From Streptomyces sp. MMBL 11-1 (lineage in GTDB: Bacteria > Actinomycetota > Actinomycetes > Streptomycetales > Streptomycetaceae), in assembly GCF_028622875.1 (NCBI RefSeq), contig NZ_CP117709.1:1550001-1614000 (forward strand): a DNA stretch of 64,000 bases, read 5' to 3'. Under the pieces are notes generated by a model. That model did no database searches, was not told where the DNA came from, and saw only the letters and a program-made list of their open reading frames with translations. Position 1 is the stretch's first letter. Each line of letters starts with the position of its first letter. The translations under genes were made by a program, and so were the position numbers. Positions 1 to 64,000 of the stretch are shown here, piece by piece.

Positions 1-77
1 AATCCCCGGGGCATCACGCCACCTGTCGGGCTAAGTCGGGTTGTTCATCACGAGCAACCTGATATGACAATACCCGG

Positions 78-728
78 TCATCGACCGCCGGTCAGCGCTC
101 GTGCAATCAACGTCGCACTGGCCTTATCCGCGCCGCGCCGAAGGGCCTTGTCTCCACCGTCCACATCCTTCGCGGAACGGCGTCCAAAGAACTCGGGGAA
201 CTCCTTCTTGAAATCGTGGATCTGCTCATCGAGGCCCTCGATCTCACCGTCTTCAGACACTTCGATGTCGTCCATTTCCAGCATGCGGAGTAGCCGGTTC
301 GGGTTCTTGATAAGCCCGGCTTCAGCGAGAGCGGCGCGGGCAGCCTGCTTCACCAGCATCGGCTTCCAGCGGGACTCCGCTTCCTGTGTCGCCTCTTCGC
401 GGGCCTTCCTCTCCGTCTCCTCGACGGCGCTAGCCGCGTCCGTGCCGGACTTCCCGCGCAGGTCGGCAGCTTCCTTGTTGGCCCGCTTCAAGGCCCGCTG
501 GACCTTCTTCCACTCGTACTCAGTGGGGGCCTTCCACGCGTCCTTGTCGTCGCCATCGTCCACATCCTCGGCGTCGTCGTCCTCACCCCCTTCCTCGTCG
601 CCATCGACGTCCTCGTCGTCGGGGGCTCCGCCCGCGATCGGGTAGATCGGGTACAGCTCGTCGAGGCTTTCGCCAGGGCGTGCCTTGCGGTAGCCGACGA
701 TGTGGCGGGGCAGGGTGTTCGGGTTCAT
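78..728 (-). CDS. Phage capsid scaffolding protein
   Basis: This 216-residue protein has an acidic, low-complexity N-terminal part rich in Asp and Glu (about residues 36-62). A charged helical segment (about 70-125) with coiled-coil character follows, and then a compact C-terminal region ending about residue 180 with an Asp/Glu-Phe-rich patch. That layout is typical of tailed-phage scaffold proteins, which template procapsid assembly and are then lost. It lies directly downstream of the portal gene, the usual head-module position. The ATG is preceded by AGGAGAG at good spacing and begins 9 bases after the portal stop codon. The major capsid gene should follow to the left of the window edge. 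The assignment rests on composition and position, not on a catalytic motif. Confidence 0.75.
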   Translation of the reverse strand: MNPNTLPRHIVGYRKARPGESLDELYPIYPIAGGAPDDEDVDGDEEGGEDDDAEDVDDGDDKDAWKAPTEYEWKKVQRALKRANKEAADLRGKSGTDAASAVEETERKAREEATQEAESRWKPMLVKQAARAALAEAGLIKNPNRLLRMLEMDDIEVSEDGEIEGLDEQIHDFKKEFPEFFGRRSAKDVDGGDKALRRGADKASATLIARALTGGR

Positions 729-737
729 TGCGCTCTC

Positions 738-2171
738 CTACATGGTTGCTGCGGTGATGACTTCGGGGCGGTTCTGGTCTTCCGGCTCCAGGTCCTGCGC
801 GGCCCCAGGAGCTGTGTTCTGCCGGTCGGGGGCCGCCTGTTCGGGAATGCCCCACGCGTCGAGTTGCTCGGCTGTGTAGCCCGCTTCCATGAGTGCCTGG
901 CGAGCCGGCACTCCGGCGGAGATCTTCAAGGCGACGACTTCCCAGCCCTCCTTGTCGAGGAGAGACACTGCGGGCTTCCACCGCACGTCGACCGTGGCGC
1001 CCTTGGTTCCGAGGACCGTCAGGGCGAACTCGAAGACGTCAGCCCACGGGGTGGACAGGGCGGCCTGCCGGTCCTCGACCTTCTTCGTCAGCGTCGCGTC
1101 GGAGATGAGGCGGGACACCCCGGAGGGCTGCTCCCCACCGGGGTCGAAGAAGTGCAGCGGGGTGTCGGTGACCTGCGCCATCATCCGCATGTAGAACTGG
1201 GCAGGATCGATGAAGTTGCCCGGGTCGGACGGGTTGAACTCCCCCACTGCCTTCGCCCCGTGCAGCTCCCACAGCTGTCCTGGGCCGGTCGTCAGCTTCG
1301 ACTTCAACGCCTTGGGGTCGAAGCCGTCGTCGTCCGGGTACGCGGCGCTGCTGCCGTCGGTCTCCGCGCCCACCAGGTCGGGGTCCATGAGGGCGTAGCG
1401 CTGCCGGAAGCCCTGGTAGTCCGTCGTGGCGAGCTGGGTGGCGAGCTGCTTCGTCACGGCGTTCTGCGCCCCGTAGGCGTCCTTGTGCTCAGGCCGCCCG
1501 TACGGGGTGTCGGTGCGGAGGTGGAAGACCGGGAGACGCCCGTACGGGTTCGGCTCAGGCCATACCGGGTCGCCGTCCTCGGACACGGTCCGGGTGTACG
1601 GCTCCCACGAACCCTCCTCGGTCTCCTTCGTGCCGGGCTTCGTGATGTACCGCTCGATCCGGTCCGGGTAGTACAGGGTGCAGCGCCACACCGGCTGCTC
1701 CCCGCGCTTCTCCTGCCACAGCTTCCCGGCGTACTGCGGGATCTGCTCGGTCTCCGCGTCGTAGAACACCCGGGTTGTCTTCGGGGAGTTGTAGATGACC
1801 TGGACTGTGCCGTCCTCGACTCCGTCCCACACGAAGACGTAGGCGTCCCCGTACTCGCAGGCCCGCAGGTTCATCTTCGCGGTGCCCAACGTCAGGTTGT
1901 TCGGCTCCCACACCTGCTCCTGCAACAGGCGGGTCGTGGTCTCGTTGCCCCGGACGGTGACCGCCTGGATGACGAGCCGGTTCGCGACGGCGTTCACCGG
2001 GGTCTTCGCCAGGTTGAACGTGTATTCCTCGCCTGTCTTCTGAAGGAGTGTGCGCAGCTTCGGGTTGCAGAAGATCTCGGGGACGTTGCCCTCGTAGTAG
2101 TCCTCGGCGATCTGGTAGTTCTCGTATGCTTCCCGGATTTCGGTTACGGCGTGGATCAGATCGGACGGCAT
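738..2171 (-). CDS. Phage portal protein (SPP1 gp6-like)
   Basis: This is the dodecameric ring protein at the capsid vertex through which DNA is pumped and to which the tail joins. The 477-residue product matches the gp6/DUF1483-type portal family in length and in features: an N-terminal segment with YYEGN, a central region with LAKTPVNAVANRLV, and a middle region with GRPEHKDAYGAQNAVTKQL leading to the stem and crown part. A longer reading from position 2207 is open. I prefer the ATG at 2171 because GAGGGGG lies just upstream and it begins 10 bases past the terminase stop. The gene sits between the large terminase and the scaffold, as expected for a head module. Confidence 0.88.
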   Translation of the reverse strand: MPSDLIHAVTEIREAYENYQIAEDYYEGNVPEIFCNPKLRTLLQKTGEEYTFNLAKTPVNAVANRLVIQAVTVRGNETTTRLLQEQVWEPNNLTLGTAKMNLRACEYGDAYVFVWDGVEDGTVQVIYNSPKTTRVFYDAETEQIPQYAGKLWQEKRGEQPVWRCTLYYPDRIERYITKPGTKETEEGSWEPYTRTVSEDGDPVWPEPNPYGRLPVFHLRTDTPYGRPEHKDAYGAQNAVTKQLATQLATTDYQGFRQRYALMDPDLVGAETDGSSAAYPDDDGFDPKALKSKLTTGPGQLWELHGAKAVGEFNPSDPGNFIDPAQFYMRMMAQVTDTPLHFFDPGGEQPSGVSRLISDATLTKKVEDRQAALSTPWADVFEFALTVLGTKGATVDVRWKPAVSLLDKEGWEVVALKISAGVPARQALMEAGYTAEQLDAWGIPEQAAPDRQNTAPGAAQDLEPEDQNRPEVITAATM

Positions 2172-2181
2172 TCCCGCCCCC

Positions 2182-3675
2182 TCACATGTAGCTCGTAGTT
2201 GTGGCACGGAATGTCTTCACCGGGGCGGGCTTCCCGAGGAAGAACCGAACTCCGGCACCCACAGCATCAACAAGGTCATCGTGCAGACCTCGGGGGAACG
2301 TGACCATTTGCTGCTCCGCTTTCTGATGCGGTGTCTCGTGCCACACCTTGCGCTTCTGATAGTGATGCAGTGCGTCGAGGGCACGGACTTCTTTCTTTCC
2401 TTCGACGTTGTGCGTCACGAGTTTCACCGGCAGATCGTGGAGGATCTCTTTCCATACGTCGCCGCCCTGGTTCGCTTCGATGTGGACCATGCGGATCTCT
2501 GGGTGGCGCTCCAAGAGGTCCAGGACGTGCCCACGGATTTGGCGTCCGGTGTGCCGGGCGGAGTGGGTGTAGCGGACGAGGGCGGTGCCGTCGGTGCGGT
2601 TGTGCCCGACGATCGCGTAGGCCGTCTCGTCGGATGTCGTCTTCGTCGTGACGGCCGGGTCGATGAACAGGGCGCAGCGGGTGATGGGGAGGGGCCCGTA
2701 CTGGAAGTCCTCGGCGGACCAGTAGTCCCCGTCGTAGCCGAGGGGGTCGTTCTCCATGTTCTTCCGGAACGACCGCGTGTGCCGCTCCCCCTGGAGGAAC
2801 TCGGTCGACCACTTCTCCGGCCAGACGGACTGCTCCGTGCCGTCGTCGGCGATAACGAACGGCCGGTGGTGGTGGGGGCGGAAGTTCTCTTCGAGGATCC
2901 AGTCTTCGGGCTTCAGGCCGTTCGCGGCCTGTACGAACTGGTGCACGATGGAACCGGGCATGGTGACGGTGCCGACGAGGACGACGCGGGCGTACACGTT
3001 CAGCGGCAGGATCGCGTCCTGCACCGTCCGCAGCCGCTTCTCCATCTGGTACGCCGAGTAGTTCGACTCGTCGGGCTCGATGTCGTCGAGGATCAGGAGG
3101 TCCGGGCGCTGCGCCCCGATCTTCGCCCCGAGGACCGCGGAGTCGACCCCCTGAGCGGTGAACGCGAAACCGCCCTTGGAGACGTACATGTCCTGCCGGT
3201 CGGCATCGGAGACACCGGTGAGTCGGCGGGCCGGCTGGCACAGAGTGGGGTAGTCGGTGCGGAGCAGCGGGTTGGCTTCCAGCTCGTGCTTGATGTCGCG
3301 GAGCCGCTGGCGGGCCTGTGCGGCTGCGGAGGCGAACCCGGCGATGTACTTCACGTGCCCGTGCGCGGCGGCCCACAGGGGCAGGATCAGCTGCCACCAG
3401 GTGGACTTGCCCATGGCTCGGGGGGCGACGTAGGCGTTCCGCTGTTCCTTCGGCACGGCGGGTGCCTGGGTCCACAGCTGGGCCTGTGCGGACCATTCCC
3501 AGTGCACCGGGGACAGGGAGATGTGGCCGCCGGTTTCGTCGCCCTGGAGGTGGTGGGCGAAGTACGTCAACGCGAAGAGGAGCGGGTTGTCGCGGGTGAG
3601 GATGCGCCTGCACTCCGGAACGCCGAACATCGCGGGGTCGTATCCCGCGATGTAGGAGTCCAGGCGTGTGGTCAC
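2182..3675 (-). CDS. Phage terminase large subunit
   Basis: This is the packaging motor ATPase and nuclease. The 497-residue protein shows an N-terminal P-loop variant APRAMGKST (about residues 84-92), Walker B LLILDDIE (about 193-200), and a C-terminal RNase H-like nuclease domain with LFIDPAV (Asp about 339) and a late acidic pair in HDDLVDAVGAG. The start is GTG. Its first bases overlap the stop of the upstream 48-residue gene in a GTGA tetranucleotide, suggesting translational coupling. Downstream lies the portal gene. The family assignment is secure; the packaging mode (cos or headful) cannot be told from the sequence shown. Confidence 0.93.
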   Translation of the reverse strand: MTTRLDSYIAGYDPAMFGVPECRRILTRDNPLLFALTYFAHHLQGDETGGHISLSPVHWEWSAQAQLWTQAPAVPKEQRNAYVAPRAMGKSTWWQLILPLWAAAHGHVKYIAGFASAAAQARQRLRDIKHELEANPLLRTDYPTLCQPARRLTGVSDADRQDMYVSKGGFAFTAQGVDSAVLGAKIGAQRPDLLILDDIEPDESNYSAYQMEKRLRTVQDAILPLNVYARVVLVGTVTMPGSIVHQFVQAANGLKPEDWILEENFRPHHHRPFVIADDGTEQSVWPEKWSTEFLQGERHTRSFRKNMENDPLGYDGDYWSAEDFQYGPLPITRCALFIDPAVTTKTTSDETAYAIVGHNRTDGTALVRYTHSARHTGRQIRGHVLDLLERHPEIRMVHIEANQGGDVWKEILHDLPVKLVTHNVEGKKEVRALDALHHYQKRKVWHETPHQKAEQQMVTFPRGLHDDLVDAVGAGVRFFLGKPAPVKTFRATTTSYM

Positions 3676-3818
3676 GACAGGGTGTCCCCTGCCTGGATGA
3701 GGAACGCCCCGGCCATGGATGCGAGTCCAAGGGCCATGAGGTTGATGCGGCCTTGGTCGGTGAACGCGGCGATGACGAACAGGGCTGCGGCTATCGCGAG
3801 GAGGACGTACGTGACCAT
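3672..3818 (-). CDS. Small phage membrane protein, 48 residues
   Basis: A short open frame begins ATG after GGGAG at good spacing and ends in the GTGA that also starts the large terminase. The product begins MVTYVLLAIAAALFVIAAF. It has two hydrophobic segments (about residues 3-19 and 29-43) separated by a short polar turn, TDQGR. Small two-helix proteins occur in phage lysis modules as holins, but this one sits between terminase subunits, so a holin role is only a guess. The overlap with the next gene, the ribosome binding site and the coherent membrane topology support a real gene. Confidence 0.6.
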   Translation of the reverse strand: MVTYVLLAIAAALFVIAAFTDQGRINLMALGLASMAGAFLIQAGDTLS

Positions 3819-3859
3819 GTGGGTCTCCCGACGGTGAGCGTGTCCAAGTTGTCCGGGGT

Positions 3860-3913
3860 TCAGGCGGGCTTCGGCTTGGTCGGGGTCTTCTTCGTGCCGT
3901 TCTCGTCGCTCAT
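3860..3913 (-). CDS. Possible 17-residue leader peptide
   Basis: A minimal frame starts with the ATG that overlaps the small-terminase stop (ATGA). It encodes MSDENGTKKTPTKPKPA, a Lys/Pro/Thr-rich peptide, and then stops. It could be a genuine micropeptide or a re-initiation stop. The only support is the overlap geometry and the biased composition. Confidence 0.25.
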   Translation of the reverse strand: MSDENGTKKTPTKPKPA

Positions 3914-4338
3914 CCCTGCGTCTCCTTGGTCAGCTGCGCCTTCGCCTGGGCGGCGCGGATCATGTCCTGCAACTCCAGGTCGTTCTGCGTGACCTCATGG
4001 ATCTGGAGGGAGTGCTGCTCCGGGGCGTTCAAGCCCATGAGCTTGCGGTAGCTCTCGGACAGCCGTGCCGCTGTCTTGATGGCGTCGAGGTCTCCGGCTT
4101 CAACGGCGGGCTGGAGGCGCTCCAGGAGGTACAGGAGGCGTTCGCCTTCGCGGGTGCGGAGTTCTTCGACGGCGGGGACGATGACGGCGGTGAGGGCTTG
4201 TCGGACGCGTTTGTGGACGGTGGCGACGGACAGGCCGGTTTCTTTGGCCATGCCTCGGTAGGTGAGGCCGGAGAGTTGGAGGCGGAAGCATTCGGCTGCT
4301 TCTTCCGCGATGACGGCCTTGGGCTTGTTAGCTCCCAT
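3910..4338 (-). CDS. Phage terminase small subunit
   Basis: This DNA-recognition subunit of the packaging machine has 142 residues. An N-terminal helix-turn-helix (about residues 22-50, core GLTYRGMAKETGLSVATVHK) is followed by a long helical oligomerisation region and a polar C-terminus. It immediately precedes the large subunit in transcription order, with two tiny genes between. The ATG follows a very strong GGAGGAGG site. The upstream gap (4339-4495) separates it from the divergent gene at 4496 and must hold the promoters of both. Confidence 0.82.
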   Translation of the reverse strand: MGANKPKAVIAEEAAECFRLQLSGLTYRGMAKETGLSVATVHKRVRQALTAVIVPAVEELRTREGERLLYLLERLQPAVEAGDLDAIKTAARLSESYRKLMGLNAPEQHSLQIHEVTQNDLELQDMIRAAQAKAQLTKETQG

Positions 4339-4495
4339 CGTTCACCTCCTCCCGCCGGACCGTGTGGGGTTTCTTGTTTGTTCTTGTTGGAATGGTATTC
4401 GACTTTGTTGTCTTTTTGGTGCGTGGGGAATCGTTGATCCCGGGGGCCCGGTAAAGGGTTCTGGCTACTGGGGAGTTCGCCGCTAGGGTGCCGGG

Positions 4496-5401
4496 ATGGC
4501 GAGCGGTAAGAGGAACAGGAAGAAGAAGCCCAGGAAGGCTGGGGCTGCGGGGCCCAGGGATCCACGGGTTGTCATTGCGCCATTGACGCATTTGAAGCCG
4601 CTAAACAAGATCCTCACCGAGGTAGCGGCGGCAGCCGACAGGCTTGTTCTTGAAACACCTGTCGATCCTGACGATCTACTTGCCCGCTTCGATACCGAGA
4701 TCTTGGTTCGGGCCATCAATAGCTTGAAGTCGGTGCAGCTGCTGCTGGAGAACGGGCATTGGGAGCATGCGTCGGGGATTACTCGGCAGCTGTTCGAACT
4801 GGTGGTGAATCTGGAGTACCTCGGGGCGCAGCCCGATCGCTTTCAGGCGACGTTTGAGTATTGCCACTTCGGGGTTCTCCAGTTCATACGGGAGAAGCAC
4901 CGGGAGGCCCTGTATGGCAAGGAGACGGGGCGCCCCGTGAACGCGGAGCAGTTTGCATACCTGGAGAAGACGCTGGACACCGCTTTCGACCAGTTCAAGG
5001 GGCAGCCCAGGGCTGACGGAACAACTCGATGGGTGCCTTCGTGGAGCCGCAAGTCCACGAAGGCACTGGCTGAGCTGTCGCCTGACAAGATGCGGGTACA
5101 CCAGTACGACCACCTGTTCACCGTCTGGTCGGAGCAGGCCCATGCGGCTCCCCGGAGTCTGATCGAGAATCTCTTCCACGATGCGGGCGAGCAGTGGGTT
5201 GAGACGGTTTTCGAGTCAGACACCAAGAAGATCATCGAGATTGCCAGCATGTCTCTGATGATGTTCCTGTCGCTGTGGCGTGAGCTTCCGAACACCGTGC
5301 CGTTGCCGCCCGAGCAGATGCTCTCGTGGACGCGTCGGATGATGGGGATCGTGGCGGTACCCGAGTTTGATGACCTTCCCGGGTACCGCGTCGACACGTA
5401 G
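4496..5401 (+). CDS. Hypothetical protein, possibly DUF5677-like; phage cargo gene
   Basis: This is the only visible phage gene on the plus strand, placed between the packaging and early modules. The 301-residue product starts with a strongly basic tail (KRNRKKKPRKAG). A predominantly helical body follows, including the segments HASGITRQLFELVVNLEYL (about residues 92-110) and YDHLFTVWSEQAHAA (about 204-218). Conserved Arg/Glu and His of this type are what I associate with DUF5677 proteins, a family of unknown function. I see no catalytic motif, signal peptide or membrane segment. Its isolated, inverted position suggests a moron: an accessory gene with its own promoter that may be expressed in the lysogen and affect host physiology or phage exclusion. 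That role is inference. Confidence 0.6.
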   Translation: MASGKRNRKKKPRKAGAAGPRDPRVVIAPLTHLKPLNKILTEVAAAADRLVLETPVDPDDLLARFDTEILVRAINSLKSVQLLLENGHWEHASGITRQLFELVVNLEYLGAQPDRFQATFEYCHFGVLQFIREKHREALYGKETGRPVNAEQFAYLEKTLDTAFDQFKGQPRADGTTRWVPSWSRKSTKALAELSPDKMRVHQYDHLFTVWSEQAHAAPRSLIENLFHDAGEQWVETVFESDTKKIIEIASMSLMMFLSLWRELPNTVPLPPEQMLSWTRRMMGIVAVPEFDDLPGYRVDT

Positions 5402-5415
5402 TTCCGTCCTTTCGG

Positions 5416-5637
5416 TTACGGGGTGGCGAGGTCAGCGAAGAGGCGGCGTAGGCAAAGGGTCAGGTATTCAGCGGCGAGCTCTTCGCTGACGGTGGGGGAC
5501 CATCCCCTTCGGTCGAGTTCGTTTCGGATGCCTTCGGCGGCGTCGAAGAGTGGGGCGCATAGGGCACCGACTTGGTGGAGTGTTTCGGTGAGTCGGTGGC
5601 CGAGTTCTTCGAGGGTGTCAGGGGGTGGGGTTTCCAT
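5416..5637 (-). CDS. Small phage protein of unknown function, 73 residues
   Basis: An acidic helical protein beginning METPPPDTLEELGHRLTETL, with no recognised motif. Its start overlaps the end of the preceding 58-residue gene by 20 bases and is served by AAGGACGG inside that gene. This dense packing supports coding. It ends about 15 bases from the convergent cargo gene stop at 5401. Confidence 0.55.
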   Translation of the reverse strand: METPPPDTLEELGHRLTETLHQVGALCAPLFDAAEGIRNELDRRGWSPTVSEELAAEYLTLCLRRLFADLATP

Positions 5638-5794
5638 GGGGGCCGTCCTTTTCGTTGATCGCGTTCAGGATGGCCTGTGTCTTGTTGGTGAGGTCTTTGC
5701 GGCGCTCGTGGAATGTTTCAAGGGCGGTGTTGAGTGCGGTTTCGGTGAGGTTCGTTTGCTTGCGGGTGTTCTTCTTCCAGAGGGTGAGTCGCAT
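5618..5794 (-). CDS. Small phage protein of unknown function, 58 residues
   Basis: A basic, helical product beginning MRLTLWKKNTRKQTNLTETA. The ATG comes only two bases after the stop of the 54-residue gene upstream (TGATCATG), and no good ribosome site is visible, so it is probably translated by coupling. Composition is rich in Lys, Asn and Thr with no cysteines or membrane segment. I do not recognise a family. Confidence 0.5.
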   Translation of the reverse strand: MRLTLWKKNTRKQTNLTETALNTALETFHERRKDLTNKTQAILNAINEKDGPHGNPTP

Positions 5795-5796
5795 GA

Positions 5797-5961
5797 TCAG
5801 GCTGCTTTCTGGTAGCGGGTGAGCTTCTTGGCGTGGCGGGCTTCGAGGCCCTTGAGCCGGCGAGTTCGGTGAACCCGCTTGTACTGGCGGTTGTGTTCGC
5901 GTCGGCGGCGGTCGGCCGCTTGCCGTGGGGCTTCGATGTCGATGAGCTTCAGCTGCTGCAT
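5797..5961 (-). CDS. Small very basic phage protein, 54 residues
   Basis: The product is packed with Arg, Lys and His (for example RRREHNRQYKRVHRTRR) and begins MQQLKLIDIEAPRQ, so nucleic acid binding is likely. The ATG follows AAGGAGGT at five bases, the best ribosome binding site in the phage block. It is the first gene after the repeat-rich candidate origin (5997-6229), which may also carry its promoter. Confidence 0.6.
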   Translation of the reverse strand: MQQLKLIDIEAPRQAADRRRREHNRQYKRVHRTRRLKGLEARHAKKLTRYQKAA

Positions 5962-5996
5962 GCTGACCTCCTTGTTACGCAGCGTGCTCGGACTGA

Positions 5997-6209
5997 TGTG
6001 GACATCGGTGTGGACGTTTTCTTCGATGTGGACATGTGGACGTCCACATTCGTCCGCGTCTCTCGCCGCCCTATACGCGAAGCACCTTCTCTCTCTTTCT
6101 TTACATATATGCAGGTCAGGGGGGTGGTGACTTGATGGTGTTCACTCATGAATGTGGACGCTCGGGGGCCGGGCATGTCCACATGTCCACATCTGTCCAC
6201 ACGTCCACA
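5997..6209. other. Candidate phage replication origin: DnaA-box-like array
   Basis: Ten copies of the heptamer GTCCACA (either orientation) lie within 213 bases. TGTGGAC occurs at 5997, 6009, 6027, 6035 and 6153. GTCCACA occurs at 6042, 6177, 6185, 6195 and 6203. Most extend to nonamers such as ATGTCCACA or CTGTCCACA, one or two bases from the Streptomyces DnaA box TTGTCCACA. Copies 6035 and 6042 form a perfect 16-bp palindrome (6034-6049). Between the two clusters, 6088-6111 is a pyrimidine tract running into TTTACATATAT, the most AT-rich stretch nearby and a plausible unwinding element. It sits just past the end of the replication ATPase gene. Origin function is inference. Confidence 0.65.
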
Positions 6210-6229
6210 TGTCCGCATGCCCGGCCCCC
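6164..6229. repeat. 14-bp inverted repeat enclosing four DnaA-box-like motifs
   Basis: GGGGGCCGGGCATG (6164-6177) is perfectly complementary to CATGCCCGGCCCCC (6216-6229). The 38 bases between hold four GTCCACA motifs. The right arm begins four bases after the stop of the replication ATPase gene, so the structure could also terminate its transcript. The enclosed repeats argue for a protein-binding or origin role as well. Confidence 0.75.
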
Positions 6230-6232
6230 TCA

Positions 6233-7774
6233 TCACCGATAGTCAGCAGGTCGAGCGCCGCCGGGGACGATCTGGTCCCCCTCGTCAGACACCCAGTCCT
6301 CAGCCACGGCGTAGCTGAGACTTCGGGAGAACAGCCCCCGGTCAGTGCTCCGCAGCACCCTGCTGATAGCCCCTGGGGTCATCCCTCCGTTCTCGCTGAC
6401 CTTCTTGGCGATGGTCCGGGCGACACGCTTGATGGCCCGGTCGGCGTCGCTCACCGCGCTGTGGGTGCGGACAGCCTGGTCGACCTTCTGCTTCGTCCTC
6501 TCCTCCTGCTCCTGTGCTGCCTTCCGCTTGGCCTTCTCCACCAGGGCGTTGCGGAGGGCGCAGGAGGCTTCCCAGATCACCTTGGACAGCTCCCAGTCCT
6601 CCAGGTTCACTTCGGTCCGCATGTCGAGGAGGGCGAGGAGCGCCGACACCTTGATGCGGGTGAGCTGTTCGTGGCCGTTCAGCTCGTCGACTTCGACTTC
6701 TCCCCGGGACCGCTTGATGTTGATGTCCCACAGCTCCTGCTGGACCTCGGGCGGGAACGTGATGTCGAGGTCTGCCCCCGGCTCCTTGAACTGCGGCTGG
6801 TGCTCCAGGACTCCAGGCCAGTCCGGCTTGTCCTGGATCCGTGAAGGGATCGCGGGGTCGGTGACCGGCGACCACAGGAACCGCTGCGGTGTCCCGAGGT
6901 GGGCTTCCTGCAACAGAGGCAGAGCGGTCTCGGGCTGGAACCCGACGACCATCCCCATCGCGTACTCACCCTTCGGAATGTGTCGGTTCCTGGCAGCCTC
7001 CGCGTTCGTCTGGCCGAGTGTCTCCCCGCCCGCAGCGCGTCGGATGGTCTCGCCGATCGTGGAACCCTGCCTGCCGTTGACCTTGGTGAGAGCTTCACCC
7101 TCGTCGGCGTAGAAGAACGCGTTGTGGCGTACCTGCTTGCGTACGTCCCCCTTCCTCGGCTGACCGTCCGGACCAATGACCTCCTCTTCGACGGTCCCCA
7201 TGAACGTCTCAGCGATGCCCTCACCTGTTCCGATGGACAGGTCGTCGCGGAACTCGCGGTCGGGGATCGTGAGCAGCTTGCTGCCCGCGTCCTTGCCCGT
7301 GCTCTTACCGGCCGAGCTGGGCCCCACGATCGCCACGAAGACGTTCAGGGACGCCCTGCCGCGCATCCCGGTGTTCGCCTTGATGCGGTGGGAGATCATC
7401 GACGACAGCCGCGCCAGGACCGTGTACAGCGCCACCTCTCCGGAGCAGCACTGCGAGTGAGCAGCCTGCCGGATGTGCTGGAACACCGGACGTGCGCCCC
7501 AGAACGTCTCAGGCAGGAGACCGCGGGGCACGACGACTGTCGGCTCCTGGATCTCCTCGTCCGACTCGAAGACCTCTCCCGTCTGGGTGTTGACCCGCTC
7601 CTCCTCGACTGGGCGAATCGGCACAACGTCGGCTTCGACGCGCAGCGGGGCGGGCCGGCTGACCCTGAGGGGTACGAACTCGTGCCCCAGCATGTCGCCT
7701 TGATGGGTGGGCTCCATGTAGGTGCAGCCCGGGTATGTGCAGTACTTCGACTCGTCGATGCTGTAGACACTCAT
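6233..7774 (-). CDS. Phage P-loop replication ATPase (DUF3987/helicase-primase-like)
   Basis: This 513-residue protein starts with a small Cys/His segment (CTYPGCTYMEPTHQGDMLGH, about residues 12-31) that may bind zinc. The ATPase domain has Walker A VGPSSAGKST (about 149-158) and Walker B-like FFYADEGEAL (about 214-223). A long charged helical stretch and a C-terminal winged-helix-like region with MTPGAISRVLRS follow. The layout resembles DUF3987-type and related phage helicase/primase-associated ATPases. Its start overlaps the upstream gene stop in ATGA. It lies directly beside the DnaA-box-like array, which supports a replication-initiation or helicase role. No primase catalytic motif is visible, so the exact activity is uncertain. 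Confidence 0.72.
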   Translation of the reverse strand: MSVYSIDESKYCTYPGCTYMEPTHQGDMLGHEFVPLRVSRPAPLRVEADVVPIRPVEEERVNTQTGEVFESDEEIQEPTVVVPRGLLPETFWGARPVFQHIRQAAHSQCCSGEVALYTVLARLSSMISHRIKANTGMRGRASLNVFVAIVGPSSAGKSTGKDAGSKLLTIPDREFRDDLSIGTGEGIAETFMGTVEEEVIGPDGQPRKGDVRKQVRHNAFFYADEGEALTKVNGRQGSTIGETIRRAAGGETLGQTNAEAARNRHIPKGEYAMGMVVGFQPETALPLLQEAHLGTPQRFLWSPVTDPAIPSRIQDKPDWPGVLEHQPQFKEPGADLDITFPPEVQQELWDINIKRSRGEVEVDELNGHEQLTRIKVSALLALLDMRTEVNLEDWELSKVIWEASCALRNALVEKAKRKAAQEQEERTKQKVDQAVRTHSAVSDADRAIKRVARTIAKKVSENGGMTPGAISRVLRSTDRGLFSRSLSYAVAEDWVSDEGDQIVPGGARPADYR

Positions 7775-8175
7775 GCGACGCCCTCCCGCAGCTGGCGAAG
7801 GTCTGCTTCTTCGACGGCTGCCTGCCGGATCCCGTGGAGGATGGCTTCGAGGCCGTAGAAGTAGTGCTCGTCGCAGAAGCTCCGGCCGAGGTCGTCACCC
7901 TGCACCTGAATGTACGAGCAGAGGGCGAGGGCTTTTCCGACGATGCGGGCGGTGAACCGGTCCATGCGGTTTCCGACACCAACGTCGAGGACGACGACGG
8001 AACCGGCCGGGGCCATGATTCCGTCGTGGAATGCTCCGGCTTCAATAGCCCGCCGGGTGTTCGGAAGAAACACCGTGCGGACTACCCGACCGTCAGGCCC
8101 TAGCGGTACAATGACCGAAGGCTCGCCAGGCCGTTTGAAAGCCCCTTCGGGGGCTTTCTTCATTTCCTTGATCAC
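7771..8175 (-). CDS. Phage early protein of unknown function, 134 residues
   Basis: The GTG start overlaps the stop of the 39-residue gene upstream (GTGA) and the stop overlaps the ATPase start (ATGA), so it sits inside a tightly coupled operon. The N-terminus is Lys-rich, followed by a beta-rich segment containing PAGSVVVLDVGVGNRMDRF and a helical C-terminus ending EEADLRQLREGVA. I recognise no family. Codons 6-13 contain a perfect hairpin (8137-8158), which is unusual so close to a start codon and could modulate translation. Confidence 0.6.
   Translation of the reverse strand: MIKEMKKAPEGAFKRPGEPSVIVPLGPDGRVVRTVFLPNTRRAIEAGAFHDGIMAPAGSVVVLDVGVGNRMDRFTARIVGKALALCSYIQVQGDDLGRSFCDEHYFYGLEAILHGIRQAAVEEADLRQLREGVA
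8137..8158. terminator. Terminator-like hairpin inside a gene start
   Basis: GAAAGCCCC (8137-8145), a TTCG loop and GGGGCTTTC (8150-8158) form a perfect 9-bp stem. In the plus direction it is followed by TTCATTTCC, as in an intrinsic terminator. In the minus direction it is followed by AAACGG. It lies within the first codons of the 134-residue gene. Possible roles are stopping plus-strand transcription toward the integrase or attenuating the early operon. Confidence 0.5.
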
Positions 8176-8291
8176 CGTGTACCTCGCAGCAGGTTCCGGA
8201 GCTGAGCAATCTGGTGGGGGGTAAGGGGCGGCATGTCGGCCGCAACCTTCTGCGCCTTCTCGCGCAGCAGCTGCCGCATCTCGGGCGTCAT
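8172..8291 (-). CDS. Small phage protein, 39 residues
   Basis: The ATG overlaps the stop of the Xre gene (ATGA) and the stop overlaps the GTG of the next gene (GTGA), so three genes are chained by four-base overlaps. The peptide begins MTPEMRQLLREKAQKVAADM and ends LTPHQIAQLRNLLRGTR: two amphipathic helices with a basic end. It may be a DNA-binding accessory or excision-type factor, but nothing diagnostic is present. Confidence 0.6.
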   Translation of the reverse strand: MTPEMRQLLREKAQKVAADMPPLTPHQIAQLRNLLRGTR

Positions 8292-8515
8292 CGTCCGACC
8301 TCCACGAAGAAGTCGTTGATGTCGCAGCTGAGAGCGTCGGAAAGAAGGATGAGGCTTTCCGAGCTGGGGGACCTACGGCCGCATGTCCAGGCGCTCAGGC
8401 TCCGCTGCGGGATGCCCGTCGCACGCCAGATGTCGCTGGCCTTGAGGTCGCGTTCCTTCCGGAGTTCCCGGAACTTCTCCCCCGAGAAAACTCGGGAGGG
8501 TTGCGCTTTCTGCAT
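8288..8515 (-). CDS. Xre-family helix-turn-helix regulator
   Basis: This 75-residue protein is almost entirely a Cro/CI-type DNA-binding domain: FRELRKERDLKASDIWRATG followed by the recognition-helix region IPQRSLSAWTCGRRSPSSES and LILLSDALSCDINDFF. It is the first gene of the early minus-strand chain and follows a 150-base upstream region with small inverted repeats (ACTGCC/GGCAGT near 8549-8564 and CACG/CGTG near 8625). Those could be its operators. It is a candidate for control of early genes or lysogeny. Confidence 0.78.
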   Translation of the reverse strand: MQKAQPSRVFSGEKFRELRKERDLKASDIWRATGIPQRSLSAWTCGRRSPSSESLILLSDALSCDINDFFVEVGR

Positions 8516-8672
8516 GCCGACGCCTTTCGGCTCGACACACCTCGCTCACTGCCCGAAGGCAGTTCCGCACGCGAACAGGGAGTCCGTCCGCGCCTTCACC
8601 GGATGCGTTCTTGAAAAGAATTAGACACGTTCGTGAGAAGGAAAGCAAGGCGACGTGAAGCATCTGCCGTGC

Positions 8673-8717
8673 ATGTAAAGGGTTTTCCGTCTATGAGTCA
8701 CGGAAAACCCTTTACAT
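8673..8717. terminator. 18-bp stem-loop downstream of the integrase
   Basis: Bases 8673-8690 pair perfectly with 8700-8717 around a 9-base loop; the core arms are TGTAAAGGGTTTTCCG and its complement. It begins 15 bases past the integrase stop on the minus strand, fitting a terminator that insulates the early operon from integrase transcription. The long perfect arms could also bind a dimeric regulator. Confidence 0.72.
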
Positions 8718-8731
8718 TTCCTTCGGTTGCC

Positions 8732-10222
8732 TCAAGAAGAAGCGAACGGCTCACCACCAGCCGTCAACACCTTCACGAAGTCCGGATCAAACCCAGGACC
8801 CCGCTTCCCCGTCGGCAAAATCACCACCCGCAAATTCAGCGCCTCCAACACAGCCCGGCGCTGAACCACATCCAAGCCCTCCCACGTCACCTCCGCGACC
8901 TCCAACGGGGCACCCACAAGATCACCCATCGACGCCAGATCCAACGTCGGCGTCTCCCTCTCGATCTCCTGCTCCACCCCCGCGATCTGCTGCTTCAACT
9001 TCACCGTGACCGCCCGCAACTGCTCACGGGTCAGCAACCCGTCCGCATAGTCATCGGCCGCTTCCTCCAGCCGCTTCTTCATCCCGTCAGCAGAAACCCG
9101 GAGCCGGCCGATCCTCTCCTCGTCCGGACCGAACACGGCAAGGGCGTCAGGACGCGACAGGCGGGCGAGGACGACCTCGGTGACCCATGCGTCCACGTAC
9201 GCCTCGTTACGGCCTGTACAGCCCGCCATGGAGTCGCACACGTACAGCTTGTACCGGCTCTTCGTCGCAACCCTCAGCACACTCGCGCAGACACCGCACT
9301 CACCGATGCCCCACGACAGCAGGTGCTTCCTGGAGCCGTCTCGCTTCACCGACCGCTCAGGGGCGGTGAGGAGCTTCACGACCTGCCGCCACTTCTCCTC
9401 GTCCACCAAGGCGGGGAACGCCGCCGGGTACAGCACCCCACGATGCTGACGAAACCCGCCATTCGCCGGACGCAGCGCAAGCTTCTTCACCGACGTCTTG
9501 CTCCACCGCAGCCCGTCTTCGTTGCCCTTCGCCCGCTGCTTCTTCTTCATCACGAGGTTCGCGCCCGGAGGCAGAACCCGGCGGGTGTTCAGGTCAGCCG
9601 TGACCTTGATGACGGACTCCCCCGCCAGCAGACGCTTGATGACCTCCCGGACGATCTCGGCTTCCTCCGGGTTGATCTCGTCGTGGAAGCTCTCCACCTT
9701 CCCCTGCTGGTTGTAGGTGTAGACACGCCGCCACCCATAGGACACGGCCCCGTTCGCCCGGCCTTCCTCCGCCCGGGACAGAGCTTCGCGCGCTACCCGT
9801 TCGGCCTTGACCTCGGACTCCAAGGTGTCGGACTCACCGACCTGGGCGAGCTGGGAACGCTCGATGGCCTTGGTGCAGTCGAAGTACCCGCCGGTCTCGA
9901 ACGCGACGGCTATCCCGTGCTGCTGGAACAGGTCGATGGCGATGGCCCGCTCGACCCGTCGTCGCCACAACCGGGATGGGTGGAGGGCCACGACCACGTC
10001 GATGTCGCCCTCCGCGACCCGGGCGATCAGCTTCACGTAGTCGGGTCGCTGTTCGCCGTTGTAGGCGGAGATGTCGTTATCGGTGAACGTCTCCAGGACG
10101 GTCCAGCCCCGCGCCTGCGCGTAGGCCCGGAGGTCCTGTACCTGGCGCTTGACACCCCGTTCCTGCTCCCGGGGGTCCTCGCTGATCCTCGCGTACAGCA
10201 AGCAGTTGGTCACAGTTGACAT
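8732..10222 (-). CDS. int: Large serine integrase
   Basis: This site-specific recombinase inserts and excises the phage. The 496-residue protein has the resolvase-type catalytic domain at the N-terminus, with nucleophile serine in LLYARIS (Ser14) and conserved arginines in ALHPSRLWRR. A recombinase domain and a zinc ribbon follow (CGVC near residue 335 and CDSMAGC about 20 residues later). Next come a long coiled-coil segment and a C-terminal tail. I chose the ATG at 10222 because GGTAGG precedes it. The longer open frame upstream runs into host DNA and is spurious. The start lies about 15 bases from the host junction, so in the integrated state its upstream DNA is the hydrolase gene fragment. 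Confidence 0.95.
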   Translation of the reverse strand: MSTVTNCLLYARISEDPREQERGVKRQVQDLRAYAQARGWTVLETFTDNDISAYNGEQRPDYVKLIARVAEGDIDVVVALHPSRLWRRRVERAIAIDLFQQHGIAVAFETGGYFDCTKAIERSQLAQVGESDTLESEVKAERVAREALSRAEEGRANGAVSYGWRRVYTYNQQGKVESFHDEINPEEAEIVREVIKRLLAGESVIKVTADLNTRRVLPPGANLVMKKKQRAKGNEDGLRWSKTSVKKLALRPANGGFRQHRGVLYPAAFPALVDEEKWRQVVKLLTAPERSVKRDGSRKHLLSWGIGECGVCASVLRVATKSRYKLYVCDSMAGCTGRNEAYVDAWVTEVVLARLSRPDALAVFGPDEERIGRLRVSADGMKKRLEEAADDYADGLLTREQLRAVTVKLKQQIAGVEQEIERETPTLDLASMGDLVGAPLEVAEVTWEGLDVVQRRAVLEALNLRVVILPTGKRGPGFDPDFVKVLTAGGEPFASS

Positions 10223-10245
10223 ATTACCTACCAAGCGGGTTGGCT
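10223..10245. other. Phage-host junction (attachment site, right end)
   Basis: Phage sequence (ATTACCTACCAAGCGGG) runs directly into an in-frame MBL-hydrolase coding sequence beginning near 10238. The exact crossover core cannot be fixed without the other end. Serine integrases use short cores, often two bases, so it should lie within this interval. Confidence 0.7.
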
Positions 10246-10432
10246 GTTCCCGGGCGGGGTGGGGAACACGAACAAGAACCCCGAGGCGTTCGCGAGCCTC
10301 CTGCGCGACGTCGAGACGAAGCTGTTCGACCGGCTGCCGGACGAGACGTGGGTCTATCCGGGCCACGGGCACGACACCACGCTCGGCGACGAGCGGCCCC
10401 AGCTGCCCGAGTGGCGCGCCCGCGGCTGGTAG
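10238..10432 (+). pseudogene. 3' fragment of an MBL-fold metallo-hydrolase gene
   Basis: Sixty-four codons in one frame encode the C-terminal end of a glyoxalase II-like metallo-beta-lactamase-fold enzyme. They include LFPGGVGNT, a segment that normally follows a metal-binding Asp, and WVYPGHGHDT, which carries the last His metal ligand. There is no start codon: the 5' part has been displaced by phage insertion and should lie on the far side of the prophage. The gene would be restored on excision. It stops with TAG at 10430, just before a hairpin terminator. Confidence 0.85.
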
Positions 10433-10472
10433 CCCGCGCGCACACCACCCACCGCAGGTACCCACACGCACA

Positions 10473-10524
10473 CGGCAGCGGCCGGAGCGGACGGCCTTCG
10501 CCGTTACCGCCCCGGCCGCTGCCG
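10473..10524. terminator. Terminator between the hydrolase fragment and terC
   Basis: CGGCAGCGGCCGG (10473-10485) pairs with CCGGCCGCTGCCG (10512-10524). The two flanking genes converge here, so it can serve both. Confidence 0.7.
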
Positions 10525-10557
10525 GTGTGTCCCTGTGCCGCCCGGGGCGGCCCCGGG

Positions 10558-11577
10558 TCAGTTGTTGACGCTCTTGCTCTCCTCGTCGGACGGACCGGCG
10601 GTCCCGGCCTTCGCGGCCTCCTCCGCCTCGGCCGCCACCTGCTTCTTGTTGGCGATCAGGCTGGTGATCGTGGTGATCACCAGGACGCCGCAGATGACGG
10701 AGAGCGAGAACGGGATGGAGATCTCGGGCACGTGCACCCCGGACTCGTGCAGGGCGTGCAGCACCAGCTTGACGCCGATGAAGCCGAGGATCACCGAGAG
10801 GCCGTAGCTGAGGTGGACCAGCTTCTTCAGCAGACCGCCGATGAGGAAGTACAGCTGACGCAGACCCATCAGCGCGAACGCGTTGGCCGTGAAGACGATG
10901 TACGGGTCCTGGGTCAGGCCGAAGATCGCCGGGATGGAGTCCAGCGCGAACAGCACGTCCGTCATACCGATGGCGAGCATGACCACCATCAGCGGGGTCA
11001 TGATGCGCTTGCCGTTCTTCTGGATGAAGAGCTTCGTGCCGTGGTACTGGTCGGCGACGCCGAAGCGGTGCTCGATCTTCTTGAGGAGACGGTTCTCCTC
11101 GAACTCCTCGTCCTCCTCGTCGGCACGCGCCTCCTGGATGAGCTTCCAGGCGGTGTAGATCAGGAACGCACCGAAGATGTAGAACACCCACGAGAAGTTC
11201 GCGATCACGGCGGCACCGGCGGCGATGAAGATCGCCCGGAGCACCAGGGCGATCAGCACACCGATGAGCAGCACACGCTGCTGGAGGTGTGAGGGCACCG
11301 AGAACTTCGCCATGATCAGGACGAAGACGAAGAGGTTGTCGACGCTCAGCGACTTCTCGGTGATGAATCCCGCGAAGAACTCGCCGGAGGCCTGGGTCTC
11401 ACCGAAGACCGCGAGACCGGCTCCGAAGAGGATGGCCAGCACGATCCAGACGATCGTCCAGATTCCGGCTTCCTTGGTCGACACGTCATGGGGCTTGCGC
11501 CCGATGAAGAAGTCGACGGCGATCAGGGCTGACAGACCAAGAATGGTCACAGCCCATAGGGTCCATGAAACGTCCAC
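10558..11577 (-). CDS. TerC-family membrane protein (probable Mn2+ exporter)
   Basis: This 339-residue integral membrane protein has about eight hydrophobic helices and the TerC signatures: an early acidic helix (LIAVDFFIGRK), the conserved SVDNLFVFVLIMAKF, and later MTDVLFALDSIPAIFGLTQD. A charged loop (EADEEDEEFEEN-like, about residues 150-165) divides the halves, and the tail is hydrophilic. TerC-family members such as Alx and MeeE/MeeF are linked to manganese export or metalation of secreted proteins. The start is GTG with GGAGG four bases upstream. That same GGAGG is part of the riboswitch expression platform described separately, which strongly supports a manganese role. Confidence 0.92.
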   Translation of the reverse strand: MDVSWTLWAVTILGLSALIAVDFFIGRKPHDVSTKEAGIWTIVWIVLAILFGAGLAVFGETQASGEFFAGFITEKSLSVDNLFVFVLIMAKFSVPSHLQQRVLLIGVLIALVLRAIFIAAGAAVIANFSWVFYIFGAFLIYTAWKLIQEARADEEDEEFEENRLLKKIEHRFGVADQYHGTKLFIQKNGKRIMTPLMVVMLAIGMTDVLFALDSIPAIFGLTQDPYIVFTANAFALMGLRQLYFLIGGLLKKLVHLSYGLSVILGFIGVKLVLHALHESGVHVPEISIPFSLSVICGVLVITTITSLIANKKQVAAEAEEAAKAGTAGPSDEESKSVNN

Positions 11578-11731
11578 TGCGCCTCCGGCAGTTCGCTACG
11601 GCTACTGATCAGCGTCGTCGCTGCCGGAGGTCTCTTCCACCCCGCACGCGGTGTGCGCGCCTGGGCCGGCGCCCCGGGACCGATAACGGTCCGTATTGAC
11701 GGGACGTCGCGTAAGGAGTACTCCCCTCCGT
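11578..11731 (-). promoter_or_regulatory. yybP-ykoY (Mn2+) riboswitch controlling terC translation
   Basis: Read on the minus strand, the leader begins CGGAGGGGAGTACTCC (11730-11715) and ends its aptamer with GAAGAGACCTCCGG (11637-11624). This matches the two hallmark loops of the yybP-ykoY class, GGGGAGUA and the AGACC element, held by a P1 helix CGGAGG/CCTCCG. The P1 3' strand, CCTCCGGCAG (11630-11621), is also perfectly complementary to CTGCCGGAGG (11591-11582), which contains the terC ribosome binding site. The two pairings exclude each other. Metal-bound P1 should free the site, giving translational activation by manganese. Aptamer identity is from memory of the consensus; the alternative helices are directly visible. 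Confidence 0.85.
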
Positions 11732-11816
11732 TCCCCAAACAGTACAGGCATCACCAAGGGTAGGTAAAGGGAAAGGTAAAGAGATCGTCAAAACCCCAGG
11801 TCAGTGGCGCTGCTCA

Positions 11817-13772
11817 TCAGCGGCCGGCGGCTCGGCGGGCGGCTGCCACCGCCGCGAGCACCTGTTCCAGGACGCGGCTGCCCGGCGGGACGGTCAGCGG
11901 CTCGTACGTCCAGGCGTGCCCGACCCAGGGGTCGGCGAGGTGGCTGTCGGCGACGGGGGTGATCCGCAGCAGCGAACGCCACAGCGGATCGAGCACCGGC
12001 CCGTAGGCGGCGGCCTCCTCCCGGTCCGCGACCATCAGGAGGTGCACCCCGACCGCGGGGCCCTCGTCGGCGAGATAGCGGAGCTGGGTGACGGCCCGGT
12101 CGTCGAAGCCGTGCGGGAAGTCGTTGACCACCAGGAGCTGCTCGCCGGTGTCCAGATCGGGCGGGAGCGCATCGGCCGCCCCGGCCCGCACCGCCATCTG
12201 CACCAGGTCCACCCGCCGGGTGAGGTGGGCGAGGACCGAGGCCACTCCCCCCGGCCCGGCGGCGGGCGGTCCGGCGAGGACGCCCGCGTCGACCAGCGGC
12301 GCGAGCGGACCGGCCGCGGCGCCCGCCGGGTCGATGACGTGCACCGAGAACTCACCGGGGGGATACACCGCGAGCAGCCGCGCCGCGTGGGTGACCGCGG
12401 TCTCCACGGCCAGTCGGCGCAGCCGGTCCGGATCCATCGGGGCGGCCGCCTCGGACGCCGTCCGTCCGCTGTCCACCCAGATCCCGCGCTCCAGCGGCAG
12501 CCGGACGAGCAGCGGGACGCGCAGGTCCGTGCGCTCGGGAAGGTGGAGGTCGCCGATGCGCAGGGCCATCGGTATCTCCATCGGGACCTGGTGGGCGTGC
12601 CAGACGGGGTTGGCCCATCCGGCGTACGCGGCCGGGAGCGCGGGCTCGACGACGGCCGCCTCGGCGGCCAGCTGGGCCAGATCGCGGTCGAGGGCCTCCC
12701 GGGCCCGGGCGGCCAGCTCGTCGCGCTTGGCGCGGGCCGCCTCGCGGGCACGGTCGCCCGCCCCGCCGATCCGGTTGCGCGGGTCGGAGAGCGCCCGGTC
12801 GATCTCCTGGTCCATGCGGGACTCGGCGAAGTCCACGGCGGAGCGGTAGGCGGCGACGGCGCGGGCCAGGTCCTCGAACATGCCCCAGATCTGGTTGTAG
12901 AGGCGCTCGTCCATCGACCAGCCGGTGGCGTCCCCGGCCACCGGCTGCGCGGCCTGTCCGGGCTGGGCCGGGGGCGCGGTGGGCGGGGGCGACGGGGGTG
13001 CCGTGTGCTGCCGCCGCGGGTGCGCGTAGTTGATGGGGCCCTCGGAGGCGGGTGACGCGGCGGCCGGACCCTGGGCGGGGTGCGGCCGGGGGGTGGCGGC
13101 CGGGTCGGTCAGCGGCTCGGGGGCCGGGGGCGGTGCGGGCGGGCGGTGGTCCGCGGCGCCCGTCGTGTGCCGTACGCGGTCGCCTCCCTGGGGCCGGGGC
13201 GGCGGCGTCACCGAGCGGGACATGCCCCGGCTGACGGCCTCCTGAATGGATCCGGCCAGTCCGGCGGCCTCGGCCACGCCCTGGTCGGCGAGCATCTCGG
13301 CGAGCCCGCCGGCGTATCCCTGTCCCACGGCGCGGACCTTCCAGGCGTCCTGGCGGCGGTAGATCTCCAGGGCGCTGACCGCGGACTCGGCGTCCAGGCC
13401 GGTGAGCGTGAAGGTGGCGATCTCGGCGCCGTCGAGCCCGGTGACGGCGACGAAGGGGGCGGGGACGGCGCCGAACCGTGCCGGGCCGCCCGCTCCGACG
13501 GGGAGTGCCAGCAGCACGGTGACCCGGTGGACGCCGGCGGGCAACGCCTCCAGGTCGACGGCGAGGCGGTGGTCGGCCGCCGCCTGCTGGGAGACCTCAA
13601 GACCGGGGAGCTGGGGCGAGCCGGGGTGGGCGATCCACTCGACGCCGCGCACCGTGCCCCGTTCGTCGCCGAGGGTGGCCCCGGCCACGACGGGCGTGCC
13701 CGCCGACACCCGGATCTCCAGACGGGTCTGGGGCAAGGTGTGGTTCTGCCCCCGGACCAGTTCGGCCGTCAT
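11817..13772 (-). CDS. TerD-domain protein fused to a helical and FtsK-like C-terminal region
   Basis: The 651-residue protein begins with a TerD domain (about residues 1-190; LVRGQNHTLP, then FTLTGLDAESAVSALEIYRR and DAWKVRAVGQGY), the calcium-binding beta-sandwich of tellurium-resistance and stress systems. A Pro/Ala-rich disordered linker (about 195-300) leads to a charged coiled-coil-like segment (about 310-405). The C-terminal third resembles FtsK/SpoIIIE-type NTPase folds, but no Walker A GKT/S is present, so it is probably catalytically dead. I chose the ATG at 13772, preceded by GAGGGGG; the longer open frame upstream translates a low-complexity repeat. It lies just downstream of a second TerD gene, so the two products may act together. 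Confidence 0.82.
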   Translation of the reverse strand: MTAELVRGQNHTLPQTRLEIRVSAGTPVVAGATLGDERGTVRGVEWIAHPGSPQLPGLEVSQQAAADHRLAVDLEALPAGVHRVTVLLALPVGAGGPARFGAVPAPFVAVTGLDGAEIATFTLTGLDAESAVSALEIYRRQDAWKVRAVGQGYAGGLAEMLADQGVAEAAGLAGSIQEAVSRGMSRSVTPPPRPQGGDRVRHTTGAADHRPPAPPPAPEPLTDPAATPRPHPAQGPAAASPASEGPINYAHPRRQHTAPPSPPPTAPPAQPGQAAQPVAGDATGWSMDERLYNQIWGMFEDLARAVAAYRSAVDFAESRMDQEIDRALSDPRNRIGGAGDRAREAARAKRDELAARAREALDRDLAQLAAEAAVVEPALPAAYAGWANPVWHAHQVPMEIPMALRIGDLHLPERTDLRVPLLVRLPLERGIWVDSGRTASEAAAPMDPDRLRRLAVETAVTHAARLLAVYPPGEFSVHVIDPAGAAAGPLAPLVDAGVLAGPPAAGPGGVASVLAHLTRRVDLVQMAVRAGAADALPPDLDTGEQLLVVNDFPHGFDDRAVTQLRYLADEGPAVGVHLLMVADREEAAAYGPVLDPLWRSLLRITPVADSHLADPWVGHAWTYEPLTVPPGSRVLEQVLAAVAAARRAAGR

Positions 13773-13819
13773 TGCCCTGTCCCCCTCGACGATGGCCCGC
13801 GCGCGTGGGCGCGGTGCCG

Positions 13820-13894
13820 TGCGATGCCGCGTCCTGCGATGCCGCGTTCTGTGATGCCGTGCGTGCGTGACCGTGTACGTGCGTGACCGTGTAC
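13820..13894. repeat. Short tandem repeats in the TerD intergenic region
   Basis: Three roughly 15-bp units (TGCGATGCCGCGTCC, TGCGATGCCGCGTTC, TGTGATGCCGTGCGT; 13820-13864) are followed by two exact copies of the 16-mer GTGCGTGACCGTGTAC (13863-13878 and 13879-13894). They fill much of the 254-base gap between the two TerD genes, where I see no gene. They may be slippage products in a non-coding leader. Confidence 0.8.
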
Positions 13895-14026
13895 GGGCGT
13901 GCGTGGCCCGGTGTCGCGCGTGTGGGTCCTGTGCGTGCCGCGTGCGGGGGCGGCTCCCGGCGGCGGGTGCCTCCGGGAGCCGCGCCCGGCCGTCGCGGTG
14001 TCGGCCCCGCCGGACCGGTGCGGGTC

Positions 14027-14605
14027 CTACAGGTGCGGGAGGATCGACGGCATCAGATCCTGGAACGTGCGGCCGTTGGCCGGGTTCCCCAGGGCCGTCA
14101 TCTGCCATCCGCCGCCCGCGCGGTGCACCTTCGCCATGATCTGGGCGGTGTACTGGCCGCCGCCGTCGAGCGTGTACCGGGCGAGCTCCTGGCCGTTGGT
14201 CTCGTCCACGATGCGGCAGAAGGCGTGGCGGACCTCCTGGAACGTCTGCCCGGTGAAGGAGTTCACCGTGAAGACGATCTGGTCGATGTGGACCGGTACG
14301 CGCTGGAGGTCGACGAGGATCGCCTCGTCGTCGCCGCCGGCGCCGGCGCCGCCCACCAGGTTGTCCCCGGTGTGCTTGACCGAGCCGTCATCGCTGATGA
14401 GGTGGCGGAAGAACACGACGTCGACCGGCTGCTTCTCGGCGAAGAGCACCGCCGAGGCGTCCAGGTCGACCTCGCGGGTGCGCGAACCGAACAGGCCACG
14501 GCGCGGAGCCGCCTGCCAGCCGAGCCCCATCCGTACCGCGGTCAGGGTCCCCCCGTCGCTCTTCTGCAGGCTGATGGCCTGACCCTTGGTCATATTGACC
14601 GTCAC
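14027..14605 (-). CDS. TerD-family stress protein
   Basis: This single-domain TerD protein of 192 residues starts MTVNMTKGQAISLQK. It contains acidic loops typical of the Ca2+-binding family (GGDDEAILVDLQRVP, DQIVFTVNSFTGQTF) and ends TFQDLMPSILPHL. The GTG start at 14605 is preceded by GAGGGGA and gives the family's usual N-terminus. TerD proteins are linked to tellurite resistance, phage inhibition and membrane-associated stress complexes; the precise role in actinomycetes is unsettled. It precedes the larger TerD fusion in the same direction, with terC further down, which makes a small Ter neighbourhood. Confidence 0.9.
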   Translation of the reverse strand: MTVNMTKGQAISLQKSDGGTLTAVRMGLGWQAAPRRGLFGSRTREVDLDASAVLFAEKQPVDVVFFRHLISDDGSVKHTGDNLVGGAGAGGDDEAILVDLQRVPVHIDQIVFTVNSFTGQTFQEVRHAFCRIVDETNGQELARYTLDGGGQYTAQIMAKVHRAGGGWQMTALGNPANGRTFQDLMPSILPHL

Positions 14606-14844
14606 GCGCTGTCCCCTCTCGGCATTGCCCCGCAACCATCCGTGTGCGGTTTCCCCGCACCCTACGCATTCCACCCCGGGCGGCAGCAGGCTCGGTCCGT
14701 TTTCGTGTCGGTCTTGCAACACACCCGGCGTGGTGGGCCCGGCGCCACGGAATCCACGCCCGCGTCCTCGCCGGAATCCACTCCGGAACCGCCGCGGGAC
14801 CAGCACCCGTCGGTGGCGATCCCGCGCCGGGCGGGTCACCGGGA

Positions 14845-16974
14845 TCAGGCGAGACCCGCTTCCTTCATCTGACGCAGTTCCTTCTTCAGTTCACCGACCT
14901 CGTCGCGCAGCCGGGCGGCGACCTCGAACTGCAGATCCGCGGCGGCGGCCCGCATCCGCTCGGTCATCTCCTCGATGATCCCGGCCAGCTCGGTCGCGGG
15001 CCGGTCGCTGAGAACCGCGCCCGGCGAGGCCGCCCGTCCCTTCGCCCCGCCCTTGGCGGCCTTGCCGCCGAGCGCGGGCACCGGCGCCTTGGCCTCCTTG
15101 CCCTGCCGGTAGCCGGTACCGAGCAGCTGCTCGGTGTCGACCTCCTCACGGGCGATGGTCGCGACGATGTCGTTGATCTTCTTGCGCAGCGGCTGCGGGT
15201 CGATGCCCCGTTCGGTGTTGTAGGCGATCTGCTTCTCGCGGCGGCGGTTCGTCTCGTCGATCGCCTGCGCCATGGCCGGAGTGATCTTGTCGGCGTACAT
15301 GTGGACCTGGCCGGAGACGTTACGGGCGGCGCGGCCGATGGTCTGGATGAGCGAGGTGCCGGAGCGCAGGAAGCCCTGCTTGTCGGCGTCGAGGATGGCG
15401 ACGAGGGACACCTCGGGGAGGTCGAGGCCCTCGCGCAGGAGGTTGATGCCGACGAGCACGTCGTACTCGCCGGAGCGCAGCTCGCGCAGCAGCTCGATGC
15501 GGCGCAGGGTGTCGACGTCGCTGTGCAGATAGCGGACCTGGATGCCGAGCTCCAGGAAGTAGTCGGTGAGGTCCTCCGACATCTTCTTGGTGAGCGTGGT
15601 GACCAGGACCCTCTCGTCGCGCTCGACGCGCTCGCGGATCTCGTGGACCAGGTCGTCGATCTGGCCCTCGGTGGGCTTGACCACGACCTCGGGGTCGACC
15701 AGGCCGGTGGGGCGGATGATCTGCTCGACGAACCCGTCGCCGCGCGAGAGCTCGTACTTCCCCGGGGTGGCGGAGAGGTAGACCGTCTGGTCGATCCGCT
15801 TCAGGAACTCCTCCCACTTCAGCGGCCGGTTGTCCATCGCGGACGGCAGCCGGAAGCCGTGGTCGACGAGGGTCCGCTTCCGGGAGGCGTCCCCCTCGTA
15901 CATCGCGCCGATCTGCGGGACCGTGACGTGGGACTCGTCCAGGACGAGCAGGAAGTCGTCCGGGAAGTAGTCGAGGAGGGTGTTGGGGGCGGTGCCGGGC
16001 GCGCGGTCGTCGAAGTGCATCGAGTAGTTCTCTACGCCGGAGCAGGTGCCGATCTGGTGGAGCATCTCGATGTCGTACGTGGTGCGCATGCGCAGACGCT
16101 GGGCCTCCAGCATCTTGCCCTGCTTCTCCAGCTCGGCCAGGCGCTGCTCCAGCTCCTGCTCGATGCCGCTGACCGCCTTCTGCAGACGCTCGGGCCCGGC
16201 GACATAGTGGCTGGCGGGGAAGACGTGGACCACGGGGTCCTCGCTGATGATCTCGCCGGTCAGCGGGTGGAGCGTGGACAGGGCCTCGATCTCGTCGCCG
16301 AACATCTCGATCCGGACGGCGAGCTCCTCGTAGACCGGGAAGATCTCGATGGTGTCGCCCCGGACCCGGAAGGTGCCGCGGGTGAACGCCAGGTCGTTGC
16401 GGCTGTACTGCATCTCGACGAAGCGGCGCAGCAGCTGGTCGCGGTCGATCTCCTCGCCGACCTTGAGCTGGACCATGCGGTCCACGTACTCCTGGGGCGT
16501 GCCGAGGCCGTAGATGCAGGAGACGGAGGCGACCACGACGACGTCGCGCCGGGTGAGAAGCGAGTTCGTCGCCGAGTGGCGCAGCCGCTCGACCTCCTCG
16601 TTGATGGAGGAGTCCTTCTCGATGTAGGTGTCCGACTGCGGGACGTACGCCTCGGGCTGGTAGTAGTCGTAGTACGAGACGAAATACTCCACCGCGTTGT
16701 TCGGGAGGAGCTCACGGAACTCGTTGGCCAGCTGGGCGGCGAGGGTCTTGTTCGGCGCCATCACCAGGGTGGGGCGCTGCAGCTTCTCGATCATCCAGGC
16801 GGTGGTCGCCGACTTGCCGGTGCCGGTCGCGCCGAGCAGGACGACGTCCTTCTCATCCGCGCGGATGCGCCGCTCCAACTCGGCGATGGCCGCCGGCTGG
16901 TCGCCGCTGGGCTGGTAGGGACTGACGACCTCGAAGGGCGCCACCGAACGTTCGATCTTGGAAACGGGCCGCAT
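14845..16974 (-). CDS. uvrB: UvrABC excinuclease subunit B
   Basis: This is the damage-verification helicase of nucleotide excision repair. UvrA hands it DNA and it then recruits UvrC. The 709-residue length fits the family. Visible landmarks are Walker A GATGTGKS (about residues 47-54), the beta-hairpin region [12 protein letters not shown], Walker [10 protein letters not shown], helicase motifs with [23 protein letters not shown] and QTIGRAARN, and a C-terminal UVR domain (about 665-700) for UvrC contact. The start is the ATG at 16974. I see no canonical SOS box directly upstream. Confidence 0.98.
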
Positions 16975-17013
16975 GCATCCACCGTACGGCTCGCCACTGA
17001 CAACGGCCCCGGA

Positions 17014-17844
17014 TCAGCGGTACCGGGCCCCTCCCGCGCCCTCCCGGCCGGTGCTCCGCGGGCGCAGCCCGGCCCGTGGGTCCGGGGCGGCCCCGCCCGT
17101 CACGGCCCGGGGGTCGAACAGGAGCACCACGGCGGCGAGGAGCAGGAAGCAGCCGGGGCCGACCAGCATCGGGCCGATCATCTCGGCGGGCCGCTCACCG
17201 GGCAGGACGTCGGCCAGGTCGGACGGCAGGGTGGGCGGCAGATGCAGGTGCACGTCGAGCGCGGCCATGCCGGTGTAGTGCATCCCGGTCACGGCGACGG
17301 CCATCAACATGCTCGCGCCGATACCGGAGAGGGCTCCCCGGAGGGTGACGGCCGCCCACAGGGCGCCCGTGGCGGCGCATCCGGCGATCAGCACCGAGAG
17401 GACGACGAGCGGGGTGTCGTAGGCGAACCTCGCGGCCATGCGCATGCCCGCCATGCCGAGATAGTGCATCGAGGCGATACCGAGGCCGGTGATGGTGCCT
17501 CCCGTGATCAACGCCATGCGGGTCGCGCCCCGGTACCCGACAATGAAGATGCCGATGCCGACCATCACCACGGCCACGGCAAGGCCGGCGAAGGTGAGGG
17601 GCTTGTCGTAGGAGATCGGCGTCTCCCGGACGGTGAAGCCCGTCATCGCGACGAAGTGCATGGTCCACACCCCGGAGCCGATGGACAGCGAACCCAGCGC
17701 CAGCCAGCCGGCCCGCCAGGTGCGAGCGGAGTGAAGGGACCGGGTGGTGCAGCGGAGTCCGAGGGCGGCTCCCAGGGCGGCCATGAGGAAAGCCGCGACC
17801 GGGGTCACCAGGCCGTAGGTGAATCCGTCGACCGTTCCTTGCAT
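17014..17844 (-). CDS. MHYT-domain membrane sensor protein
   Basis: This 276-residue integral membrane protein has about seven hydrophobic helices and the repeated MHYT motifs WTMHFVAM, SMHYLGMAGM and GMHYTGMAAL near the outer faces of helices. MHYT modules are predicted to bind a metal such as copper and sense oxygen, CO or NO. Unlike many family members it carries no GGDEF or EAL output domain, only a short basic tail, so any signal must pass through a partner. Upstream (17845-18073) is a divergent promoter region shared with the phosphodiesterase gene. Confidence 0.88.
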   Translation of the reverse strand: MQGTVDGFTYGLVTPVAAFLMAALGAALGLRCTTRSLHSARTWRAGWLALGSLSIGSGVWTMHFVAMTGFTVRETPISYDKPLTFAGLAVAVVMVGIGIFIVGYRGATRMALITGGTITGLGIASMHYLGMAGMRMAARFAYDTPLVVLSVLIAGCAATGALWAAVTLRGALSGIGASMLMAVAVTGMHYTGMAALDVHLHLPPTLPSDLADVLPGERPAEMIGPMLVGPGCFLLLAAVVLLFDPRAVTGGAAPDPRAGLRPRSTGREGAGGARYR

Positions 17845-18073
17845 GCGCGTACGCCCTTCGAGAAAGCCCGGGGTCGAGGAGGGTCCTTAAGGGGCGAGTC
17901 CCGGCAGGCAGACAAAGAAAGCACATTTTATCGGCACAGCCGGGTGCCCTGCTCCGGCGGTGGCCCCGGGTTCGAAGGTTCCGTTCATTTCGCGGCCATC
18001 GCCGCCCCGCCGGGCGTTGGCGGGCCGCTGTCACTCTCTGCGTGTCCGCACACTCCCGACGTGAGGAGTCCCC

Positions 18074-18949
18074 GTGTTCGTCCGCACCGCCACCGCCTCC
18101 GCCACGGCCGCCGCCCTGCTCGGCGCCGGCGCTCTGCTGCTGCCCGCCGACCGGCCCGAGGCTCCGGAGCGCCGGGACGCCCCGGTCGTCGTGGCCCACC
18201 GGGGGGCGTCGGGCTACGCGCCGGAGAACACCCTCGCCGCCGTCGACGCCGCCGACGCGCTCGGCATCGACTGGGTCGAGAACGACGTCCACCGCACGCG
18301 GGACGGCGTGCTCGTCGTGCTGCACGACACCAACCTGAAGCGCACGACGGACGCCGAGCAGGTCTTCCCCGACCGGGCCCCGTGGGCGGTCAAGGACTTC
18401 ACCGCGGCGGAGGTGGCGAAGCTCGACGCGGGCAGCTGGTTCGGAGCGCGGTTCGCCGGGGCCCGGGTGCCGACGCTCACCCAGTTCCTGCACCGGATGG
18501 AGCGCAACCGGCAGAAGCTGCTCCTGGAGATCAAGAGCCCGGCGACCTACCCGGGCATCGAGCGGGACATCATCCAGGTCCTGGGGCGGTCGGGGTGGCT
18601 GGACCGCTCCCACGTACGGAGCCGGCTGGTCATCCAGAGCTTCGGCGCCGACAGCGTGAGGAAGGTGCACAGCCTGCGCCCCGACATCACGACCGGCTTC
18701 CTTGGCACGCCCGCGGTGGCGGACCTGCCCTCGTACGCGGCGTTCACCGATCAGATCAACCCCTCGTACGCGACGATCGGCGCCGACTACGTGGCGGCCG
18801 TCCAGCGGCTCAAGGGCCCGCACGGCAAGCGTCTGCGGGTGAACACGTGGACGGTCAACAAGGCGGCGGACGCGGTGAAGGCCCGCGACTACGGGGTCGA
18901 CGGCATCATCACCAACTTCCCCGACGTGGTGCGCGACGCGACGAGCTGA
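18074..18949 (+). CDS. Secreted glycerophosphodiester phosphodiesterase
   Basis: It hydrolyses glycerophosphodiesters to glycerol-3-phosphate and an alcohol. The 291-residue product has an N-terminal signal peptide (hydrophobic residues about 5-25). The GDPD fold carries VAHRGASGYAPENTL (catalytic His and Glu), then DWVENDVHRTRDGVLVVLHD (metal-binding Glu/Asp and second catalytic His), and ends with GVDGIITNFPD. The start is GTG with GAGGAG upstream. Export suggests a role in scavenging phosphate or glycerol from lipid headgroups or teichoic acids. A strong hairpin terminator follows. Confidence 0.93.
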   Translation: MFVRTATASATAAALLGAGALLLPADRPEAPERRDAPVVVAHRGASGYAPENTLAAVDAADALGIDWVENDVHRTRDGVLVVLHDTNLKRTTDAEQVFPDRAPWAVKDFTAAEVAKLDAGSWFGARFAGARVPTLTQFLHRMERNRQKLLLEIKSPATYPGIERDIIQVLGRSGWLDRSHVRSRLVIQSFGADSVRKVHSLRPDITTGFLGTPAVADLPSYAAFTDQINPSYATIGADYVAAVQRLKGPHGKRLRVNTWTVNKAADAVKARDYGVDGIITNFPDVVRDATS

Positions 18950-18961
18950 CGCGGGCAGGGG

Positions 18962-18996
18962 GGCGGGCCCGTCGGTTTTCCGCCGACGGGCCCGCC
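18962..18996 (+). terminator. Terminator after the phosphodiesterase gene
   Basis: A perfect 14-bp stem (GGCGGGCCCGTCGG and complement) closes a TTTTCCG loop 13 bases after the stop codon. Confidence 0.85.
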
Positions 18997-19027
18997 GCTG
19001 TCAGTGGCGGGTCGTACGGTGGTCGGC

Positions 19028-19585
19028 ATGAACAGCTACGGGACCGGTGCCGGGCCGGCCGTCGAGTGGACCGTCGTGGACAGCGACGTCGGCCCGCTGC
19101 TGCTCGCGGCGACCGGGTCCGGTCTGGTGAGCGTGTCCTTCCATGCCCTCCCCGCCGTGCGGGACGCGGTCCTCGACCGGTTGCGGACCCGGTTCGGCGC
19201 GGAGCCGGTGGAGGCGCCCGCCTCCGCGCGGCTCGCCGGGCCCGTAAGCGCGCTCGCGGCGTACTTCGCGGGCGAGCGGCAGGACCTCGACCTCGCTCTG
19301 GACTGGTCGCTGACCTCCGGGTTCCACCGTGAGGTGCTCCGCGAGCTGGCGTCCGGGGTGCCCTACGGGACGGTCGTCGGGTACGGGGAGCTGGCCGCAC
19401 GGGTCGGCCGGCCGGAGGGGGCGCAGGCGGTGGGCGCGGCGATGGGGGCCAACCCGCTGCCGGTGGTGGTGCCGTGTCATCGGGTGGTGGAGAGCGACGG
19501 AGGTCTGGGCGGGTTCGGCGGCGGTCTGGAGACCAAGCGGCGGCTGCTGGCGCTGGAGGGGGTCCTGCCGCAGCCGCTGTTCTAG
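19028..19585 (+). CDS. ogt: Methylated-DNA--protein-cysteine methyltransferase
   Basis: This suicide enzyme removes alkyl groups from O6-alkylguanine. The 185-residue protein carries the invariant acceptor motif PCHRV (Cys150) and the DNA-binding segment VPYGTVVGYGELAARVGRP with the Arg-finger helix. A glycine-rich GGLGGFGGGLETKRRLLALE follows. A GTG at 19004 would add eight residues lacking conservation, so I prefer the ATG at 19028. It sits near uvrB, giving a loose DNA-repair neighbourhood. Confidence 0.93.
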   Translation: MNSYGTGAGPAVEWTVVDSDVGPLLLAATGSGLVSVSFHALPAVRDAVLDRLRTRFGAEPVEAPASARLAGPVSALAAYFAGERQDLDLALDWSLTSGFHREVLRELASGVPYGTVVGYGELAARVGRPEGAQAVGAAMGANPLPVVVPCHRVVESDGGLGGFGGGLETKRRLLALEGVLPQPLF

Positions 19586-19666
19586 GTCGTGCCCGACCGG
19601 TCACCGTCGGGATCCGTTCACCCTCCCGGGTGAACGGCGGCGGCCGGGCGGTGACACACTGCGCCG

Positions 19667-20941
19667 GTGACGCGACCCATCTCCCTCCCCCCGGTCACGG
19701 CCGCCGGTCTGCCCGCTCTTCAGCGCCGGACGTCGGCCGTGCTCATCGTCAGCCAGATACTCGGCGGCCTCGGCGTGGCCGTCGGCATCGCCCTGGCCCC
19801 GATACTGGCCGTCGAGGTGAGCGGGTCACCGGCGCTGTCCGGGCTGGCGCCGACCGCGTCCGTCGTCGGCACGGCGCTGCTGTCGCTGCCGCTGGCCGCC
19901 CTGATGGCCACCCGGGGCCGCAGGTCCGGTCTGACACTCGCCTATCTGATCGGTGCGCTGGGCGGTGGCCTGGTGGTCCTCGCCACGGTGCTGCCCAGCT
20001 TCCCGCTGCTGCTCCTCGGCATGGCCGCGTTCGGCGCGGGGTCCCTGGCCGGTCTCCAGGCCCGGTTCGCGGCGGCCGACCTGGTGGGGCCCGAGCGGCG
20101 GGGGCGGGCGATCTCCACCGTCGTCTGGGCCACCACGATCGGCTCGGTCGTGGGCCCCAACATCTCGGCCCCGGCCGGCCGGCTGTTCCGCGGTACGCCG
20201 GTGCCCGAGGCCGCCGGACCGTATCTGTGCTCGGCAGCCGTGTTCCTGCTCGCCGGGCTGGTCGTGGCGCTCGCGCTGCGTCCGGATCCGCTCCTCACCG
20301 CCCGCGCCCTGGCCCCGGAGGGCCCGGCGGGGCCGCCGAAGCGCTCCCTGCGCGCCGGAATCGAGGCCGTCCGGGAGTCGCCGATGGCGCGGCTCGCCCT
20401 GCTGACGGTCACCGTGTCGCACACCGCCATGGTGTCGATCATGGTCATGACCCCGGTCGACCTGGGCCGGCACGGCGCGGGTCTCCAGTTGATCGGGCTC
20501 GTGATCAGCGGGCACATCGCGGGCATGTACGCGTTCTCACCGGTGATGGGGTGGCTGGCCGACCGGTTCGGCCGGCTGGCCGTGATCGGGCTGGCCGTCG
20601 GACTGCTGAGCTGCGCCGCGCTGCTCGCGGGCACCGCCGGGCCCCGGCACGGGCAGACCGCCGCGGGCCTGTTCCTGCTGGGCCTCGGCTGGTCGGCGGG
20701 GATGATCGCCGGTTCGGCGCTGCTCACCGACGCGGTACCGCGCTCCGCCCACGCCGCGGTGCAGGGGCTGTCGGACCTGACCATGAACGCGGCGGCGGCC
20801 GTCGGCGGGGCGGCGGCCGGGGTGATCGTCGCCCAGTGGGGGTACGGCCCCCTCAACGCGATCGGCGCCGCACTGCTGCTGCCGGTCGCCGCGATCGCCC
20901 TGCGCCGGAGCCTGCGGCGGCCGGGAGCGGTCAGCGGCTGA
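19667..20941 (+). CDS. Major facilitator superfamily transporter
   Basis: This 424-residue membrane protein has about twelve hydrophobic helices in two halves and typical MFS loop motifs, including GWLADRFGRLAVIGL (motif A) in the second half. The start is GTG. The substrate cannot be inferred; the general shape is that of drug or metabolite exporters. It is preceded by only 80 bases from the alkyltransferase stop. Confidence 0.88.
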   Translation: MTRPISLPPVTAAGLPALQRRTSAVLIVSQILGGLGVAVGIALAPILAVEVSGSPALSGLAPTASVVGTALLSLPLAALMATRGRRSGLTLAYLIGALGGGLVVLATVLPSFPLLLLGMAAFGAGSLAGLQARFAAADLVGPERRGRAISTVVWATTIGSVVGPNISAPAGRLFRGTPVPEAAGPYLCSAAVFLLAGLVVALALRPDPLLTARALAPEGPAGPPKRSLRAGIEAVRESPMARLALLTVTVSHTAMVSIMVMTPVDLGRHGAGLQLIGLVISGHIAGMYAFSPVMGWLADRFGRLAVIGLAVGLLSCAALLAGTAGPRHGQTAAGLFLLGLGWSAGMIAGSALLTDAVPRSAHAAVQGLSDLTMNAAAAVGGAAAGVIVAQWGYGPLNAIGAALLLPVAAIALRRSLRRPGAVSG

Positions 20942-21051
20942 CACCCGCCGGACCGGCACCCCGGCCGCCGCCGCCGGTGCCACAGCCACCGCCCCGCAAC
21001 TGCCGCCCCCACAACCGCCGTAGAGGCGGCCACAGCTACGAGCAACGGCCG

Positions 21052-21414
21052 TCAGAGGCTGATGTGGTACGCCTTGCGGAGCGTCTCATGAACCGTCCAG
21101 GTCGTCCGGTCGCCCTCGCGCAGGACGCAGGCGTCCCCCGGACCGATCTCCAGCGTCGCCCCGCCCTCCACCTCGACCGTCGCCCGTCCGCCGACGACCA
21201 CGAACAGCTCGTTCGCCTCGGTGTCGGTGACCACGCCGGGGGTGATCTGCCAGATCCCCCGGAGCTGCTTGCCGTCGGCGGATTCCCACAGCACCTTGCC
21301 CGTCACCACGGGTTCGCCCGAGACGATCTGCGCCGGATCGAGAGGTTCCGGTACGAGTTCGGCGTCCGGGATGTGCACGGCGAAGGAGGCGGGGAGCTGG
21401 TCATGTGTCGTCAT
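21052..21414 (-). CDS. Cupin-domain protein
   Basis: This 120-residue single-domain cupin has GIWQITPGVVTDTEANELFVVV (first motif region) and IGPGDACVLREGDRTTWTVHETL (second). It resembles the DUF861/ureidoglycine-aminohydrolase-like group, in which the cupin barrel often has only part of the metal ligand set. It may bind a small molecule or protect a metabolite. It converges with the MFS gene and has no obvious partner. Confidence 0.85.
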   Translation of the reverse strand: MTTHDQLPASFAVHIPDAELVPEPLDPAQIVSGEPVVTGKVLWESADGKQLRGIWQITPGVVTDTEANELFVVVGGRATVEVEGGATLEIGPGDACVLREGDRTTWTVHETLRKAYHISL

Positions 21415-21519
21415 GGCCGGTCACCTTAGCGACCGCTTCCGGCCACCCCGCGGCCAGGACCCGCCACCGGTCCACCGTCCGTGGTTTGCGCCCCTCCCGG
21501 CCGCGACAGGGATGGGGGC

Positions 21520-22491
21520 ATGCCTCAGAACCCACCGGACCGACGTCCCGCGGATACGAAGAACCCTGAGCCGGACGCCTACGAACCCGCGCTCTCGGCA
21601 GAGGTGCGCGCCGCGCTGGAGGCGGGTCTGCCCGTGGTGGCGCTGGAGTCGACGATCATCGCGCACGGTCTGCCGCGCCCCCGCAACCTGTCCGTGGCCC
21701 GGGAGCTGGAGGGGCTCGTCCGGTCCGCCGGCGCCGTCCCGGCCACCATCGCCGTCCTGGACGGGCGGGCCCTGATCGGCCTGAGCGAGGGCCAGTTGGG
21801 GCGGATCGCCGGGGACCCGGCGGTACGCAAGCTGGGGCACCGCGATCTCGCCCCGGCGCTCGCCGCCGGGGCGAGCGGGGCGACGACGGTGTCCGCGACG
21901 GCGTTCCTGGCGGCGCGGGCGGGGATCGGCGTCTTCGCGACGGGCGGGCTCGGCGGCGTACACCGGGAGTGGGCCGAGAGCCAGGACGAGTCGGCCGATC
22001 TGCGGCTGCTCGCCCGCACCGGGATCACCGTGGTCTGCGCGGGGGTCAAGTCGATCCTCGACATCCCGGCGACCCTCCAGCGGCTGGAGACCCTCGGCGT
22101 CTCCGTCGTCGGCCACGGCACCGGACACTTCCCCGGCTTCTACCTGAGCAGCTCCGGCGAACCCGTCGACTGGACGGTGCACAGCCCCGAGGAGGTGGTG
22201 GAGGTCATCCGGGCGAAGGAGGCGCTGGGCGGCCCGCCGGCCGCGCTGGTCGTCGCCAACCCCGTGGCGGAACGGGATCAGTTGGATCCCGTACTGCACG
22301 ACCGGGTGCTGGCGGAGGCGCTGGAGGCGTGCCGGGAGCGGGGCGTCTCGGGGCAGGGCGTCACTCCCTTCCTGCTGGACCAGCTGACGCGGCGGACCGG
22401 GGGCGCGTCGCTGGAGGCGAACCTGGCGGCCGTCCGCGGGAACGTGGCTCTCGCGGCGCGGATCGCCGTCGCGGCGGCGGACGCCCGGTGA
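21520..22491 (+). CDS. psuG: Pseudouridine-5'-phosphate glycosidase
   Basis: It cleaves the C-C glycosidic bond of pseudouridine 5'-phosphate to uracil and ribose 5-phosphate. The 323-residue protein shows the family signatures PVVALESTIIAHGLPRP near the start, TTVSATAFLAARAGIGVFATGGLGG-type sequence, and VVCAGVKSILDIPATL with the catalytic Lys. It ends with GASLEANLAAVRGNVALAARIA. The ATG at 21520 follows an AGGGATGGGGG stretch. Its stop overlaps the kinase GTG in GTGA, so kinase and lyase are co-translated, as in a pseudouridine salvage operon. Confidence 0.95.
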   Translation: MPQNPPDRRPADTKNPEPDAYEPALSAEVRAALEAGLPVVALESTIIAHGLPRPRNLSVARELEGLVRSAGAVPATIAVLDGRALIGLSEGQLGRIAGDPAVRKLGHRDLAPALAAGASGATTVSATAFLAARAGIGVFATGGLGGVHREWAESQDESADLRLLARTGITVVCAGVKSILDIPATLQRLETLGVSVVGHGTGHFPGFYLSSSGEPVDWTVHSPEEVVEVIRAKEALGGPPAALVVANPVAERDQLDPVLHDRVLAEALEACRERGVSGQGVTPFLLDQLTRRTGGASLEANLAAVRGNVALAARIAVAAADAR

Positions 22492-23399
22492 ACCGTCCGG
22501 CGGCGGGCGATGGGCTGTTGGTGGTGGGGGACGTGGTGACGGATGTGGTGGCGCGGTACGGATCGGCGCTCGCCCACGGTACGGACACGGCAGCCCGGAT
22601 CCGTACGCTGGCGGGCGGCGCCGGGGCCAACGTCGCCTGCTGGGCCGTGCGTTCGGGCTGCCCGGAGGTGCGGCTGCTGGCCAGGGCGGGGGCGGAGTCG
22701 GCCGACTGGCACCGGGAGGAGCTGGAGCGGGCGGGGGTACGGGCGTTCCTGGCGGTGGACGACGCGTTCCCGACGGCGACCGTCATCGCCCTGGTCGACG
22801 CGGCGGCCGAGCGCACGTTCCTGACCGACGGCGGGGCGGTACTGCGGCTCGCCGTCGAGGACTTCGCGCCCTCGATGCTCGACGGCGTCGGGAGGCTGCA
22901 TCTGTCCGGCTATCTCCTGTTCGCCGCGGTGAGCCGGGCCGCCGCCCTCCTCGCGCTGCGCACCGCCTTGGAGCGGGGCGTTCCGGTGAGCGTGGACCCG
23001 GCGTCGGCCGGGTTCCTCGGCGAGCTGGGGCCCCGGCGTTTCCTGGAGTTCGCGGAGGGCGCGGAGCTGCTGCTGCCGAACGCGGACGAGGCCCGGCTGC
23101 TCACCGGGCTGCCCGGACCGGAGGCCGCGGCGGCCGAGTTGAGCCGGCACTTCCCGCGCGTCGTCGTCACCCTGGGGGCGCGCGGAGCCGTGGTGGCCGC
23201 CGGGGGCGAGGTCGTCGGCCGCGTCCCCGCCCCGCCGGTGCCCGAGCCGGTCGACTCGACGGGGGCGGGCGACGCGTTCACCGGCGGGTTCCTCGCGGCG
23301 CTGCTGGCCGGGGCGGACGACCTGGCCGCGGCGGCCGAGGGCTGCCGGGCGGGGGCGGTGGCCGTGGCCACGGTGGGCGGCCGGCCGCCGGTCCGGTGA
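22488..23399 (+). CDS. psuK: PfkB-family sugar kinase, probable pseudouridine kinase
   Basis: This 303-residue ribokinase-fold enzyme would phosphorylate pseudouridine to feed PsuG. The N-terminal substrate-binding motif is TLAGGAGANVACWAVRSG (about residues 38-55) and the C-terminal anion-hole/catalytic motif is DSTGAGDAFTGGF (about 257-269). The GTG start overlaps the psuG stop. Gene fusion-like coupling with psuG is the main reason for choosing PsuK over ribokinase or fructokinase. Confidence 0.88.
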   Translation: MNRPAAGDGLLVVGDVVTDVVARYGSALAHGTDTAARIRTLAGGAGANVACWAVRSGCPEVRLLARAGAESADWHREELERAGVRAFLAVDDAFPTATVIALVDAAAERTFLTDGGAVLRLAVEDFAPSMLDGVGRLHLSGYLLFAAVSRAAALLALRTALERGVPVSVDPASAGFLGELGPRRFLEFAEGAELLLPNADEARLLTGLPGPEAAAAELSRHFPRVVVTLGARGAVVAAGGEVVGRVPAPPVPEPVDSTGAGDAFTGGFLAALLAGADDLAAAAEGCRAGAVAVATVGGRPPVR

Positions 23400-23424
23400 C
23401 GGGCGGCGCCGGGGCGGGCGCCGT

Positions 23425-24072
23425 TCACCCGCCCCCGGGCAGCCCCGACCAGGCGGGGCGCGCCGGGTCGTCGGCGCGGACCACCACGTCCGCGCGGTCC
23501 GTGGGCGCCACCTCGTCCTCGTACCGGGCGAAGGCGGGCAGGGTCCAGCGCTCCGGCTCCGCCGTGCGTCGCCGCAGCGCCCCCGGGGACAGTCGCAGAT
23601 GGACGCTGAGCGCGAACGGGAACCAGTGCCCCAGCAGGAACGGGCCGTGCACGAGGACCACCCCTCCCTCGGGAAGGGCGTGGTACGGGGTGCGGGTGGC
23701 CCGGTCGGTCACGGGGTCCCACAGATCGGGCAGCACGCGGCCGGAGCCGCCGGCCTCCAGCGGCCCGAACACCTCGCGCCACAGCGCCCCGGTGTCGTAC
23801 CAGCTGTGGGCGTACGCGTCCGGGTCCCGCTTCCCGTACTCGAAGCGCAGGCTCGCCGGGCGCAGGAAGCCCTCGGTGGAGATGACGAGCACCGCGCGGC
23901 CGAGCAGCCGCAGTTCCCGCGCGAGGCTCTCGGCGGCCTCGCCGGGGCGGGCGGCCGGCGCGCCGTCGATGCCGAGTGCGAGCCAGGGCCCGCCGTCGGC
24001 GGCGGACAGCCCGTCGCCGTACCGTGCCAGTTCGCCGGCCAGCCGTTCCCAGGTGATCGCTTCGAGTCGCAC
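23425..24072 (-). CDS. Uridine-kinase-like protein with degenerate P-loop
   Basis: The 215-residue product has the nucleoside-kinase fold pattern. WLALGIDGAPAARPGEAAESLA stands where a P-loop is expected; then come LVISTEGFLRPASLRFEYG and SWYDTGALWREVFGPL, and a late VVLVHGPFLLGHW. The canonical GKT/S of the Walker A is missing (APAARPG), so ATP binding may be altered or the protein may have another function. I chose the GTG at 24072 with GGAG upstream. It converges with psuK, which keeps a pyrimidine-salvage theme. Confidence 0.75.
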   Translation of the reverse strand: MRLEAITWERLAGELARYGDGLSAADGGPWLALGIDGAPAARPGEAAESLARELRLLGRAVLVISTEGFLRPASLRFEYGKRDPDAYAHSWYDTGALWREVFGPLEAGGSGRVLPDLWDPVTDRATRTPYHALPEGGVVLVHGPFLLGHWFPFALSVHLRLSPGALRRRTAEPERWTLPAFARYEDEVAPTDRADVVVRADDPARPAWSGLPGGG

Positions 24073-24140
24073 GGCTCCATCATCGCCGGACCGGCGAAGG
24101 GACGCTCGGGCGAGGGAGTCCGGGCGCCCGTGGGCGAGGT

Positions 24141-24833
24141 TCAGGCGCCCCGCAGTTCGGCGGCGAGCGGGCCTTCGCCGAACACCTCGACGCGGCCGTC
24201 CTTCACCGCCTCCGCGAGTGCCGCCCCACCGCGCGCGAGCTCCAGGCACACCTCGGCGTCGAGGACGATCCGGGCGTCGGGGCGGTCGGCGGGACCGTAT
24301 CCGTACACCGCGGCGACCGCTTCGGCGTCCGGGAGCACGGCTCCCGCTCCCCCACCGACGTGGAGGTGGAACTCGCCCTCCTCCAGCCGGACTTCGAGGA
24401 CGCCCTCCTGGGTGAGCCCGGCGAGGGCGCCGAGCAGGGGCAGGGCGAACCAGTGGGCGCGCACCGCGTCCGTGGGGCGGCGCTCGGCGAGGGCGGGCGC
24501 TCCCCAGTCGGCGAGGGCGGCGAGGACGGGCCGCAGGGCGCGTCCGCGCGCGGTCAGCTCGTAGACCGACGCCGCCGACGGGGGCGGCAGCTTGCGGCGC
24601 AGGGCCAGCCCGGACTGCTCCATGTCCTTCAGACGGGAGGCCAGCACGTCCGTGCTGACGCCGGGCAGGTCGGCGTGCAGGTCCGTGTACCGGCGCGGCC
24701 CGCCCAGCAGTTCACGGACGATCAGCAGGGTCCACCGGTCGCCGACGGAGTCGAGGGCGCGGGCGGTGGCGTCGAACTGGTCGTAGCTCCGGCGGCGGAC
24801 GGGACGTGCTGCTGGCTGCTGCTGACGTGGCAT
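24141..24833 (-). CDS. HxlR-type winged-helix transcriptional regulator
   Basis: About 230 residues. The N-terminal winged helix has SVGDRWTLLIVRELLGGPRRYTDL-type sequence (about residues 25-50) and PGVSTDVLASRLKDMEQSGL (recognition region). The C-terminal half resembles an SCP2-like ligand domain. It diverges from the aminotransferase gene across an 85-base gap that holds overlapping inverted repeats (24865-24890), so it probably represses both itself and its neighbour. An upstream ATG at 24851 would add six residues; the ATG at 24833 sits just after a TAGACT -10-like hexamer and may be leaderless. Confidence 0.85.
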   Translation of the reverse strand: MPRQQQPAARPVRRRSYDQFDATARALDSVGDRWTLLIVRELLGGPRRYTDLHADLPGVSTDVLASRLKDMEQSGLALRRKLPPPSAASVYELTARGRALRPVLAALADWGAPALAERRPTDAVRAHWFALPLLGALAGLTQEGVLEVRLEEGEFHLHVGGGAGAVLPDAEAVAAVYGYGPADRPDARIVLDAEVCLELARGGAALAEAVKDGRVEVFGEGPLAAELRGA

Positions 24834-24864
24834 GCGACGCAGTCTAGACATGTTGTTGGACTTT

Positions 24865-24890
24865 CCAAGCTCAAGCTTGGTAAAACCAAG
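24865..24890. promoter_or_regulatory. Overlapping inverted repeats: likely HxlR operator
   Basis: CCAAGCT-CA-AGCTTGG (24865-24880) is a perfect 7-bp inverted repeat. Its right arm also pairs across TAAAA with CCAAG at 24886-24890. Three CCAAG/CTTGG half-sites are thus spaced by about one helical turn in the divergent promoter region. Confidence 0.78.
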
Positions 24891-24918
24891 TATCGCAATT
24901 CGGCTCGGGAGGCAGCGC

Positions 24919-26130
24919 ATGGAGTTCCGGCAGTCCAGCAAGCTCAACGAGGTCTGCTACGAGATCCGGGGCCCGGTCATCGAGCACGCCAACGCCCTGG
25001 AGGAGGCGGGCCACAGCGTGCTCCGGCTCAACACGGGCAACCCCGCGCTCTTCGGCTTCGAGGCCCCCGAGGAGATCGTCCAGGACATGATCCGGATGCT
25101 GCCGCGGGCCCATGGCTACACCGATTCGCGCGGCATCCTCTCGGCCCGGCGGGCGGTGGTCCAGCGCTACCAGGCCATGGGCCTGACCGAGATCGGCGTG
25201 GACGACGTGTTCCTCGGCAACGGGGTCTCCGAGCTGATCTCCATGGCCGTGCAGGCCCTGCTGGAGGACGGCGACGAGGTGCTGATCCCGGCCCCGGACT
25301 TCCCGCTGTGGACGGCGGTGACCACACTCGCGGGCGGCAAGGCGGTGCACTACGTCTGCGACGAGGAGTCCGACTGGAATCCGGACCTCGCCGACATGGC
25401 CGCGAAGATCACCGACCGGACCAGGGCCGTCGTGATCATCAACCCGAACAACCCCACCGGCGCGGTCTATCCGCGCGAGATCCTCGAAGGCATCCTCGAT
25501 CTGGCCAGGCGGCACGGGCTGATGGTGTTCGCCGACGAGATCTACGACCAGATCCTGTACGACGGGGCCGAGCACCACAGCGCGGCGGTCCTCGCCCCCG
25601 ACCTCGTCTGCCTGACCTTCAGCGGGCTGTCGAAGACGTACCGGGTGGCCGGCTTCCGTTCCGGCTGGATGGTGGTGTCCGGCCCCCGGCAGCACGCCCG
25701 CAACTATCTGGAGGGCCTCACCATGCTGGCCTCCATGCGGCTGTGCCCCAACGCCCCGGCCCAGTACGCCATTCAGGCCGCGCTCGGCGGGCGGCAGTCC
25801 ATCCGGGAGCTGGTCGCGCCGGGCGGGAGGCTGCACGAACAGCGCGACCGGGCCTGGGAGCGGCTGAACGAGATCCCCGGCGTCTCGTGCGTGAAGCCGA
25901 AGGGCGCGCTGTACGCCTTCCCCCGCATCGACCCCGAGGTGCACCCCATCGTCGACGACGAGAAGTTCGTGCTGGACCTGCTGCTGCGGGAGAAGATCCA
26001 GGTGGTGCAGGGCACCGGCTTCAGCTGGCCGCGCCCGGACCACTTCCGCATCCTCACCCTCCCGTACGCCGACGACCTCGACGCGGCGATCAGCCGCATC
26101 GGCCGCTTCCTGAACGGGTACCGGCAGTGA
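24919..26130 (+). CDS. Class I aminotransferase (AlaA-like)
   Basis: This PLP-dependent fold-type I aminotransferase has 403 residues. It shows GNGVSELISMAVQAL (cofactor phosphate region), INPNNPTGAVY, FADEIYDQILYDG, and FSGLSKTYRVAGFRSGW with the Schiff-base Lys. The N-terminal MEFRQSSKLNEVCYEIRGP is characteristic of the AlaA group, which transfers amino groups between glutamate and pyruvate. GGGAGG precedes the ATG. Expression is probably set by the divergent HxlR protein through the operator between them. Confidence 0.92.
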   Translation: MEFRQSSKLNEVCYEIRGPVIEHANALEEAGHSVLRLNTGNPALFGFEAPEEIVQDMIRMLPRAHGYTDSRGILSARRAVVQRYQAMGLTEIGVDDVFLGNGVSELISMAVQALLEDGDEVLIPAPDFPLWTAVTTLAGGKAVHYVCDEESDWNPDLADMAAKITDRTRAVVIINPNNPTGAVYPREILEGILDLARRHGLMVFADEIYDQILYDGAEHHSAAVLAPDLVCLTFSGLSKTYRVAGFRSGWMVVSGPRQHARNYLEGLTMLASMRLCPNAPAQYAIQAALGGRQSIRELVAPGGRLHEQRDRAWERLNEIPGVSCVKPKGALYAFPRIDPEVHPIVDDEKFVLDLLLREKIQVVQGTGFSWPRPDHFRILTLPYADDLDAAISRIGRFLNGYRQ

Positions 26131-26160
26131 TCCGCGCGCACCGTCCGGCCGGGGCCGGCT

Positions 26161-26220
26161 GAGGCGGATACGGTCGGGCCTCGGACGAGGCGGATCCGGT
26201 CGGGCGTCAGATGAGGCGGA
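26161..26220. repeat. 26-bp tandem repeat between convergent genes
   Basis: GAGGCGGAT starts at 26161, 26187 and, shortened to GAGGCGGA, at 26213, giving about 2.3 units of 26 bp. The last unit overlaps the end of the vWA gene (stop at 26207), so the repeat has reached into coding sequence. Confidence 0.8.
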
Positions 26221-27841
26221 AGAGATCCGCGGCGGCGTGGACGTCGGTGAGGTCCTCGATGGAGCGGAGGTTGTCGCACAGCGCGTCCAGGACCGAGCCG
26301 GCCTCGGCGGCCCCCGGGGCGCCGACGGCGAGGCCGAAGACGCGGAAGCCCAGCGCCCGCTTGGCGTCGTTCCAGCCACGCATCCATGCCTCGGTGACAC
26401 CGCATTCGTCGTCGGTGATCATCACGATGTCGCCGCGCGGGGTGGCGGCGTCGTCGAACTCCTCCTCCAGCAGTTCGCGGGCCGCTGTCAGGGGCGTCTG
26501 GTAGCTGGTGCCGCCGCCGAGGAAGGTTTCCGCGAAGTCGAGCACCTGCTCGACGCCTGCGGGCGGGCCGGCCGGGAAGCGGTGGACCTGGATCCTGTCC
26601 TCGGCGGAGAACAGGATGCCGACGAAGTCGCGCCCGGCATGGCGGGCCTGGTCCAGCAGCGCCAGGGCGCACGCCTTGGACCACGCCTCCCGCGTGACCC
26701 CGCCGGGCCCTGCCGCGTACATCGAGTGCGAGGTGTCCACGCACGCGATGACCGCGCCCCGCCCTGTCGGCTGCTCTCCCTGGCTGTCGTAGAGCATCAG
26801 CTCCCCGGCGGCGTACCGCGCGGCGAAGACGGCCCGCAGTTCGGGCAGGCCGAGGTTGGCCAGCTCGGAGGGGATCAGGCGGGAGAGGTCGTCGCCGAGC
26901 GTGACGCCGACCAGCTCCCCGGCGGTGCTCTCCACCTTGCGGGCGCGCTCCCCGTCGGCCATCTGCCGGAAGCGGCCGATCAGTTCGGCCCACCGGGCGA
27001 GGCGGCCGGCGCGCAGCCGCTCGGCGAGCCGGGCGCGCCGTGCGTACGGCATCCGTTCCAGCTCGCCGGAGCCCATGCCCCAGGCCCGCATCAGTACGGC
27101 CTCCTCCCGCACGGCCTCGGCGGCCTCCGCCGCGGCGTGGTGCGCGTCGGTGCGGAGGCCGGGAACAGTGGCGGCGCCCTGTGCGGCGCCCTGCGCGGCC
27201 TGCCGAGCCGTGCGCCCGGCCGCCTCGGCGGCCTCGATCGCCCGGTGCACGGCGTCGGCGGCCGAGGCCGGTACGTCGCCGTCCGCATCGGTCTCCTCGG
27301 CGGCCCGCTGGAGCGCGTCGGCCACGGCGGTCGCCGCGTTCTCGGCGTCCTGGCGGGCGTTCGCCGCCTGTTCGGCCTGCCGCTGGGCGTCCTCGGAGCG
27401 CTCCAGCATCCTGCGCAGGGCGCCGGACTGGGCGAGGACGGCCATGGCGGCGGCGTACGGGTCCCCGACGGTTTCCCTGCGCAGTGCGGCGAAGTCGGGA
27501 GACTCCACCAAGGCGGTGACGATCACGTGGTTGACCAGCCGCGAGGGGTCCATCTCCGCACGCTCGCGCAGTCGGAGGCCGGCCTTGTAGGCGGCCAGGA
27601 ACACATCGGCCAGGAGGTCGGCGGCGTGGTCGTGACGCGCGCCCAGTACCTCGGCCAGCTCGCGCAGTCCTTCGGACTGTTCGCAGGTGTCGCGCCAGGT
27701 GAGCCGTTCGAACCGGTCCGCGACGACGGCCCCGGCGCACCGCTCGGCGCTGGAGTGTCCGAGCCAGGTCCGGGCCCGGCCCGCCAGTGCGTCGAGCCCG
27801 GCCGGCGGTGTGCCCGTGCCGGTGTTCCCCCGGGCGTTCAG
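26207..27841 (-). CDS. vWA-domain protein, ViaA-like partner of the MoxR ATPase
   Basis: About 544 residues. The N-terminal and middle parts are helical, with an Ala/Glu-rich coiled stretch (about residues 150-260). The C-terminal von Willebrand A domain has the MIDAS motif CVDTSHSMY (about 365-373), a conserved late Thr (GGGTSYQTP) and IVMITDDECG. This pairing with a RavA-like AAA protein matches the RavA/ViaA logic. The start is problematic: in this frame no ATG, GTG or TTG occurs near the MoxR stop. The best candidate is a CTG at 27841 overlapping the MoxR stop as CTGA. The first GTG is more than 60 codons further in. Confidence 0.82.
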   Translation of the reverse strand: MNARGNTGTGTPPAGLDALAGRARTWLGHSSAERCAGAVVADRFERLTWRDTCEQSEGLRELAEVLGARHDHAADLLADVFLAAYKAGLRLRERAEMDPSRLVNHVIVTALVESPDFAALRRETVGDPYAAAMAVLAQSGALRRMLERSEDAQRQAEQAANARQDAENAATAVADALQRAAEETDADGDVPASAADAVHRAIEAAEAAGRTARQAAQGAAQGAATVPGLRTDAHHAAAEAAEAVREEAVLMRAWGMGSGELERMPYARRARLAERLRAGRLARWAELIGRFRQMADGERARKVESTAGELVGVTLGDDLSRLIPSELANLGLPELRAVFAARYAAGELMLYDSQGEQPTGRGAVIACVDTSHSMYAAGPGGVTREAWSKACALALLDQARHAGRDFVGILFSAEDRIQVHRFPAGPPAGVEQVLDFAETFLGGGTSYQTPLTAARELLEEEFDDAATPRGDIVMITDDECGVTEAWMRGWNDAKRALGFRVFGLAVGAPGAAEAGSVLDALCDNLRSIEDLTDVHAAADLFRLI

Positions 27842-29064
27842 AGCTGGGCCCTGACCATGCTCGCGTCCATGCCGAGTGCCTCGGTGAGGACGCGGGCGCG
27901 GACGGCGCGCTGACGGCCGGCGACCCGGTCGATGGCGGCGGTGGAGCGGCCGGCGCCCGCCGCCTCGGCGCGCAGTCTCTCCAGCCGCTTGCCCGCCGTG
28001 GCGAGCCTGTTGTGGGCCTTCTTGATGACCCAGTCGCTCAGCGCCTCGCGGGACTGCCCCGCCATGGCGTCGAGCTGTGCCTCCAGCTCGTCGAGGGCGT
28101 CGGCCAGGTCGAGCGCCTCCTTGGCGTCGGGGTTGACCAGGTGCAGTACCTCGCGCTCGACGGTGGGGCGCTGGGCCGGGGAGTCCCACAGGACGTGGGT
28201 GAGCACGGACAGGTCGGTCTCGGCGACCGCCGGGCGTCCGTCGAGGTACGCGGAGGCCTGGAGCAGTCCCACCGCCTGCCGCCAGCGGCGGTCGGAGGCG
28301 ACGAGTTCCTTGCGGCGCAGGGCCGCCCGCAGCGCGCACACGGCGTCCACGATGGCGTCGGGGACGTCCACGGCCGGAACGGACACGGTCACGGCGTACT
28401 GCAGCGCGGCCAGCTCGACGGTGGTACGGACCGGTGCCGCCGGCCGGCTGACGGCGGATCGGACCAGCGCGGCGAAGTTCGACGGGTCCGCCAGGTACCC
28501 GACCTCGATCCGCACCAGCAGCCGGTCGTAGATCGCGGCCGTGTCCTGTCCGGTGGGCAGTTCGTTGCTCGCCGTGATGGCGCCGATCAGGGGGCAGCGG
28601 ATCGGTTCCCCGCCGCTCTCCGGGTGGTAGATCCGCTCGTTGAGATAGCCCAGGGTCTCGTTCAGCGCCGCCGTGGAGCACTTGAAGATCTCGTCGATGA
28701 ACGCGACGTGCGCGGTCGTGGCGCGGCCCTCGTACACCTGGCGGTACTCCCCGCGGGCCAGCGCGGCGACGTCGACGGGACCGAACATCCTCGTCGGCGC
28801 GGTGAACTTCGACAGGAGGATCTCCCAGTAGGCCGCCCCCTCGACCCTGCCGGTGAGCTCCCGGGCGATCTCGGACTTCGCCGTCCCGGGCGGGCCGAGC
28901 ACCAGCGAGTGCTGCCCGGCGAGCAGCGCCACCACGAGCGTGCGCACCACGTCGGCCCGCTCGTAGAAGCGGTCCGACACCTCTTCGCAGATCGCCCGCA
29001 GCCCGGCGGCGGTGCCCTGCGCGTCCCCTGCGTCTCGCACGTCTGTACCTCGCACGTCCCGCAT
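27838..29064 (-). CDS. MoxR-family AAA+ ATPase (RavA-like)
   Basis: This 408-residue ATPase has Walker A GPPGTAKS (residues 57-64), Walker B VAFIDEIFKC (about 120-129), sensor region IGAITASNELP and a helical lid. A C-terminal LARA-like helical extension follows. MoxR proteins act as chaperones that insert metals or remodel complexes, usually with a vWA partner, which here is the next gene. Upstream are two tRNA-mimic RNAs and a terminator hairpin, so the ATPase and vWA genes likely have their own promoter between 29065 and 29126, or depend on read-through. Confidence 0.9.
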   Translation of the reverse strand: MRDVRGTDVRDAGDAQGTAAGLRAICEEVSDRFYERADVVRTLVVALLAGQHSLVLGPPGTAKSEIARELTGRVEGAAYWEILLSKFTAPTRMFGPVDVAALARGEYRQVYEGRATTAHVAFIDEIFKCSTAALNETLGYLNERIYHPESGGEPIRCPLIGAITASNELPTGQDTAAIYDRLLVRIEVGYLADPSNFAALVRSAVSRPAAPVRTTVELAALQYAVTVSVPAVDVPDAIVDAVCALRAALRRKELVASDRRWRQAVGLLQASAYLDGRPAVAETDLSVLTHVLWDSPAQRPTVEREVLHLVNPDAKEALDLADALDELEAQLDAMAGQSREALSDWVIKKAHNRLATAGKRLERLRAEAAGAGRSTAAIDRVAGRQRAVRARVLTEALGMDASMVRAQL

Positions 29065-29126
29065 TGTGCCCTGTCGGTCCCGCGCCCCGGTGGCCCGGGG
29101 GCTCCGCCGCCCCCGGGAACGGGAGC

Positions 29127-29157
29127 GGGCCCGGAGGCGTAGCCGGCCTCCGGGCCC
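29127..29157. terminator. Hairpin between the permuted RNAs and the MoxR gene
   Basis: GGGCCCGGAGG (29127-29137) and CCTCCGGGCCC (29147-29157) form a perfect 11-bp stem with a 9-base loop. On the minus strand it lies about 60 bases beyond the second RNA, so it could define the 3' end of the RNA transcript. Confidence 0.7.
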
Positions 29158-29215
29158 TGAGTGTGCCGCCCATCGGGCACGCCGGCACGTTTAAGGATCC
29201 GGGTCAGTCTGATGT

Positions 29216-29285
29216 CGTCGCGTCCTGCCTTTGGACCACCGCAGATCGAAGCTCTGCGGGCCGGACTTGAACCGGCATTTCGACG
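29216..29285 (-). ncRNA. Permuted tRNA-like RNA 2
   Basis: Read on the minus strand, 70 bases fold as a complete cloverleaf in permuted order. The anticodon-stem 3' strand CGTCG (29285-29281) comes first, then spacer AAAT and the T arm GCCGG-TTCAAGT-CCGGC (29276-29260). Next are the acceptor 3' strand CCGCAGA (29259-29253), a 7-base loop GCTTCGA, and the acceptor 5' strand TCTGCGG (29245-29239). TG follows at tRNA positions 8-9, then the D arm GTCC-AAAGGCA-GGAC (29236-29222), a G, and the anticodon-stem 5' strand CGACG (29220-29216). Every helix is perfectly paired. The T loop is canonical and the D loop has the GG needed for docking. The closed acceptor end cannot be charged, so this is a tRNA mimic rather than a tRNA. 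Confidence 0.85.
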
Positions 29286-29361
29286 CGCGCGGGCCCGGGC
29301 CCGTTCGATCCGGCGATCGGCGGCGAATGCTGAGTCTGGAGCAAGAGTCTGAGATTGACGG

Positions 29362-29432
29362 CGGTCTGCCTCTGCCTGCTTGGGCTACTCCGGCCCGTGC
29401 CGGAGGGAGGAGTCGAACCTCCGCTGGGACCG
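29362..29432 (-). ncRNA. Permuted tRNA-like RNA 1
   Basis: On the minus strand, 71 bases form a second permuted cloverleaf. The anticodon-stem 3' strand is CGGTC (29432-29428), followed by variable loop CCAGC and the T arm GGAGG-TTCGACT-CCTCC (29422-29406). Then come the acceptor 3' strand CTCCGGC (29405-29399), a 4-base loop ACGG, the acceptor 5' strand GCCGGAG (29394-29388), and TA at positions 8-9. The D arm GCC...GGC has loop GG (29385-29368), then an A, then the anticodon-stem 5' strand GACCG (29366-29362). The acceptor stem is a perfect 7 bp. The D-arm sequence closely matches that of the tRNA-Leu at 62423. Both ends leave at the anticodon stem, the topology of Y RNA-type mimics. Confidence 0.85.
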
Positions 29433-29476
29433 CGCCTTCACGACAAGCTTCAGTTTCAGCTTGCGCTCCTCGCGCA

Positions 29477-29504
29477 CCCCGGCCGCCTTGAGCGGCGCCC
29501 GGGG
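29477..29504. terminator. GC-rich hairpin after the hypothetical gene
   Basis: On the minus strand CCCCGG...CCGGGG encloses GCCGC-TCAA-GGCGGC, starting 13 bases after the stop of the 243-residue gene. It may terminate that gene, partially terminate it, or mark the 5' side of the RNA 1 precursor. Confidence 0.6.
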
Positions 29505-29517
29505 AATCCATGGTCGG

Positions 29518-30249
29518 TCACCCGAAGAGGTAACCGAATACCGCATCACCCACCCGCTGGTCGGTGACCTCCGCGCCGTTGGCCTCCTCGCGGGCGAACT
29601 TCACGGCCTGCTGGAGCTTCTCGATCCGGTCCAGCAGTTCGTTGACGCGTCGCGCCGGCAGCGCCCCGGAGAACTTGACCGTCGTCCAGTACCCGATCGG
29701 GATGTCCTCGTAGTACACCTCGACCTGCGCCGGGTGCTTCTCGGTGGCCTCCGCCTTCACGTGGTTGCGGGGCACCTTCTTCGTGCGGACCGTGCGGACC
29801 GGCTCGGTCTTCCAGGAGTCGGTCGACGGGTCCTGGACCCAGGCCTCGGCCGCGTCCAGCACGGGCAGCTTGCGGACGAAGGTGTTGAGGTCGGTCAGCT
29901 GCTTCTCCAGGAAGAGCAGATACGACACCGGCACCTCGCTCACCAGCACCCGGCCGTCGACCGACACATCGGCCCTGGCCGAGCAGTTCGCCCAGTCCTT
30001 CGTGGCGGTCACATCGAAGAGCCGGGTCAGGGTGACCGCGGTCTCCCGCAGCACGTCCTCGGCCTTGACCTGGACGAGCGTCGACTCGGGCGGAAGCTGT
30101 TCGCCCTCCTCGTCCTTGGGCTGGTAGGTACGGGAGATCCCGGCCAGCAGTCCGGTCTTCTGGAGGCCGTGATGAGCCGCCGTCAGGTCCTGGTGTGCCT
30201 TGGACTTGACGCCCTTCTCCACTGCGATGATCTGATTGAGTTTCGCCAC
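29518..30249 (-). CDS. Conserved hypothetical protein beside the tRNA-mimic RNAs
   Basis: The 243-residue protein begins MAKLNQIIAVEKGVKSKAHQ. It contains ISRTYQPKDEEGEQLPPEST, LFDVTATKDWANCSARADV, VPVSYLLFLEKQLTDLNTFV and EATEKHPAQVEVYYEDIPIG, and ends VGDAVFGYLFG. I recall homologs of this distinctive sequence being widespread in bacteria (possibly DUF7873) but no established function. It has no signal peptide or membrane segment; helices and short strands alternate, and a basic patch TVRTKKVPRNHVKAEA could touch RNA. The GTG at 30249 is close to a TGTTAG -10-like sequence, so the mRNA may be leaderless. Its position directly upstream of the two RNAs suggests it is their protein partner; that is inference. 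Confidence 0.8.
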   Translation of the reverse strand: MAKLNQIIAVEKGVKSKAHQDLTAAHHGLQKTGLLAGISRTYQPKDEEGEQLPPESTLVQVKAEDVLRETAVTLTRLFDVTATKDWANCSARADVSVDGRVLVSEVPVSYLLFLEKQLTDLNTFVRKLPVLDAAEAWVQDPSTDSWKTEPVRTVRTKKVPRNHVKAEATEKHPAQVEVYYEDIPIGYWTTVKFSGALPARRVNELLDRIEKLQQAVKFAREEANGAEVTDQRVGDAVFGYLFG

Positions 30250-30263
30250 GTCGAGGACGCTAA

Positions 30264-30280
30264 CAGGGGCAACACCCCTG
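30264..30280. promoter_or_regulatory. Inverted repeat in the promoter of the hypothetical gene
   Basis: CAGGGG-CAACA-CCCCTG (30264-30280) lies 15 bases upstream of the GTG start, overlapping the likely -10/-35 spacer. It is a plausible operator for the RNA locus. Confidence 0.55.
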
Positions 30281-30292
30281 CGGCCAAGGCTT

Positions 30293-31648
30293 TTACCGTA
30301 CGTAGTGGGGGTCGTCGTCCCCGGTGGTGTCCGGTACGGAGTCACCGGCCAGCATCGCTTCGAGGACGGAGACCGGGTCGGGGCCCGGAGCGGCTCGCGG
30401 CCACCAGTCGTCGGCGCCGGGGTCGGATTCGTAGCCGTACCACCGGTGGTCGTGGCCGAAGCGGAGCTGGAGCGAACCGTCCGGGTGGGTGAGGTGGTTG
30501 CGCCGGGGCGTGAAGCGCGGGAAGCCGGCGGCGGCGAGGGCGGGCCTGGCCCGGTCGAAGGGGCCGGCCGGCGGGTCCCAGGGCGTCTCCAGGACCGCGA
30601 GGCCCTCGGCGTCGCCCTGTCGCCAGGCGGCGACGGCGCGGGCGAGGTCGGTGGTGGTGCGGCCGGTGGCGTAGGCCAGCTCCCGGTAGAGCGCGCGGGT
30701 GGTGGCGGTGAGCCCGGCGGTCCGCCGTGCGGCGGCGAGGCGGACCGCGTCCTGCCACGGGGTGAGCCCGGCCAGCGGATCACGGCCCGTGGTCAGCAGG
30801 GCGTGGGCGCGGGCGGCGGCGTCGGTGGCGAGGTGGTCCAGGGCCAGCGGGTCGCGGGCGCCGGGCAGATCGGGATACGACGGTGGCTGGCCGGGGTGCG
30901 GCGGTACGGGCAGGGGCGCCGGGAGCGGCGGCAGGAAGCGGGCGGCGAAGGCCTCCCGGGCCCCGACCGACGGAACGTCGGGGGCGGCGGGGCGCTCGCG
31001 GGCGGAGTGCTCGGCGTTGCGCCGGCCCAGCTCGTCCAGCAGCTCGCGCTCGCCCCGGCCCCGCATCAGCAGGAGGACGAACGGGTCACTGTCGAGCAGC
31101 AGGGCCGTCTGGAAGCAGAGGGCGGCGACGTGTTTGCAGGGCCGCCCGTGGTCGGGGCAGGTGCAGCTCGGGTCGAGGTCGTCGGCGGCGGGCAGCAGCC
31201 GGACACCGGCCTCCTCGGCGGTGTGGGCCAGGGAGTGCGGCATCTCCTTGGCCAGCAGCGCGGACAGGTGGCCGGGGTGGGCGGCGACCGCGTCGAGCAG
31301 GGTCTCCCAGCCGGGGTCGGTGAAGGTGCGCAGCCGCAGTTCGGCGCGGTAGGGGCGGGCCCGGCTGCCGTGCACATAGGCGACGACGCGTCCGGGGGTG
31401 ACGGTGATCGCGGCGACCTGCCCGTCGTCGGCGTACGCGCGGCCGCGGGCGAGGCGGGCCTCGTCCATCGACAGCGACTCCAGCGCGTCCACCCAGGCCC
31501 GGCCCCACCAGCTGCCCGCGAACGGCTCGCCCTCGGCGGATGTGCGGGCGGGCACCGCCTCGAAGGTGCGCCGCAGATCGTCCGGGCCGGGCCGGGCGCG
31601 GGGGGCCGATCGCCGGGCGGCGGGGCCGGTGGCCGGGCGGGGGCTCAT
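30293..31648 (-). CDS. SWIM zinc-finger protein
   Basis: This 451-residue protein has a SWIM motif CTCPDHGRPCKHVAAL (ligands about Cys162, Cys164, Cys171, His173), which binds zinc and usually nucleic acid or protein. The remainder is Ala/Pro/Arg-rich with a conserved C-terminal region near WWPRAAP. Its ATG overlaps the helicase stop (ATGA), so the two are co-translated and almost certainly work together. SWIM proteins paired with SNF2 helicases are common in actinomycetes; the DNA or RNA process they serve is not defined. Confidence 0.9.
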   Translation of the reverse strand: MSPRPATGPAARRSAPRARPGPDDLRRTFEAVPARTSAEGEPFAGSWWGRAWVDALESLSMDEARLARGRAYADDGQVAAITVTPGRVVAYVHGSRARPYRAELRLRTFTDPGWETLLDAVAAHPGHLSALLAKEMPHSLAHTAEEAGVRLLPAADDLDPSCTCPDHGRPCKHVAALCFQTALLLDSDPFVLLLMRGRGERELLDELGRRNAEHSARERPAAPDVPSVGAREAFAARFLPPLPAPLPVPPHPGQPPSYPDLPGARDPLALDHLATDAAARAHALLTTGRDPLAGLTPWQDAVRLAAARRTAGLTATTRALYRELAYATGRTTTDLARAVAAWRQGDAEGLAVLETPWDPPAGPFDRARPALAAAGFPRFTPRRNHLTHPDGSLQLRFGHDHRWYGYESDPGADDWWPRAAPGPDPVSVLEAMLAGDSVPDTTGDDDPHYVR

Positions 31649-34600
31649 GCGGGCCTCCGCAGCGATACGAGGTCGGCGAGGTCACGGTCGCTGAGCTCGG
31701 TCAGGGCGCTCTCGCCGCTGCCGAGCACCGCGTCGGCGAGGACCCGCTTGGACTCCAGCAGCTCGGCGATCCGGTCCTCCACCGTGCCCTCCGCGATGAT
31801 CCGGTGGACCTGCACGGGCTGGGTCTGGCCGATCCGGTACGCCCGGTCGGTGGCCTGCTCCTCCACGGCGGGGTTCCACCAGCGGTCGAAGTGGACGACA
31901 TGGGCGGCGCGGGTCAGATTCAGCCCGGTGCCGGCCGCCTTGAGGGAGAGCAGGAAGACGGGGACCTCGGCGGACTGGAAGCGGTCCACCATCCGCTCCC
32001 GCTCGGCCACCGGCGTACCGCCGTGGAGGAGCTGGGAGGGAATCGCGCGGGAGGCGAGGTGTGCGGAGAGGAGCTTCGCCATCGCCACGTACTGCGTGAA
32101 GATCAGGACCGAGCCCTCCTCGGACAGGATCGTGTCGAGCAGTTCGTCGAGGAGGGCGAGCTTGCCGGAGCGGCCCGTGAGCCGGGTCGGCTCCTCCTTC
32201 AGATACTGGGCGGGGTGGTTGCAGATCTGCTTGAGCGAGGTCAGCAGCTTCATGACGAGACCCCGGCGGGCGATGCCCTCCGCCGCCTCGATCTGCGCCA
32301 TCGTCTCGCGGACGGCAGCCTCGTAGAGCGTGGCCTGCTCACGGGTGAGGGAGACGGGGTGGTCGGTCTCCGTCTTGGGCGGCAGCTCGGGGGCGATGCC
32401 GGGATCGGACTTCTTGCGCCGCAGGAGGAAGGGCCGCACCAGCCGGGACAGCCGCTCCACCGCCTCCTCGTTGCCCAGGCCCGCGGCGGTGCCGGTGTTC
32501 TCCACGATCCGGGCGTGCCGGGCCCGGAACGCCTTGAGCGGGCCGAGCAGTCCGGGTGTGGTCCAGTCGAGGAGGGCCCAGAGCTCGGAGAGGTTGTTCT
32601 CGACGGGGGTGCCGGTGAGGGCGACCCGGGCCGGGGCAGGGATGGTGCGCAGCGCCTTGGCCGTGGAGGAGTGCGGATTCTTGACGTGCTGCGCCTCGTC
32701 GGCGACGACCAGGCCCCAGCTCTGCTCGGCGAGCTGGGGAGCGCTGGAGCGCATCGTGCCGTAGGTGGTGAGGACGAAGCCGCCGTCCGGGTCGCTCAGG
32801 GTGCGGTCCGTGCCGTGGAAGCGGCGCACGGGGACGCCGGGGGCGAAGCGGTTGATCTCTCGGTGCCAGTTGCCGAGGAGGGAGGCGGGGCAGACCACCA
32901 GGGTGGGCGAGGGGTGCGCCCGGTGCAGATGGAGGGCGATGAGGGTGATCGTCTTGCCGAGGCCCATGTCGTCGGCGAGGCAGCCGCCGAGCCCGAGCGA
33001 GGTCATCCGGTCCAGCCAGGCCAGACCGCGCAGTTGGTAGTCGCGCAGGGTCGCGTCGAGGCCGGGCGGGGGCGCGATCGTGGTGTCCTGGGCGAGGATC
33101 CGCGTACGGAGGGCGGCCAGCGCCCCGGCGGGCACGGCGTCCACCCGCTCGCCGTCCACCTCCGCGCTGCCGGTGAGGGCGACGGCGAGCGCGTCCACCG
33201 GGTCCAGGAGCCCCAGCTCCCGCTTGCGCGCCTTGCGTACGAGGGCGGGGTCGACGACCACCCACTGGTCGCGCAGCCGTACCACCGGGCGGTGGGCCTC
33301 GGCCAGGGCGTCCATCTCGGCCTCGGTCAGCCGCTCCTCCCCCAGGGACAGCTGCCAGTCGAAGGCGAAGAGGTGCTCGGCGTCGAAGAAGGACGTGCCG
33401 TCGGTGGCCGATCCGGGCGCGGGCCGCACGACGGCGGTCGCGGTGAGGGAACGGGCCAGCTCGCGCGGCCAGTGCACCTCGACCCCGGCGGCGGCCAGCC
33501 GGGATCCCGCGTCGCTCAGCAGCTCGTACAGCTCGTCCTCGGTGATCGCGAGCACATCGGGGACGGGCTGCCCCAGCAGCCGTTCCAGCGGGGCCCAGAC
33601 GCGGGCGGCGCGGCGCAGCGCCAGCACCGCGTCGACCCGGGCGCGCGGCCCGAACGGCTCGCCCGCCCCGCCGTTCCACAGGGCGGCCGCGTCCACCACG
33701 TAGGTCGGGTCGGCGAGGCTGTGCACCTGGACGACGGCAGCGGCGGCGTGCCGGACCGCCGGGTCGTCCGGATGTTCCGGCGCAGATCCGTCGGCGGTCT
33801 CCGCCGCCTCCCCGGCGGCCGTGACCGCGTAGGTGTCGGCGGTGTCGAACAGTTCGTACGCGGAGAGGTCCAGCCGCAGCGAGACCCGCACGCCCGCGTC
33901 CAGGCCCGAGGCGACCTCCACGGCCCAGGCCGCGGCATGGGGCAGATGCTGGGGCTCGTGCGCGGCGAACGGCGCCCCCATCGCGAACGCGGCGGCGGGC
34001 GTGCGTGGCAGGGTGTCGGCGACGGCGTCCAGGAACGCCCCGATCAGGGTTTCGGGGTCGGGGAGCCGGGGCGCCCCGGAACCGGGGACCGGTGCCGCGT
34101 GCCCCTCGGGCGGCAGGGCGGCGGCGACCGCCCGCAGATGCGCGACGTCCTCGGCGCCCCTCGGGCCCGCCCGCCAGGCGTCGTGACCGTCCGCCGTGAG
34201 TCCGGGGAGGAGCCGGCCGCGGGCGACGAGCTGAAGTGCGTGCAGAGCGGCCGCGCCCCAGCAGCGCGTGGCGGGGTGGGCGGAGCTCTGGTGACGTGCC
34301 CGGAGGAGCAGGGGCAGCGCGTCGGCCACGGACAGCAACGCCACGGGCGTCACCACGGCGCGGACGCTCCCGGGGCCCGCCGCCGGGTCCGGCCGGACCA
34401 TCGTGAGCCGGGCGTCGGTGTACGGGACGGAGTCGGGGTGATCGGGGGTCTCCACGTACGTGAAGGGCGTCCCGCTCCCTCCCCGCGCGTCGTCGTGCCA
34501 CGGACCGGCGTCCGCGAGCGGGTCCCAGAAGGCGACGCGACCGTCCCGGGGCACCGGGCCGGGCAGGAAGACCGCCGCGCGGCGCAGCAGCCGTGCGGCG

Positions 34601-34674
34601 TCCGCGGTCCGGGGCGTGGCCCCGGTGTTGTCCCGCCGCTCGCTTTCTCGGGCCCCTGCTGTCATGTCCCCCAC
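31645..34674 (-). CDS. SNF2-family helicase
   Basis: About 1009 residues. The C-terminal two thirds hold the SNF2 motor: motif I DDMGLGKTITLIAL, motif II VADEAQHVKNP, motif III ALTGTPVENNLSELW, motif V GTGLNLTRAAHVVHFDRWWNP and motif VI RAYRIGQTQPV. The N-terminal 400 residues are a family-specific region without recognised motifs. An ATG nine bases downstream (34665) is an alternative start. The downstream SWIM gene overlaps by four bases. The expected activity is ATP-driven translocation on double-stranded DNA, remodelling protein-DNA or polymerase complexes. Confidence 0.93.
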   Translation of the reverse strand: MGDMTAGARESERRDNTGATPRTADAARLLRRAAVFLPGPVPRDGRVAFWDPLADAGPWHDDARGGSGTPFTYVETPDHPDSVPYTDARLTMVRPDPAAGPGSVRAVVTPVALLSVADALPLLLRARHQSSAHPATRCWGAAALHALQLVARGRLLPGLTADGHDAWRAGPRGAEDVAHLRAVAAALPPEGHAAPVPGSGAPRLPDPETLIGAFLDAVADTLPRTPAAAFAMGAPFAAHEPQHLPHAAAWAVEVASGLDAGVRVSLRLDLSAYELFDTADTYAVTAAGEAAETADGSAPEHPDDPAVRHAAAAVVQVHSLADPTYVVDAAALWNGGAGEPFGPRARVDAVLALRRAARVWAPLERLLGQPVPDVLAITEDELYELLSDAGSRLAAAGVEVHWPRELARSLTATAVVRPAPGSATDGTSFFDAEHLFAFDWQLSLGEERLTEAEMDALAEAHRPVVRLRDQWVVVDPALVRKARKRELGLLDPVDALAVALTGSAEVDGERVDAVPAGALAALRTRILAQDTTIAPPPGLDATLRDYQLRGLAWLDRMTSLGLGGCLADDMGLGKTITLIALHLHRAHPSPTLVVCPASLLGNWHREINRFAPGVPVRRFHGTDRTLSDPDGGFVLTTYGTMRSSAPQLAEQSWGLVVADEAQHVKNPHSSTAKALRTIPAPARVALTGTPVENNLSELWALLDWTTPGLLGPLKAFRARHARIVENTGTAAGLGNEEAVERLSRLVRPFLLRRKKSDPGIAPELPPKTETDHPVSLTREQATLYEAAVRETMAQIEAAEGIARRGLVMKLLTSLKQICNHPAQYLKEEPTRLTGRSGKLALLDELLDTILSEEGSVLIFTQYVAMAKLLSAHLASRAIPSQLLHGGTPVAERERMVDRFQSAEVPVFLLSLKAAGTGLNLTRAAHVVHFDRWWNPAVEEQATDRAYRIGQTQPVQVHRIIAEGTVEDRIAELLESKRVLADAVLGSGESALTELSDRDLADLVSLRRPA

Positions 34675-34834
34675 CCCCTCCCACCTGGTCCACCGTCTCC
34701 GTCGGCACGGAATGTGCTGACTCCGCGAGTCTAGGCGGGCGGTCTGACACCGCTGACGCCCGCCGCGTCACTCCAGGTCAGCGGCGGTGGAACCGGGCGG
34801 GCGGGCGTCCTGCTCCGCGCGCGGGCCGCCACGC

Positions 34835-35737
34835 TCAGTGATGGGCGAGGGGCTGTTCCGGTGAGGACGGTGCGGTCGGGGCGGGGGCGGTGGGAGGCGC
34901 GGCGGGGGCGAGGAGGTCGGCAGGTACGGCCGGGGCACGGGGTACGGCGGGTTCGTCGTGCCCCGTCTCCGCCGCCGACTGCTGCGCGCGCTCCAGGAAC
35001 CGGAGCAGCTCCACCGGGAAGGGCAGCACCAGCGTGGAGTTCTTCTCCGCCGCGACGGCGACCACGGTCTGCAGCAGCCTCAGCTGGAGCGCCGCGGGCT
35101 GGGCGGACATCTCGCCCGCCGCCTGGGCCAGCTTCTTCGAGGCCTGGAGCTCCGCGTCGGCGTTGATCACCCTGGCGCGCCGCTCCCGGTCGGCCTCGGC
35201 CTGGCGGGCCATGGACCGCTTCATGGTCTCCGGCAGGGAGACGTCCTTGATCTCGACCCGGTCGATCTGCACGCCCCAGCTGACCGCCGGGCTGTCGATC
35301 ATGACCTCCAGCCCCTGGTTGAGCTTCTCGCGGTTGGACAGCAGATCGTCCAGGTCGCTCTTGCCGATAATCGACCTGAGCGAGGTCTGGGCCATCTGCG
35401 AGACGGCGAACCGGTAGTCCTCCACCGCGATGACGGCGTTCGTCGGGTCGACCACCTTGAAGTAGATGACCGCGTCCACGCGGACGGTGACGTTGTCCCG
35501 GGTGATGCCGTCCTGGGCGGGCACCGGCATGGTGACGATCTGCATGTTGACCTTGTGCAGCCGGTCGACCACCGGCACGACCATCGTGAAGCCCGGCAGC
35601 CGCACGTCCTTCCGCAGTCTGCCGAGCCGCAGCACGACACCGCGCTCGTACTGCCGGATCACCCGCGCCGCCGAGGCCACGTACAGCGCCCCGGCGCAGA
35701 CCACCGCCACCAGGGCGATCACTAGTTCCTCAACCAT
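34835..35737 (-). CDS. SPFH/stomatin-like (slipin) membrane protein
   Basis: This 300-residue protein has one N-terminal transmembrane helix (VEELVIALVAVVCAGALYV). A Band 7 domain follows (VIRQYERGVVLRLGRL ... LPGFTMVVPVVDRLHKVNMQ) and a helical oligomerisation segment (ARQAEADRERRARVINADAE). The tail is Pro/Ala-rich. SPFH proteins form ring or cage assemblies at membrane microdomains and often regulate proteases. I chose the ATG at 35737, directly before the membrane helix and after a GGGGGG stretch. Two direct repeats (35802-35830) in the upstream region may control it. Confidence 0.92.
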   Translation of the reverse strand: MVEELVIALVAVVCAGALYVASAARVIRQYERGVVLRLGRLRKDVRLPGFTMVVPVVDRLHKVNMQIVTMPVPAQDGITRDNVTVRVDAVIYFKVVDPTNAVIAVEDYRFAVSQMAQTSLRSIIGKSDLDDLLSNREKLNQGLEVMIDSPAVSWGVQIDRVEIKDVSLPETMKRSMARQAEADRERRARVINADAELQASKKLAQAAGEMSAQPAALQLRLLQTVVAVAAEKNSTLVLPFPVELLRFLERAQQSAAETGHDEPAVPRAPAVPADLLAPAAPPTAPAPTAPSSPEQPLAHH

Positions 35738-35801
35738 GACGGCCCCCCGGAAGGAAGGGGTGCGGACACCTGCGTGACCGCGGAACACTCTTTACGGCAT
35801 A

Positions 35802-35830
35802 GCACCTTTTATTCGCTTATGCACCTTTTA
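35802..35830. promoter_or_regulatory. Direct repeats upstream of the slipin gene
   Basis: GCACCTTTTA occurs at 35802-35811 and 35821-35830, a 19-base period; read toward the slipin gene it is TAAAAGGTGC twice. Such spacing, near two helical turns, fits a dimeric activator or sigma/anti-sigma recognition elements. The lipoprotein gene lies on the other side. Confidence 0.55.
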
Positions 35831-35987
35831 GGGGTAGCGCGAATCTCGGTCGCTCCGCGGCTCGCCCGGTCAGCCGCGCATCGGGTGCGGGACCGCCCCC
35901 GGGCGGGCAGGGTGGCCAGCGCCAGCACGTCGTTCCGACGTACCCGATCGCCGGACGAGCACCGGACGAGCAGACGAGGACCCGCCC

Positions 35988-36344
35988 ATGTCCGTGACCG
36001 CCACCGTTGCCCGCCGCCGACGCCGCCTCGGGGTCGCCGCCGGGGCCTCGCTCCTCACCCTCGCCGTCTCGGGCTGCTCCGGACTCGGCCGCACCGCGGT
36101 GGGCCCGGTGACGTACACGACGGAGCGCGAAGCGGTGCTGCAGGTGAACAGCCCGACCGTACGCGGCTGCCACCGGATCGCCCCGGCGGGAGCCCACGAG
36201 GTGGAGAACGGGACGCTGGTCGACGTCATCCTGTACCGCACACGTGACTGCACGGGCGGCAGGACGACGTACGTGCCGACCAGGTTCAGCGATGTGACGG
36301 CGCCGGGCAGCGGGCCGTGGCGCAGTTACCGCTTCGTGCACTGA
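35988..36344 (+). CDS. Small secreted lipoprotein of unknown function
   Basis: This 118-residue product has a twin-arginine-like basic start (ARRRRRLGVAAGASLL) and a lipobox LAVSGC, so the mature protein would be lipid-anchored at Cys30. The mature part is beta-rich with two further Cys residues (RGCHRIAP, TRDCTGG) that could form a disulfide. No family recognised. Confidence 0.75.
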   Translation: MSVTATVARRRRRLGVAAGASLLTLAVSGCSGLGRTAVGPVTYTTEREAVLQVNSPTVRGCHRIAPAGAHEVENGTLVDVILYRTRDCTGGRTTYVPTRFSDVTAPGSGPWRSYRFVH

Positions 36345-36387
36345 GCGGCTGGGCCGGGCGGGACGGGATTCGGCCGACCGCGGCCCC

Positions 36388-37086
36388 TCAGAGCACGGGC
36401 CGGGCCAGCAGCCAGGTCCCGTCGTCGGTGAGGGTGCGGTCCAGCGTGAGTCCGGCCGTCGCCAGATGCCGGGCGATGTCCTCGTCGGACAGCTCCCGCG
36501 ACAGGAAGGTCTGCGTCCACCGCGCGTCGTCGAAGTGATACTCCGCGCGCACCGAGCGCACTCCGTCGCCCACCGGATCCGCGGAGACGATCCGGATCAG
36601 ACCGCCGGACGGGTCGGTCCGCTCCCACGGCAGCTCCGAGCGGTGCGCCGCCCCTTCGCGCTGGACGAGGACGATCCCGTCGTCCCGCACATGGTCACGG
36701 CAGACGCGCAGCATCCCGTCGCGCACCCGGTGCTCGCCCGCGTGGACCAGGAAGGAACCGAGCAGCACCACGTCGAACCGCTCGCCGCCCAGGTCCAGCG
36801 TTTCGATGGGGCTCCGCACCCTGCGTGCCCCGACGATCTGCTCCAGCATCTCCGGCGACTCGTCCACCGCCGTCATCCTGAACCCGCGCCGCACCAGCGG
36901 ATGGGTCACCCGGCCCGCCCCGCAGCCCAGTTCGAGGATGCTCGCCCCGGCGGGGGCCGCGCCCGCGATCACGTCCGGCTCCTCGCCGACGGACAGCCTG
37001 CGATACAGCTCGACCGCGCACCCGTCCGGCGTGATGGCTCCGGGCCCGGTCCCCTCGTACCCTTCGCGTACCAGTGATTCGCTCAT
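36388..37086 (-). CDS. Class I SAM-dependent methyltransferase
   Basis: This 232-residue Rossmann-fold methyltransferase has motif I ILELGCGAGRVTHPLV (about residues 50-65), motif II acidic residue in MTAVDESPEML, and motif IV FDVVLLGSFLVH. The C-terminal half carries a beta-barrel-like insert with WTQTFLSRELS. The substrate is not predictable. It converges with the lipoprotein gene. Confidence 0.87.
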   Translation of the reverse strand: MSESLVREGYEGTGPGAITPDGCAVELYRRLSVGEEPDVIAGAAPAGASILELGCGAGRVTHPLVRRGFRMTAVDESPEMLEQIVGARRVRSPIETLDLGGERFDVVLLGSFLVHAGEHRVRDGMLRVCRDHVRDDGIVLVQREGAAHRSELPWERTDPSGGLIRIVSADPVGDGVRSVRAEYHFDDARWTQTFLSRELSDEDIARHLATAGLTLDRTLTDDGTWLLARPVL

Positions 37087-37236
37087 GAAGGACGAACGAG
37101 CCGTCGCCGGGCACGGTTCCCCGGCCGTGACGGCGGGTCAGCGCCGGACCCCGCGGCGTAGCCGCCCTCCCCGTGCGCCGCGTCCGGTTCCGCTCACCGC
37201 CGGACGGGGTCATGCTGGTGGAGTGAGGTGATCACC

Positions 37237-37578
37237 ATGCGTACCGGCAGTGAACCCGCGACCGCCCGCAGTCCGCTGCGGATGCGGCTCTGGCTGAGCC
37301 TGTGGGGCATGCTCTGGGCCCTCTTCGGCCTGGTGGCGTTCTCCCTTGCCGGACGGCCGGGCTGGGCCGCGGCCTGCGGGGTGGTACTGCTGCTCGCGAC
37401 CCTGGACCTCTGCGTGATCCGATACCGCATGCGCCAGGGCCCGCACTACCAGCCGGGCCGGGACATCCCACCGTACGAGCCGGACCGCGGCGACGGCCGT
37501 CCACGCCGGGCGGGGCCCGGCCCGGACAGCGGCTGGAAGAACGGGGGGCGGGCGGGCCCTTCCTCCGGGCGCCCCTAG
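37237..37578 (+). CDS. DUF6343-like small membrane protein
   Basis: The 113-residue product begins MRTGSEPATARSPLRMRLWL, has two hydrophobic helices (about residues 18-40 and 44-60) and a conserved RMRQGPHYQPGRDIPPYEPD. A hydrophilic tail follows. This matches my memory of DUF6343, an actinomycete family of unknown function. GAGGTGA precedes the ATG at 37237. Its TAG stop shares a CTAG palindrome with the stop of the convergent TPR gene. Confidence 0.8.
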   Translation: MRTGSEPATARSPLRMRLWLSLWGMLWALFGLVAFSLAGRPGWAAACGVVLLLATLDLCVIRYRMRQGPHYQPGRDIPPYEPDRGDGRPRRAGPGPDSGWKNGGRAGPSSGRP

Positions 37579-37955
37579 GGCGTGCCGTCAGGACCGCCGT
37601 CGAACTTCGCGGCCCGGAGGTACTCCGGCTTCGGGTCGAGCGCCGCCGCCAGGCGGAAGTGCCGGGTCGCCTGCTCGGGACGCCCCGCCCGCTCGAAGGT
37701 GCGGGCCAGGGCGAAGTGGGCGAACGCGTTGTCCGGCTCGCGCTCCAGCACCAGCTCGAACTCCAGCTCGGCGGGGCGCAGCTGGGCGGCGGCGAAGAAG
37801 GCGCGGGCCCGGAGCAGCCGGGCGGCGGTGTTCTCGGGATGCGCGGCGATCACCGAGTCGAGGAGCTTGACGGCGCCTCGGGGGTCCCGGGCGTCGAGCA
37901 GTTGCTCGGCCGCGCGGAAGTCGATGACATGGGTCTCCGGATTCCTTTCGGGCAC
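37575..37955 (-). CDS. Tetratricopeptide-repeat protein
   Basis: A small 126-residue TPR protein beginning MPERNPETHVIDFRAAEQLL, with three helical repeats (cores RGAVKLLDSVIAAHPENTAA, ARAFFAAAQLRPAELEFELV and AHFALARTFERAGRPEQATR). It likely mediates protein contacts. The GTG start at 37955 is chosen because the longer frame adds a poorly conserved tail. Its stop overlaps the DUF6343 stop. Confidence 0.88.
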   Translation of the reverse strand: MPERNPETHVIDFRAAEQLLDARDPRGAVKLLDSVIAAHPENTAARLLRARAFFAAAQLRPAELEFELVLEREPDNAFAHFALARTFERAGRPEQATRHFRLAAALDPKPEYLRAAKFDGGPDGTP

Positions 37956-38074
37956 GGTCGCGTCCTTCCCTTCCCTCGCCGGTTTCCAACGTCCGCCCGG
38001 GAGCCGGTATTCCGGCACGTCCGGCCCGGAGCCGGCGTTCCCGCACGCCCGCGGGGGCGTCCCCGTACGCGGAC

Positions 38075-38677
38075 TCAGCGGGCGGCGGCCCTGCGGACCA
38101 ACTCCTCCCAGACCGCGCGGACCTGGGGTTCCAGCGCCTCCAACGGCCCGTCGTTGTCCACGATCAGGTCGGCGACGGCCCGGCGCTGGTCGCGGGTGGC
38201 CTGTGCGGCCATCCTGGCACGGGCGTCGGCCTCCGTCATCCCGCGCAGCGTGACGAGCCGTTCGAGCTGGGTCCCGGCGGTGGCGTCGACGACCACGACC
38301 AGGTCGTAGAGGGGCGCGAGCCCGTTCTCCGTGAGGAGGGGGACGTCGTGGACGACGACGGCGTCCTCGGGGGCCGCCCGTTCCAGTTCGGCCGCCCGGG
38401 CGCCGACCAGCGGGTGGACGATCGCGTTGAGCGCGGCCAGACGCCCGGCGTCGGCGAAGACGAGCGCGCCGAGCGCCGGGCGGTCCAGAGCGCCTTTGGC
38501 GGTCAGGACGCCCGGCCCGAACTCCTCGACGACGGCCGCGAGTCCGGGAGTCCCGGGCTCGACGACCTCACGGGCGATCCGGTCGGAGTCGATCAGGACG
38601 GCGCCGTACTTCACGAGCAGCCGCGACACTTCGCTCTTGCCGGCGCCGATGCCGCCGGTCAGGCCCACTTTCAGCAT
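38075..38677 (-). CDS. coaE: Dephospho-CoA kinase
   Basis: It performs the last step of coenzyme A synthesis. The 200-residue protein has P-loop [17 protein letters not shown] (residues 5-21), [17 protein letters not shown], and lid/catalytic elements [13 protein letters not shown] and [14 protein letters not shown]. Length and motifs are standard. It lies between a TPR gene and a PAC2 gene on the same strand. Confidence 0.97.
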
Positions 38678-38708
38678 GGGCCGCAGCCTACGGGCCGGGC
38701 GGAGGCGT

Positions 38709-39647
38709 TCAGCCCTCGCCCTCCCGCTCGGCGAGGAAGCGCTCGAACTCGCGGCCGATCTCGTCGGCCGACGGCAGATCGACCGGCTCGGCGACGAGGT
38801 TGCCGCGCGTCTCGGAGCCGGCGACGGCGTCGTACTGGTGCTCCAGGCCCTCGACGAGGGAGACCAGCTCCTCGTCGCCCTGGCCGATCTGCCGGGCGAT
38901 CTCGGTCTGGGTGCGGTGGGCCTCGGTGCGCAGGGAGTGCGCGAGCGCGGGCAGCACGAGACCGGTCGCGGCGGTGATCGCCTCCAGCGCGGTCAGCGCC
39001 GCGTCCGGGTAGGAGGACCGGGCGACGTAGTGCGGGACGTGGGTGGCGACGCCGAGGACGTCATGGCCGGATTCCATCAGCCGGTACTCGACGAGGGCCT
39101 CGGCCGAACCCGGCACCTGGGCCTCGTCGAAGGGGCTGCGGTGGCCGGGCATCAGGTCGGTGCGGTTGCCGTGCGGGGTGAGGCCGACGGGACGGGTGTG
39201 CGGGACGCCCATCGGGATGCCGTGGAAGTTGACCGCGAGCCGGACGCCGAGGCGCTCGACGATCTGCTCGACGGCGGCGGCGAACCGCTCCCACTCCACG
39301 TCCGGCTCCGGTCCCGACAGCAGCAGGAAGGGCGCTCCGGTGGCGTCCTGGACCACCCGCACCTCCAGGGTGGGGGCCTCGAAGGACGTCCAGCGGTCAC
39401 GCCGGAAGGTGAGCAGGGGGCGCCGTGCGCGGTAGTCGACGAGCCGGTCGTGGTCGAAGCGCGCGACGACCTGGTGCGGCAGCGTTTCGAGCAGGCCGTC
39501 GACGATCTGCTCGCCGGTCTCGCCCGCGTCGATGTAGCCGTCGAAGTGGTAGAGCATGACCAGGCCGGCCGACTCCTGCGCCAGCGCCATGTCGACGACG
39601 GCCAGGCCCTTCGGCTCCCATTCATACAAACTCTGCGGATCAGGCAC
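38709..39647 (-). CDS. PAC2-family protein
   Basis: This 312-residue member of the proteasome-assembly-chaperone 2 family is found in actinomycetes that have a 20S proteasome. Features are [20 protein letters not shown] near the start, [39 protein letters not shown], and [21 protein letters not shown]. The GTG start at 39647 has AGGAGCGG upstream. Its role in bacteria is not established; an enzyme-like or chaperone function is possible. Confidence 0.9.
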
Positions 39648-39931
39648 GGTTACCGCTCCTCCTCGTGTTCCTAGGGAAGAACGCGAACGGCGGCAGGCAC
39701 ATTCCCCACGCCCGGGTCTTTCCCGGCGGGGACGGGTCACGGCGCGTCAGCCGCCCGTGCCGCACAAGCGGTTCGGCCCGGCCGGCGTCGCCCGCCGATA
39801 TTGGTCCAGACCTTGACGCGCCCCACCACCGTCCCTACCGTCACTGGGCAACACGTTCAGACACGCGCCTCATATTCATGTACGAGAACCGCGTGAGACG
39901 TCCGGACTCCTCCGACGGGAAGGCACCCCCC

Positions 39932-40891
39932 ATGCGCACCCGCTCCCCCCTCACCGTCCTGCTCGCCGCCGCTCTGGCCGCCGGCGGTCTCACCCTCGCC
40001 GGCGCCGGGACCGCGAACGCCGCGGTCATCGACGTCAGCACCGCGACCCAGCTCAAGGCGGCGCTCACCACCGTCTCCCCCGGTGACACGATCCGGCTCG
40101 CCGACGGCACGTACACCGGGAACTTCAAGGCCACCCGGCCCGGCACGTCCGGGGCGCGGATCACTCTCACCGGCTCCAGCCGGGCGGTCCTGACCGCGGG
40201 CGGCGGCTACGGGCTGCACCTGAACGGCGCCTCGTACTGGACGGTCCGGGGCGTCACGGTCAAGGGCGGCCAGAAGGGCATCATGACCGACGCGGCCAAC
40301 GGTGTCGTGATCGACTCGGTGACCGTGCACGACCTCGACATGGAAGGCGTCCACTTCCGTAACTCCAGCAAGAACGGCGTTCTGAAGAACTCCCGGATCT
40401 ACGACACCGGGCAGAACGGACGCGGCATGGGCGAGGGCGTGTACGTCGGTTCGGCCGGCGGCCTCTCCGACCGCAGCGACAACGCGCAGATCCTGAACAA
40501 CACCATCGGCCCCGGCGTCGGCGGCGAGAGCATCGACATCAAGGAGGGGACGACCGGCGCACGGATCATCGGCAACACCTTCGACGGCGACGGGCTGACC
40601 GGCGCCAACTACGACGATTCCTGGGTCGACGTGAAGGGCAACAACGTCCTGGTCGAGGGCAACAGAGGGTCGCGCACCACCAACAACGGCTACGAGACCC
40701 ACACCCAGCAGAGCGGCTGGGGCTGCGGCACCGTCTTCCGCGACAACGCCTCGAACCTCTCCGGGGCCACCGGCGACAAGCAACTCGCCATCAACGTCAC
40801 CAACCACAGCTCCGGTTGCCGCACCACCGTCTACGCGAGCAACACCGTCACCGGCGGCAAGGGGCTGACCAACATCGCCGTCACCCCGTAA
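39932..40891 (+). CDS. Secreted right-handed beta-helix protein (polysaccharide-lyase-like)
   Basis: The 319-residue product has a clear signal peptide ending TANA before AVIDVST. The mature part shows regular beta-helix rungs: VRGVTVKGGQKGIMTDAAN, GVVIDSVTVHDLDMEGVHF, NGVLKNSRIYDTGQ, NAQILNNTIGPGVGGESIDI. It resembles chondroitinase B/pectate-lyase-like families that cleave uronic-acid polymers. Two Cys residues near the end (GWGCGT and SSGCRT) may form a disulfide. I cannot assign the substrate. A bidirectional terminator follows. Confidence 0.85.
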   Translation: MRTRSPLTVLLAAALAAGGLTLAGAGTANAAVIDVSTATQLKAALTTVSPGDTIRLADGTYTGNFKATRPGTSGARITLTGSSRAVLTAGGGYGLHLNGASYWTVRGVTVKGGQKGIMTDAANGVVIDSVTVHDLDMEGVHFRNSSKNGVLKNSRIYDTGQNGRGMGEGVYVGSAGGLSDRSDNAQILNNTIGPGVGGESIDIKEGTTGARIIGNTFDGDGLTGANYDDSWVDVKGNNVLVEGNRGSRTTNNGYETHTQQSGWGCGTVFRDNASNLSGATGDKQLAINVTNHSSGCRTTVYASNTVTGGKGLTNIAVTP

Positions 40892-40920
40892 CCGCCCGGC
40901 ACCCGGTCCCGTGAACGCGA

Positions 40921-40954
40921 GTGAGGCCCGCCCCCCGAAGGGGACGGGCCTCAC
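40921..40954. terminator. Bidirectional terminator between the beta-helix gene and rpsA
   Basis: GTGAGGCCCG (40921-40930) pairs with CGGGCCTCAC (40945-40954), with an inner CCCC/GGGG stem. Confidence 0.85.
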
Positions 40955-41002
40955 TTACCGCTTTTCAGCTACCGCGGCCGATGGGCCGCCGGGGTCAGAG
41001 CG

Positions 41003-42523
41003 TCAGCTCTGGCCGCCCGCGAGCTTCTCGCGCAGCGCGGCAAGCGCCTCGTCCGACGCCAGGGCGCCGGAGTTGTCCGCCGACTCCGAGGAGTAGGAGC
41101 CGCCGCCACCGCCACCGCTGCCACCGGAGGCGGCCGGAGCAGCGCCGGCCGGGGCAGCAGCGCCCTCGGCCGCAGCAGCCTCGTCGGCCTCGCGGGACTT
41201 GATGACCTGGGCCTGGTGCTGCTCGAAGCGCTGCTGCGCCTCGGCGTACTGGGTCTCCCAGACCTCGCGCTGCGCCTCGAAGCCCTCGAGCCAGTCGTTG
41301 GTCTCGGGGTCGAAGCCCTCGGGGTAGATGTAGTTGCCCTGGTCGTCGTACGACGCGGCCATGCCGTACAGCGTCGGGTCGAACTCGACCGAGGCCGGGT
41401 CGCCACCGAAGGACTCGTTGGCCTGCTTCAGCGAGAGGCTGATGCGACGACGCTCGAGGTCGATGTCGATGACCTTGACGAAGATCTCGTCGTTGACCTG
41501 GACGACCTGCTCCGGGATCTCCACGTGGCGCTCGGCCAGCTCGGAGATGTGGACCAGACCCTCGATGCCCTCGTCGACGCGGACGAACGCACCGAAGGGA
41601 ACGAGCTTGGTGACCTTACCCGGGACGACCTGACCGATCTGGTGCGTCCGGGCGAACTGCTGCCACGGGTCTTCCTGCGTCGCCTTGAGCGACAGGGAGA
41701 CGCGCTCGCGGTCCATGTCGACGTCGAGGACCTCGACGGTGACTTCCTGGCCGACCTCGACAACCTCGGAGGGGTGGTCGATGTGCTTCCAGGACAGCTC
41801 GGAGACGTGCACGAGACCGTCGACGCCACCCAGGTCCACGAAGGCACCGAAGTTGACGATCGACGAGACGACGCCGGAGCGGACCTGACCCTTCTGCAGG
41901 GTGGTAAGGAACGTCTGGCGAACCTCGGACTGGGTCTGCTCGAGCCAGGCACGGCGGGACAGGACCACGTTGTTGCGGTTCTTGTCCAGCTCGATGATCT
42001 TGGCCTCGAGCTCCTTGCCCACGTAGGGCTGGAGGTCGCGGACGCGACGCATCTCGACGAGCGACGCCGGCAGGAAGCCACGGAGGCCGATGTCGAGGAT
42101 GAGACCACCCTTGACGACCTCGATGACGGTACCGGTGACGATGCCGTCCTCTTCCTTGATCTTCTCGATGGTGCCCCAAGCACGCTCGTACTGAGCACGC
42201 TTCTTCGAGAGAATCAGGCGGCCTTCCTTGTCCTCCTTCTGGAGAACCAGGGCCTCGATCTCGTCGCCGACCTTGACGACCTCGTTCGGGTCGACGTCGT
42301 GCTTGATCGAGAGCTCGCGGCTCGGGATGACACCTTCGGTCTTGTAACCGATGTCGAGGAGAACTTCGTCCCGGTCAACCTTGACGATGACGCCGTCGAC
42401 GATGTCGCCGTCGTTGAAGTACTTGATCGTCTCGTCGATCGCCGCGAGGAACGCGTCCGCGTCGCCGATGTCGTTGACCGCAACCTGCGGAGTGGTGGCG
42501 GTGGTCTCGGTGCTGCTCGTCAT
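41003..42523 (-). CDS. rpsA: 30S ribosomal protein S1
   Basis: It binds mRNA at the ribosome to aid initiation. The 506-residue protein contains four S1 OB-fold repeats: GDIVDGVIVKVDRDEVLLDI, GIVTGTVIEVVKGGLILDIG, GQVRSGVVSSIVNFGAFVDL and GQVVPGKVTKLVPFGAFVRV. It ends with a Gly/Ser-rich linker and a conserved acidic C-terminus. Actinomycete S1 proteins have four rather than six repeats, so the length is normal. A strong promoter lies about 190 bases upstream of the start codon. Confidence 0.98.
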   Translation of the reverse strand: MTSSTETTATTPQVAVNDIGDADAFLAAIDETIKYFNDGDIVDGVIVKVDRDEVLLDIGYKTEGVIPSRELSIKHDVDPNEVVKVGDEIEALVLQKEDKEGRLILSKKRAQYERAWGTIEKIKEEDGIVTGTVIEVVKGGLILDIGLRGFLPASLVEMRRVRDLQPYVGKELEAKIIELDKNRNNVVLSRRAWLEQTQSEVRQTFLTTLQKGQVRSGVVSSIVNFGAFVDLGGVDGLVHVSELSWKHIDHPSEVVEVGQEVTVEVLDVDMDRERVSLSLKATQEDPWQQFARTHQIGQVVPGKVTKLVPFGAFVRVDEGIEGLVHISELAERHVEIPEQVVQVNDEIFVKVIDIDLERRRISLSLKQANESFGGDPASVEFDPTLYGMAASYDDQGNYIYPEGFDPETNDWLEGFEAQREVWETQYAEAQQRFEQHQAQVIKSREADEAAAAEGAAAPAGAAPAASGGSGGGGGGSYSSESADNSGALASDEALAALREKLAGGQS

Positions 42524-42932
42524 GTGGGAAAGGGCTCCGGTACGGACAGAGAGTCGTAGGTACTGCTACGCCGAAAGCCCGTATCGCCTCTGCAGAAGCC
42601 GGACAGCCGGGAAAGCGCGCAATCCGTTTCCGGAGAGACGCCTCGACAACCGAGGGGACATGCAACAGACGCGAGCGCGGCCTGCTAGGTCTGAGGCGCG
42701 CAGGCTCGCAGCGCAACTTGTAGCATACGGGGGCAGCCGGACAGGGTCAATGCGCGAAGGCGCACACCCGGGGCACATCGCCCCAATTCCGGCACAACTC
42801 GTGTTCGCCGAGGCCACATCGGCCTGAGAACACTACGGCACCACGCCGCGGACGCGCGTCCGTACCCCCGGGGTGCGCCCCCTGGTACGTACCGCGCGCG
42901 GCGGGTGAAGGCAAACTACAGCGACGGGCACG
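42524..42932. other. rpsA leader and divergent promoter region
   Basis: No gene is visible in these 409 bases. The minus strand holds the rpsA promoter (42722-42750) and a roughly 190-base 5' untranslated region, long enough for control by S1 itself or by an RNA structure. The plus side must hold the methyltransferase promoter. Confidence 0.7.
42722..42750 (-). promoter_or_regulatory. rpsA promoter
   Basis: On the minus strand TTGACC (42750-42745) and TATGCT (42727-42722) are separated by exactly 17 bases, a near-consensus housekeeping sigma promoter. Transcription should start near 42714. Confidence 0.8.
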
Positions 42933-43772
42933 ATGAGCCAAGACATCCACGGGGCCTCCTCCGCAGAACCCGCGGGACCCCCCGAGCCGGAGGCCACGCG
43001 CCGCGCGGCGGACGAGGCGGAGAGCAGCCGGGCCAGCCGCGGCTGGTGGGACCGGAACGCCGATGAGTACCAGAGCGACCACGGCGGCTTCCTGGGGGAC
43101 GACCGCTTCGTCTGGGGCCCGGAAGGGCTGGACGAGGCGGACGCCGCCCTGCTGGGGCCCGCCGACTCCCTCAAGGGCCTCGATGTCCTGGAGATCGGCG
43201 CCGGGGCCGCCCAGTGCTCACGCTGGCTGGCCGGCCGGGGCGCCCGCCCGGTCGCGCTCGACCTCTCCCACCGCCAGCTCCAGCACGCCCTGCGGATCGG
43301 CGCGGACGTACCCCTGGTCGAGGCGGACGCGGGCCGGCTCCCGTTCCGGGACGGGTCCTTCGACCTGGCCTGCTCCGCGTACGGGGCGGTGCCGTTCGTC
43401 GCCGACCCCGTGCGGGTCTTCCGCGAGGTCCACCGGGTGCTGCGGCCCGGCGGACGCTGGGTGTTCTCCGTGACGCACCCGATCCGCTGGGCGTTCCCGG
43501 ACGAGCCCGGGCCCGAGGGGCTGTCCGTCGCCGCCTCCTACTTCGACCGCGTCCCCTACGTGGAGCAGGACGAGGACGGCGAGGCCGTCTATGTGGAACA
43601 CCACCGCACGCTGGGTGACCGGGTCCGGGACGTGGTGGCGGGCGGTTTCCGACTGGTCGACCTGGTCGAACCGGAATGGCCCGCGTGGAACGACCAGGAG
43701 TGGGGCGGCTGGTCCCCGCTGCGCGGCAACCTGATCCCGGGCACGGCGATCTTCGTCTGCGAGCGCGGCTGA
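42933..43772 (+). CDS. Class I SAM-dependent methyltransferase
   Basis: This 279-residue protein has motif I VLEIGAGAAQCSRWLAGRG, motif II LDLSHRQL, and motif III/IV FDLACSAYGAVPFVADPVRV. A post-motif VLRPGGRWVFSVTHP, typical of small-molecule methyltransferases of the UbiE/Methyltransf_11 type, follows. A Trp-rich C-terminus (PEWPAWNDQEWGGWSPL) may line the substrate pocket. The substrate is unknown. It faces away from rpsA. Confidence 0.88.
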   Translation: MSQDIHGASSAEPAGPPEPEATRRAADEAESSRASRGWWDRNADEYQSDHGGFLGDDRFVWGPEGLDEADAALLGPADSLKGLDVLEIGAGAAQCSRWLAGRGARPVALDLSHRQLQHALRIGADVPLVEADAGRLPFRDGSFDLACSAYGAVPFVADPVRVFREVHRVLRPGGRWVFSVTHPIRWAFPDEPGPEGLSVAASYFDRVPYVEQDEDGEAVYVEHHRTLGDRVRDVVAGGFRLVDLVEPEWPAWNDQEWGGWSPLRGNLIPGTAIFVCERG

Positions 43773-43835
43773 GCCACGGCTGACGGGCCGGGGCGCGCGG
43801 AACTCCCGGGGCCGCTCCCGTACGACACTGGGGGC

Positions 43836-46346
43836 GTGATCCGTACCGAAGCCCTGGACCGACTGCCCGTCCGTACCGCTGTGCCCGCCCTGCGGCGCGC
43901 TCTCGACGACCGGGGCGTCGCCGTCCTGTGCGCCCCGCCCGGCACCGGCAAGACGACGCTCGTCCCGCTGGTGCTGGCCGGGCTGACCGGCCAGGGCCCG
44001 GTGCGCCGGGTCGTGGTCGCCGAGCCGCGCCGGATCGCCGCGCGGGCGGCGGCGCGGCGGATGGCGTGGCTGCTGGGCGAGCAGGCGGGCGAACGGGTCG
44101 GGTTCACGGTGCGCGGCGAGCGCGTGGTGGGACGGGACACGGTGGTGGAGGTCGTGACCACCGGGGTGCTGCTCCAGCGGCTCCAGCGGGACCAGGAGCT
44201 GGCCGGGGTGGACGCGGTGATCATCGACGAGTGCCACGAGCGGCACCTGGACGCCGACACGGTCGCCGCGTTCCTCCTGGACGTACGGGAGACGATCCGG
44301 CCCGATCTGCGGCTGGTGGCGGCGTCCGCGACGACGGACGCGGAGGGCTGGGCGCGGCTGCTCGGCGACGCCCCGGTGATCGAGGCGCAGGGGGTCTCGC
44401 ACCCGGTGGAGGTCCTCTGGGCGCCGCCCGCCCGTCCGGTGAAGCCGCCGCACGGGATGAGGGTGGACCCCGCCCTGCTGACGCATGTGGCGGCGACCGT
44501 GCGGCGGGCGCTCGCCGAGCGGGCGGGGGACGTGCTCTGCTTCCTGCCCGGCGTCGGCGAGATCGGGCGGGTGGCCGGGCAGCTCGCGGGCGTGGACGCG
44601 GAGGTGCTCCAGGTGCACGGGCGGGCTCCGGCCGCCGTGCAGGACGCGGTGCTGGCCGGGTCCTCCGGGGGGCGGCGGGTGGTCCTGGCGACCTCGGTGG
44701 CGGAGTCGTCACTGACGGTGCCGGGGGTGCGGGTCGTCGTCGACTCGGGTCTCGCCCGGGAACCCCGTACCGACCATGCCCGGGGGCTGAGCGCCCTGAG
44801 CACCGTACGGGCCTCCCGGGCGGCCGGGCGGCAGCGTGCCGGGCGTGCGGGGCGGGAGGCCCCGGGGGTGGTGTACCGGTGCTGGGACCAGGCCGAGGAG
44901 GGGCGGCTCGCGCGGTTCCCCTCGCCCGAGATCAAGGTCGCCGACCTGGCCGCCTTCGCACTCCAGGCGGCGTGCTGGGGCGACCCGGACGCCTCCTCGC
45001 TGGCGCTGCTGGACCCGCCGCCCGCCGGGGCGATGGGCGCCGCCCGGGAGGTGCTGGAGGCGATCGGCGCGGTGGACGGCGGGGGCCGGGTCACCGAGCG
45101 CGGCGCCCGGATGGCCCGGCTGGGGCTGCATCCCCGGCTGGCGCGGGCCCTGCTGGACGGCGCGCGGGAGGTCGGGGCGCGGCGGGCCGCCGAGGTGGTG
45201 GCGCTGCTGAGCGAGGAACCGCCCAGGGAGTACGGGGACGATCTCGCGGCGGCGCTGCGGACCGCCCGCCGGGGCCAGGACGGATACGCGGCGCGCTGGA
45301 AGCAGGAGGTGCGCCGGCTGTCGTCGTCGCTGGGGGGCGGCCCGGCGGGCGGGAAGGACGGCGGCCGCTCCGACGACGCGGTCGTCGGCCTCGTCGCCGC
45401 GCTGGCGTTCCCGGAGCGGGTGGCGCGGGCCCGGGGCGACGGGGCCTTCCTGATGGCGTCGGGCACGGGCGCGGAGCTGCGGGACGCCTCTCGGCTGCGC
45501 AGCGCGCCCTGGCTGGCCGTGGCGGTCGCGGACCGGCCCTCCCACGCGGCGTCGGCGCGGGTGCGGCTGGCGGCGGTGGTCGACGAGCCCACCGCGCTGC
45601 TGGCAGCCGGGCATCTGCGGGTGCGGGGCGAGGAGGTCCGGTGGGTGGACGGCGAGGTGGTGGCCCGGTCGGTGGACCGGCTGGGCGCGGTGGAGCTGGC
45701 GGCACGGCCGCTGAGGCAGCCCGATCCGGAACTGGTGCGCGGGGCCCTGGTCGAGGGGCTGCGGCGGGAGGGGCTCGGGTTGCTGCGGTGGACCCGGGAC
45801 AGTGAGCAGCTGCGGTGGCGCCTGGCGTTCCTGCACCGGGTGCTGGGCGCGCCGTGGCCGGACGTCGCGGACGGGGCGCTGCTCGCGGAGGCCGGGGCGT
45901 GGCTGGAGCCGGAGCTGTCGCGGGCCCGTCGGCGTTCCGATCTGGGCCGGATCGACGGGGGCCAGGCGTTGCGGCGGCTGCTGCCCTGGGCGACCGGGGA
46001 GGCCGCCCGGCTGGACGAGCTGGCGCCGGAGCGGATCGAGGTGCCGAGCGGCTCCCGGATCAGGGTCGAGTACGGCGGTGAGCAGCCCGTCCTGGCGGTG
46101 AAGCTCCAGGAGTTGTTCGGGATGGGCGAGACGCCCCGGGTGGCCGGGGTGCCGGTCCTGGTGCACCTGCTCTCCCCCGCCGGGCGGCCCGCGGCCGTCA
46201 CGGCGGACCTGGCGTCGTTCTGGCGGGAGGGTTACAAGGCGGTGCGGGCGGAGCTGCGCGGCCGCTACCCGAAGCATCCGTGGCCGGAGGACCCCACGAC
46301 CGTACCGGCGACGCGGTTCACCTCGGCGCGGCTCAAGCGGTCGTAG
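43836..46346 (+). CDS. hrpB: ATP-dependent helicase HrpB
   Basis: This DEAH-family helicase of 836 residues has motif I APPGTGKTTLVPLVL, the Arg-rich motif VAEPRRIAARAAARRM, motif II IIDECHERH (DECH), motif III ASATTDAE, and motif VI QRAGRAGREAPGVVYR. An HA2-type helical region and the HrpB-specific C-terminal domain with PSGSRIRVEYGGEQPVLAVKLQELFG follow. The start is GTG. HrpB has a proposed role in RNA metabolism or ribosome processing; direct evidence is limited. Confidence 0.95.
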   Translation: MIRTEALDRLPVRTAVPALRRALDDRGVAVLCAPPGTGKTTLVPLVLAGLTGQGPVRRVVVAEPRRIAARAAARRMAWLLGEQAGERVGFTVRGERVVGRDTVVEVVTTGVLLQRLQRDQELAGVDAVIIDECHERHLDADTVAAFLLDVRETIRPDLRLVAASATTDAEGWARLLGDAPVIEAQGVSHPVEVLWAPPARPVKPPHGMRVDPALLTHVAATVRRALAERAGDVLCFLPGVGEIGRVAGQLAGVDAEVLQVHGRAPAAVQDAVLAGSSGGRRVVLATSVAESSLTVPGVRVVVDSGLAREPRTDHARGLSALSTVRASRAAGRQRAGRAGREAPGVVYRCWDQAEEGRLARFPSPEIKVADLAAFALQAACWGDPDASSLALLDPPPAGAMGAAREVLEAIGAVDGGGRVTERGARMARLGLHPRLARALLDGAREVGARRAAEVVALLSEEPPREYGDDLAAALRTARRGQDGYAARWKQEVRRLSSSLGGGPAGGKDGGRSDDAVVGLVAALAFPERVARARGDGAFLMASGTGAELRDASRLRSAPWLAVAVADRPSHAASARVRLAAVVDEPTALLAAGHLRVRGEEVRWVDGEVVARSVDRLGAVELAARPLRQPDPELVRGALVEGLRREGLGLLRWTRDSEQLRWRLAFLHRVLGAPWPDVADGALLAEAGAWLEPELSRARRRSDLGRIDGGQALRRLLPWATGEAARLDELAPERIEVPSGSRIRVEYGGEQPVLAVKLQELFGMGETPRVAGVPVLVHLLSPAGRPAAVTADLASFWREGYKAVRAELRGRYPKHPWPEDPTTVPATRFTSARLKRS

Positions 46347-46491
46347 GACGCTCCGCCCGCCGGGACCGCGCCTTGAGCCTTGAGCCGGAGGGCGGGCGCG
46401 AGCAGTCCCACGCCGAGGCCGAGGAGGCCCCGGGGCAGGTACGAGGTGAGGGGGAGGACCGGGACGCGCTGCGGCTTCACCAGCTCCGTCA

Positions 46492-46525
46492 CACAGCCCC
46501 TCGGCCGGACGGCCGGGGGGCTGTG
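46492..46525. terminator. Terminator between hrpB and the transglycosylase gene
   Basis: CACAGCCCC (46492-46500) pairs with GGGGCTGTG (46517-46525), enclosing CGGCC/GGCCG. It serves two convergent genes. Confidence 0.82.
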
Positions 46526-46549
46526 CGATGGCTGTGCGGTACGGCGGGG

Positions 46550-48361
46550 TCAGGCTCCGGGGGTTTCCGTCTCCTTCGGAGCGGTCCCTTCCGAGGCCCC
46601 TTCCTCCGGGGCCCCTTCCTCCGGAGGAGCGGTCTCCGCCGGGGTCGTCTCCTCCGGGGCGGTCTCCTCCGGGGCCTTGATGGTGAGTTCGATGACGACC
46701 GAGGCGCCGCCCTCCGCAGTGAGACGCAGCTTGAATGTGCCCTCGGTGCCGTCCGCGAAGATCTCCGGGAGCCGGAGCATGCCCTCGGCGTCCGTCGTCA
46801 GCGTGGTCAGGGTGCGGACCGGCTTGCCGGCCGCGTCCTTGAAGTACGGGCCCTTGTCGTTGTCGAAGAGCCCCAGGGAGTCCTTGACCATGGTGGCGGT
46901 GACGGCCACTCCGGCCGCGGCGGCGTCCTTGTACGTGGCCTTGACGGTGACGGCGTCCGCGAACTTCTCGCCGGGTGCGGCGACGAGCGCCTTCTCGTCG
47001 GTCCGGGCGATCGCGTCGGCCTCGCGGGCGGTGACGGTCGCCGCGTAGGTCAGGGTGCGCGGCCTGCCGCTGCCCGCGACGGCGGTCACCGTGAACTCCC
47101 CGGCCTTCTCGCCCGCGCGGAGTTCCGGTGCGGTGGCGGTGCCGTCGGCCGCGGTCCGCATCGTGACGGTCTTCTTGGCGCCGGCGAAGAGCGTGCCGGT
47201 GTCCCCGGTGACGGTGAACGTGACGGACACCTTGCCGAGCGGGGCGCCGAGCGCGTTGCGGGCGAGGACGGCGACCCGCTCGTCGAACGCCTGGCCCGCG
47301 GTGGCGCGCAGCGGCCCGGTGCCCGCGTTCTCCAGGGAGCCGAAGGTCTCGGCCGGTGTCGGCTTGGAGGTGGGCGGCTTCGGCGTCGGGCTGGGGGAAC
47401 CGTCGCCGGGCTTCGAGGGGCCTGTGCTCGGCTTGCCGCCCGGCTTGTCCGGGGAGGGCTTCGGGCTCGGGGTGGCTCCCGGGCTCGGGGTTCCCGGGTT
47501 CGGGCTCGGGGTGGAGCGGGAGGGAGTGCTCGGAGTGGTGGGCAGCGTTCCGGTGCCGTCGGGGATCTCGTGCGTACCGCGCTGGTAGTACGAGAACCAG
47601 GAGCGGACCGTGCGCAGGTACTCCGTCGACCGGTTGTAGCTCAGCACGGCCTTTTCGAGGTCGGCGGTGATGGCCAGATCGCGGTCGTTGGCGCAGAGGT
47701 AGCGGCCGGCGGCGAGCGCCGCGTCGTAGATGTTGTTGGGGTCCTTGCGGCCGTCGCCGTTCGCGTCCTGGCCCCAGGAGGCCCAGGTCGACGGGATGAA
47801 CTGCATCGGGCCGACCGCGCGGTCATGGACCGCGTCGCCGTCGTACGCCCCGCCGTCGGTGTCCTTGATCAGGGCGAAGCCCTGCCCGTTGAGGGCCGGG
47901 CCGAGGATGCGGGGGCTGGCGGTGCCGTTGGCGTCGACGCGCCCGCCGCGTGCCTGGCCGGACTCGACCTTGCCGATCGCCGCGAGAAGTTGCCAGGGCA
48001 GCCGGCAGGAGGGGTCGGTCGTCGCGACGGTCCGCTCGGCCTGCTTGTACGCGGCCAGGATCGACGCCGGAATGCCCGCTTCCGCGCTCCCGGTCACCGG
48101 CAGATTGCTGGAGGATCCGGGCTTGTCGGGCGTGACCAGGGGCGGAAGGTCCGTGTAGTAGGGCGAGTTGCCGGTCGCGGCGCCGTCGTCCTCGGTGCCC
48201 GCGGTGTCCTCGCCGGCCGCCTTCGGGTCACCGCCGCCGGCGGATCCGTCGGCCAGGGTCGCCGCGGGCGCCTGCGAAGCCGCGAGTGCCGCCACGGCGG
48301 CCGCCGCCACCGCGGTGGTCGTGGCCCCCTTGCGCAGACGTCGGCGAATGTGGGCTGCCAT
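46550..48361 (-). CDS. Secreted lytic transglycosylase with Ig-like repeats
   Basis: The 603-residue product has a basic N-terminus and a signal-like helix (TTTAVAAAAVAALAASQAPA). An SLT/MltB-type transglycosylase domain follows (about residues 85-255), with catalytic Glu in AAIGKVESGQARGG and motifs VGPMQFIPSTWASWG and AALAAGRYLCA. After a Pro/Ser/Thr-rich wall-spanning linker (about 265-340) come two Ig-like or invasin-type beta domains (about 350-560) and an acidic Pro/Glu-rich tail. It would cleave peptidoglycan glycan strands during growth or development. The extra beta domains and tail are unusual additions to this enzyme type. Confidence 0.87.
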   Translation of the reverse strand: MAAHIRRRLRKGATTTAVAAAAVAALAASQAPAATLADGSAGGGDPKAAGEDTAGTEDDGAATGNSPYYTDLPPLVTPDKPGSSSNLPVTGSAEAGIPASILAAYKQAERTVATTDPSCRLPWQLLAAIGKVESGQARGGRVDANGTASPRILGPALNGQGFALIKDTDGGAYDGDAVHDRAVGPMQFIPSTWASWGQDANGDGRKDPNNIYDAALAAGRYLCANDRDLAITADLEKAVLSYNRSTEYLRTVRSWFSYYQRGTHEIPDGTGTLPTTPSTPSRSTPSPNPGTPSPGATPSPKPSPDKPGGKPSTGPSKPGDGSPSPTPKPPTSKPTPAETFGSLENAGTGPLRATAGQAFDERVAVLARNALGAPLGKVSVTFTVTGDTGTLFAGAKKTVTMRTAADGTATAPELRAGEKAGEFTVTAVAGSGRPRTLTYAATVTAREADAIARTDEKALVAAPGEKFADAVTVKATYKDAAAAGVAVTATMVKDSLGLFDNDKGPYFKDAAGKPVRTLTTLTTDAEGMLRLPEIFADGTEGTFKLRLTAEGGASVVIELTIKAPEETAPEETTPAETAPPEEGAPEEGASEGTAPKETETPGA

Positions 48362-48549
48362 ACGTTCCGGTCCCTCCCCCTCGAAGGCTGCTCGCGCTCC
48401 CCAGCGCAAGGACTCCAGCGACCCTACGGCAACTTGTGTCGCCCGAGCATGGGCCCCTGACCGCTTCTTACTGTTTTTTCACGTTCACGGGCGCATGTTG
48501 TCCTGTCGGCCACAGAAGGGTGCCCGAACGGTCCCGCATACTTGCCGCC

Positions 48550-49443
48550 ATGCCGTTCACGCTCAGTCATGCCGCGGCCGTGCTCCCGGTGATCCGCCGG
48601 AACGGGACGGCCCGGTGGCCGCTGTTCCCCTCCGCTCTCGTCGCCGGTTCGTTCGCGCCCGACATCACCTACTTCGCGGACACGGTGGTCCCCGGGGCGA
48701 TGGAGTTCGGGTCGTTCACGCACACCTTCCTCGGGGTCGTCACGGTGAACGTGGTCATCGCGGCGGCGCTGGTGGCGGTGTGGGTCCTGCTGCGGGAGCC
48801 GTTGGCGGCGCTGCTGCCGGTACGGGTCAGGGGTCGCGTCCACGCCTTCGTCCGGGGGCAGCGGTGGACGCGGGCCTCGTTCGGTCCTTCCGCCTGGCTG
48901 TGGTTCGCCGTCTCCGGTGCCCTGGGCGCGGCCACGCATGTGGTGTGGGACGCGTTCACCCACCACAGCCGGTGGGGGACGGAGCTGGTGCCGGTGCTCA
49001 GCCGCGTCGTCGGCGGCTTTCCCGTGTACCAGTTCGTCCAGTACGGCAGTTCGGCCCTGGCCCTCGTGGTCATCGGCTGGTTCGCCGTCAGCGGGCTCCG
49101 GCTGACCCCGGAGGTGCCCGCGGCCGAGGAGGTGCCGGTGCTCGGCCGCCGGGAGAGGTGGGGCGCTCTCGGTCTGCTGGGCCTGTGCGTGCTGCTCGGC
49201 GCCGTCCACCGGTGCGTCCGCTGGTACGCCCGCTTCGGCCGGGTGGAGAGCCCGCTCGACATCATCCCCACGGCCTGCTTCGGCGCGGGCGCCGGACTGG
49301 CGGCCGGGCTTCTGCTGTACGGGGTGTGGATGCGGCTGCCGGGCAGACGGCCGGGGACGCGGGGCCCGGCGCGGACGCCGGCAGGGCAGGGGACCCCGGT
49401 AGCGGAGGGGGCCCGTACGGAAGCGGAGGCAGGCCGGAGGTAG
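48550..49443 (+). CDS. DUF4184-like integral membrane protein
   Basis: This 297-residue membrane protein begins MPFTLSHAAAVLPVIRRNG, a start typical of DUF4184. Conserved His/Asp motifs are FAPDITYFADT, FGSFTHTFLG and ATHVVWDAFTHHSRWG, placed at helix ends as in metal-dependent membrane hydrolases. About six transmembrane helices and a hydrophilic C-terminal tail are visible. The repeated H/D motifs suggest a phospholipase or phosphatase-like activity, but this is unproven. Confidence 0.83.
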   Translation: MPFTLSHAAAVLPVIRRNGTARWPLFPSALVAGSFAPDITYFADTVVPGAMEFGSFTHTFLGVVTVNVVIAAALVAVWVLLREPLAALLPVRVRGRVHAFVRGQRWTRASFGPSAWLWFAVSGALGAATHVVWDAFTHHSRWGTELVPVLSRVVGGFPVYQFVQYGSSALALVVIGWFAVSGLRLTPEVPAAEEVPVLGRRERWGALGLLGLCVLLGAVHRCVRWYARFGRVESPLDIIPTACFGAGAGLAAGLLLYGVWMRLPGRRPGTRGPARTPAGQGTPVAEGARTEAEAGRR

Positions 49444-49456
49444 GGCCGCGCGGAAG

Positions 49457-49516
49457 GCCCGGGCCCGGAACCGTGACGCGGCCCGGGCCCGGAACCGTGA
49501 CGCGGCCCGGGCCCGG
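49457..49516. repeat. 24-bp tandem repeat between convergent genes
   Basis: GCCCGGGCCCGGAACCGTGA plus CGCG forms a 24-base unit at 49457 and 49481, with a 12-base partial third copy at 49505. Each unit contains the palindrome GGCCCGGGCC or close to it. It ends about 15 bases before the polA stop and could act as a terminator. Confidence 0.85.
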
Positions 49517-49530
49517 CCTGTGCCGGTGGC

Positions 49531-52242
49531 TCAGTGCGCGGCCGACTCCCAGTCCCCGCCGACGCCGACCGAGACGTCGAGCGGGGCACGCAGCTCGACC
49601 GCGTGGGCCATCTCGTGGCGCAGGATCTCCTCGACCCGCTTCCGCTCGCCCTTCGCGATCTCCAGGACGATTTCGTCATGGACCTGGAGCAGCATCCGCG
49701 AGGTCAGCTCCGCCTCGGTCAGCGCCCGGTCCACCCGCAACATCGCCACCTTCACGATGTCCGCGGCGGTGCCCTGGATCGGGGCGTTGAGCGCCATCCG
49801 CTCCGCGGCCTCACGGCGCTGGCGGTTGTCGCTGTTCAGGTCGGGGAGATAGCGGCGCCTGCCGAGAATCGTCTCCGTGTACCCGGTGGCCCTGGCCTCC
49901 TCGACGACCCGGTGGAGATAGTCCCGTACCCCGCCGAACCGCTCGAAGTAGGTGTCCATCAGCACCCGGGCCTCGGCGGGATCGATGTTCAGCTGCTGGG
50001 AGAGGCCGAACGCGGAGAGGCCGTAGGCCAGTCCGTAGGACATGGCCTTGATCTTGCGGCGCATCTCCGCGTCGACCGCGTCCTTCTCGACGCCGAAGAC
50101 CTGCGAGGCGACCGTGGTGTGCAGGTCCTCGCCGGAGGTGAACGCCTCGATCAGACCGGCGTCCTCGGAGAGGTGCGCCATCACCCGCAGCTCGATCTGG
50201 CTGTAGTCCGCCGTCATCAGCGTCTCGAAGCCCTCACCGACGACGAAGCCCCGGCGGATCGCCCGGCCCTCGTCCGTACGGACGGGGATGTTCTGCAGGT
50301 TGGGGTCGGTGGAGGAGAGCCGGCCGGTCGCCGCCACCGTCTGATTGAACGTGGTGTGGATCCGGCCGTCCGCAGCGATCGTCTTGACCAGGCCCTCGAC
50401 GGTGACCCGCAGCTTGGCCTGCTCGCGGTGGCGCAGCATCAGCACCGGCAGCTCGTGCTCGGTCTGCGCCGCCAGCCAGGCCAGCGCGTCCGCGTCCGTG
50501 GTGTATCCCGTCTTGGTCTTCTTCGTCTTCGGCAGGCCCAGCTCGCCGAAGAGGATCTCCTGGAGCTGCTTGGGCGATCCGAGGTTGAACTCACGGCCCA
50601 CCGCCGCGTGCGCCTCCTTCACCGCCTGCTGCACGGTCCCCGCGAACTGCTGCTCCATCCCCTCCAGGTGGGCCCGGTCCGCGGCGATCCCGTGCCGCTC
50701 CAGACGGGCCAGGAGGATCGACGTCGGCAGCTCCATGTCGTGCAGCAGCTCCGCCGCGCCCACCTCCTTCAGGCGGGTGGTGAACGCGTCGCCCAGGTCG
50801 AGCACGGCCCGGGCCTGCGCCATCAGCGCGTCCGCCTCGGCCCGGTCGTCCGCGCCGAAGGCCAGCTGCCCGTCGGAGGCGGCGGCCGGGGCCAGCTCCC
50901 GGCCCAGATACTCCACGGCCAGCGCGTCCAGGGCGAAGGAGCGACGGCCCGGCTTCACCAGATACGCGGCGAGAGCGGTGTCCATCGTGACGCCTTCGAG
51001 CCGCCAGCCGTGCTCGGGGAAGACCCGCATCACGTTCTTCGCGTTGTGCAGGACCTTCGGCCGGGCCGGGTCCGAGACCCAGGCGGCGAACGCCCGCTCG
51101 TCGGCCTCCTCCAGCTGCGCCGGGTCCAGCCAGGCGGCGGCCCCGTCGGCGGCGGCGAGCGCGATCTCGGTGACCGTGCCGGCGCCCAGCGACCAGGTGT
51201 CCACCGTCATGACGCCGAGCGGCCGCGCGCCGTGCGCCTCCAGCCACGGGGCGACCTCGCCGGAGCCCAGCACGGCCCCGTCCAGCTCGATCCCGGCGGC
51301 GGGCGCGGGCGGCTCGGCCTCCGCCGCCCCGGGATCGACGGCGAGGAGGCGCTCGCGCAGGCTCGGGTTGCGGATCTCCAGTATGTCCAGGACACCGGTG
51401 ACCGCCGTGCGGTCGTACGGAGCGCGCTCCAGGTCGGCCGGGGCCTTCGGCAGCTCCACGTCACGGACCATCTCGGTCAGCACCCGGTTCATCTTCACCG
51501 CGTCCAGGTGGTCGCGGAAATTCTGCCCGGCCTTGCCCTTGACCTCCTCGGCCCGCTCCACCAGCTCGGCGAAGGAACCGAACTGGTTGATCCACTTCGC
51601 GGCCGTCTTCTCCCCCACCCCGGGGATACCGGGGAGGTTGTCCGACGGGTCGCCGCGCAGGGCGGCGAAGTCCGGATACTGCTGAGGGGTGAGCCCGTAC
51701 TTCTCGACGACCTTCTCCGGCGTGAACCGGGTCAGCTCGGAGACCCCCTTGGTGGGGTACAGCACGGTCACGTTCTCCGTGATCAGCTGGAAGGAGTCCC
51801 GGTCCCCGGTGACGATCAGCACCTCGAACCCGGCCGCCTCGGCCTGCGTCGCCAGCGTCGCGATGACGTCGTCCGCCTCGAAGCCGTCCACCGCGAACCG
51901 GTCCGCGCGCATCGCGTCCAGCAGCTCGCCGATCAGCTCGACCTGCCCCTTGAACTCGTCGGGGGTCTTGGAGCGGTTCGCCTTGTACTCCGGGAACTCC
52001 CGCGCACGCCACGTCTTGCGCGACACGTCGAACGCCACCGCGAAGTGCGTGGGCACCTCATCACGCAGCGTGTTCGCCAGCATCGACATGAAGCCGTACA
52101 CGGCATTCGTCGGCTGCCCCACCGCCGTCGTGAAATTCTCCGCGGGCAGGGCGAAGAACGCCCGGTACGCCAGGGAGTGCCCGTCCATGAGGAGCAGGCG
52201 CGGTCGGTTGTCTGCCGTCTTCTTCGATGCCGTCTCAGCCAC
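49531..52242 (-). CDS. polA: DNA polymerase I
   Basis: This repair and Okazaki-processing polymerase has 903 residues. The 5' nuclease domain comes first (LLMDGHSLAYRAFFAL, VDGFEADDVIATLA, VTGDRDSFQLI, with the helix-hairpin-helix GIPGVGEKTAAKW). The middle 3'-5' exonuclease region lacks the DTE-type metal motifs, so proofreading is probably absent, as in other actinomycetes. The polymerase domain has motif A TADYSQIELRVMAHLSED, motif B RRKIKAMSYGLAYGLS and motif C LLQVHDEIVLE. The GTG at 52242 gives the family N-terminus; longer open sequence upstream overlaps the divergent gene's promoter. Confidence 0.97.
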   Translation of the reverse strand: MAETASKKTADNRPRLLLMDGHSLAYRAFFALPAENFTTAVGQPTNAVYGFMSMLANTLRDEVPTHFAVAFDVSRKTWRAREFPEYKANRSKTPDEFKGQVELIGELLDAMRADRFAVDGFEADDVIATLATQAEAAGFEVLIVTGDRDSFQLITENVTVLYPTKGVSELTRFTPEKVVEKYGLTPQQYPDFAALRGDPSDNLPGIPGVGEKTAAKWINQFGSFAELVERAEEVKGKAGQNFRDHLDAVKMNRVLTEMVRDVELPKAPADLERAPYDRTAVTGVLDILEIRNPSLRERLLAVDPGAAEAEPPAPAAGIELDGAVLGSGEVAPWLEAHGARPLGVMTVDTWSLGAGTVTEIALAAADGAAAWLDPAQLEEADERAFAAWVSDPARPKVLHNAKNVMRVFPEHGWRLEGVTMDTALAAYLVKPGRRSFALDALAVEYLGRELAPAAASDGQLAFGADDRAEADALMAQARAVLDLGDAFTTRLKEVGAAELLHDMELPTSILLARLERHGIAADRAHLEGMEQQFAGTVQQAVKEAHAAVGREFNLGSPKQLQEILFGELGLPKTKKTKTGYTTDADALAWLAAQTEHELPVLMLRHREQAKLRVTVEGLVKTIAADGRIHTTFNQTVAATGRLSSTDPNLQNIPVRTDEGRAIRRGFVVGEGFETLMTADYSQIELRVMAHLSEDAGLIEAFTSGEDLHTTVASQVFGVEKDAVDAEMRRKIKAMSYGLAYGLSAFGLSQQLNIDPAEARVLMDTYFERFGGVRDYLHRVVEEARATGYTETILGRRRYLPDLNSDNRQRREAAERMALNAPIQGTAADIVKVAMLRVDRALTEAELTSRMLLQVHDEIVLEIAKGERKRVEEILRHEMAHAVELRAPLDVSVGVGGDWESAAH

Positions 52243-52362
52243 GCCCCCGATCCTGCCACGGCCCACTGACAATCCGGACCGGCGCGACACCCGGAGGTCC
52301 GTGGCAGGATCGACGGTGAGGACGCAGACACGCGGAAGAAGCGCTCGAAGGGGAGCAGCATC

Positions 52363-54654
<2,292 letters not shown>

Positions 54655-54743
54655 AAACCGCCACCCCCTAAGCGTCCGCTCAGCCGTCTGATAAGAACGG
54701 TGCAGACAGCAACGAACCAGCGCACCGAAACGGAGCCGGACCC

Positions 54744-55214
54744 ATGGGCGAGCACACCACACCCCTCTTCCCGCAGGAAGTCATCGACGAATACGCGGCA
54801 CTCGGCGTCGACCTGCCCGCCCTCTTCTCCGCCGGCCACCTCGGCGAGCGCATGGGCGTGACCATCGTCGAGGCCTCCGCCGACCGCGTCGTCGGCACCA
54901 TGCCCGTCGAGGGCAACACCCAGCCCTACGGCCTCCTGCACGGCGGCGCCTCCGCCGTCCTCGCCGAAACCCTCGGATCCATCGGCTCCATGCTCCACGG
55001 CGGAGCCTCCAAAATCGCGGTCGGCGTCGACCTCAACTGCACCCACCACCGGGGCGCCCGCAGCGGCCTCGTGACCGGCGTCGCCACCCCCGTACACCAA
55101 GGCCGCTCCACCGCCACGTACGAGATCGTCATCACCGACGAACAGGACAAGCGGGTCTGCACCGCACGCCTCACCTGCCTCCTCCGCGACGCCCCCCGCC
55201 CCGGAGCGAACTGA
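54744..55214 (+). CDS. Hotdog-fold (PaaI-type) acyl-CoA thioesterase
   Basis: This 156-residue thioesterase has YGLLHGGASAVLAETLGSIG, where the Asp/Glu in the helix and HGG are characteristic, and NCTHHRGARSGLVTGVATPVHQGRSTATYEI. It would hydrolyse aryl- or acyl-CoA thioesters. It lies 90 bases downstream of the molybdoenzyme gene and ends before a strong terminator. Confidence 0.9.
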   Translation: MGEHTTPLFPQEVIDEYAALGVDLPALFSAGHLGERMGVTIVEASADRVVGTMPVEGNTQPYGLLHGGASAVLAETLGSIGSMLHGGASKIAVGVDLNCTHHRGARSGLVTGVATPVHQGRSTATYEIVITDEQDKRVCTARLTCLLRDAPRPGAN

Positions 55215-55869
55215 CCTCCACCGCGGACCGGCCCGCCACCTCCACCGCGGACCGACCCCTCCACGCACCGCCTCCCCCGCCCCGCGGCACAACCCCCTGC
55301 CCGGCCGGAACCGCACCTGCGCGTTCCGGCCGGGCAGTGTCATTTCCCCACCAAAAAACGACAGTTGGCCAACACACTCGGTCAACTTCCTTGACTCCAC
55401 CGCGCGTTCCATGAGCCACTCAGCAGCCACATCGGCCCCCACGACCCCCGGGACCCCACCGCCGATGTAACACTGCGTAACGTGCAGGCAATGCGGAATC
55501 CAGCCGCGCACCCCGGCCACAGACACCCCGGGAGCTTCGCCGCACCCACCGCGACCACCGAACCGCGTCAGCACCAAGATCACCCCAAGCCCCTTAGCAG
55601 AGCTGCGCGTTCTCACCATGTGGTCCCTTCGCAGTCCAGGCGAAACCGCCACATGTCCTCACAGGAACCTCAAGCCTTGCTCAAGGGCATAACAAGAGAG
55701 TCACATCCGCCGCCGACCAGTCCCGGTGGCCCCCGGCTGCGCTTAGAGTCACCGCCAGTCACCGCGCCGCCGGGCGCGTCTGCTGCACGGCCCTGTACCA
55801 ACCCAGTACGGCCCGGCGATCGTCACGGCACCTCAAGCAGAGGAGGCCGCGCCAGGGAAAGGACTTTTC
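55215..55869. other. Long intergenic region upstream of the liv operon
   Basis: No gene is supported in these 655 bases. The region holds a 24-base-period duplication of ACCTCCACCGCGGACCG (55214-55230 and 55238-55254). It also holds the thioesterase terminator and a TTGGCCAA palindrome near 55366. A further stretch of some 450 bases must contain the liv promoter and a long leader. Nitrogen- or amino-acid-responsive control is possible but no specific site is recognised. Confidence 0.6.
55297..55337 (+). terminator. Terminator after the thioesterase gene
   Basis: CTGCCCGGCCGGAAC (55297-55311) pairs perfectly with GTTCCGGCCGGGCAG (55323-55337), followed by TGTCATTTCC. Confidence 0.88.
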
Positions 55870-57099
55870 GTGCGACACCGTTCTTTGCTCATACTCACCG
55901 CAGTGCTCACCACCGGAGCACTCACCCTCACCGCCTGCGGTTCGCGCGACGACAGCAAGAACAGCGGCGGCGGCGACGGAGGCAACCAGACGGTCGTCAT
56001 CGGCCTCGACGCCCCGCTCACCGGCGACCTGTCCGCCCTCGGCCTCGGCATCAAGAACTCCGCCGACCTCGCCGTCAAGACGGCGAACAAGGAAAAGACC
56101 GTCCCCGGCATCACCTTCAAACTGGAAGCACTCGACGACCAGGCCCAGCCCTCCGTCGGCCAGCAGAACGCCGTCAAGCTCATCGGCACCAAAGAGGTCC
56201 TCGGCGTCGTCGGCCCGCTGAACTCCGGCGTCGCCCAGTCGATGCAGAAGCCCCTCAACGACGCCAAGCTGACCCAGGTCTCCCCCGCCAACACCGGCAC
56301 CGAGCTGACCCAGGGCAACAAGTGGAAGACCGGCGACAAGAAGCGCCCCTTCGCCTCCTACTTCCGCACCGCCACCACCGACCAGATCCAGGGCGCCTTC
56401 GCGGCCAAGTACCTCTTCGAAACCGCGAAGATCAAGGACGTCTACCTCATCGACGACCAGAAGCCCTACGGCGCCGGACTCGCCGCCTCCTTCAAGGCGA
56501 CGTTCACCGAACTCGGCGGCAAGATCGTCGGCACCGACCACGTCAACCCCGAGGACCGCGACTTCAACTCCGTCGCCACCAAGGTCAAGAGCTCCAAGGC
56601 CAAGGCCGTCTACTACGGCGGCGAGTACCCCGCCGGCGCCCCCCTGAGCCAGCAGATCAAGGACAGCGTCCAGATCCCCTTCATGGGCGGCGACGGCATG
56701 TACAGCGCCGACTTCATCAAGCTCAACAAGAAGGCCGAAGGCGACATCGCCACCTCCGTCGGCAAGCCCGTCGAGGAGCTGGAGTCCGCCAAGAAGTTCA
56801 TCGCGGACTACAAGACGGCCGGCTACAAGGACGCCTACGAGGCCTACGGCGGCGGCACCTACGACGCCACCTGGTCCATCATCGAAGCCGTCAAGATCGT
56901 CGCCGCCGAGAACGACGGCAAGATCCCCGCCGAGGACGGCCGCGCCAAGGTCCTCGAAGCCATGGCCAAGGTCAAGTTCGAGGGCGTCACCGGCCCCGTC
57001 TCCTTCGACGAATACGGCGACACCACCAACACCCTGATGACCGCCTACCAGGTCACCGGCGGCAAGTGGGTCTCCAAGGTCAGCAGCACCGTCGAGTAA
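55870..57099 (+). CDS. Branched-chain amino acid ABC transporter, substrate-binding lipoprotein
   Basis: This 409-residue LivJ/LivK-type binding protein has signal peptide and lipobox LTLTAC (lipidated Cys about 25). A Ser/Gly/Asn-rich linker leads to the periplasmic-binding type I fold: TVVIGLDAPLTGDLSALGL, VLGVVGPLNSGVAQSM, and DVYLIDDQKPYGAGLAASFK. The GTG start gives a proper signal peptide. It is the first gene of a five-gene operon. A large hairpin after its stop likely keeps its level above that of the membrane components. Confidence 0.93.
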   Translation: MRHRSLLILTAVLTTGALTLTACGSRDDSKNSGGGDGGNQTVVIGLDAPLTGDLSALGLGIKNSADLAVKTANKEKTVPGITFKLEALDDQAQPSVGQQNAVKLIGTKEVLGVVGPLNSGVAQSMQKPLNDAKLTQVSPANTGTELTQGNKWKTGDKKRPFASYFRTATTDQIQGAFAAKYLFETAKIKDVYLIDDQKPYGAGLAASFKATFTELGGKIVGTDHVNPEDRDFNSVATKVKSSKAKAVYYGGEYPAGAPLSQQIKDSVQIPFMGGDGMYSADFIKLNKKAEGDIATSVGKPVEELESAKKFIADYKTAGYKDAYEAYGGGTYDATWSIIEAVKIVAAENDGKIPAEDGRAKVLEAMAKVKFEGVTGPVSFDEYGDTTNTLMTAYQVTGGKWVSKVSSTVE

Positions 57100-57144
57100 C
57101 CACCGGCCGGGCACGGCCCCGCCACCACCACACAAAGCAACCAG

Positions 57145-57179
57145 ACCGCGCGGGAGCGCTACGAGCCCTCCCGCGCGGT
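57145..57179 (+). terminator. Intercistronic stem-loop after the binding-protein gene
   Basis: ACCGCGCGGGAG (57145-57156) pairs with CTCCCGCGCGGT (57168-57179) around an 11-base loop. It sits between binding protein and permease with no new promoter evident, so it probably acts as a partial terminator or 3' stabiliser. Confidence 0.75.
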
Positions 57180-57212
57180 GCCATATCCGAACCACTCCAC
57201 GGAGGCCCTGCG

Positions 57213-58142
57213 GTGAACGAACTGCCGCAACAGCTGGCCAATGGACTCATCCTCGGCGCGATGTACGGTCTCATCGCGATCGGTTACACGATGGTCTACG
57301 GAATCATCCAGCTCATCAACTTCGCGCACGGCGAGATCTTCATGATCGGGGGCTTCGGAGCCCTCACGGTCTACCTCGGGCTTCCGTCCGGATTCTCCCT
57401 CATAGCCGCGATACCCCTCATGATCGTCGGCGGCGTCATAGCCGCCGTCGCCATCAGCATGGCCGCCGAGCGCTTCGCCTACCGCCCCCTGCGCGGCGGA
57501 CCACGCCTGGCACCACTCATCACCGCCATCGGGCTCTCCCTCGCCCTCCAGCAAGCGGTATGGATGTGGTACCCCGACGCCACCAAGGACCGCTCCTTCC
57601 CCCAGTTCGAAGGCGAAGCCTTCGACATCCTCGGCGCCACCATCCAGCGCGGCGACATCTTCGTCCTCGTCGTCGCCCCCCTCTGCATGCTCGCCCTCGG
57701 CCTCTTCGTCTCCAAGACCCGCGCCGGCCGCGGCATGCAGGCCACCTCCCAGGACCCCGACACCGCCAAGCTCATGGGCATCAACACCGACCGCATCATC
57801 GTCATGGCCTTCGCCATCGGTGCCGCGTTCGCCGCCGTCGCCGCCGTCGCCTACGGGCTCAAGAACGGCCAGATCGGCTTCCGCATGGGCTTCATCATGG
57901 GCCTCAAAGCCTTCACCGCAGCCGTCCTCGGCGGCATCGGCAACATCTACGGCGCCATGCTCGGCGGCATCGTCCTCGGCGTCGCCGAAGCCCTCGCCAC
58001 CGGCTACATGAGCGAAGTCCCCGGCATGGAACTCTTCGGCGGCGGCGCCTGGAAGGACGTATGGGCCTTCGCGCTCCTCATCATCGTCCTCCTCGTACGC
58101 CCCCAGGGCCTGCTCGGCGAGCGCGTCTCGGATCGGGCGTGA
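57213..58142 (+). CDS. livH: Branched-chain amino acid ABC permease LivH
   Basis: This 309-residue permease has about eight membrane helices and the LivH signatures NGLILGAMYGLIAIGYTMVYG, INFAHGEIFMIG and GGIGNIYGAMLGGIVLGVAE. The GTG at 57213 follows GGAGG at seven bases. It forms the membrane channel with LivM, whose ATG overlaps the livH stop (TGATG). Confidence 0.95.
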   Translation: MNELPQQLANGLILGAMYGLIAIGYTMVYGIIQLINFAHGEIFMIGGFGALTVYLGLPSGFSLIAAIPLMIVGGVIAAVAISMAAERFAYRPLRGGPRLAPLITAIGLSLALQQAVWMWYPDATKDRSFPQFEGEAFDILGATIQRGDIFVLVVAPLCMLALGLFVSKTRAGRGMQATSQDPDTAKLMGINTDRIIVMAFAIGAAFAAVAAVAYGLKNGQIGFRMGFIMGLKAFTAAVLGGIGNIYGAMLGGIVLGVAEALATGYMSEVPGMELFGGGAWKDVWAFALLIIVLLVRPQGLLGERVSDRA

Positions 58143-59938
58143 TGACCATGACTACCACCACCACACCCACCACCAGCGCTCTCATCCCGCTCCCCGCGAG
58201 CACGGCCCGCCACCTCACCACCGCCGGCGCGGCCATCGCCCTCATCGGCACCTTCCTCGCCTGGACCTGGACCGCCGAATTCCCCGGCGACCTCACCGTC
58301 ACCGGCTACCCCGGCGGCCTCCAGGTCCTCACCCTCGTCGGCACCGTCCTCACCCTCCTGTTCGCCCTCTCCGGCTACGGAATCAAGGGACTCGGCTGGC
58401 TCACCCCCGGCGGCACCAACAGCCCCGTCCGACTCGCCGCCCTCGGCGTCCTCGGCACCACCGCCTTCACCATCGGCGCCATCGCCGCCAAACTCGGCGG
58501 CATCGTCAACCTCGAACCCGGAGCCTGGGTCGCGCTCGTCGGCGCCATCATCGCCACCGTCGCCTCCCTCGGCCTCCCCAGCGACCAGGAACTCGACGAC
58601 ACCACCCACCCCACCCCGCTCAACCGCCTGGTCAACAGCCTCCGAGCCCCCGCGCCCGGACGCGCCAAGGAACTCCCCAACTGGGCCGAGATCCTCATCA
58701 TCGCCGGAGCCTTCGGCGTCGCCCTCCACGTCTTCACGTACGGCATCGACACCGAATACGCCGAACTCTTCATCGGCTACATCATCAGCGTCGCGTTCGG
58801 CTTCACCGCCCTCACCCGAGCCGGCCTCATCGCCCGCATCACCCGGCTGACCACCAAGCACCGCAACGTCACCATGGCCGCCGCACTCATCGCGGCCTTC
58901 TGCTTCCCCTTCACCCAGCAGAACGAGCAATACGCACTCATCGGCGCGAACATCCTCATCTTCGCGACCGTCGCACTCGGCCTCAACGTCGTCGTCGGCC
59001 TCGCCGGCCTCCTCGACCTCGGATACGTCGCCTTCCTCGGCGTCGGCGCCTACGCCGCCGCCCTGGTCTCCGGCTCCCCGCTCTCCCCCGTCGGCGTCCA
59101 GTTCCCCTTCTGGGCCGCCGTCCTCACCGGCGCCGCGGCCTCACTGGTCTTCGGCGTCGTCATCGGCGCCCCGACCCTCCGACTGCGCGGCGACTACCTC
59201 GCCATCGTCACCCTCGGATTCGGCGAGATCTTCCGCCTCACCGTCAACGCCCTCAACGGCGTCAGCGGCCCCGACCTCACCAACGGCTCCCAGGGCATCC
59301 CCAGCATCCCCGACCTCAACCTCTTCGGCTTCGACTTCGGCGTCAGCCACGACATCGCCGGATTCACCCTCGGCAGGTCGGCCAACTACTACCTGCTAAT
59401 GCTCGTCTTCACCGCCGTCGTCGTCCTGGTCTTCCGACGCTCCGGAGAATCCCGCATCGGCCGCGCCTGGGTCGCCATCCGCGAGGACGAAACCGCAGCC
59501 ACCGCCATGGGCATCAACGCCTTCCGGCTCAAGCTGCTCGCCTTCGCCCTCGGCGCCACCCTCGCCGGACTCGCCGGTACCGTCCAGGCCCACGTCTCCT
59601 ACACCGTGACGCCCGAGCAGTACCAGTTCGCCGGCTCCGTGCCCCCGAACTCCGCCTTCCTCCTCGCCGCCGTCATCCTCGGCGGCATGGGAACCCTCAG
59701 TGGACCCCTCGTCGGCGCCGCACTGCTCTACCTCATCCCGGCCAAGCTGCAGTTCATGCAGGACTACCAGCTCTTCCTCTTCGGCATCGCACTCATCCTC
59801 CTGATGCGCTTCCGCCCCGAAGGGCTCGTCGCCGACCGCAGGAAGCAACTCGAATTCCACGAGACCGGCCAACTCGACGTCCCACCGGACACCCCACTCA
59901 CCGACCAGGCCGCCGGCACCACGAAGGCGGGGGCGTGA
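58142..59938 (+). CDS. livM: Branched-chain amino acid ABC permease LivM, extended
   Basis: About 598 residues, considerably longer than enteric LivM. The C-terminal 330 residues carry the conserved permease (LNVVVGLAGLLDLGYVAFLGVGAYAAAL-type sequence, LRLRGDYLAIVTLGFGEIFR, SRIGRAWVAIREDETAA). The N-terminal 250 residues add several extra membrane helices and a cytoplasmic linker. The extension recurs in Streptomyces as I recall it, so it is not a fusion artefact. The ATG overlaps the livH stop; a GTG three bases upstream is an alternative. Confidence 0.93.
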   Translation: MTMTTTTTPTTSALIPLPASTARHLTTAGAAIALIGTFLAWTWTAEFPGDLTVTGYPGGLQVLTLVGTVLTLLFALSGYGIKGLGWLTPGGTNSPVRLAALGVLGTTAFTIGAIAAKLGGIVNLEPGAWVALVGAIIATVASLGLPSDQELDDTTHPTPLNRLVNSLRAPAPGRAKELPNWAEILIIAGAFGVALHVFTYGIDTEYAELFIGYIISVAFGFTALTRAGLIARITRLTTKHRNVTMAAALIAAFCFPFTQQNEQYALIGANILIFATVALGLNVVVGLAGLLDLGYVAFLGVGAYAAALVSGSPLSPVGVQFPFWAAVLTGAAASLVFGVVIGAPTLRLRGDYLAIVTLGFGEIFRLTVNALNGVSGPDLTNGSQGIPSIPDLNLFGFDFGVSHDIAGFTLGRSANYYLLMLVFTAVVVLVFRRSGESRIGRAWVAIREDETAATAMGINAFRLKLLAFALGATLAGLAGTVQAHVSYTVTPEQYQFAGSVPPNSAFLLAAVILGGMGTLSGPLVGAALLYLIPAKLQFMQDYQLFLFGIALILLMRFRPEGLVADRRKQLEFHETGQLDVPPDTPLTDQAAGTTKAGA

Positions 59939-59942
59939 TCAC

Positions 59943-60865
<923 letters not shown>

Positions 60866-60869
<4 letters not shown>

Positions 60870-61582
60870 CCGCACTGCTAGAGGTCGAAGACCTCCGGGT
60901 CGCCTACGGCAAGATCGAAGCGGTCAAGGGCATCTCCTTCACCGTCGAAGCCGGCCAGGTCGTCACCCTCATCGGCACCAACGGCGCGGGCAAGACCACC
61001 ACCCTGCGCACCCTCTCCGGACTGCTCAAGCCACTCGGCGGCCGCATCCTCTTCGAGGGCAAGCCACTGGCCAACATCCCCGCCCACAAGATCGTCTCCC
61101 TGGGCATCGCCCACTCCCCCGAGGGACGCCACATCTTCCCCCGGCTGACGATCACCGAGAACCTCCTCCTCGGCGCCTACCTCCGCAACGACAAGGCAGG
61201 CATCGAGAAGGACGTCCAGCGCGCCTACGACCTCTTCCCCATCCTCGGGGAACGCCGGAAGCAGGCAGCGGGCACCCTCTCGGGCGGCGAGCAGCAGATG
61301 CTCGCCATGGGCCGCGCCATGATGTCCCAGCCCAAACTGCTCATGCTCGACGAGCCCTCCATGGGACTCTCCCCGATCATGATGCAGAAGATCATGGAGA
61401 CCATCGTCGAACTCAAGGCCTCGGGCACCACGATCCTGCTCGTCGAGCAGAACGCCCAGGCCGCCCTGTCCCTCGCGGACCAGGGTCACGTCATGGAGGT
61501 CGGCAAGATCGTCCTCTCCGGCGCGGGCTCGGACCTGCTCCACGACGAGTCGGTCCGCAAGGCCTACCTCGGCGAGGACTGA
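60866..61582 (+). CDS. livF: Branched-chain amino acid ABC ATPase LivF
   Basis: This 238-residue ATPase has Walker A GTNGAGKTT (residues 37-45), signature LSGGEQQMLAMGRAMM, Walker B LLMLDEPSMGLSP and the LivF-typical HSPEGRHIFPRLTITENL. It dimerises with LivG to power uptake. It is the last gene of the operon, followed by a very strong terminator. Confidence 0.96.
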
Positions 61583-61599
61583 CACCCCGCCGCCCCGCC

Positions 61600-61652
61600 G
61601 TACGCGAGAGGCCCGCACCCCGGTTCACCCCGGGTGCGGGCCTCTCGCGTAC
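61600..61652. terminator. 21-bp bidirectional terminator after the liv operon
   Basis: Bases 61600-61620 pair perfectly with 61632-61652 (inner arms GAGAGGCCCGCACCC and complement). It separates livF from the convergent response regulator. Confidence 0.92.
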
Positions 61653-61666
61653 GTACGTGTACGCGG

Positions 61667-62323
61667 CTACTCGGCCGACTTCTTCTTCTCCTCGGCGTCC
61701 TCGATCAGCGCCTCCGCCAGCTGCTGCATCGACATCCGGCGGTCCATCGACGTCTTCTGGATCCACCGGAACGCGGCCGGCTCGGAGAGCCCGTAATCCG
61801 TCTGGAGGATGCTCTTCGCCCGGTCCACCAGCTTCCGGGTCTCCAGCCGCTGCGAAAGGTCCGCGATCTCGCTCTCCAGTGCCTTCAGCTCCGCGAACCG
61901 GGAGACGGCCATCTCGATGGCCGGCACCACGTCGCTCTTGCTGAACGGCTTCACCAGATACGCCATGGCCCCGGCGTCCCGGGCCCGCTCGACGAGGTCG
62001 CGCTGCGAGAACGCGGTGAGCATCAGGACCGGGGCGATGGACTCCTCGGCGATCTTCTCGGCGGCGGAGATCCCGTCGAGGACCGGCATCTTCACGTCCA
62101 GGATGACGAGGTCCGGCTTGTGCTCCCGGGCCAGCTCCACGGCCTGCTGCCCGTCGCCCGCCTCACCGACGACGGAGTAACCCTCCTCCTCCAGCATCTC
62201 CTTGAGGTCGAGGCGGATGAGGGCCTCGTCCTCGGCGATGACGACGCGGGTCGTCAGCGGCGGGACGTGCGACTTGTCGTCGTCGACGGCGTCTACGGGC
62301 TGGGGCGACTCGGGGGTGGTCAC
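61667..62323 (-). CDS. ANTAR-domain response regulator (PdtaR-like)
   Basis: This 218-residue protein has a receiver domain with acidic pocket EDEA, phospho-acceptor Asp76 in VILDVKMPV, Thr103 and Lys125 (VKPFS). A coiled-coil and an ANTAR RNA-binding domain follow (LVDRAKSILQTDYGLSEPAA ... MSMQQLAEALI). ANTAR proteins bind paired hairpins in leaders to prevent transcription termination. The cognate histidine kinase is not in the window. It is a PdtaR ortholog by architecture. Confidence 0.95.
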   Translation of the reverse strand: MTTPESPQPVDAVDDDKSHVPPLTTRVVIAEDEALIRLDLKEMLEEEGYSVVGEAGDGQQAVELAREHKPDLVILDVKMPVLDGISAAEKIAEESIAPVLMLTAFSQRDLVERARDAGAMAYLVKPFSKSDVVPAIEMAVSRFAELKALESEIADLSQRLETRKLVDRAKSILQTDYGLSEPAAFRWIQKTSMDRRMSMQQLAEALIEDAEEKKKSAE

Positions 62324-62422
62324 GGGGCTCCTTGTTAGGACAGGGGTGCAGCTCCCAAGAGCCTACCTAGTTACGGTATGTTTGAGGCACGGAGGGTCCT
62401 CGGTATCCTTCGTTTCGAAGGG

Positions 62423-62495
62423 GCCCCGGTAGCCCAGCGGCAGAGGCGATGGATTCAAAACCCATACAGCGTCGGTTCGAATCCGACTCGGGGCA
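62423..62495 (+). tRNA. tRNA-Leu(CAA), short-variable-loop form
   Basis: The acceptor strands are GCCCCGG (62423-62429) and TCGGGGC (62488-62494). The D arm is TAGCCCAGCGGCAGAGGC, the anticodon loop TTCAAAA gives anticodon CAA, and the T arm is GTCGG-TTCGAAT-CCGAC. CCA is not encoded. The variable region is only about five bases (ACAGC), whereas bacterial tRNA-Leu is normally class II with a long variable arm. The last anticodon-stem pair is A-C. So the Leu identity rests on the anticodon only and the molecule is atypical. Confidence 0.85.
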
Positions 62496-62606
62496 CTTCT
62501 CCTTGGATTCCAAGGCGAAGCGACAATTTGACGATCTTCACCCTTGCTGGTGAACGCTCCTTCGATCCGGGCACGCCCCTTCGAAGGTCGCAGAAAACTA
62601 CGCGGC

Positions 62607-63386
62607 ATGGAGCAGCACAACCCCTCGATACGTGACGAAGCACTTGCCCTCTTGCGGAGCGGAAGCACCAATCGAGCAGTGGCAGAACATCTCGACGTGC
62701 CGCGCGGAACCGTCGGCTGGTGGCTGCACGAGGACCGCAAGCGACGCGGTGTGCAGTACGAACCGCCCACCGACTGCCCTGTGTGCACAGGCCGACAGGT
62801 CGATCGCGCCGCCTACGCCTACCTACTGGGGCTGTACCTCGGCGACGGCCACATCACGTCGAAGACCAAGCAGCATCATCTATCGATCTTCTGCGACGCC
62901 ATCTGGCCGGGCGTGATCGACGAGGCGGAATCGGCCATGCGCACGGTCATGCCGATGCCGCGCATCGGTCGGCGTGAGCGAGACAACTGCATCGAAGTGA
63001 AGTCGTACAGCAAACACTGGACCTGCGCCTTTCCACAGCACGGACCGGGCAAGAAGCACGAGCGGCCGATCGTTCTCGAAACGTGGCAGCAGGAAATCGT
63101 CGGCACCCACCCGTGGCACTTCATCCGCGGCCTCATCCACTCCGACGGATGTCGGAACATGAACTGGACAACCAGGATCGTCAAGGGCGAACAAAAGCGC
63201 TACGAGTACCCCCGGTACTACTTCACCAACGTCTCCGACGACATCCGCCGCCTCTACACCGACACCCTCGACGGACTCGGCATCGTATGGACACACTGCA
63301 CCCGCGCGGGCAAGCCGTACAACATCTCCGTAGCCCGACGGGCATCCGTAGCCCTCATGGATGCGCACGTCGGGCCCAAATACTGA
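62607..63386 (+). CDS. LAGLIDADG homing endonuclease-like protein with HTH
   Basis: The 259-residue product has an N-terminal helix-turn-helix (about residues 7-45: NRAVAEHLDVPRGTVGWWL) and a CPVC pair. Two LAGLIDADG-type motifs follow, AYLLGLYLGDGHIT (about 71-84) and HFIRGLIHSDGCR (about 171-183), each with the metal-binding Asp, spaced as in single-chain homing endonucleases. It stands free, not inside an intron or intein, about 110 bases after the tRNA. It might be an active selfish gene targeting this tRNA region or a domesticated DNA-binding protein. Base composition is somewhat less GC-rich than its neighbours. The ATG at 62607 starts just before the HTH. Confidence 0.85.
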   Translation: MEQHNPSIRDEALALLRSGSTNRAVAEHLDVPRGTVGWWLHEDRKRRGVQYEPPTDCPVCTGRQVDRAAYAYLLGLYLGDGHITSKTKQHHLSIFCDAIWPGVIDEAESAMRTVMPMPRIGRRERDNCIEVKSYSKHWTCAFPQHGPGKKHERPIVLETWQQEIVGTHPWHFIRGLIHSDGCRNMNWTTRIVKGEQKRYEYPRYYFTNVSDDIRRLYTDTLDGLGIVWTHCTRAGKPYNISVARRASVALMDAHVGPKY

Positions 63387-63403
63387 GCTGATCCCGAGCC
63401 GCC

Positions 63404-64000
<597 letters not shown>

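Follow-up and report, generated by a model that had tools for sequence, protein, structure and literature searches.

The closest described system is the bacterial Y RNA YrlA (RF02553; structure 6CU1), whose tRNA-like module is set out as a circular permutation in PMC11472068 and PMC8394870, the latter also describing how its basal stem binds Rsr while the tRNA-like domain binds PNPase. PMC7790460, a paper on damaged tRNAs, treats this domain as a possible competitive inhibitor of an anticodon nuclease. Permuted two-piece tmRNAs are likewise on record (PMC3978253), as are circularly permuted tRNA genes, and tRNAs carried by phages are reported as counter-defence in PMC10264068 and PMC11555353. 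The locus presented here lies in a window of 64,000 nucleotides from Streptomyces sp. MMBL 11-1 (NZ_CP117709.1, positions 1,550,001 to 1,614,000), where a first-pass annotation had proposed two tandem circularly permuted tRNA-like RNAs. The analysis points to two such units as the heads of one larger structured RNA, predicted to span ~29504-29127 of the minus strand (~380 nt), directly downstream of a gene encoding the uncharacterized domain DUF7873 (Table 1). In sequence comparison, the conserved region is real and widespread, and the predicted RNA structure is strongly supported by covariation.

Table 1. Features of the predicted RNA and its upstream neighbor, in 5' to 3' order on the minus strand; coordinates are those of the window.
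Feature	Coordinates	Strand	Basis
DUF7873 gene (PF25283), upstream neighbor of the RNA	29518..30249	-	Pfam E 5.4e-119; GTG start inferred from homologs
5' hairpin CCCCGG...CCGGGG	29477..29504	-	Conserved in alignment, MFE fold
Small hairpin TGCGC-GAGGA-GCGCA	29462..29476	-	Alignment, MFE fold
5' segment, hexamer-periodic RRYUSA; imperfect pairing with linker probable	29438..29461	-	Periodicity, motif count, MFE fold
Unit 1, permuted tRNA-like head (anticodon 3' strand, T arm, acceptor 3', 4-nt loop, acceptor 5', U8-A9, D arm, anticodon 5' strand)	29361..29433	-	Finder, alignments; predicted fold
Linker, probable partner strand of 5' segment	29327..29360	-	Alignment, periodicity, motif count, MFE fold
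Pa 5' strand CGCCGG	29310..29315	-	Covariation
Internal-loop strand AUCGAAC (consensus AUCGACC), conserved; candidate protein site	29303..29309	-	Alignments
Pb 5' strand	29294..29302	-	Covariation
Unit 2, permuted tRNA-like head	29216..29285	-	Finder, RNAalifold, covariance model
Pb 3' strand	29195..29203	-	Covariation
Internal-loop strand CUUAAACG, conserved; first C doubles as last Pb base	29188..29195	-	Alignments
Pa 3' strand CCGGCG	29180..29185	-	Covariation
3' GC-rich hairpin, loop CGGCUAC; possible RNA 3' end	29127..29157	-	Alignments, MFE fold

Both permuted units were recovered on the minus strand where they had been proposed (unit 1, 29362-29432; unit 2, 29216-29285) by an independent, purpose-written finder that looks for the order anticodon 3' strand, T arm, acceptor 3' strand, loop, acceptor 5' strand, two bases, D arm and anticodon 5' strand. 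The details read earlier from the letters were reproduced: in each unit the T (5/5 pairs), acceptor (7/7) and anticodon (5/5) stems are complete, the T loops are TTCGACT in unit 1 and TTCAAGT in unit 2, both D loops contain GG, and the acceptors are closed by 4 and 7 nt, respectively. These acceptor loops read ACGG and GCTTCGA, neither containing CCA. With a score of at least 21, the finder returned a single additional match in the window, located on the plus strand and with a loop of 26 nt. ARAGORN placed a false tRNA-Phe call over part of unit 1 (29397-29483), and Rfam yielded no match at gathering score here, the sole sub-threshold match being YrlA, with 23.2 bits over unit 1. The same finder was then applied to 181 loci encoding DUF7873, drawn from 12 records (11 phages and one plasmid record), 80 genome loci (79 titled Streptomyces), 88 viral contigs and a paralogue; the set includes near-duplicate viral contigs, as well as two loci (L059 and L140) for which the ORF walk was unsuccessful. 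Within 910 nt 3' of DUF7873, at least one unit was identified in 165 of the 181 loci and at least two in 83 (records, 11 and 7 of 12; genome loci, 79 and 46 of 80; viral contigs, 74 and 30 of 88; the paralogue, one unit). In the control regions upstream of DUF7873, one unit was found in 7 of 179 loci and two in none, and mononucleotide shuffles gave 1 of 181. The units thus occur beyond chance expectation, in line with the first-pass annotation, which had judged chance very unlikely.

A lack of covariation in homologous loci was one of the conditions under which that proposal would have been refuted, and compensatory changes were found in both sequence sets analyzed. Of the 37 distinct Streptomyces domain-2 sequences, 36 were submitted to RNAalifold without a given structure; the program recovered the lower helices Pa and Pb together with the four tRNA stems of unit 2, with 16 compensatory pairs. 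When the structure was fixed, 98.1% of cells in these 36 sequences were paired, a value as high as this being reached in 0 of 500 shuffles, and slid registers gave 38-46%. A covariance model of domain 2, R1, was built from Streptomyces sequences only (the unit 2 region of the window scores 148.5 bits, its own sequence being among those modelled) and searched against 92 previously unseen phage, viral, plasmid-record and paralogue loci, that is, the 101 loci outside the Streptomyces set minus nine near-duplicates. R1 matched 65 of them at E <=5e-7, leaving 27 of the 92 without a match at this threshold. Among these 65 unseen sequences (64 distinct), 96.0% of cells are paired and both sides have changed in 35 of the 36 pairs, including 6/6 pairs of Pa and 9/9 pairs of Pb among the 64 distinct sequences, with 788 both-side-changed cells versus 200 in shuffled data and slid registers at 39-44%. 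The alignment of the unseen sequences was fitted to the structure and hence leans towards it; circularity is nonetheless argued against by the fall in slid registers and by the derivation of the model from Streptomyces alone. For unit 1, the T, acceptor and D stems are paired in 99.4%, 99.5% and 100% of cells, respectively, in 31 of the 36 non-Streptomyces sequences listed, and the same three arms were recovered by RNAalifold without a given structure. Its anticodon stem was not recovered by RNAalifold and rests on the finder, which requires this stem, and on the single-sequence fold.

R1 was also searched in 199 Streptomyces genomes, some species of which contributed to the model, yielding 93 full-length matches of at least 67.6 bits in 92 genomes. 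The other matches listed in the genus are partial and reach at most 44 bits, some showing the 78-nt spacing of tandem tRNA genes; since 147 of the 199 genomes exceed an E-value of 0.001 when such weak matches are included, that tally is not a proxy of RNA presence. The weak matches are one reason to ask whether chance folds, or tandem tRNA genes in decay, might have been misread as permuted tRNAs throughout. A tandem pair of tRNA-Asn genes in the source genome (L001, ~1490-1640) does produce just this kind of artefact, scoring 38.4 bits with the YrlA model, and tRNA arrays are present in some of the phage loci. In the units themselves, however, the acceptor halves pair within each unit and show compensatory changes in 7/7 pairs, Pa and Pb covary although they lie outside any tRNA, and a clear score gap separates weak matches from the strong ones, every one of which follows DUF7873. 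We therefore regard a tandem-tRNA or chance origin as practically negligible.

The permuted units were originally described as free-standing mimics with their ends at the anticodon stem. This part of the description does not hold, because further predicted helices continue beneath the units: Pa, Pb and a probable helix of the 5' segment and the linker. In an alignment of the window with 40 of the 80 genome loci (41 sequences), the conserved run comprises two 5' hairpins, the 5' segment, unit 1, the linker, the Pa and Pb strands and unit 2, followed by Pb', CUUAAACG or a variant, Pa' and the GC-rich 3' hairpin. When the sequence of this locus was folded singly, the MFE structure followed the same plan, with only modest stability (z -2.13). 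The loop of the 3' hairpin is UCGGAUAUG in some phage copies; the hairpin was not scored as a terminator and no T run follows it. Head 1 is absent in 17 of the 41 Streptomyces sequences, and two heads are therefore dispensable there. In these cases a shorter stretch caps the stem; it is a simple 8-bp hairpin in two loci (L042, L054) and longer in three (L040, L067, L077), and the flanks and unit 2 are kept.

The strands lying on either side of unit 1 share a hexamer periodicity. In 37 non-Streptomyces 5' segments, identity at lag 6 is 0.452 versus 0.253 in shuffled segments (sd 0.011), with 0.374 at lag 12 and 0.334 at lag 18. The non-Streptomyces linkers show identities of 0.353 at lag 6 and 0.259 at lag 12, and control regions remain at 0.24-0.28 at every lag; the Streptomyces values, 0.401 and 0.446, come from closely related sequences. 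The underlying motif, RRYUSA, has an invariant U and A in the first two repeats and occurs 2.27 times per 5' segment and 1.05 times per linker, versus 0.19 in controls. Segments and linkers from the same locus pair better than cross-locus combinations after correction for composition (mean -4.39, permutation sd 0.56, 0/5000), in a test where relatedness among loci is still present, yet only 68.4% of cells in the drawn helix are paired in the phage/viral MAFFT alignment. We tentatively read the two strands as forming an imperfect helix to which protein would bind; if so bound, hexamer-periodic arms would constitute an unusual RNA-protein geometry.

Genomic linkage offers a candidate for such a protein. 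For each of the 93 strong R1 matches in the 199 genomes, a DUF7873 match precedes the RNA on the same strand at a distance of 26-351 nt, so that the RNA is not seen strongly without DUF7873 in the genus, and conversely 93 of the 94 DUF7873 places carry a strong RNA match (the exception being in genome G405). Outside the Streptomyces set, 63 of the 65 R1 matches are likewise located 3' of DUF7873 on the same strand, the two unusual placings being a match upstream of the gene in L169 and one on the opposite strand in L160. DUF7873 is thus likely to be the protein partner of the RNA. The same arrangement could arise from a cis element, in which the heads, as part of the 3' UTR of the DUF7873 mRNA, would govern its stability or expression through tRNA-binding proteins, and no sigma-70-like promoter was found in the gap between gene and RNA, a weak test in Streptomyces. 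The placings in L169 and L160, however, do not fit a 3' UTR, and the predicted fold gives the RNA itself a hairpin at its 5' side and another at its 3' side, making a cis-acting role, in our estimation, decidedly unlikely. No structure matching DUF7873 was found in PDB or BFVD at E 0.001, so that RNA binding by this domain is put forward as a prediction; neither its name nor a description of the RNA was found in the open PMC papers searched.

DUF7873 is present in 93 of the 199 Streptomyces genomes, in 7 of 396 genomes across the phylum, all seven from the same genus, and in one of 14 control genomes (Deinobacterium chartae). Of the 7,999 candidate proteins scored, 7,529 fall within the family at E 1e-3. 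Relatives were identified by tblastn in 73 of 50,697 phage records and 4 of 72,556 plasmid records, the phages being those of Vibrio, Gordonia, Rhizobium, Klebsiella, Serratia, Arthrobacter, Pseudanabaena, Rhodococcus and Microcoleus, so that actinobacterial, proteobacterial and cyanobacterial hosts are on record. The source genome encodes a second, unlinked copy of DUF7873, adjoining an adenosine-deaminase-like gene recognized from its translation; domain 2 is present at this copy (R1, 100.3 bits), where the finder also returned unit 2, and unit 1, read by eye, has T, acceptor and D arms and a less regular anticodon stem (20.5 bits).

The first-pass annotation also likened the units to bacterial Y RNAs. 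The likeness stands as far as topology is concerned: as in YrlA, a permuted module of T, acceptor and D arms is entered from the anticodon side, with a basal stem below, which would make this the second natural example of a tRNA elbow mounted on a helix in this way. Membership in the YrlA family is not supported by the tests run. A divergent YrlA-like Y RNA, whose modules would join PNPase or some other enzyme to a Ro60-type protein, the place of Ro60 being taken by DUF7873, would account for the identical permutation, for the end-to-end alignment of RF02553 with unit 1 and with the units of eight related phage, viral and plasmid-record loci (23.8-44.7 bits), and for a division of labor like that reported for YrlA in PMC8394870. 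Nevertheless, every RF02553 match, in the window and in 20 related loci, falls below the gathering score of 69, and the two tandem, ordinary tRNA-Asn genes score as highly as noted above with this model, meaning that such scores report only tRNA-like pieces in permuted order. YrlA has one module with a basal stem in 90-150 nt, whereas here two modules, each with a lower stem, belong to a predicted ~380 nt RNA that is linked to DUF7873 and carries RRYUSA arms and an AUCGACC/CUUAAACG loop. The source genome contains no TROVE/Ro60 match, and 45 of the 93 DUF7873 genomes in the genus lack one, the others matching only ~60-77 of 442 positions. Of the 199 genomes, 94 have partial TROVE matches, and these co-occur with DUF7873 at chance level (48 of the 93; Fisher p 0.26). 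Taken together, we consider a YrlA-like identity unlikely. The TROVE matches in these 94 genomes cover a patch at ~278-354 of 442 and perhaps represent a different protein family.

Unit 2 keeps the residue signature of the tRNA elbow. The elbow of a tRNA is built by U8, A14, GG, U54, U55, C56 and A58, and in unit 2 of the 65 unseen sequences these are retained in 65 (U8), 65 (A14), 60 (GG), 65 (U54), 60 (U55), 65 (C56) and 63 (A58) cases. At the acceptor, G1-C72 is found in 61 of the 64 distinct sequences and the remaining pairs vary freely, such that no aminoacylation identity is visible in unit 2; G3-U70, the alanine identity pair, occurs in 1 of 64 outside Streptomyces. NCCA opens the acceptor loop outside Streptomyces in 23 of 41 unit 1 and 28 of 66 unit 2 instances (51 of 107), compared with ~1.7 for each in shuffled loops, and in Streptomyces in 7 of 40 and 2 of 46 (9 of 86), with 0 of 2 in the window; for these counts units were sorted by D stem, and a few tRNA-array matches may be included. 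The NCCA instances, together with the precedent of the permuted tRNA-like domain of two-piece tmRNA (PMC3978253), could indicate a permuted tmRNA-like gene, in which RNase P and 3' processing would open the acceptor loops and the CCA ends would be charged for a role in translation. We deem this very unlikely, given the scarcity of NCCA in Streptomyces and the loops of the window, the free variation of the unit 2 acceptor stem except for G1-C72, the near-absence of the alanine identity pair and the predicted lack of an anticodon loop; in addition, two heads and a D stem are present here. As in circularly permuted tRNA genes, the 3' half is encoded before the 5' half and the acceptor ends would be joined in the transcript, but the anticodon-side strands of unit 2 enter the covarying Pb and Pa, and head 1 can be absent.

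The interpretation that we hold to be somewhat more probable than its negation is that one ~380-nt RNA, whose two heads would be permuted tRNA elbows, forms a functional ribonucleoprotein together with DUF7873 and presents tRNA mimics to enzymes acting on tRNA. The minus-strand sequence would be expressed as a single RNA molecule, and DUF7873 would bind its conserved core, through the RRYUSA arms, the AUCGACC/CUUAAACG internal loop or both; least certain of all, the heads would probably act as decoy or tether towards enzymes recognizing the elbow and acceptor end of tRNA. By analogy with YrlA and with tRNA-based counter-defence in phages, a DUF7873 ribonucleoprotein displaying elbows in this manner is the favored reading. 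The genome-wide linkage strengthens the tie to DUF7873, not the function of the heads, and, since the anticodon side runs into helices, no ordinary 7-nt anticodon loop would be offered to anticodon nucleases. At least three ARAGORN tRNA calls were obtained in the flanks of 25 of 77 viral loci and 0 of 76 Streptomyces loci, whereas any call was obtained in 45 of 77 and 32 of 76, respectively, single calls being possibly false, as over unit 1. Most viral loci are not in tRNA arrays, and the location of the RNA among several tRNA genes in about one third of them would fit counter-defence or tRNA maintenance; the RNA differs from phage tRNA arrays in not consisting of decodable tRNAs and in its linkage to DUF7873. 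A bolder extension, which we put forward tentatively and consider possible rather than probable, envisages a previously undescribed, phage-borne class of ribonucleoprotein in which DUF7873 multimerizes on an RNA scaffold with hexamer-periodic RRYUSA arms, the two heads either bait or sense immune systems that target tRNA, and many phage copies retain NCCA; this class would have been domesticated in Streptomyces, with head 1 pruned in many lineages. Permuted tRNA mimicry, known from YrlA, appears here in doubled form and with an unrelated, widespread protein family; DUF7873 gains a testable candidate RNA partner, and the finding bears on the reasons for which phages retain tRNA-like RNAs.

The MoxR/vWA genes that the first-pass annotation gave as context proved incidental. 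The bpMoxR ATPase (PF20030) and vWA genes (26207-29064, minus strand) are situated between the RNA and an aminotransferase gene; the pair is not conserved, being found near 1 and 2 of the 80 genome loci, respectively. It therefore looks like a local insertion, given that MoxR is near 1 of 80 loci versus 23 of 80 for the aminotransferase. Among other loci, one Streptomyces genome (G570:C1:5682539-5682953) presents a DUF7873 match spanning model positions 73-157 only, possibly a degraded gene, beside a kept and strong RNA (89.3 bits). In a Microcoleus phage (L011, 3941-4150), a HEARO RNA (RF02033, 129 bits) is located 3' of DUF7873, and the finder detected no permuted unit there. Further, weaker R1 matches 1.2-2.3 kb 3' of DUF7873 in L142 (4986-5126), L162 (5303-5598) and L177 (5000-5465) could represent additional copies of the RNA or else tRNA arrays. 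In Gordonia phage Phendrix (L006, 1075-1603), a tmRNA match (RF00023, 89 bits) falls in a stretch without annotated features, within the tRNA array that this phage carries close to DUF7873. Upstream of DUF7873 in the window (30293-34674, minus strand) are genes for a SWIM zinc-finger protein and an SNF2 helicase of the SCO1167/SCO6262 family, found near 19 and 16 of the 80 genome loci, respectively, the helicase giving DpdE/ZorD-like matches in PADLOC.
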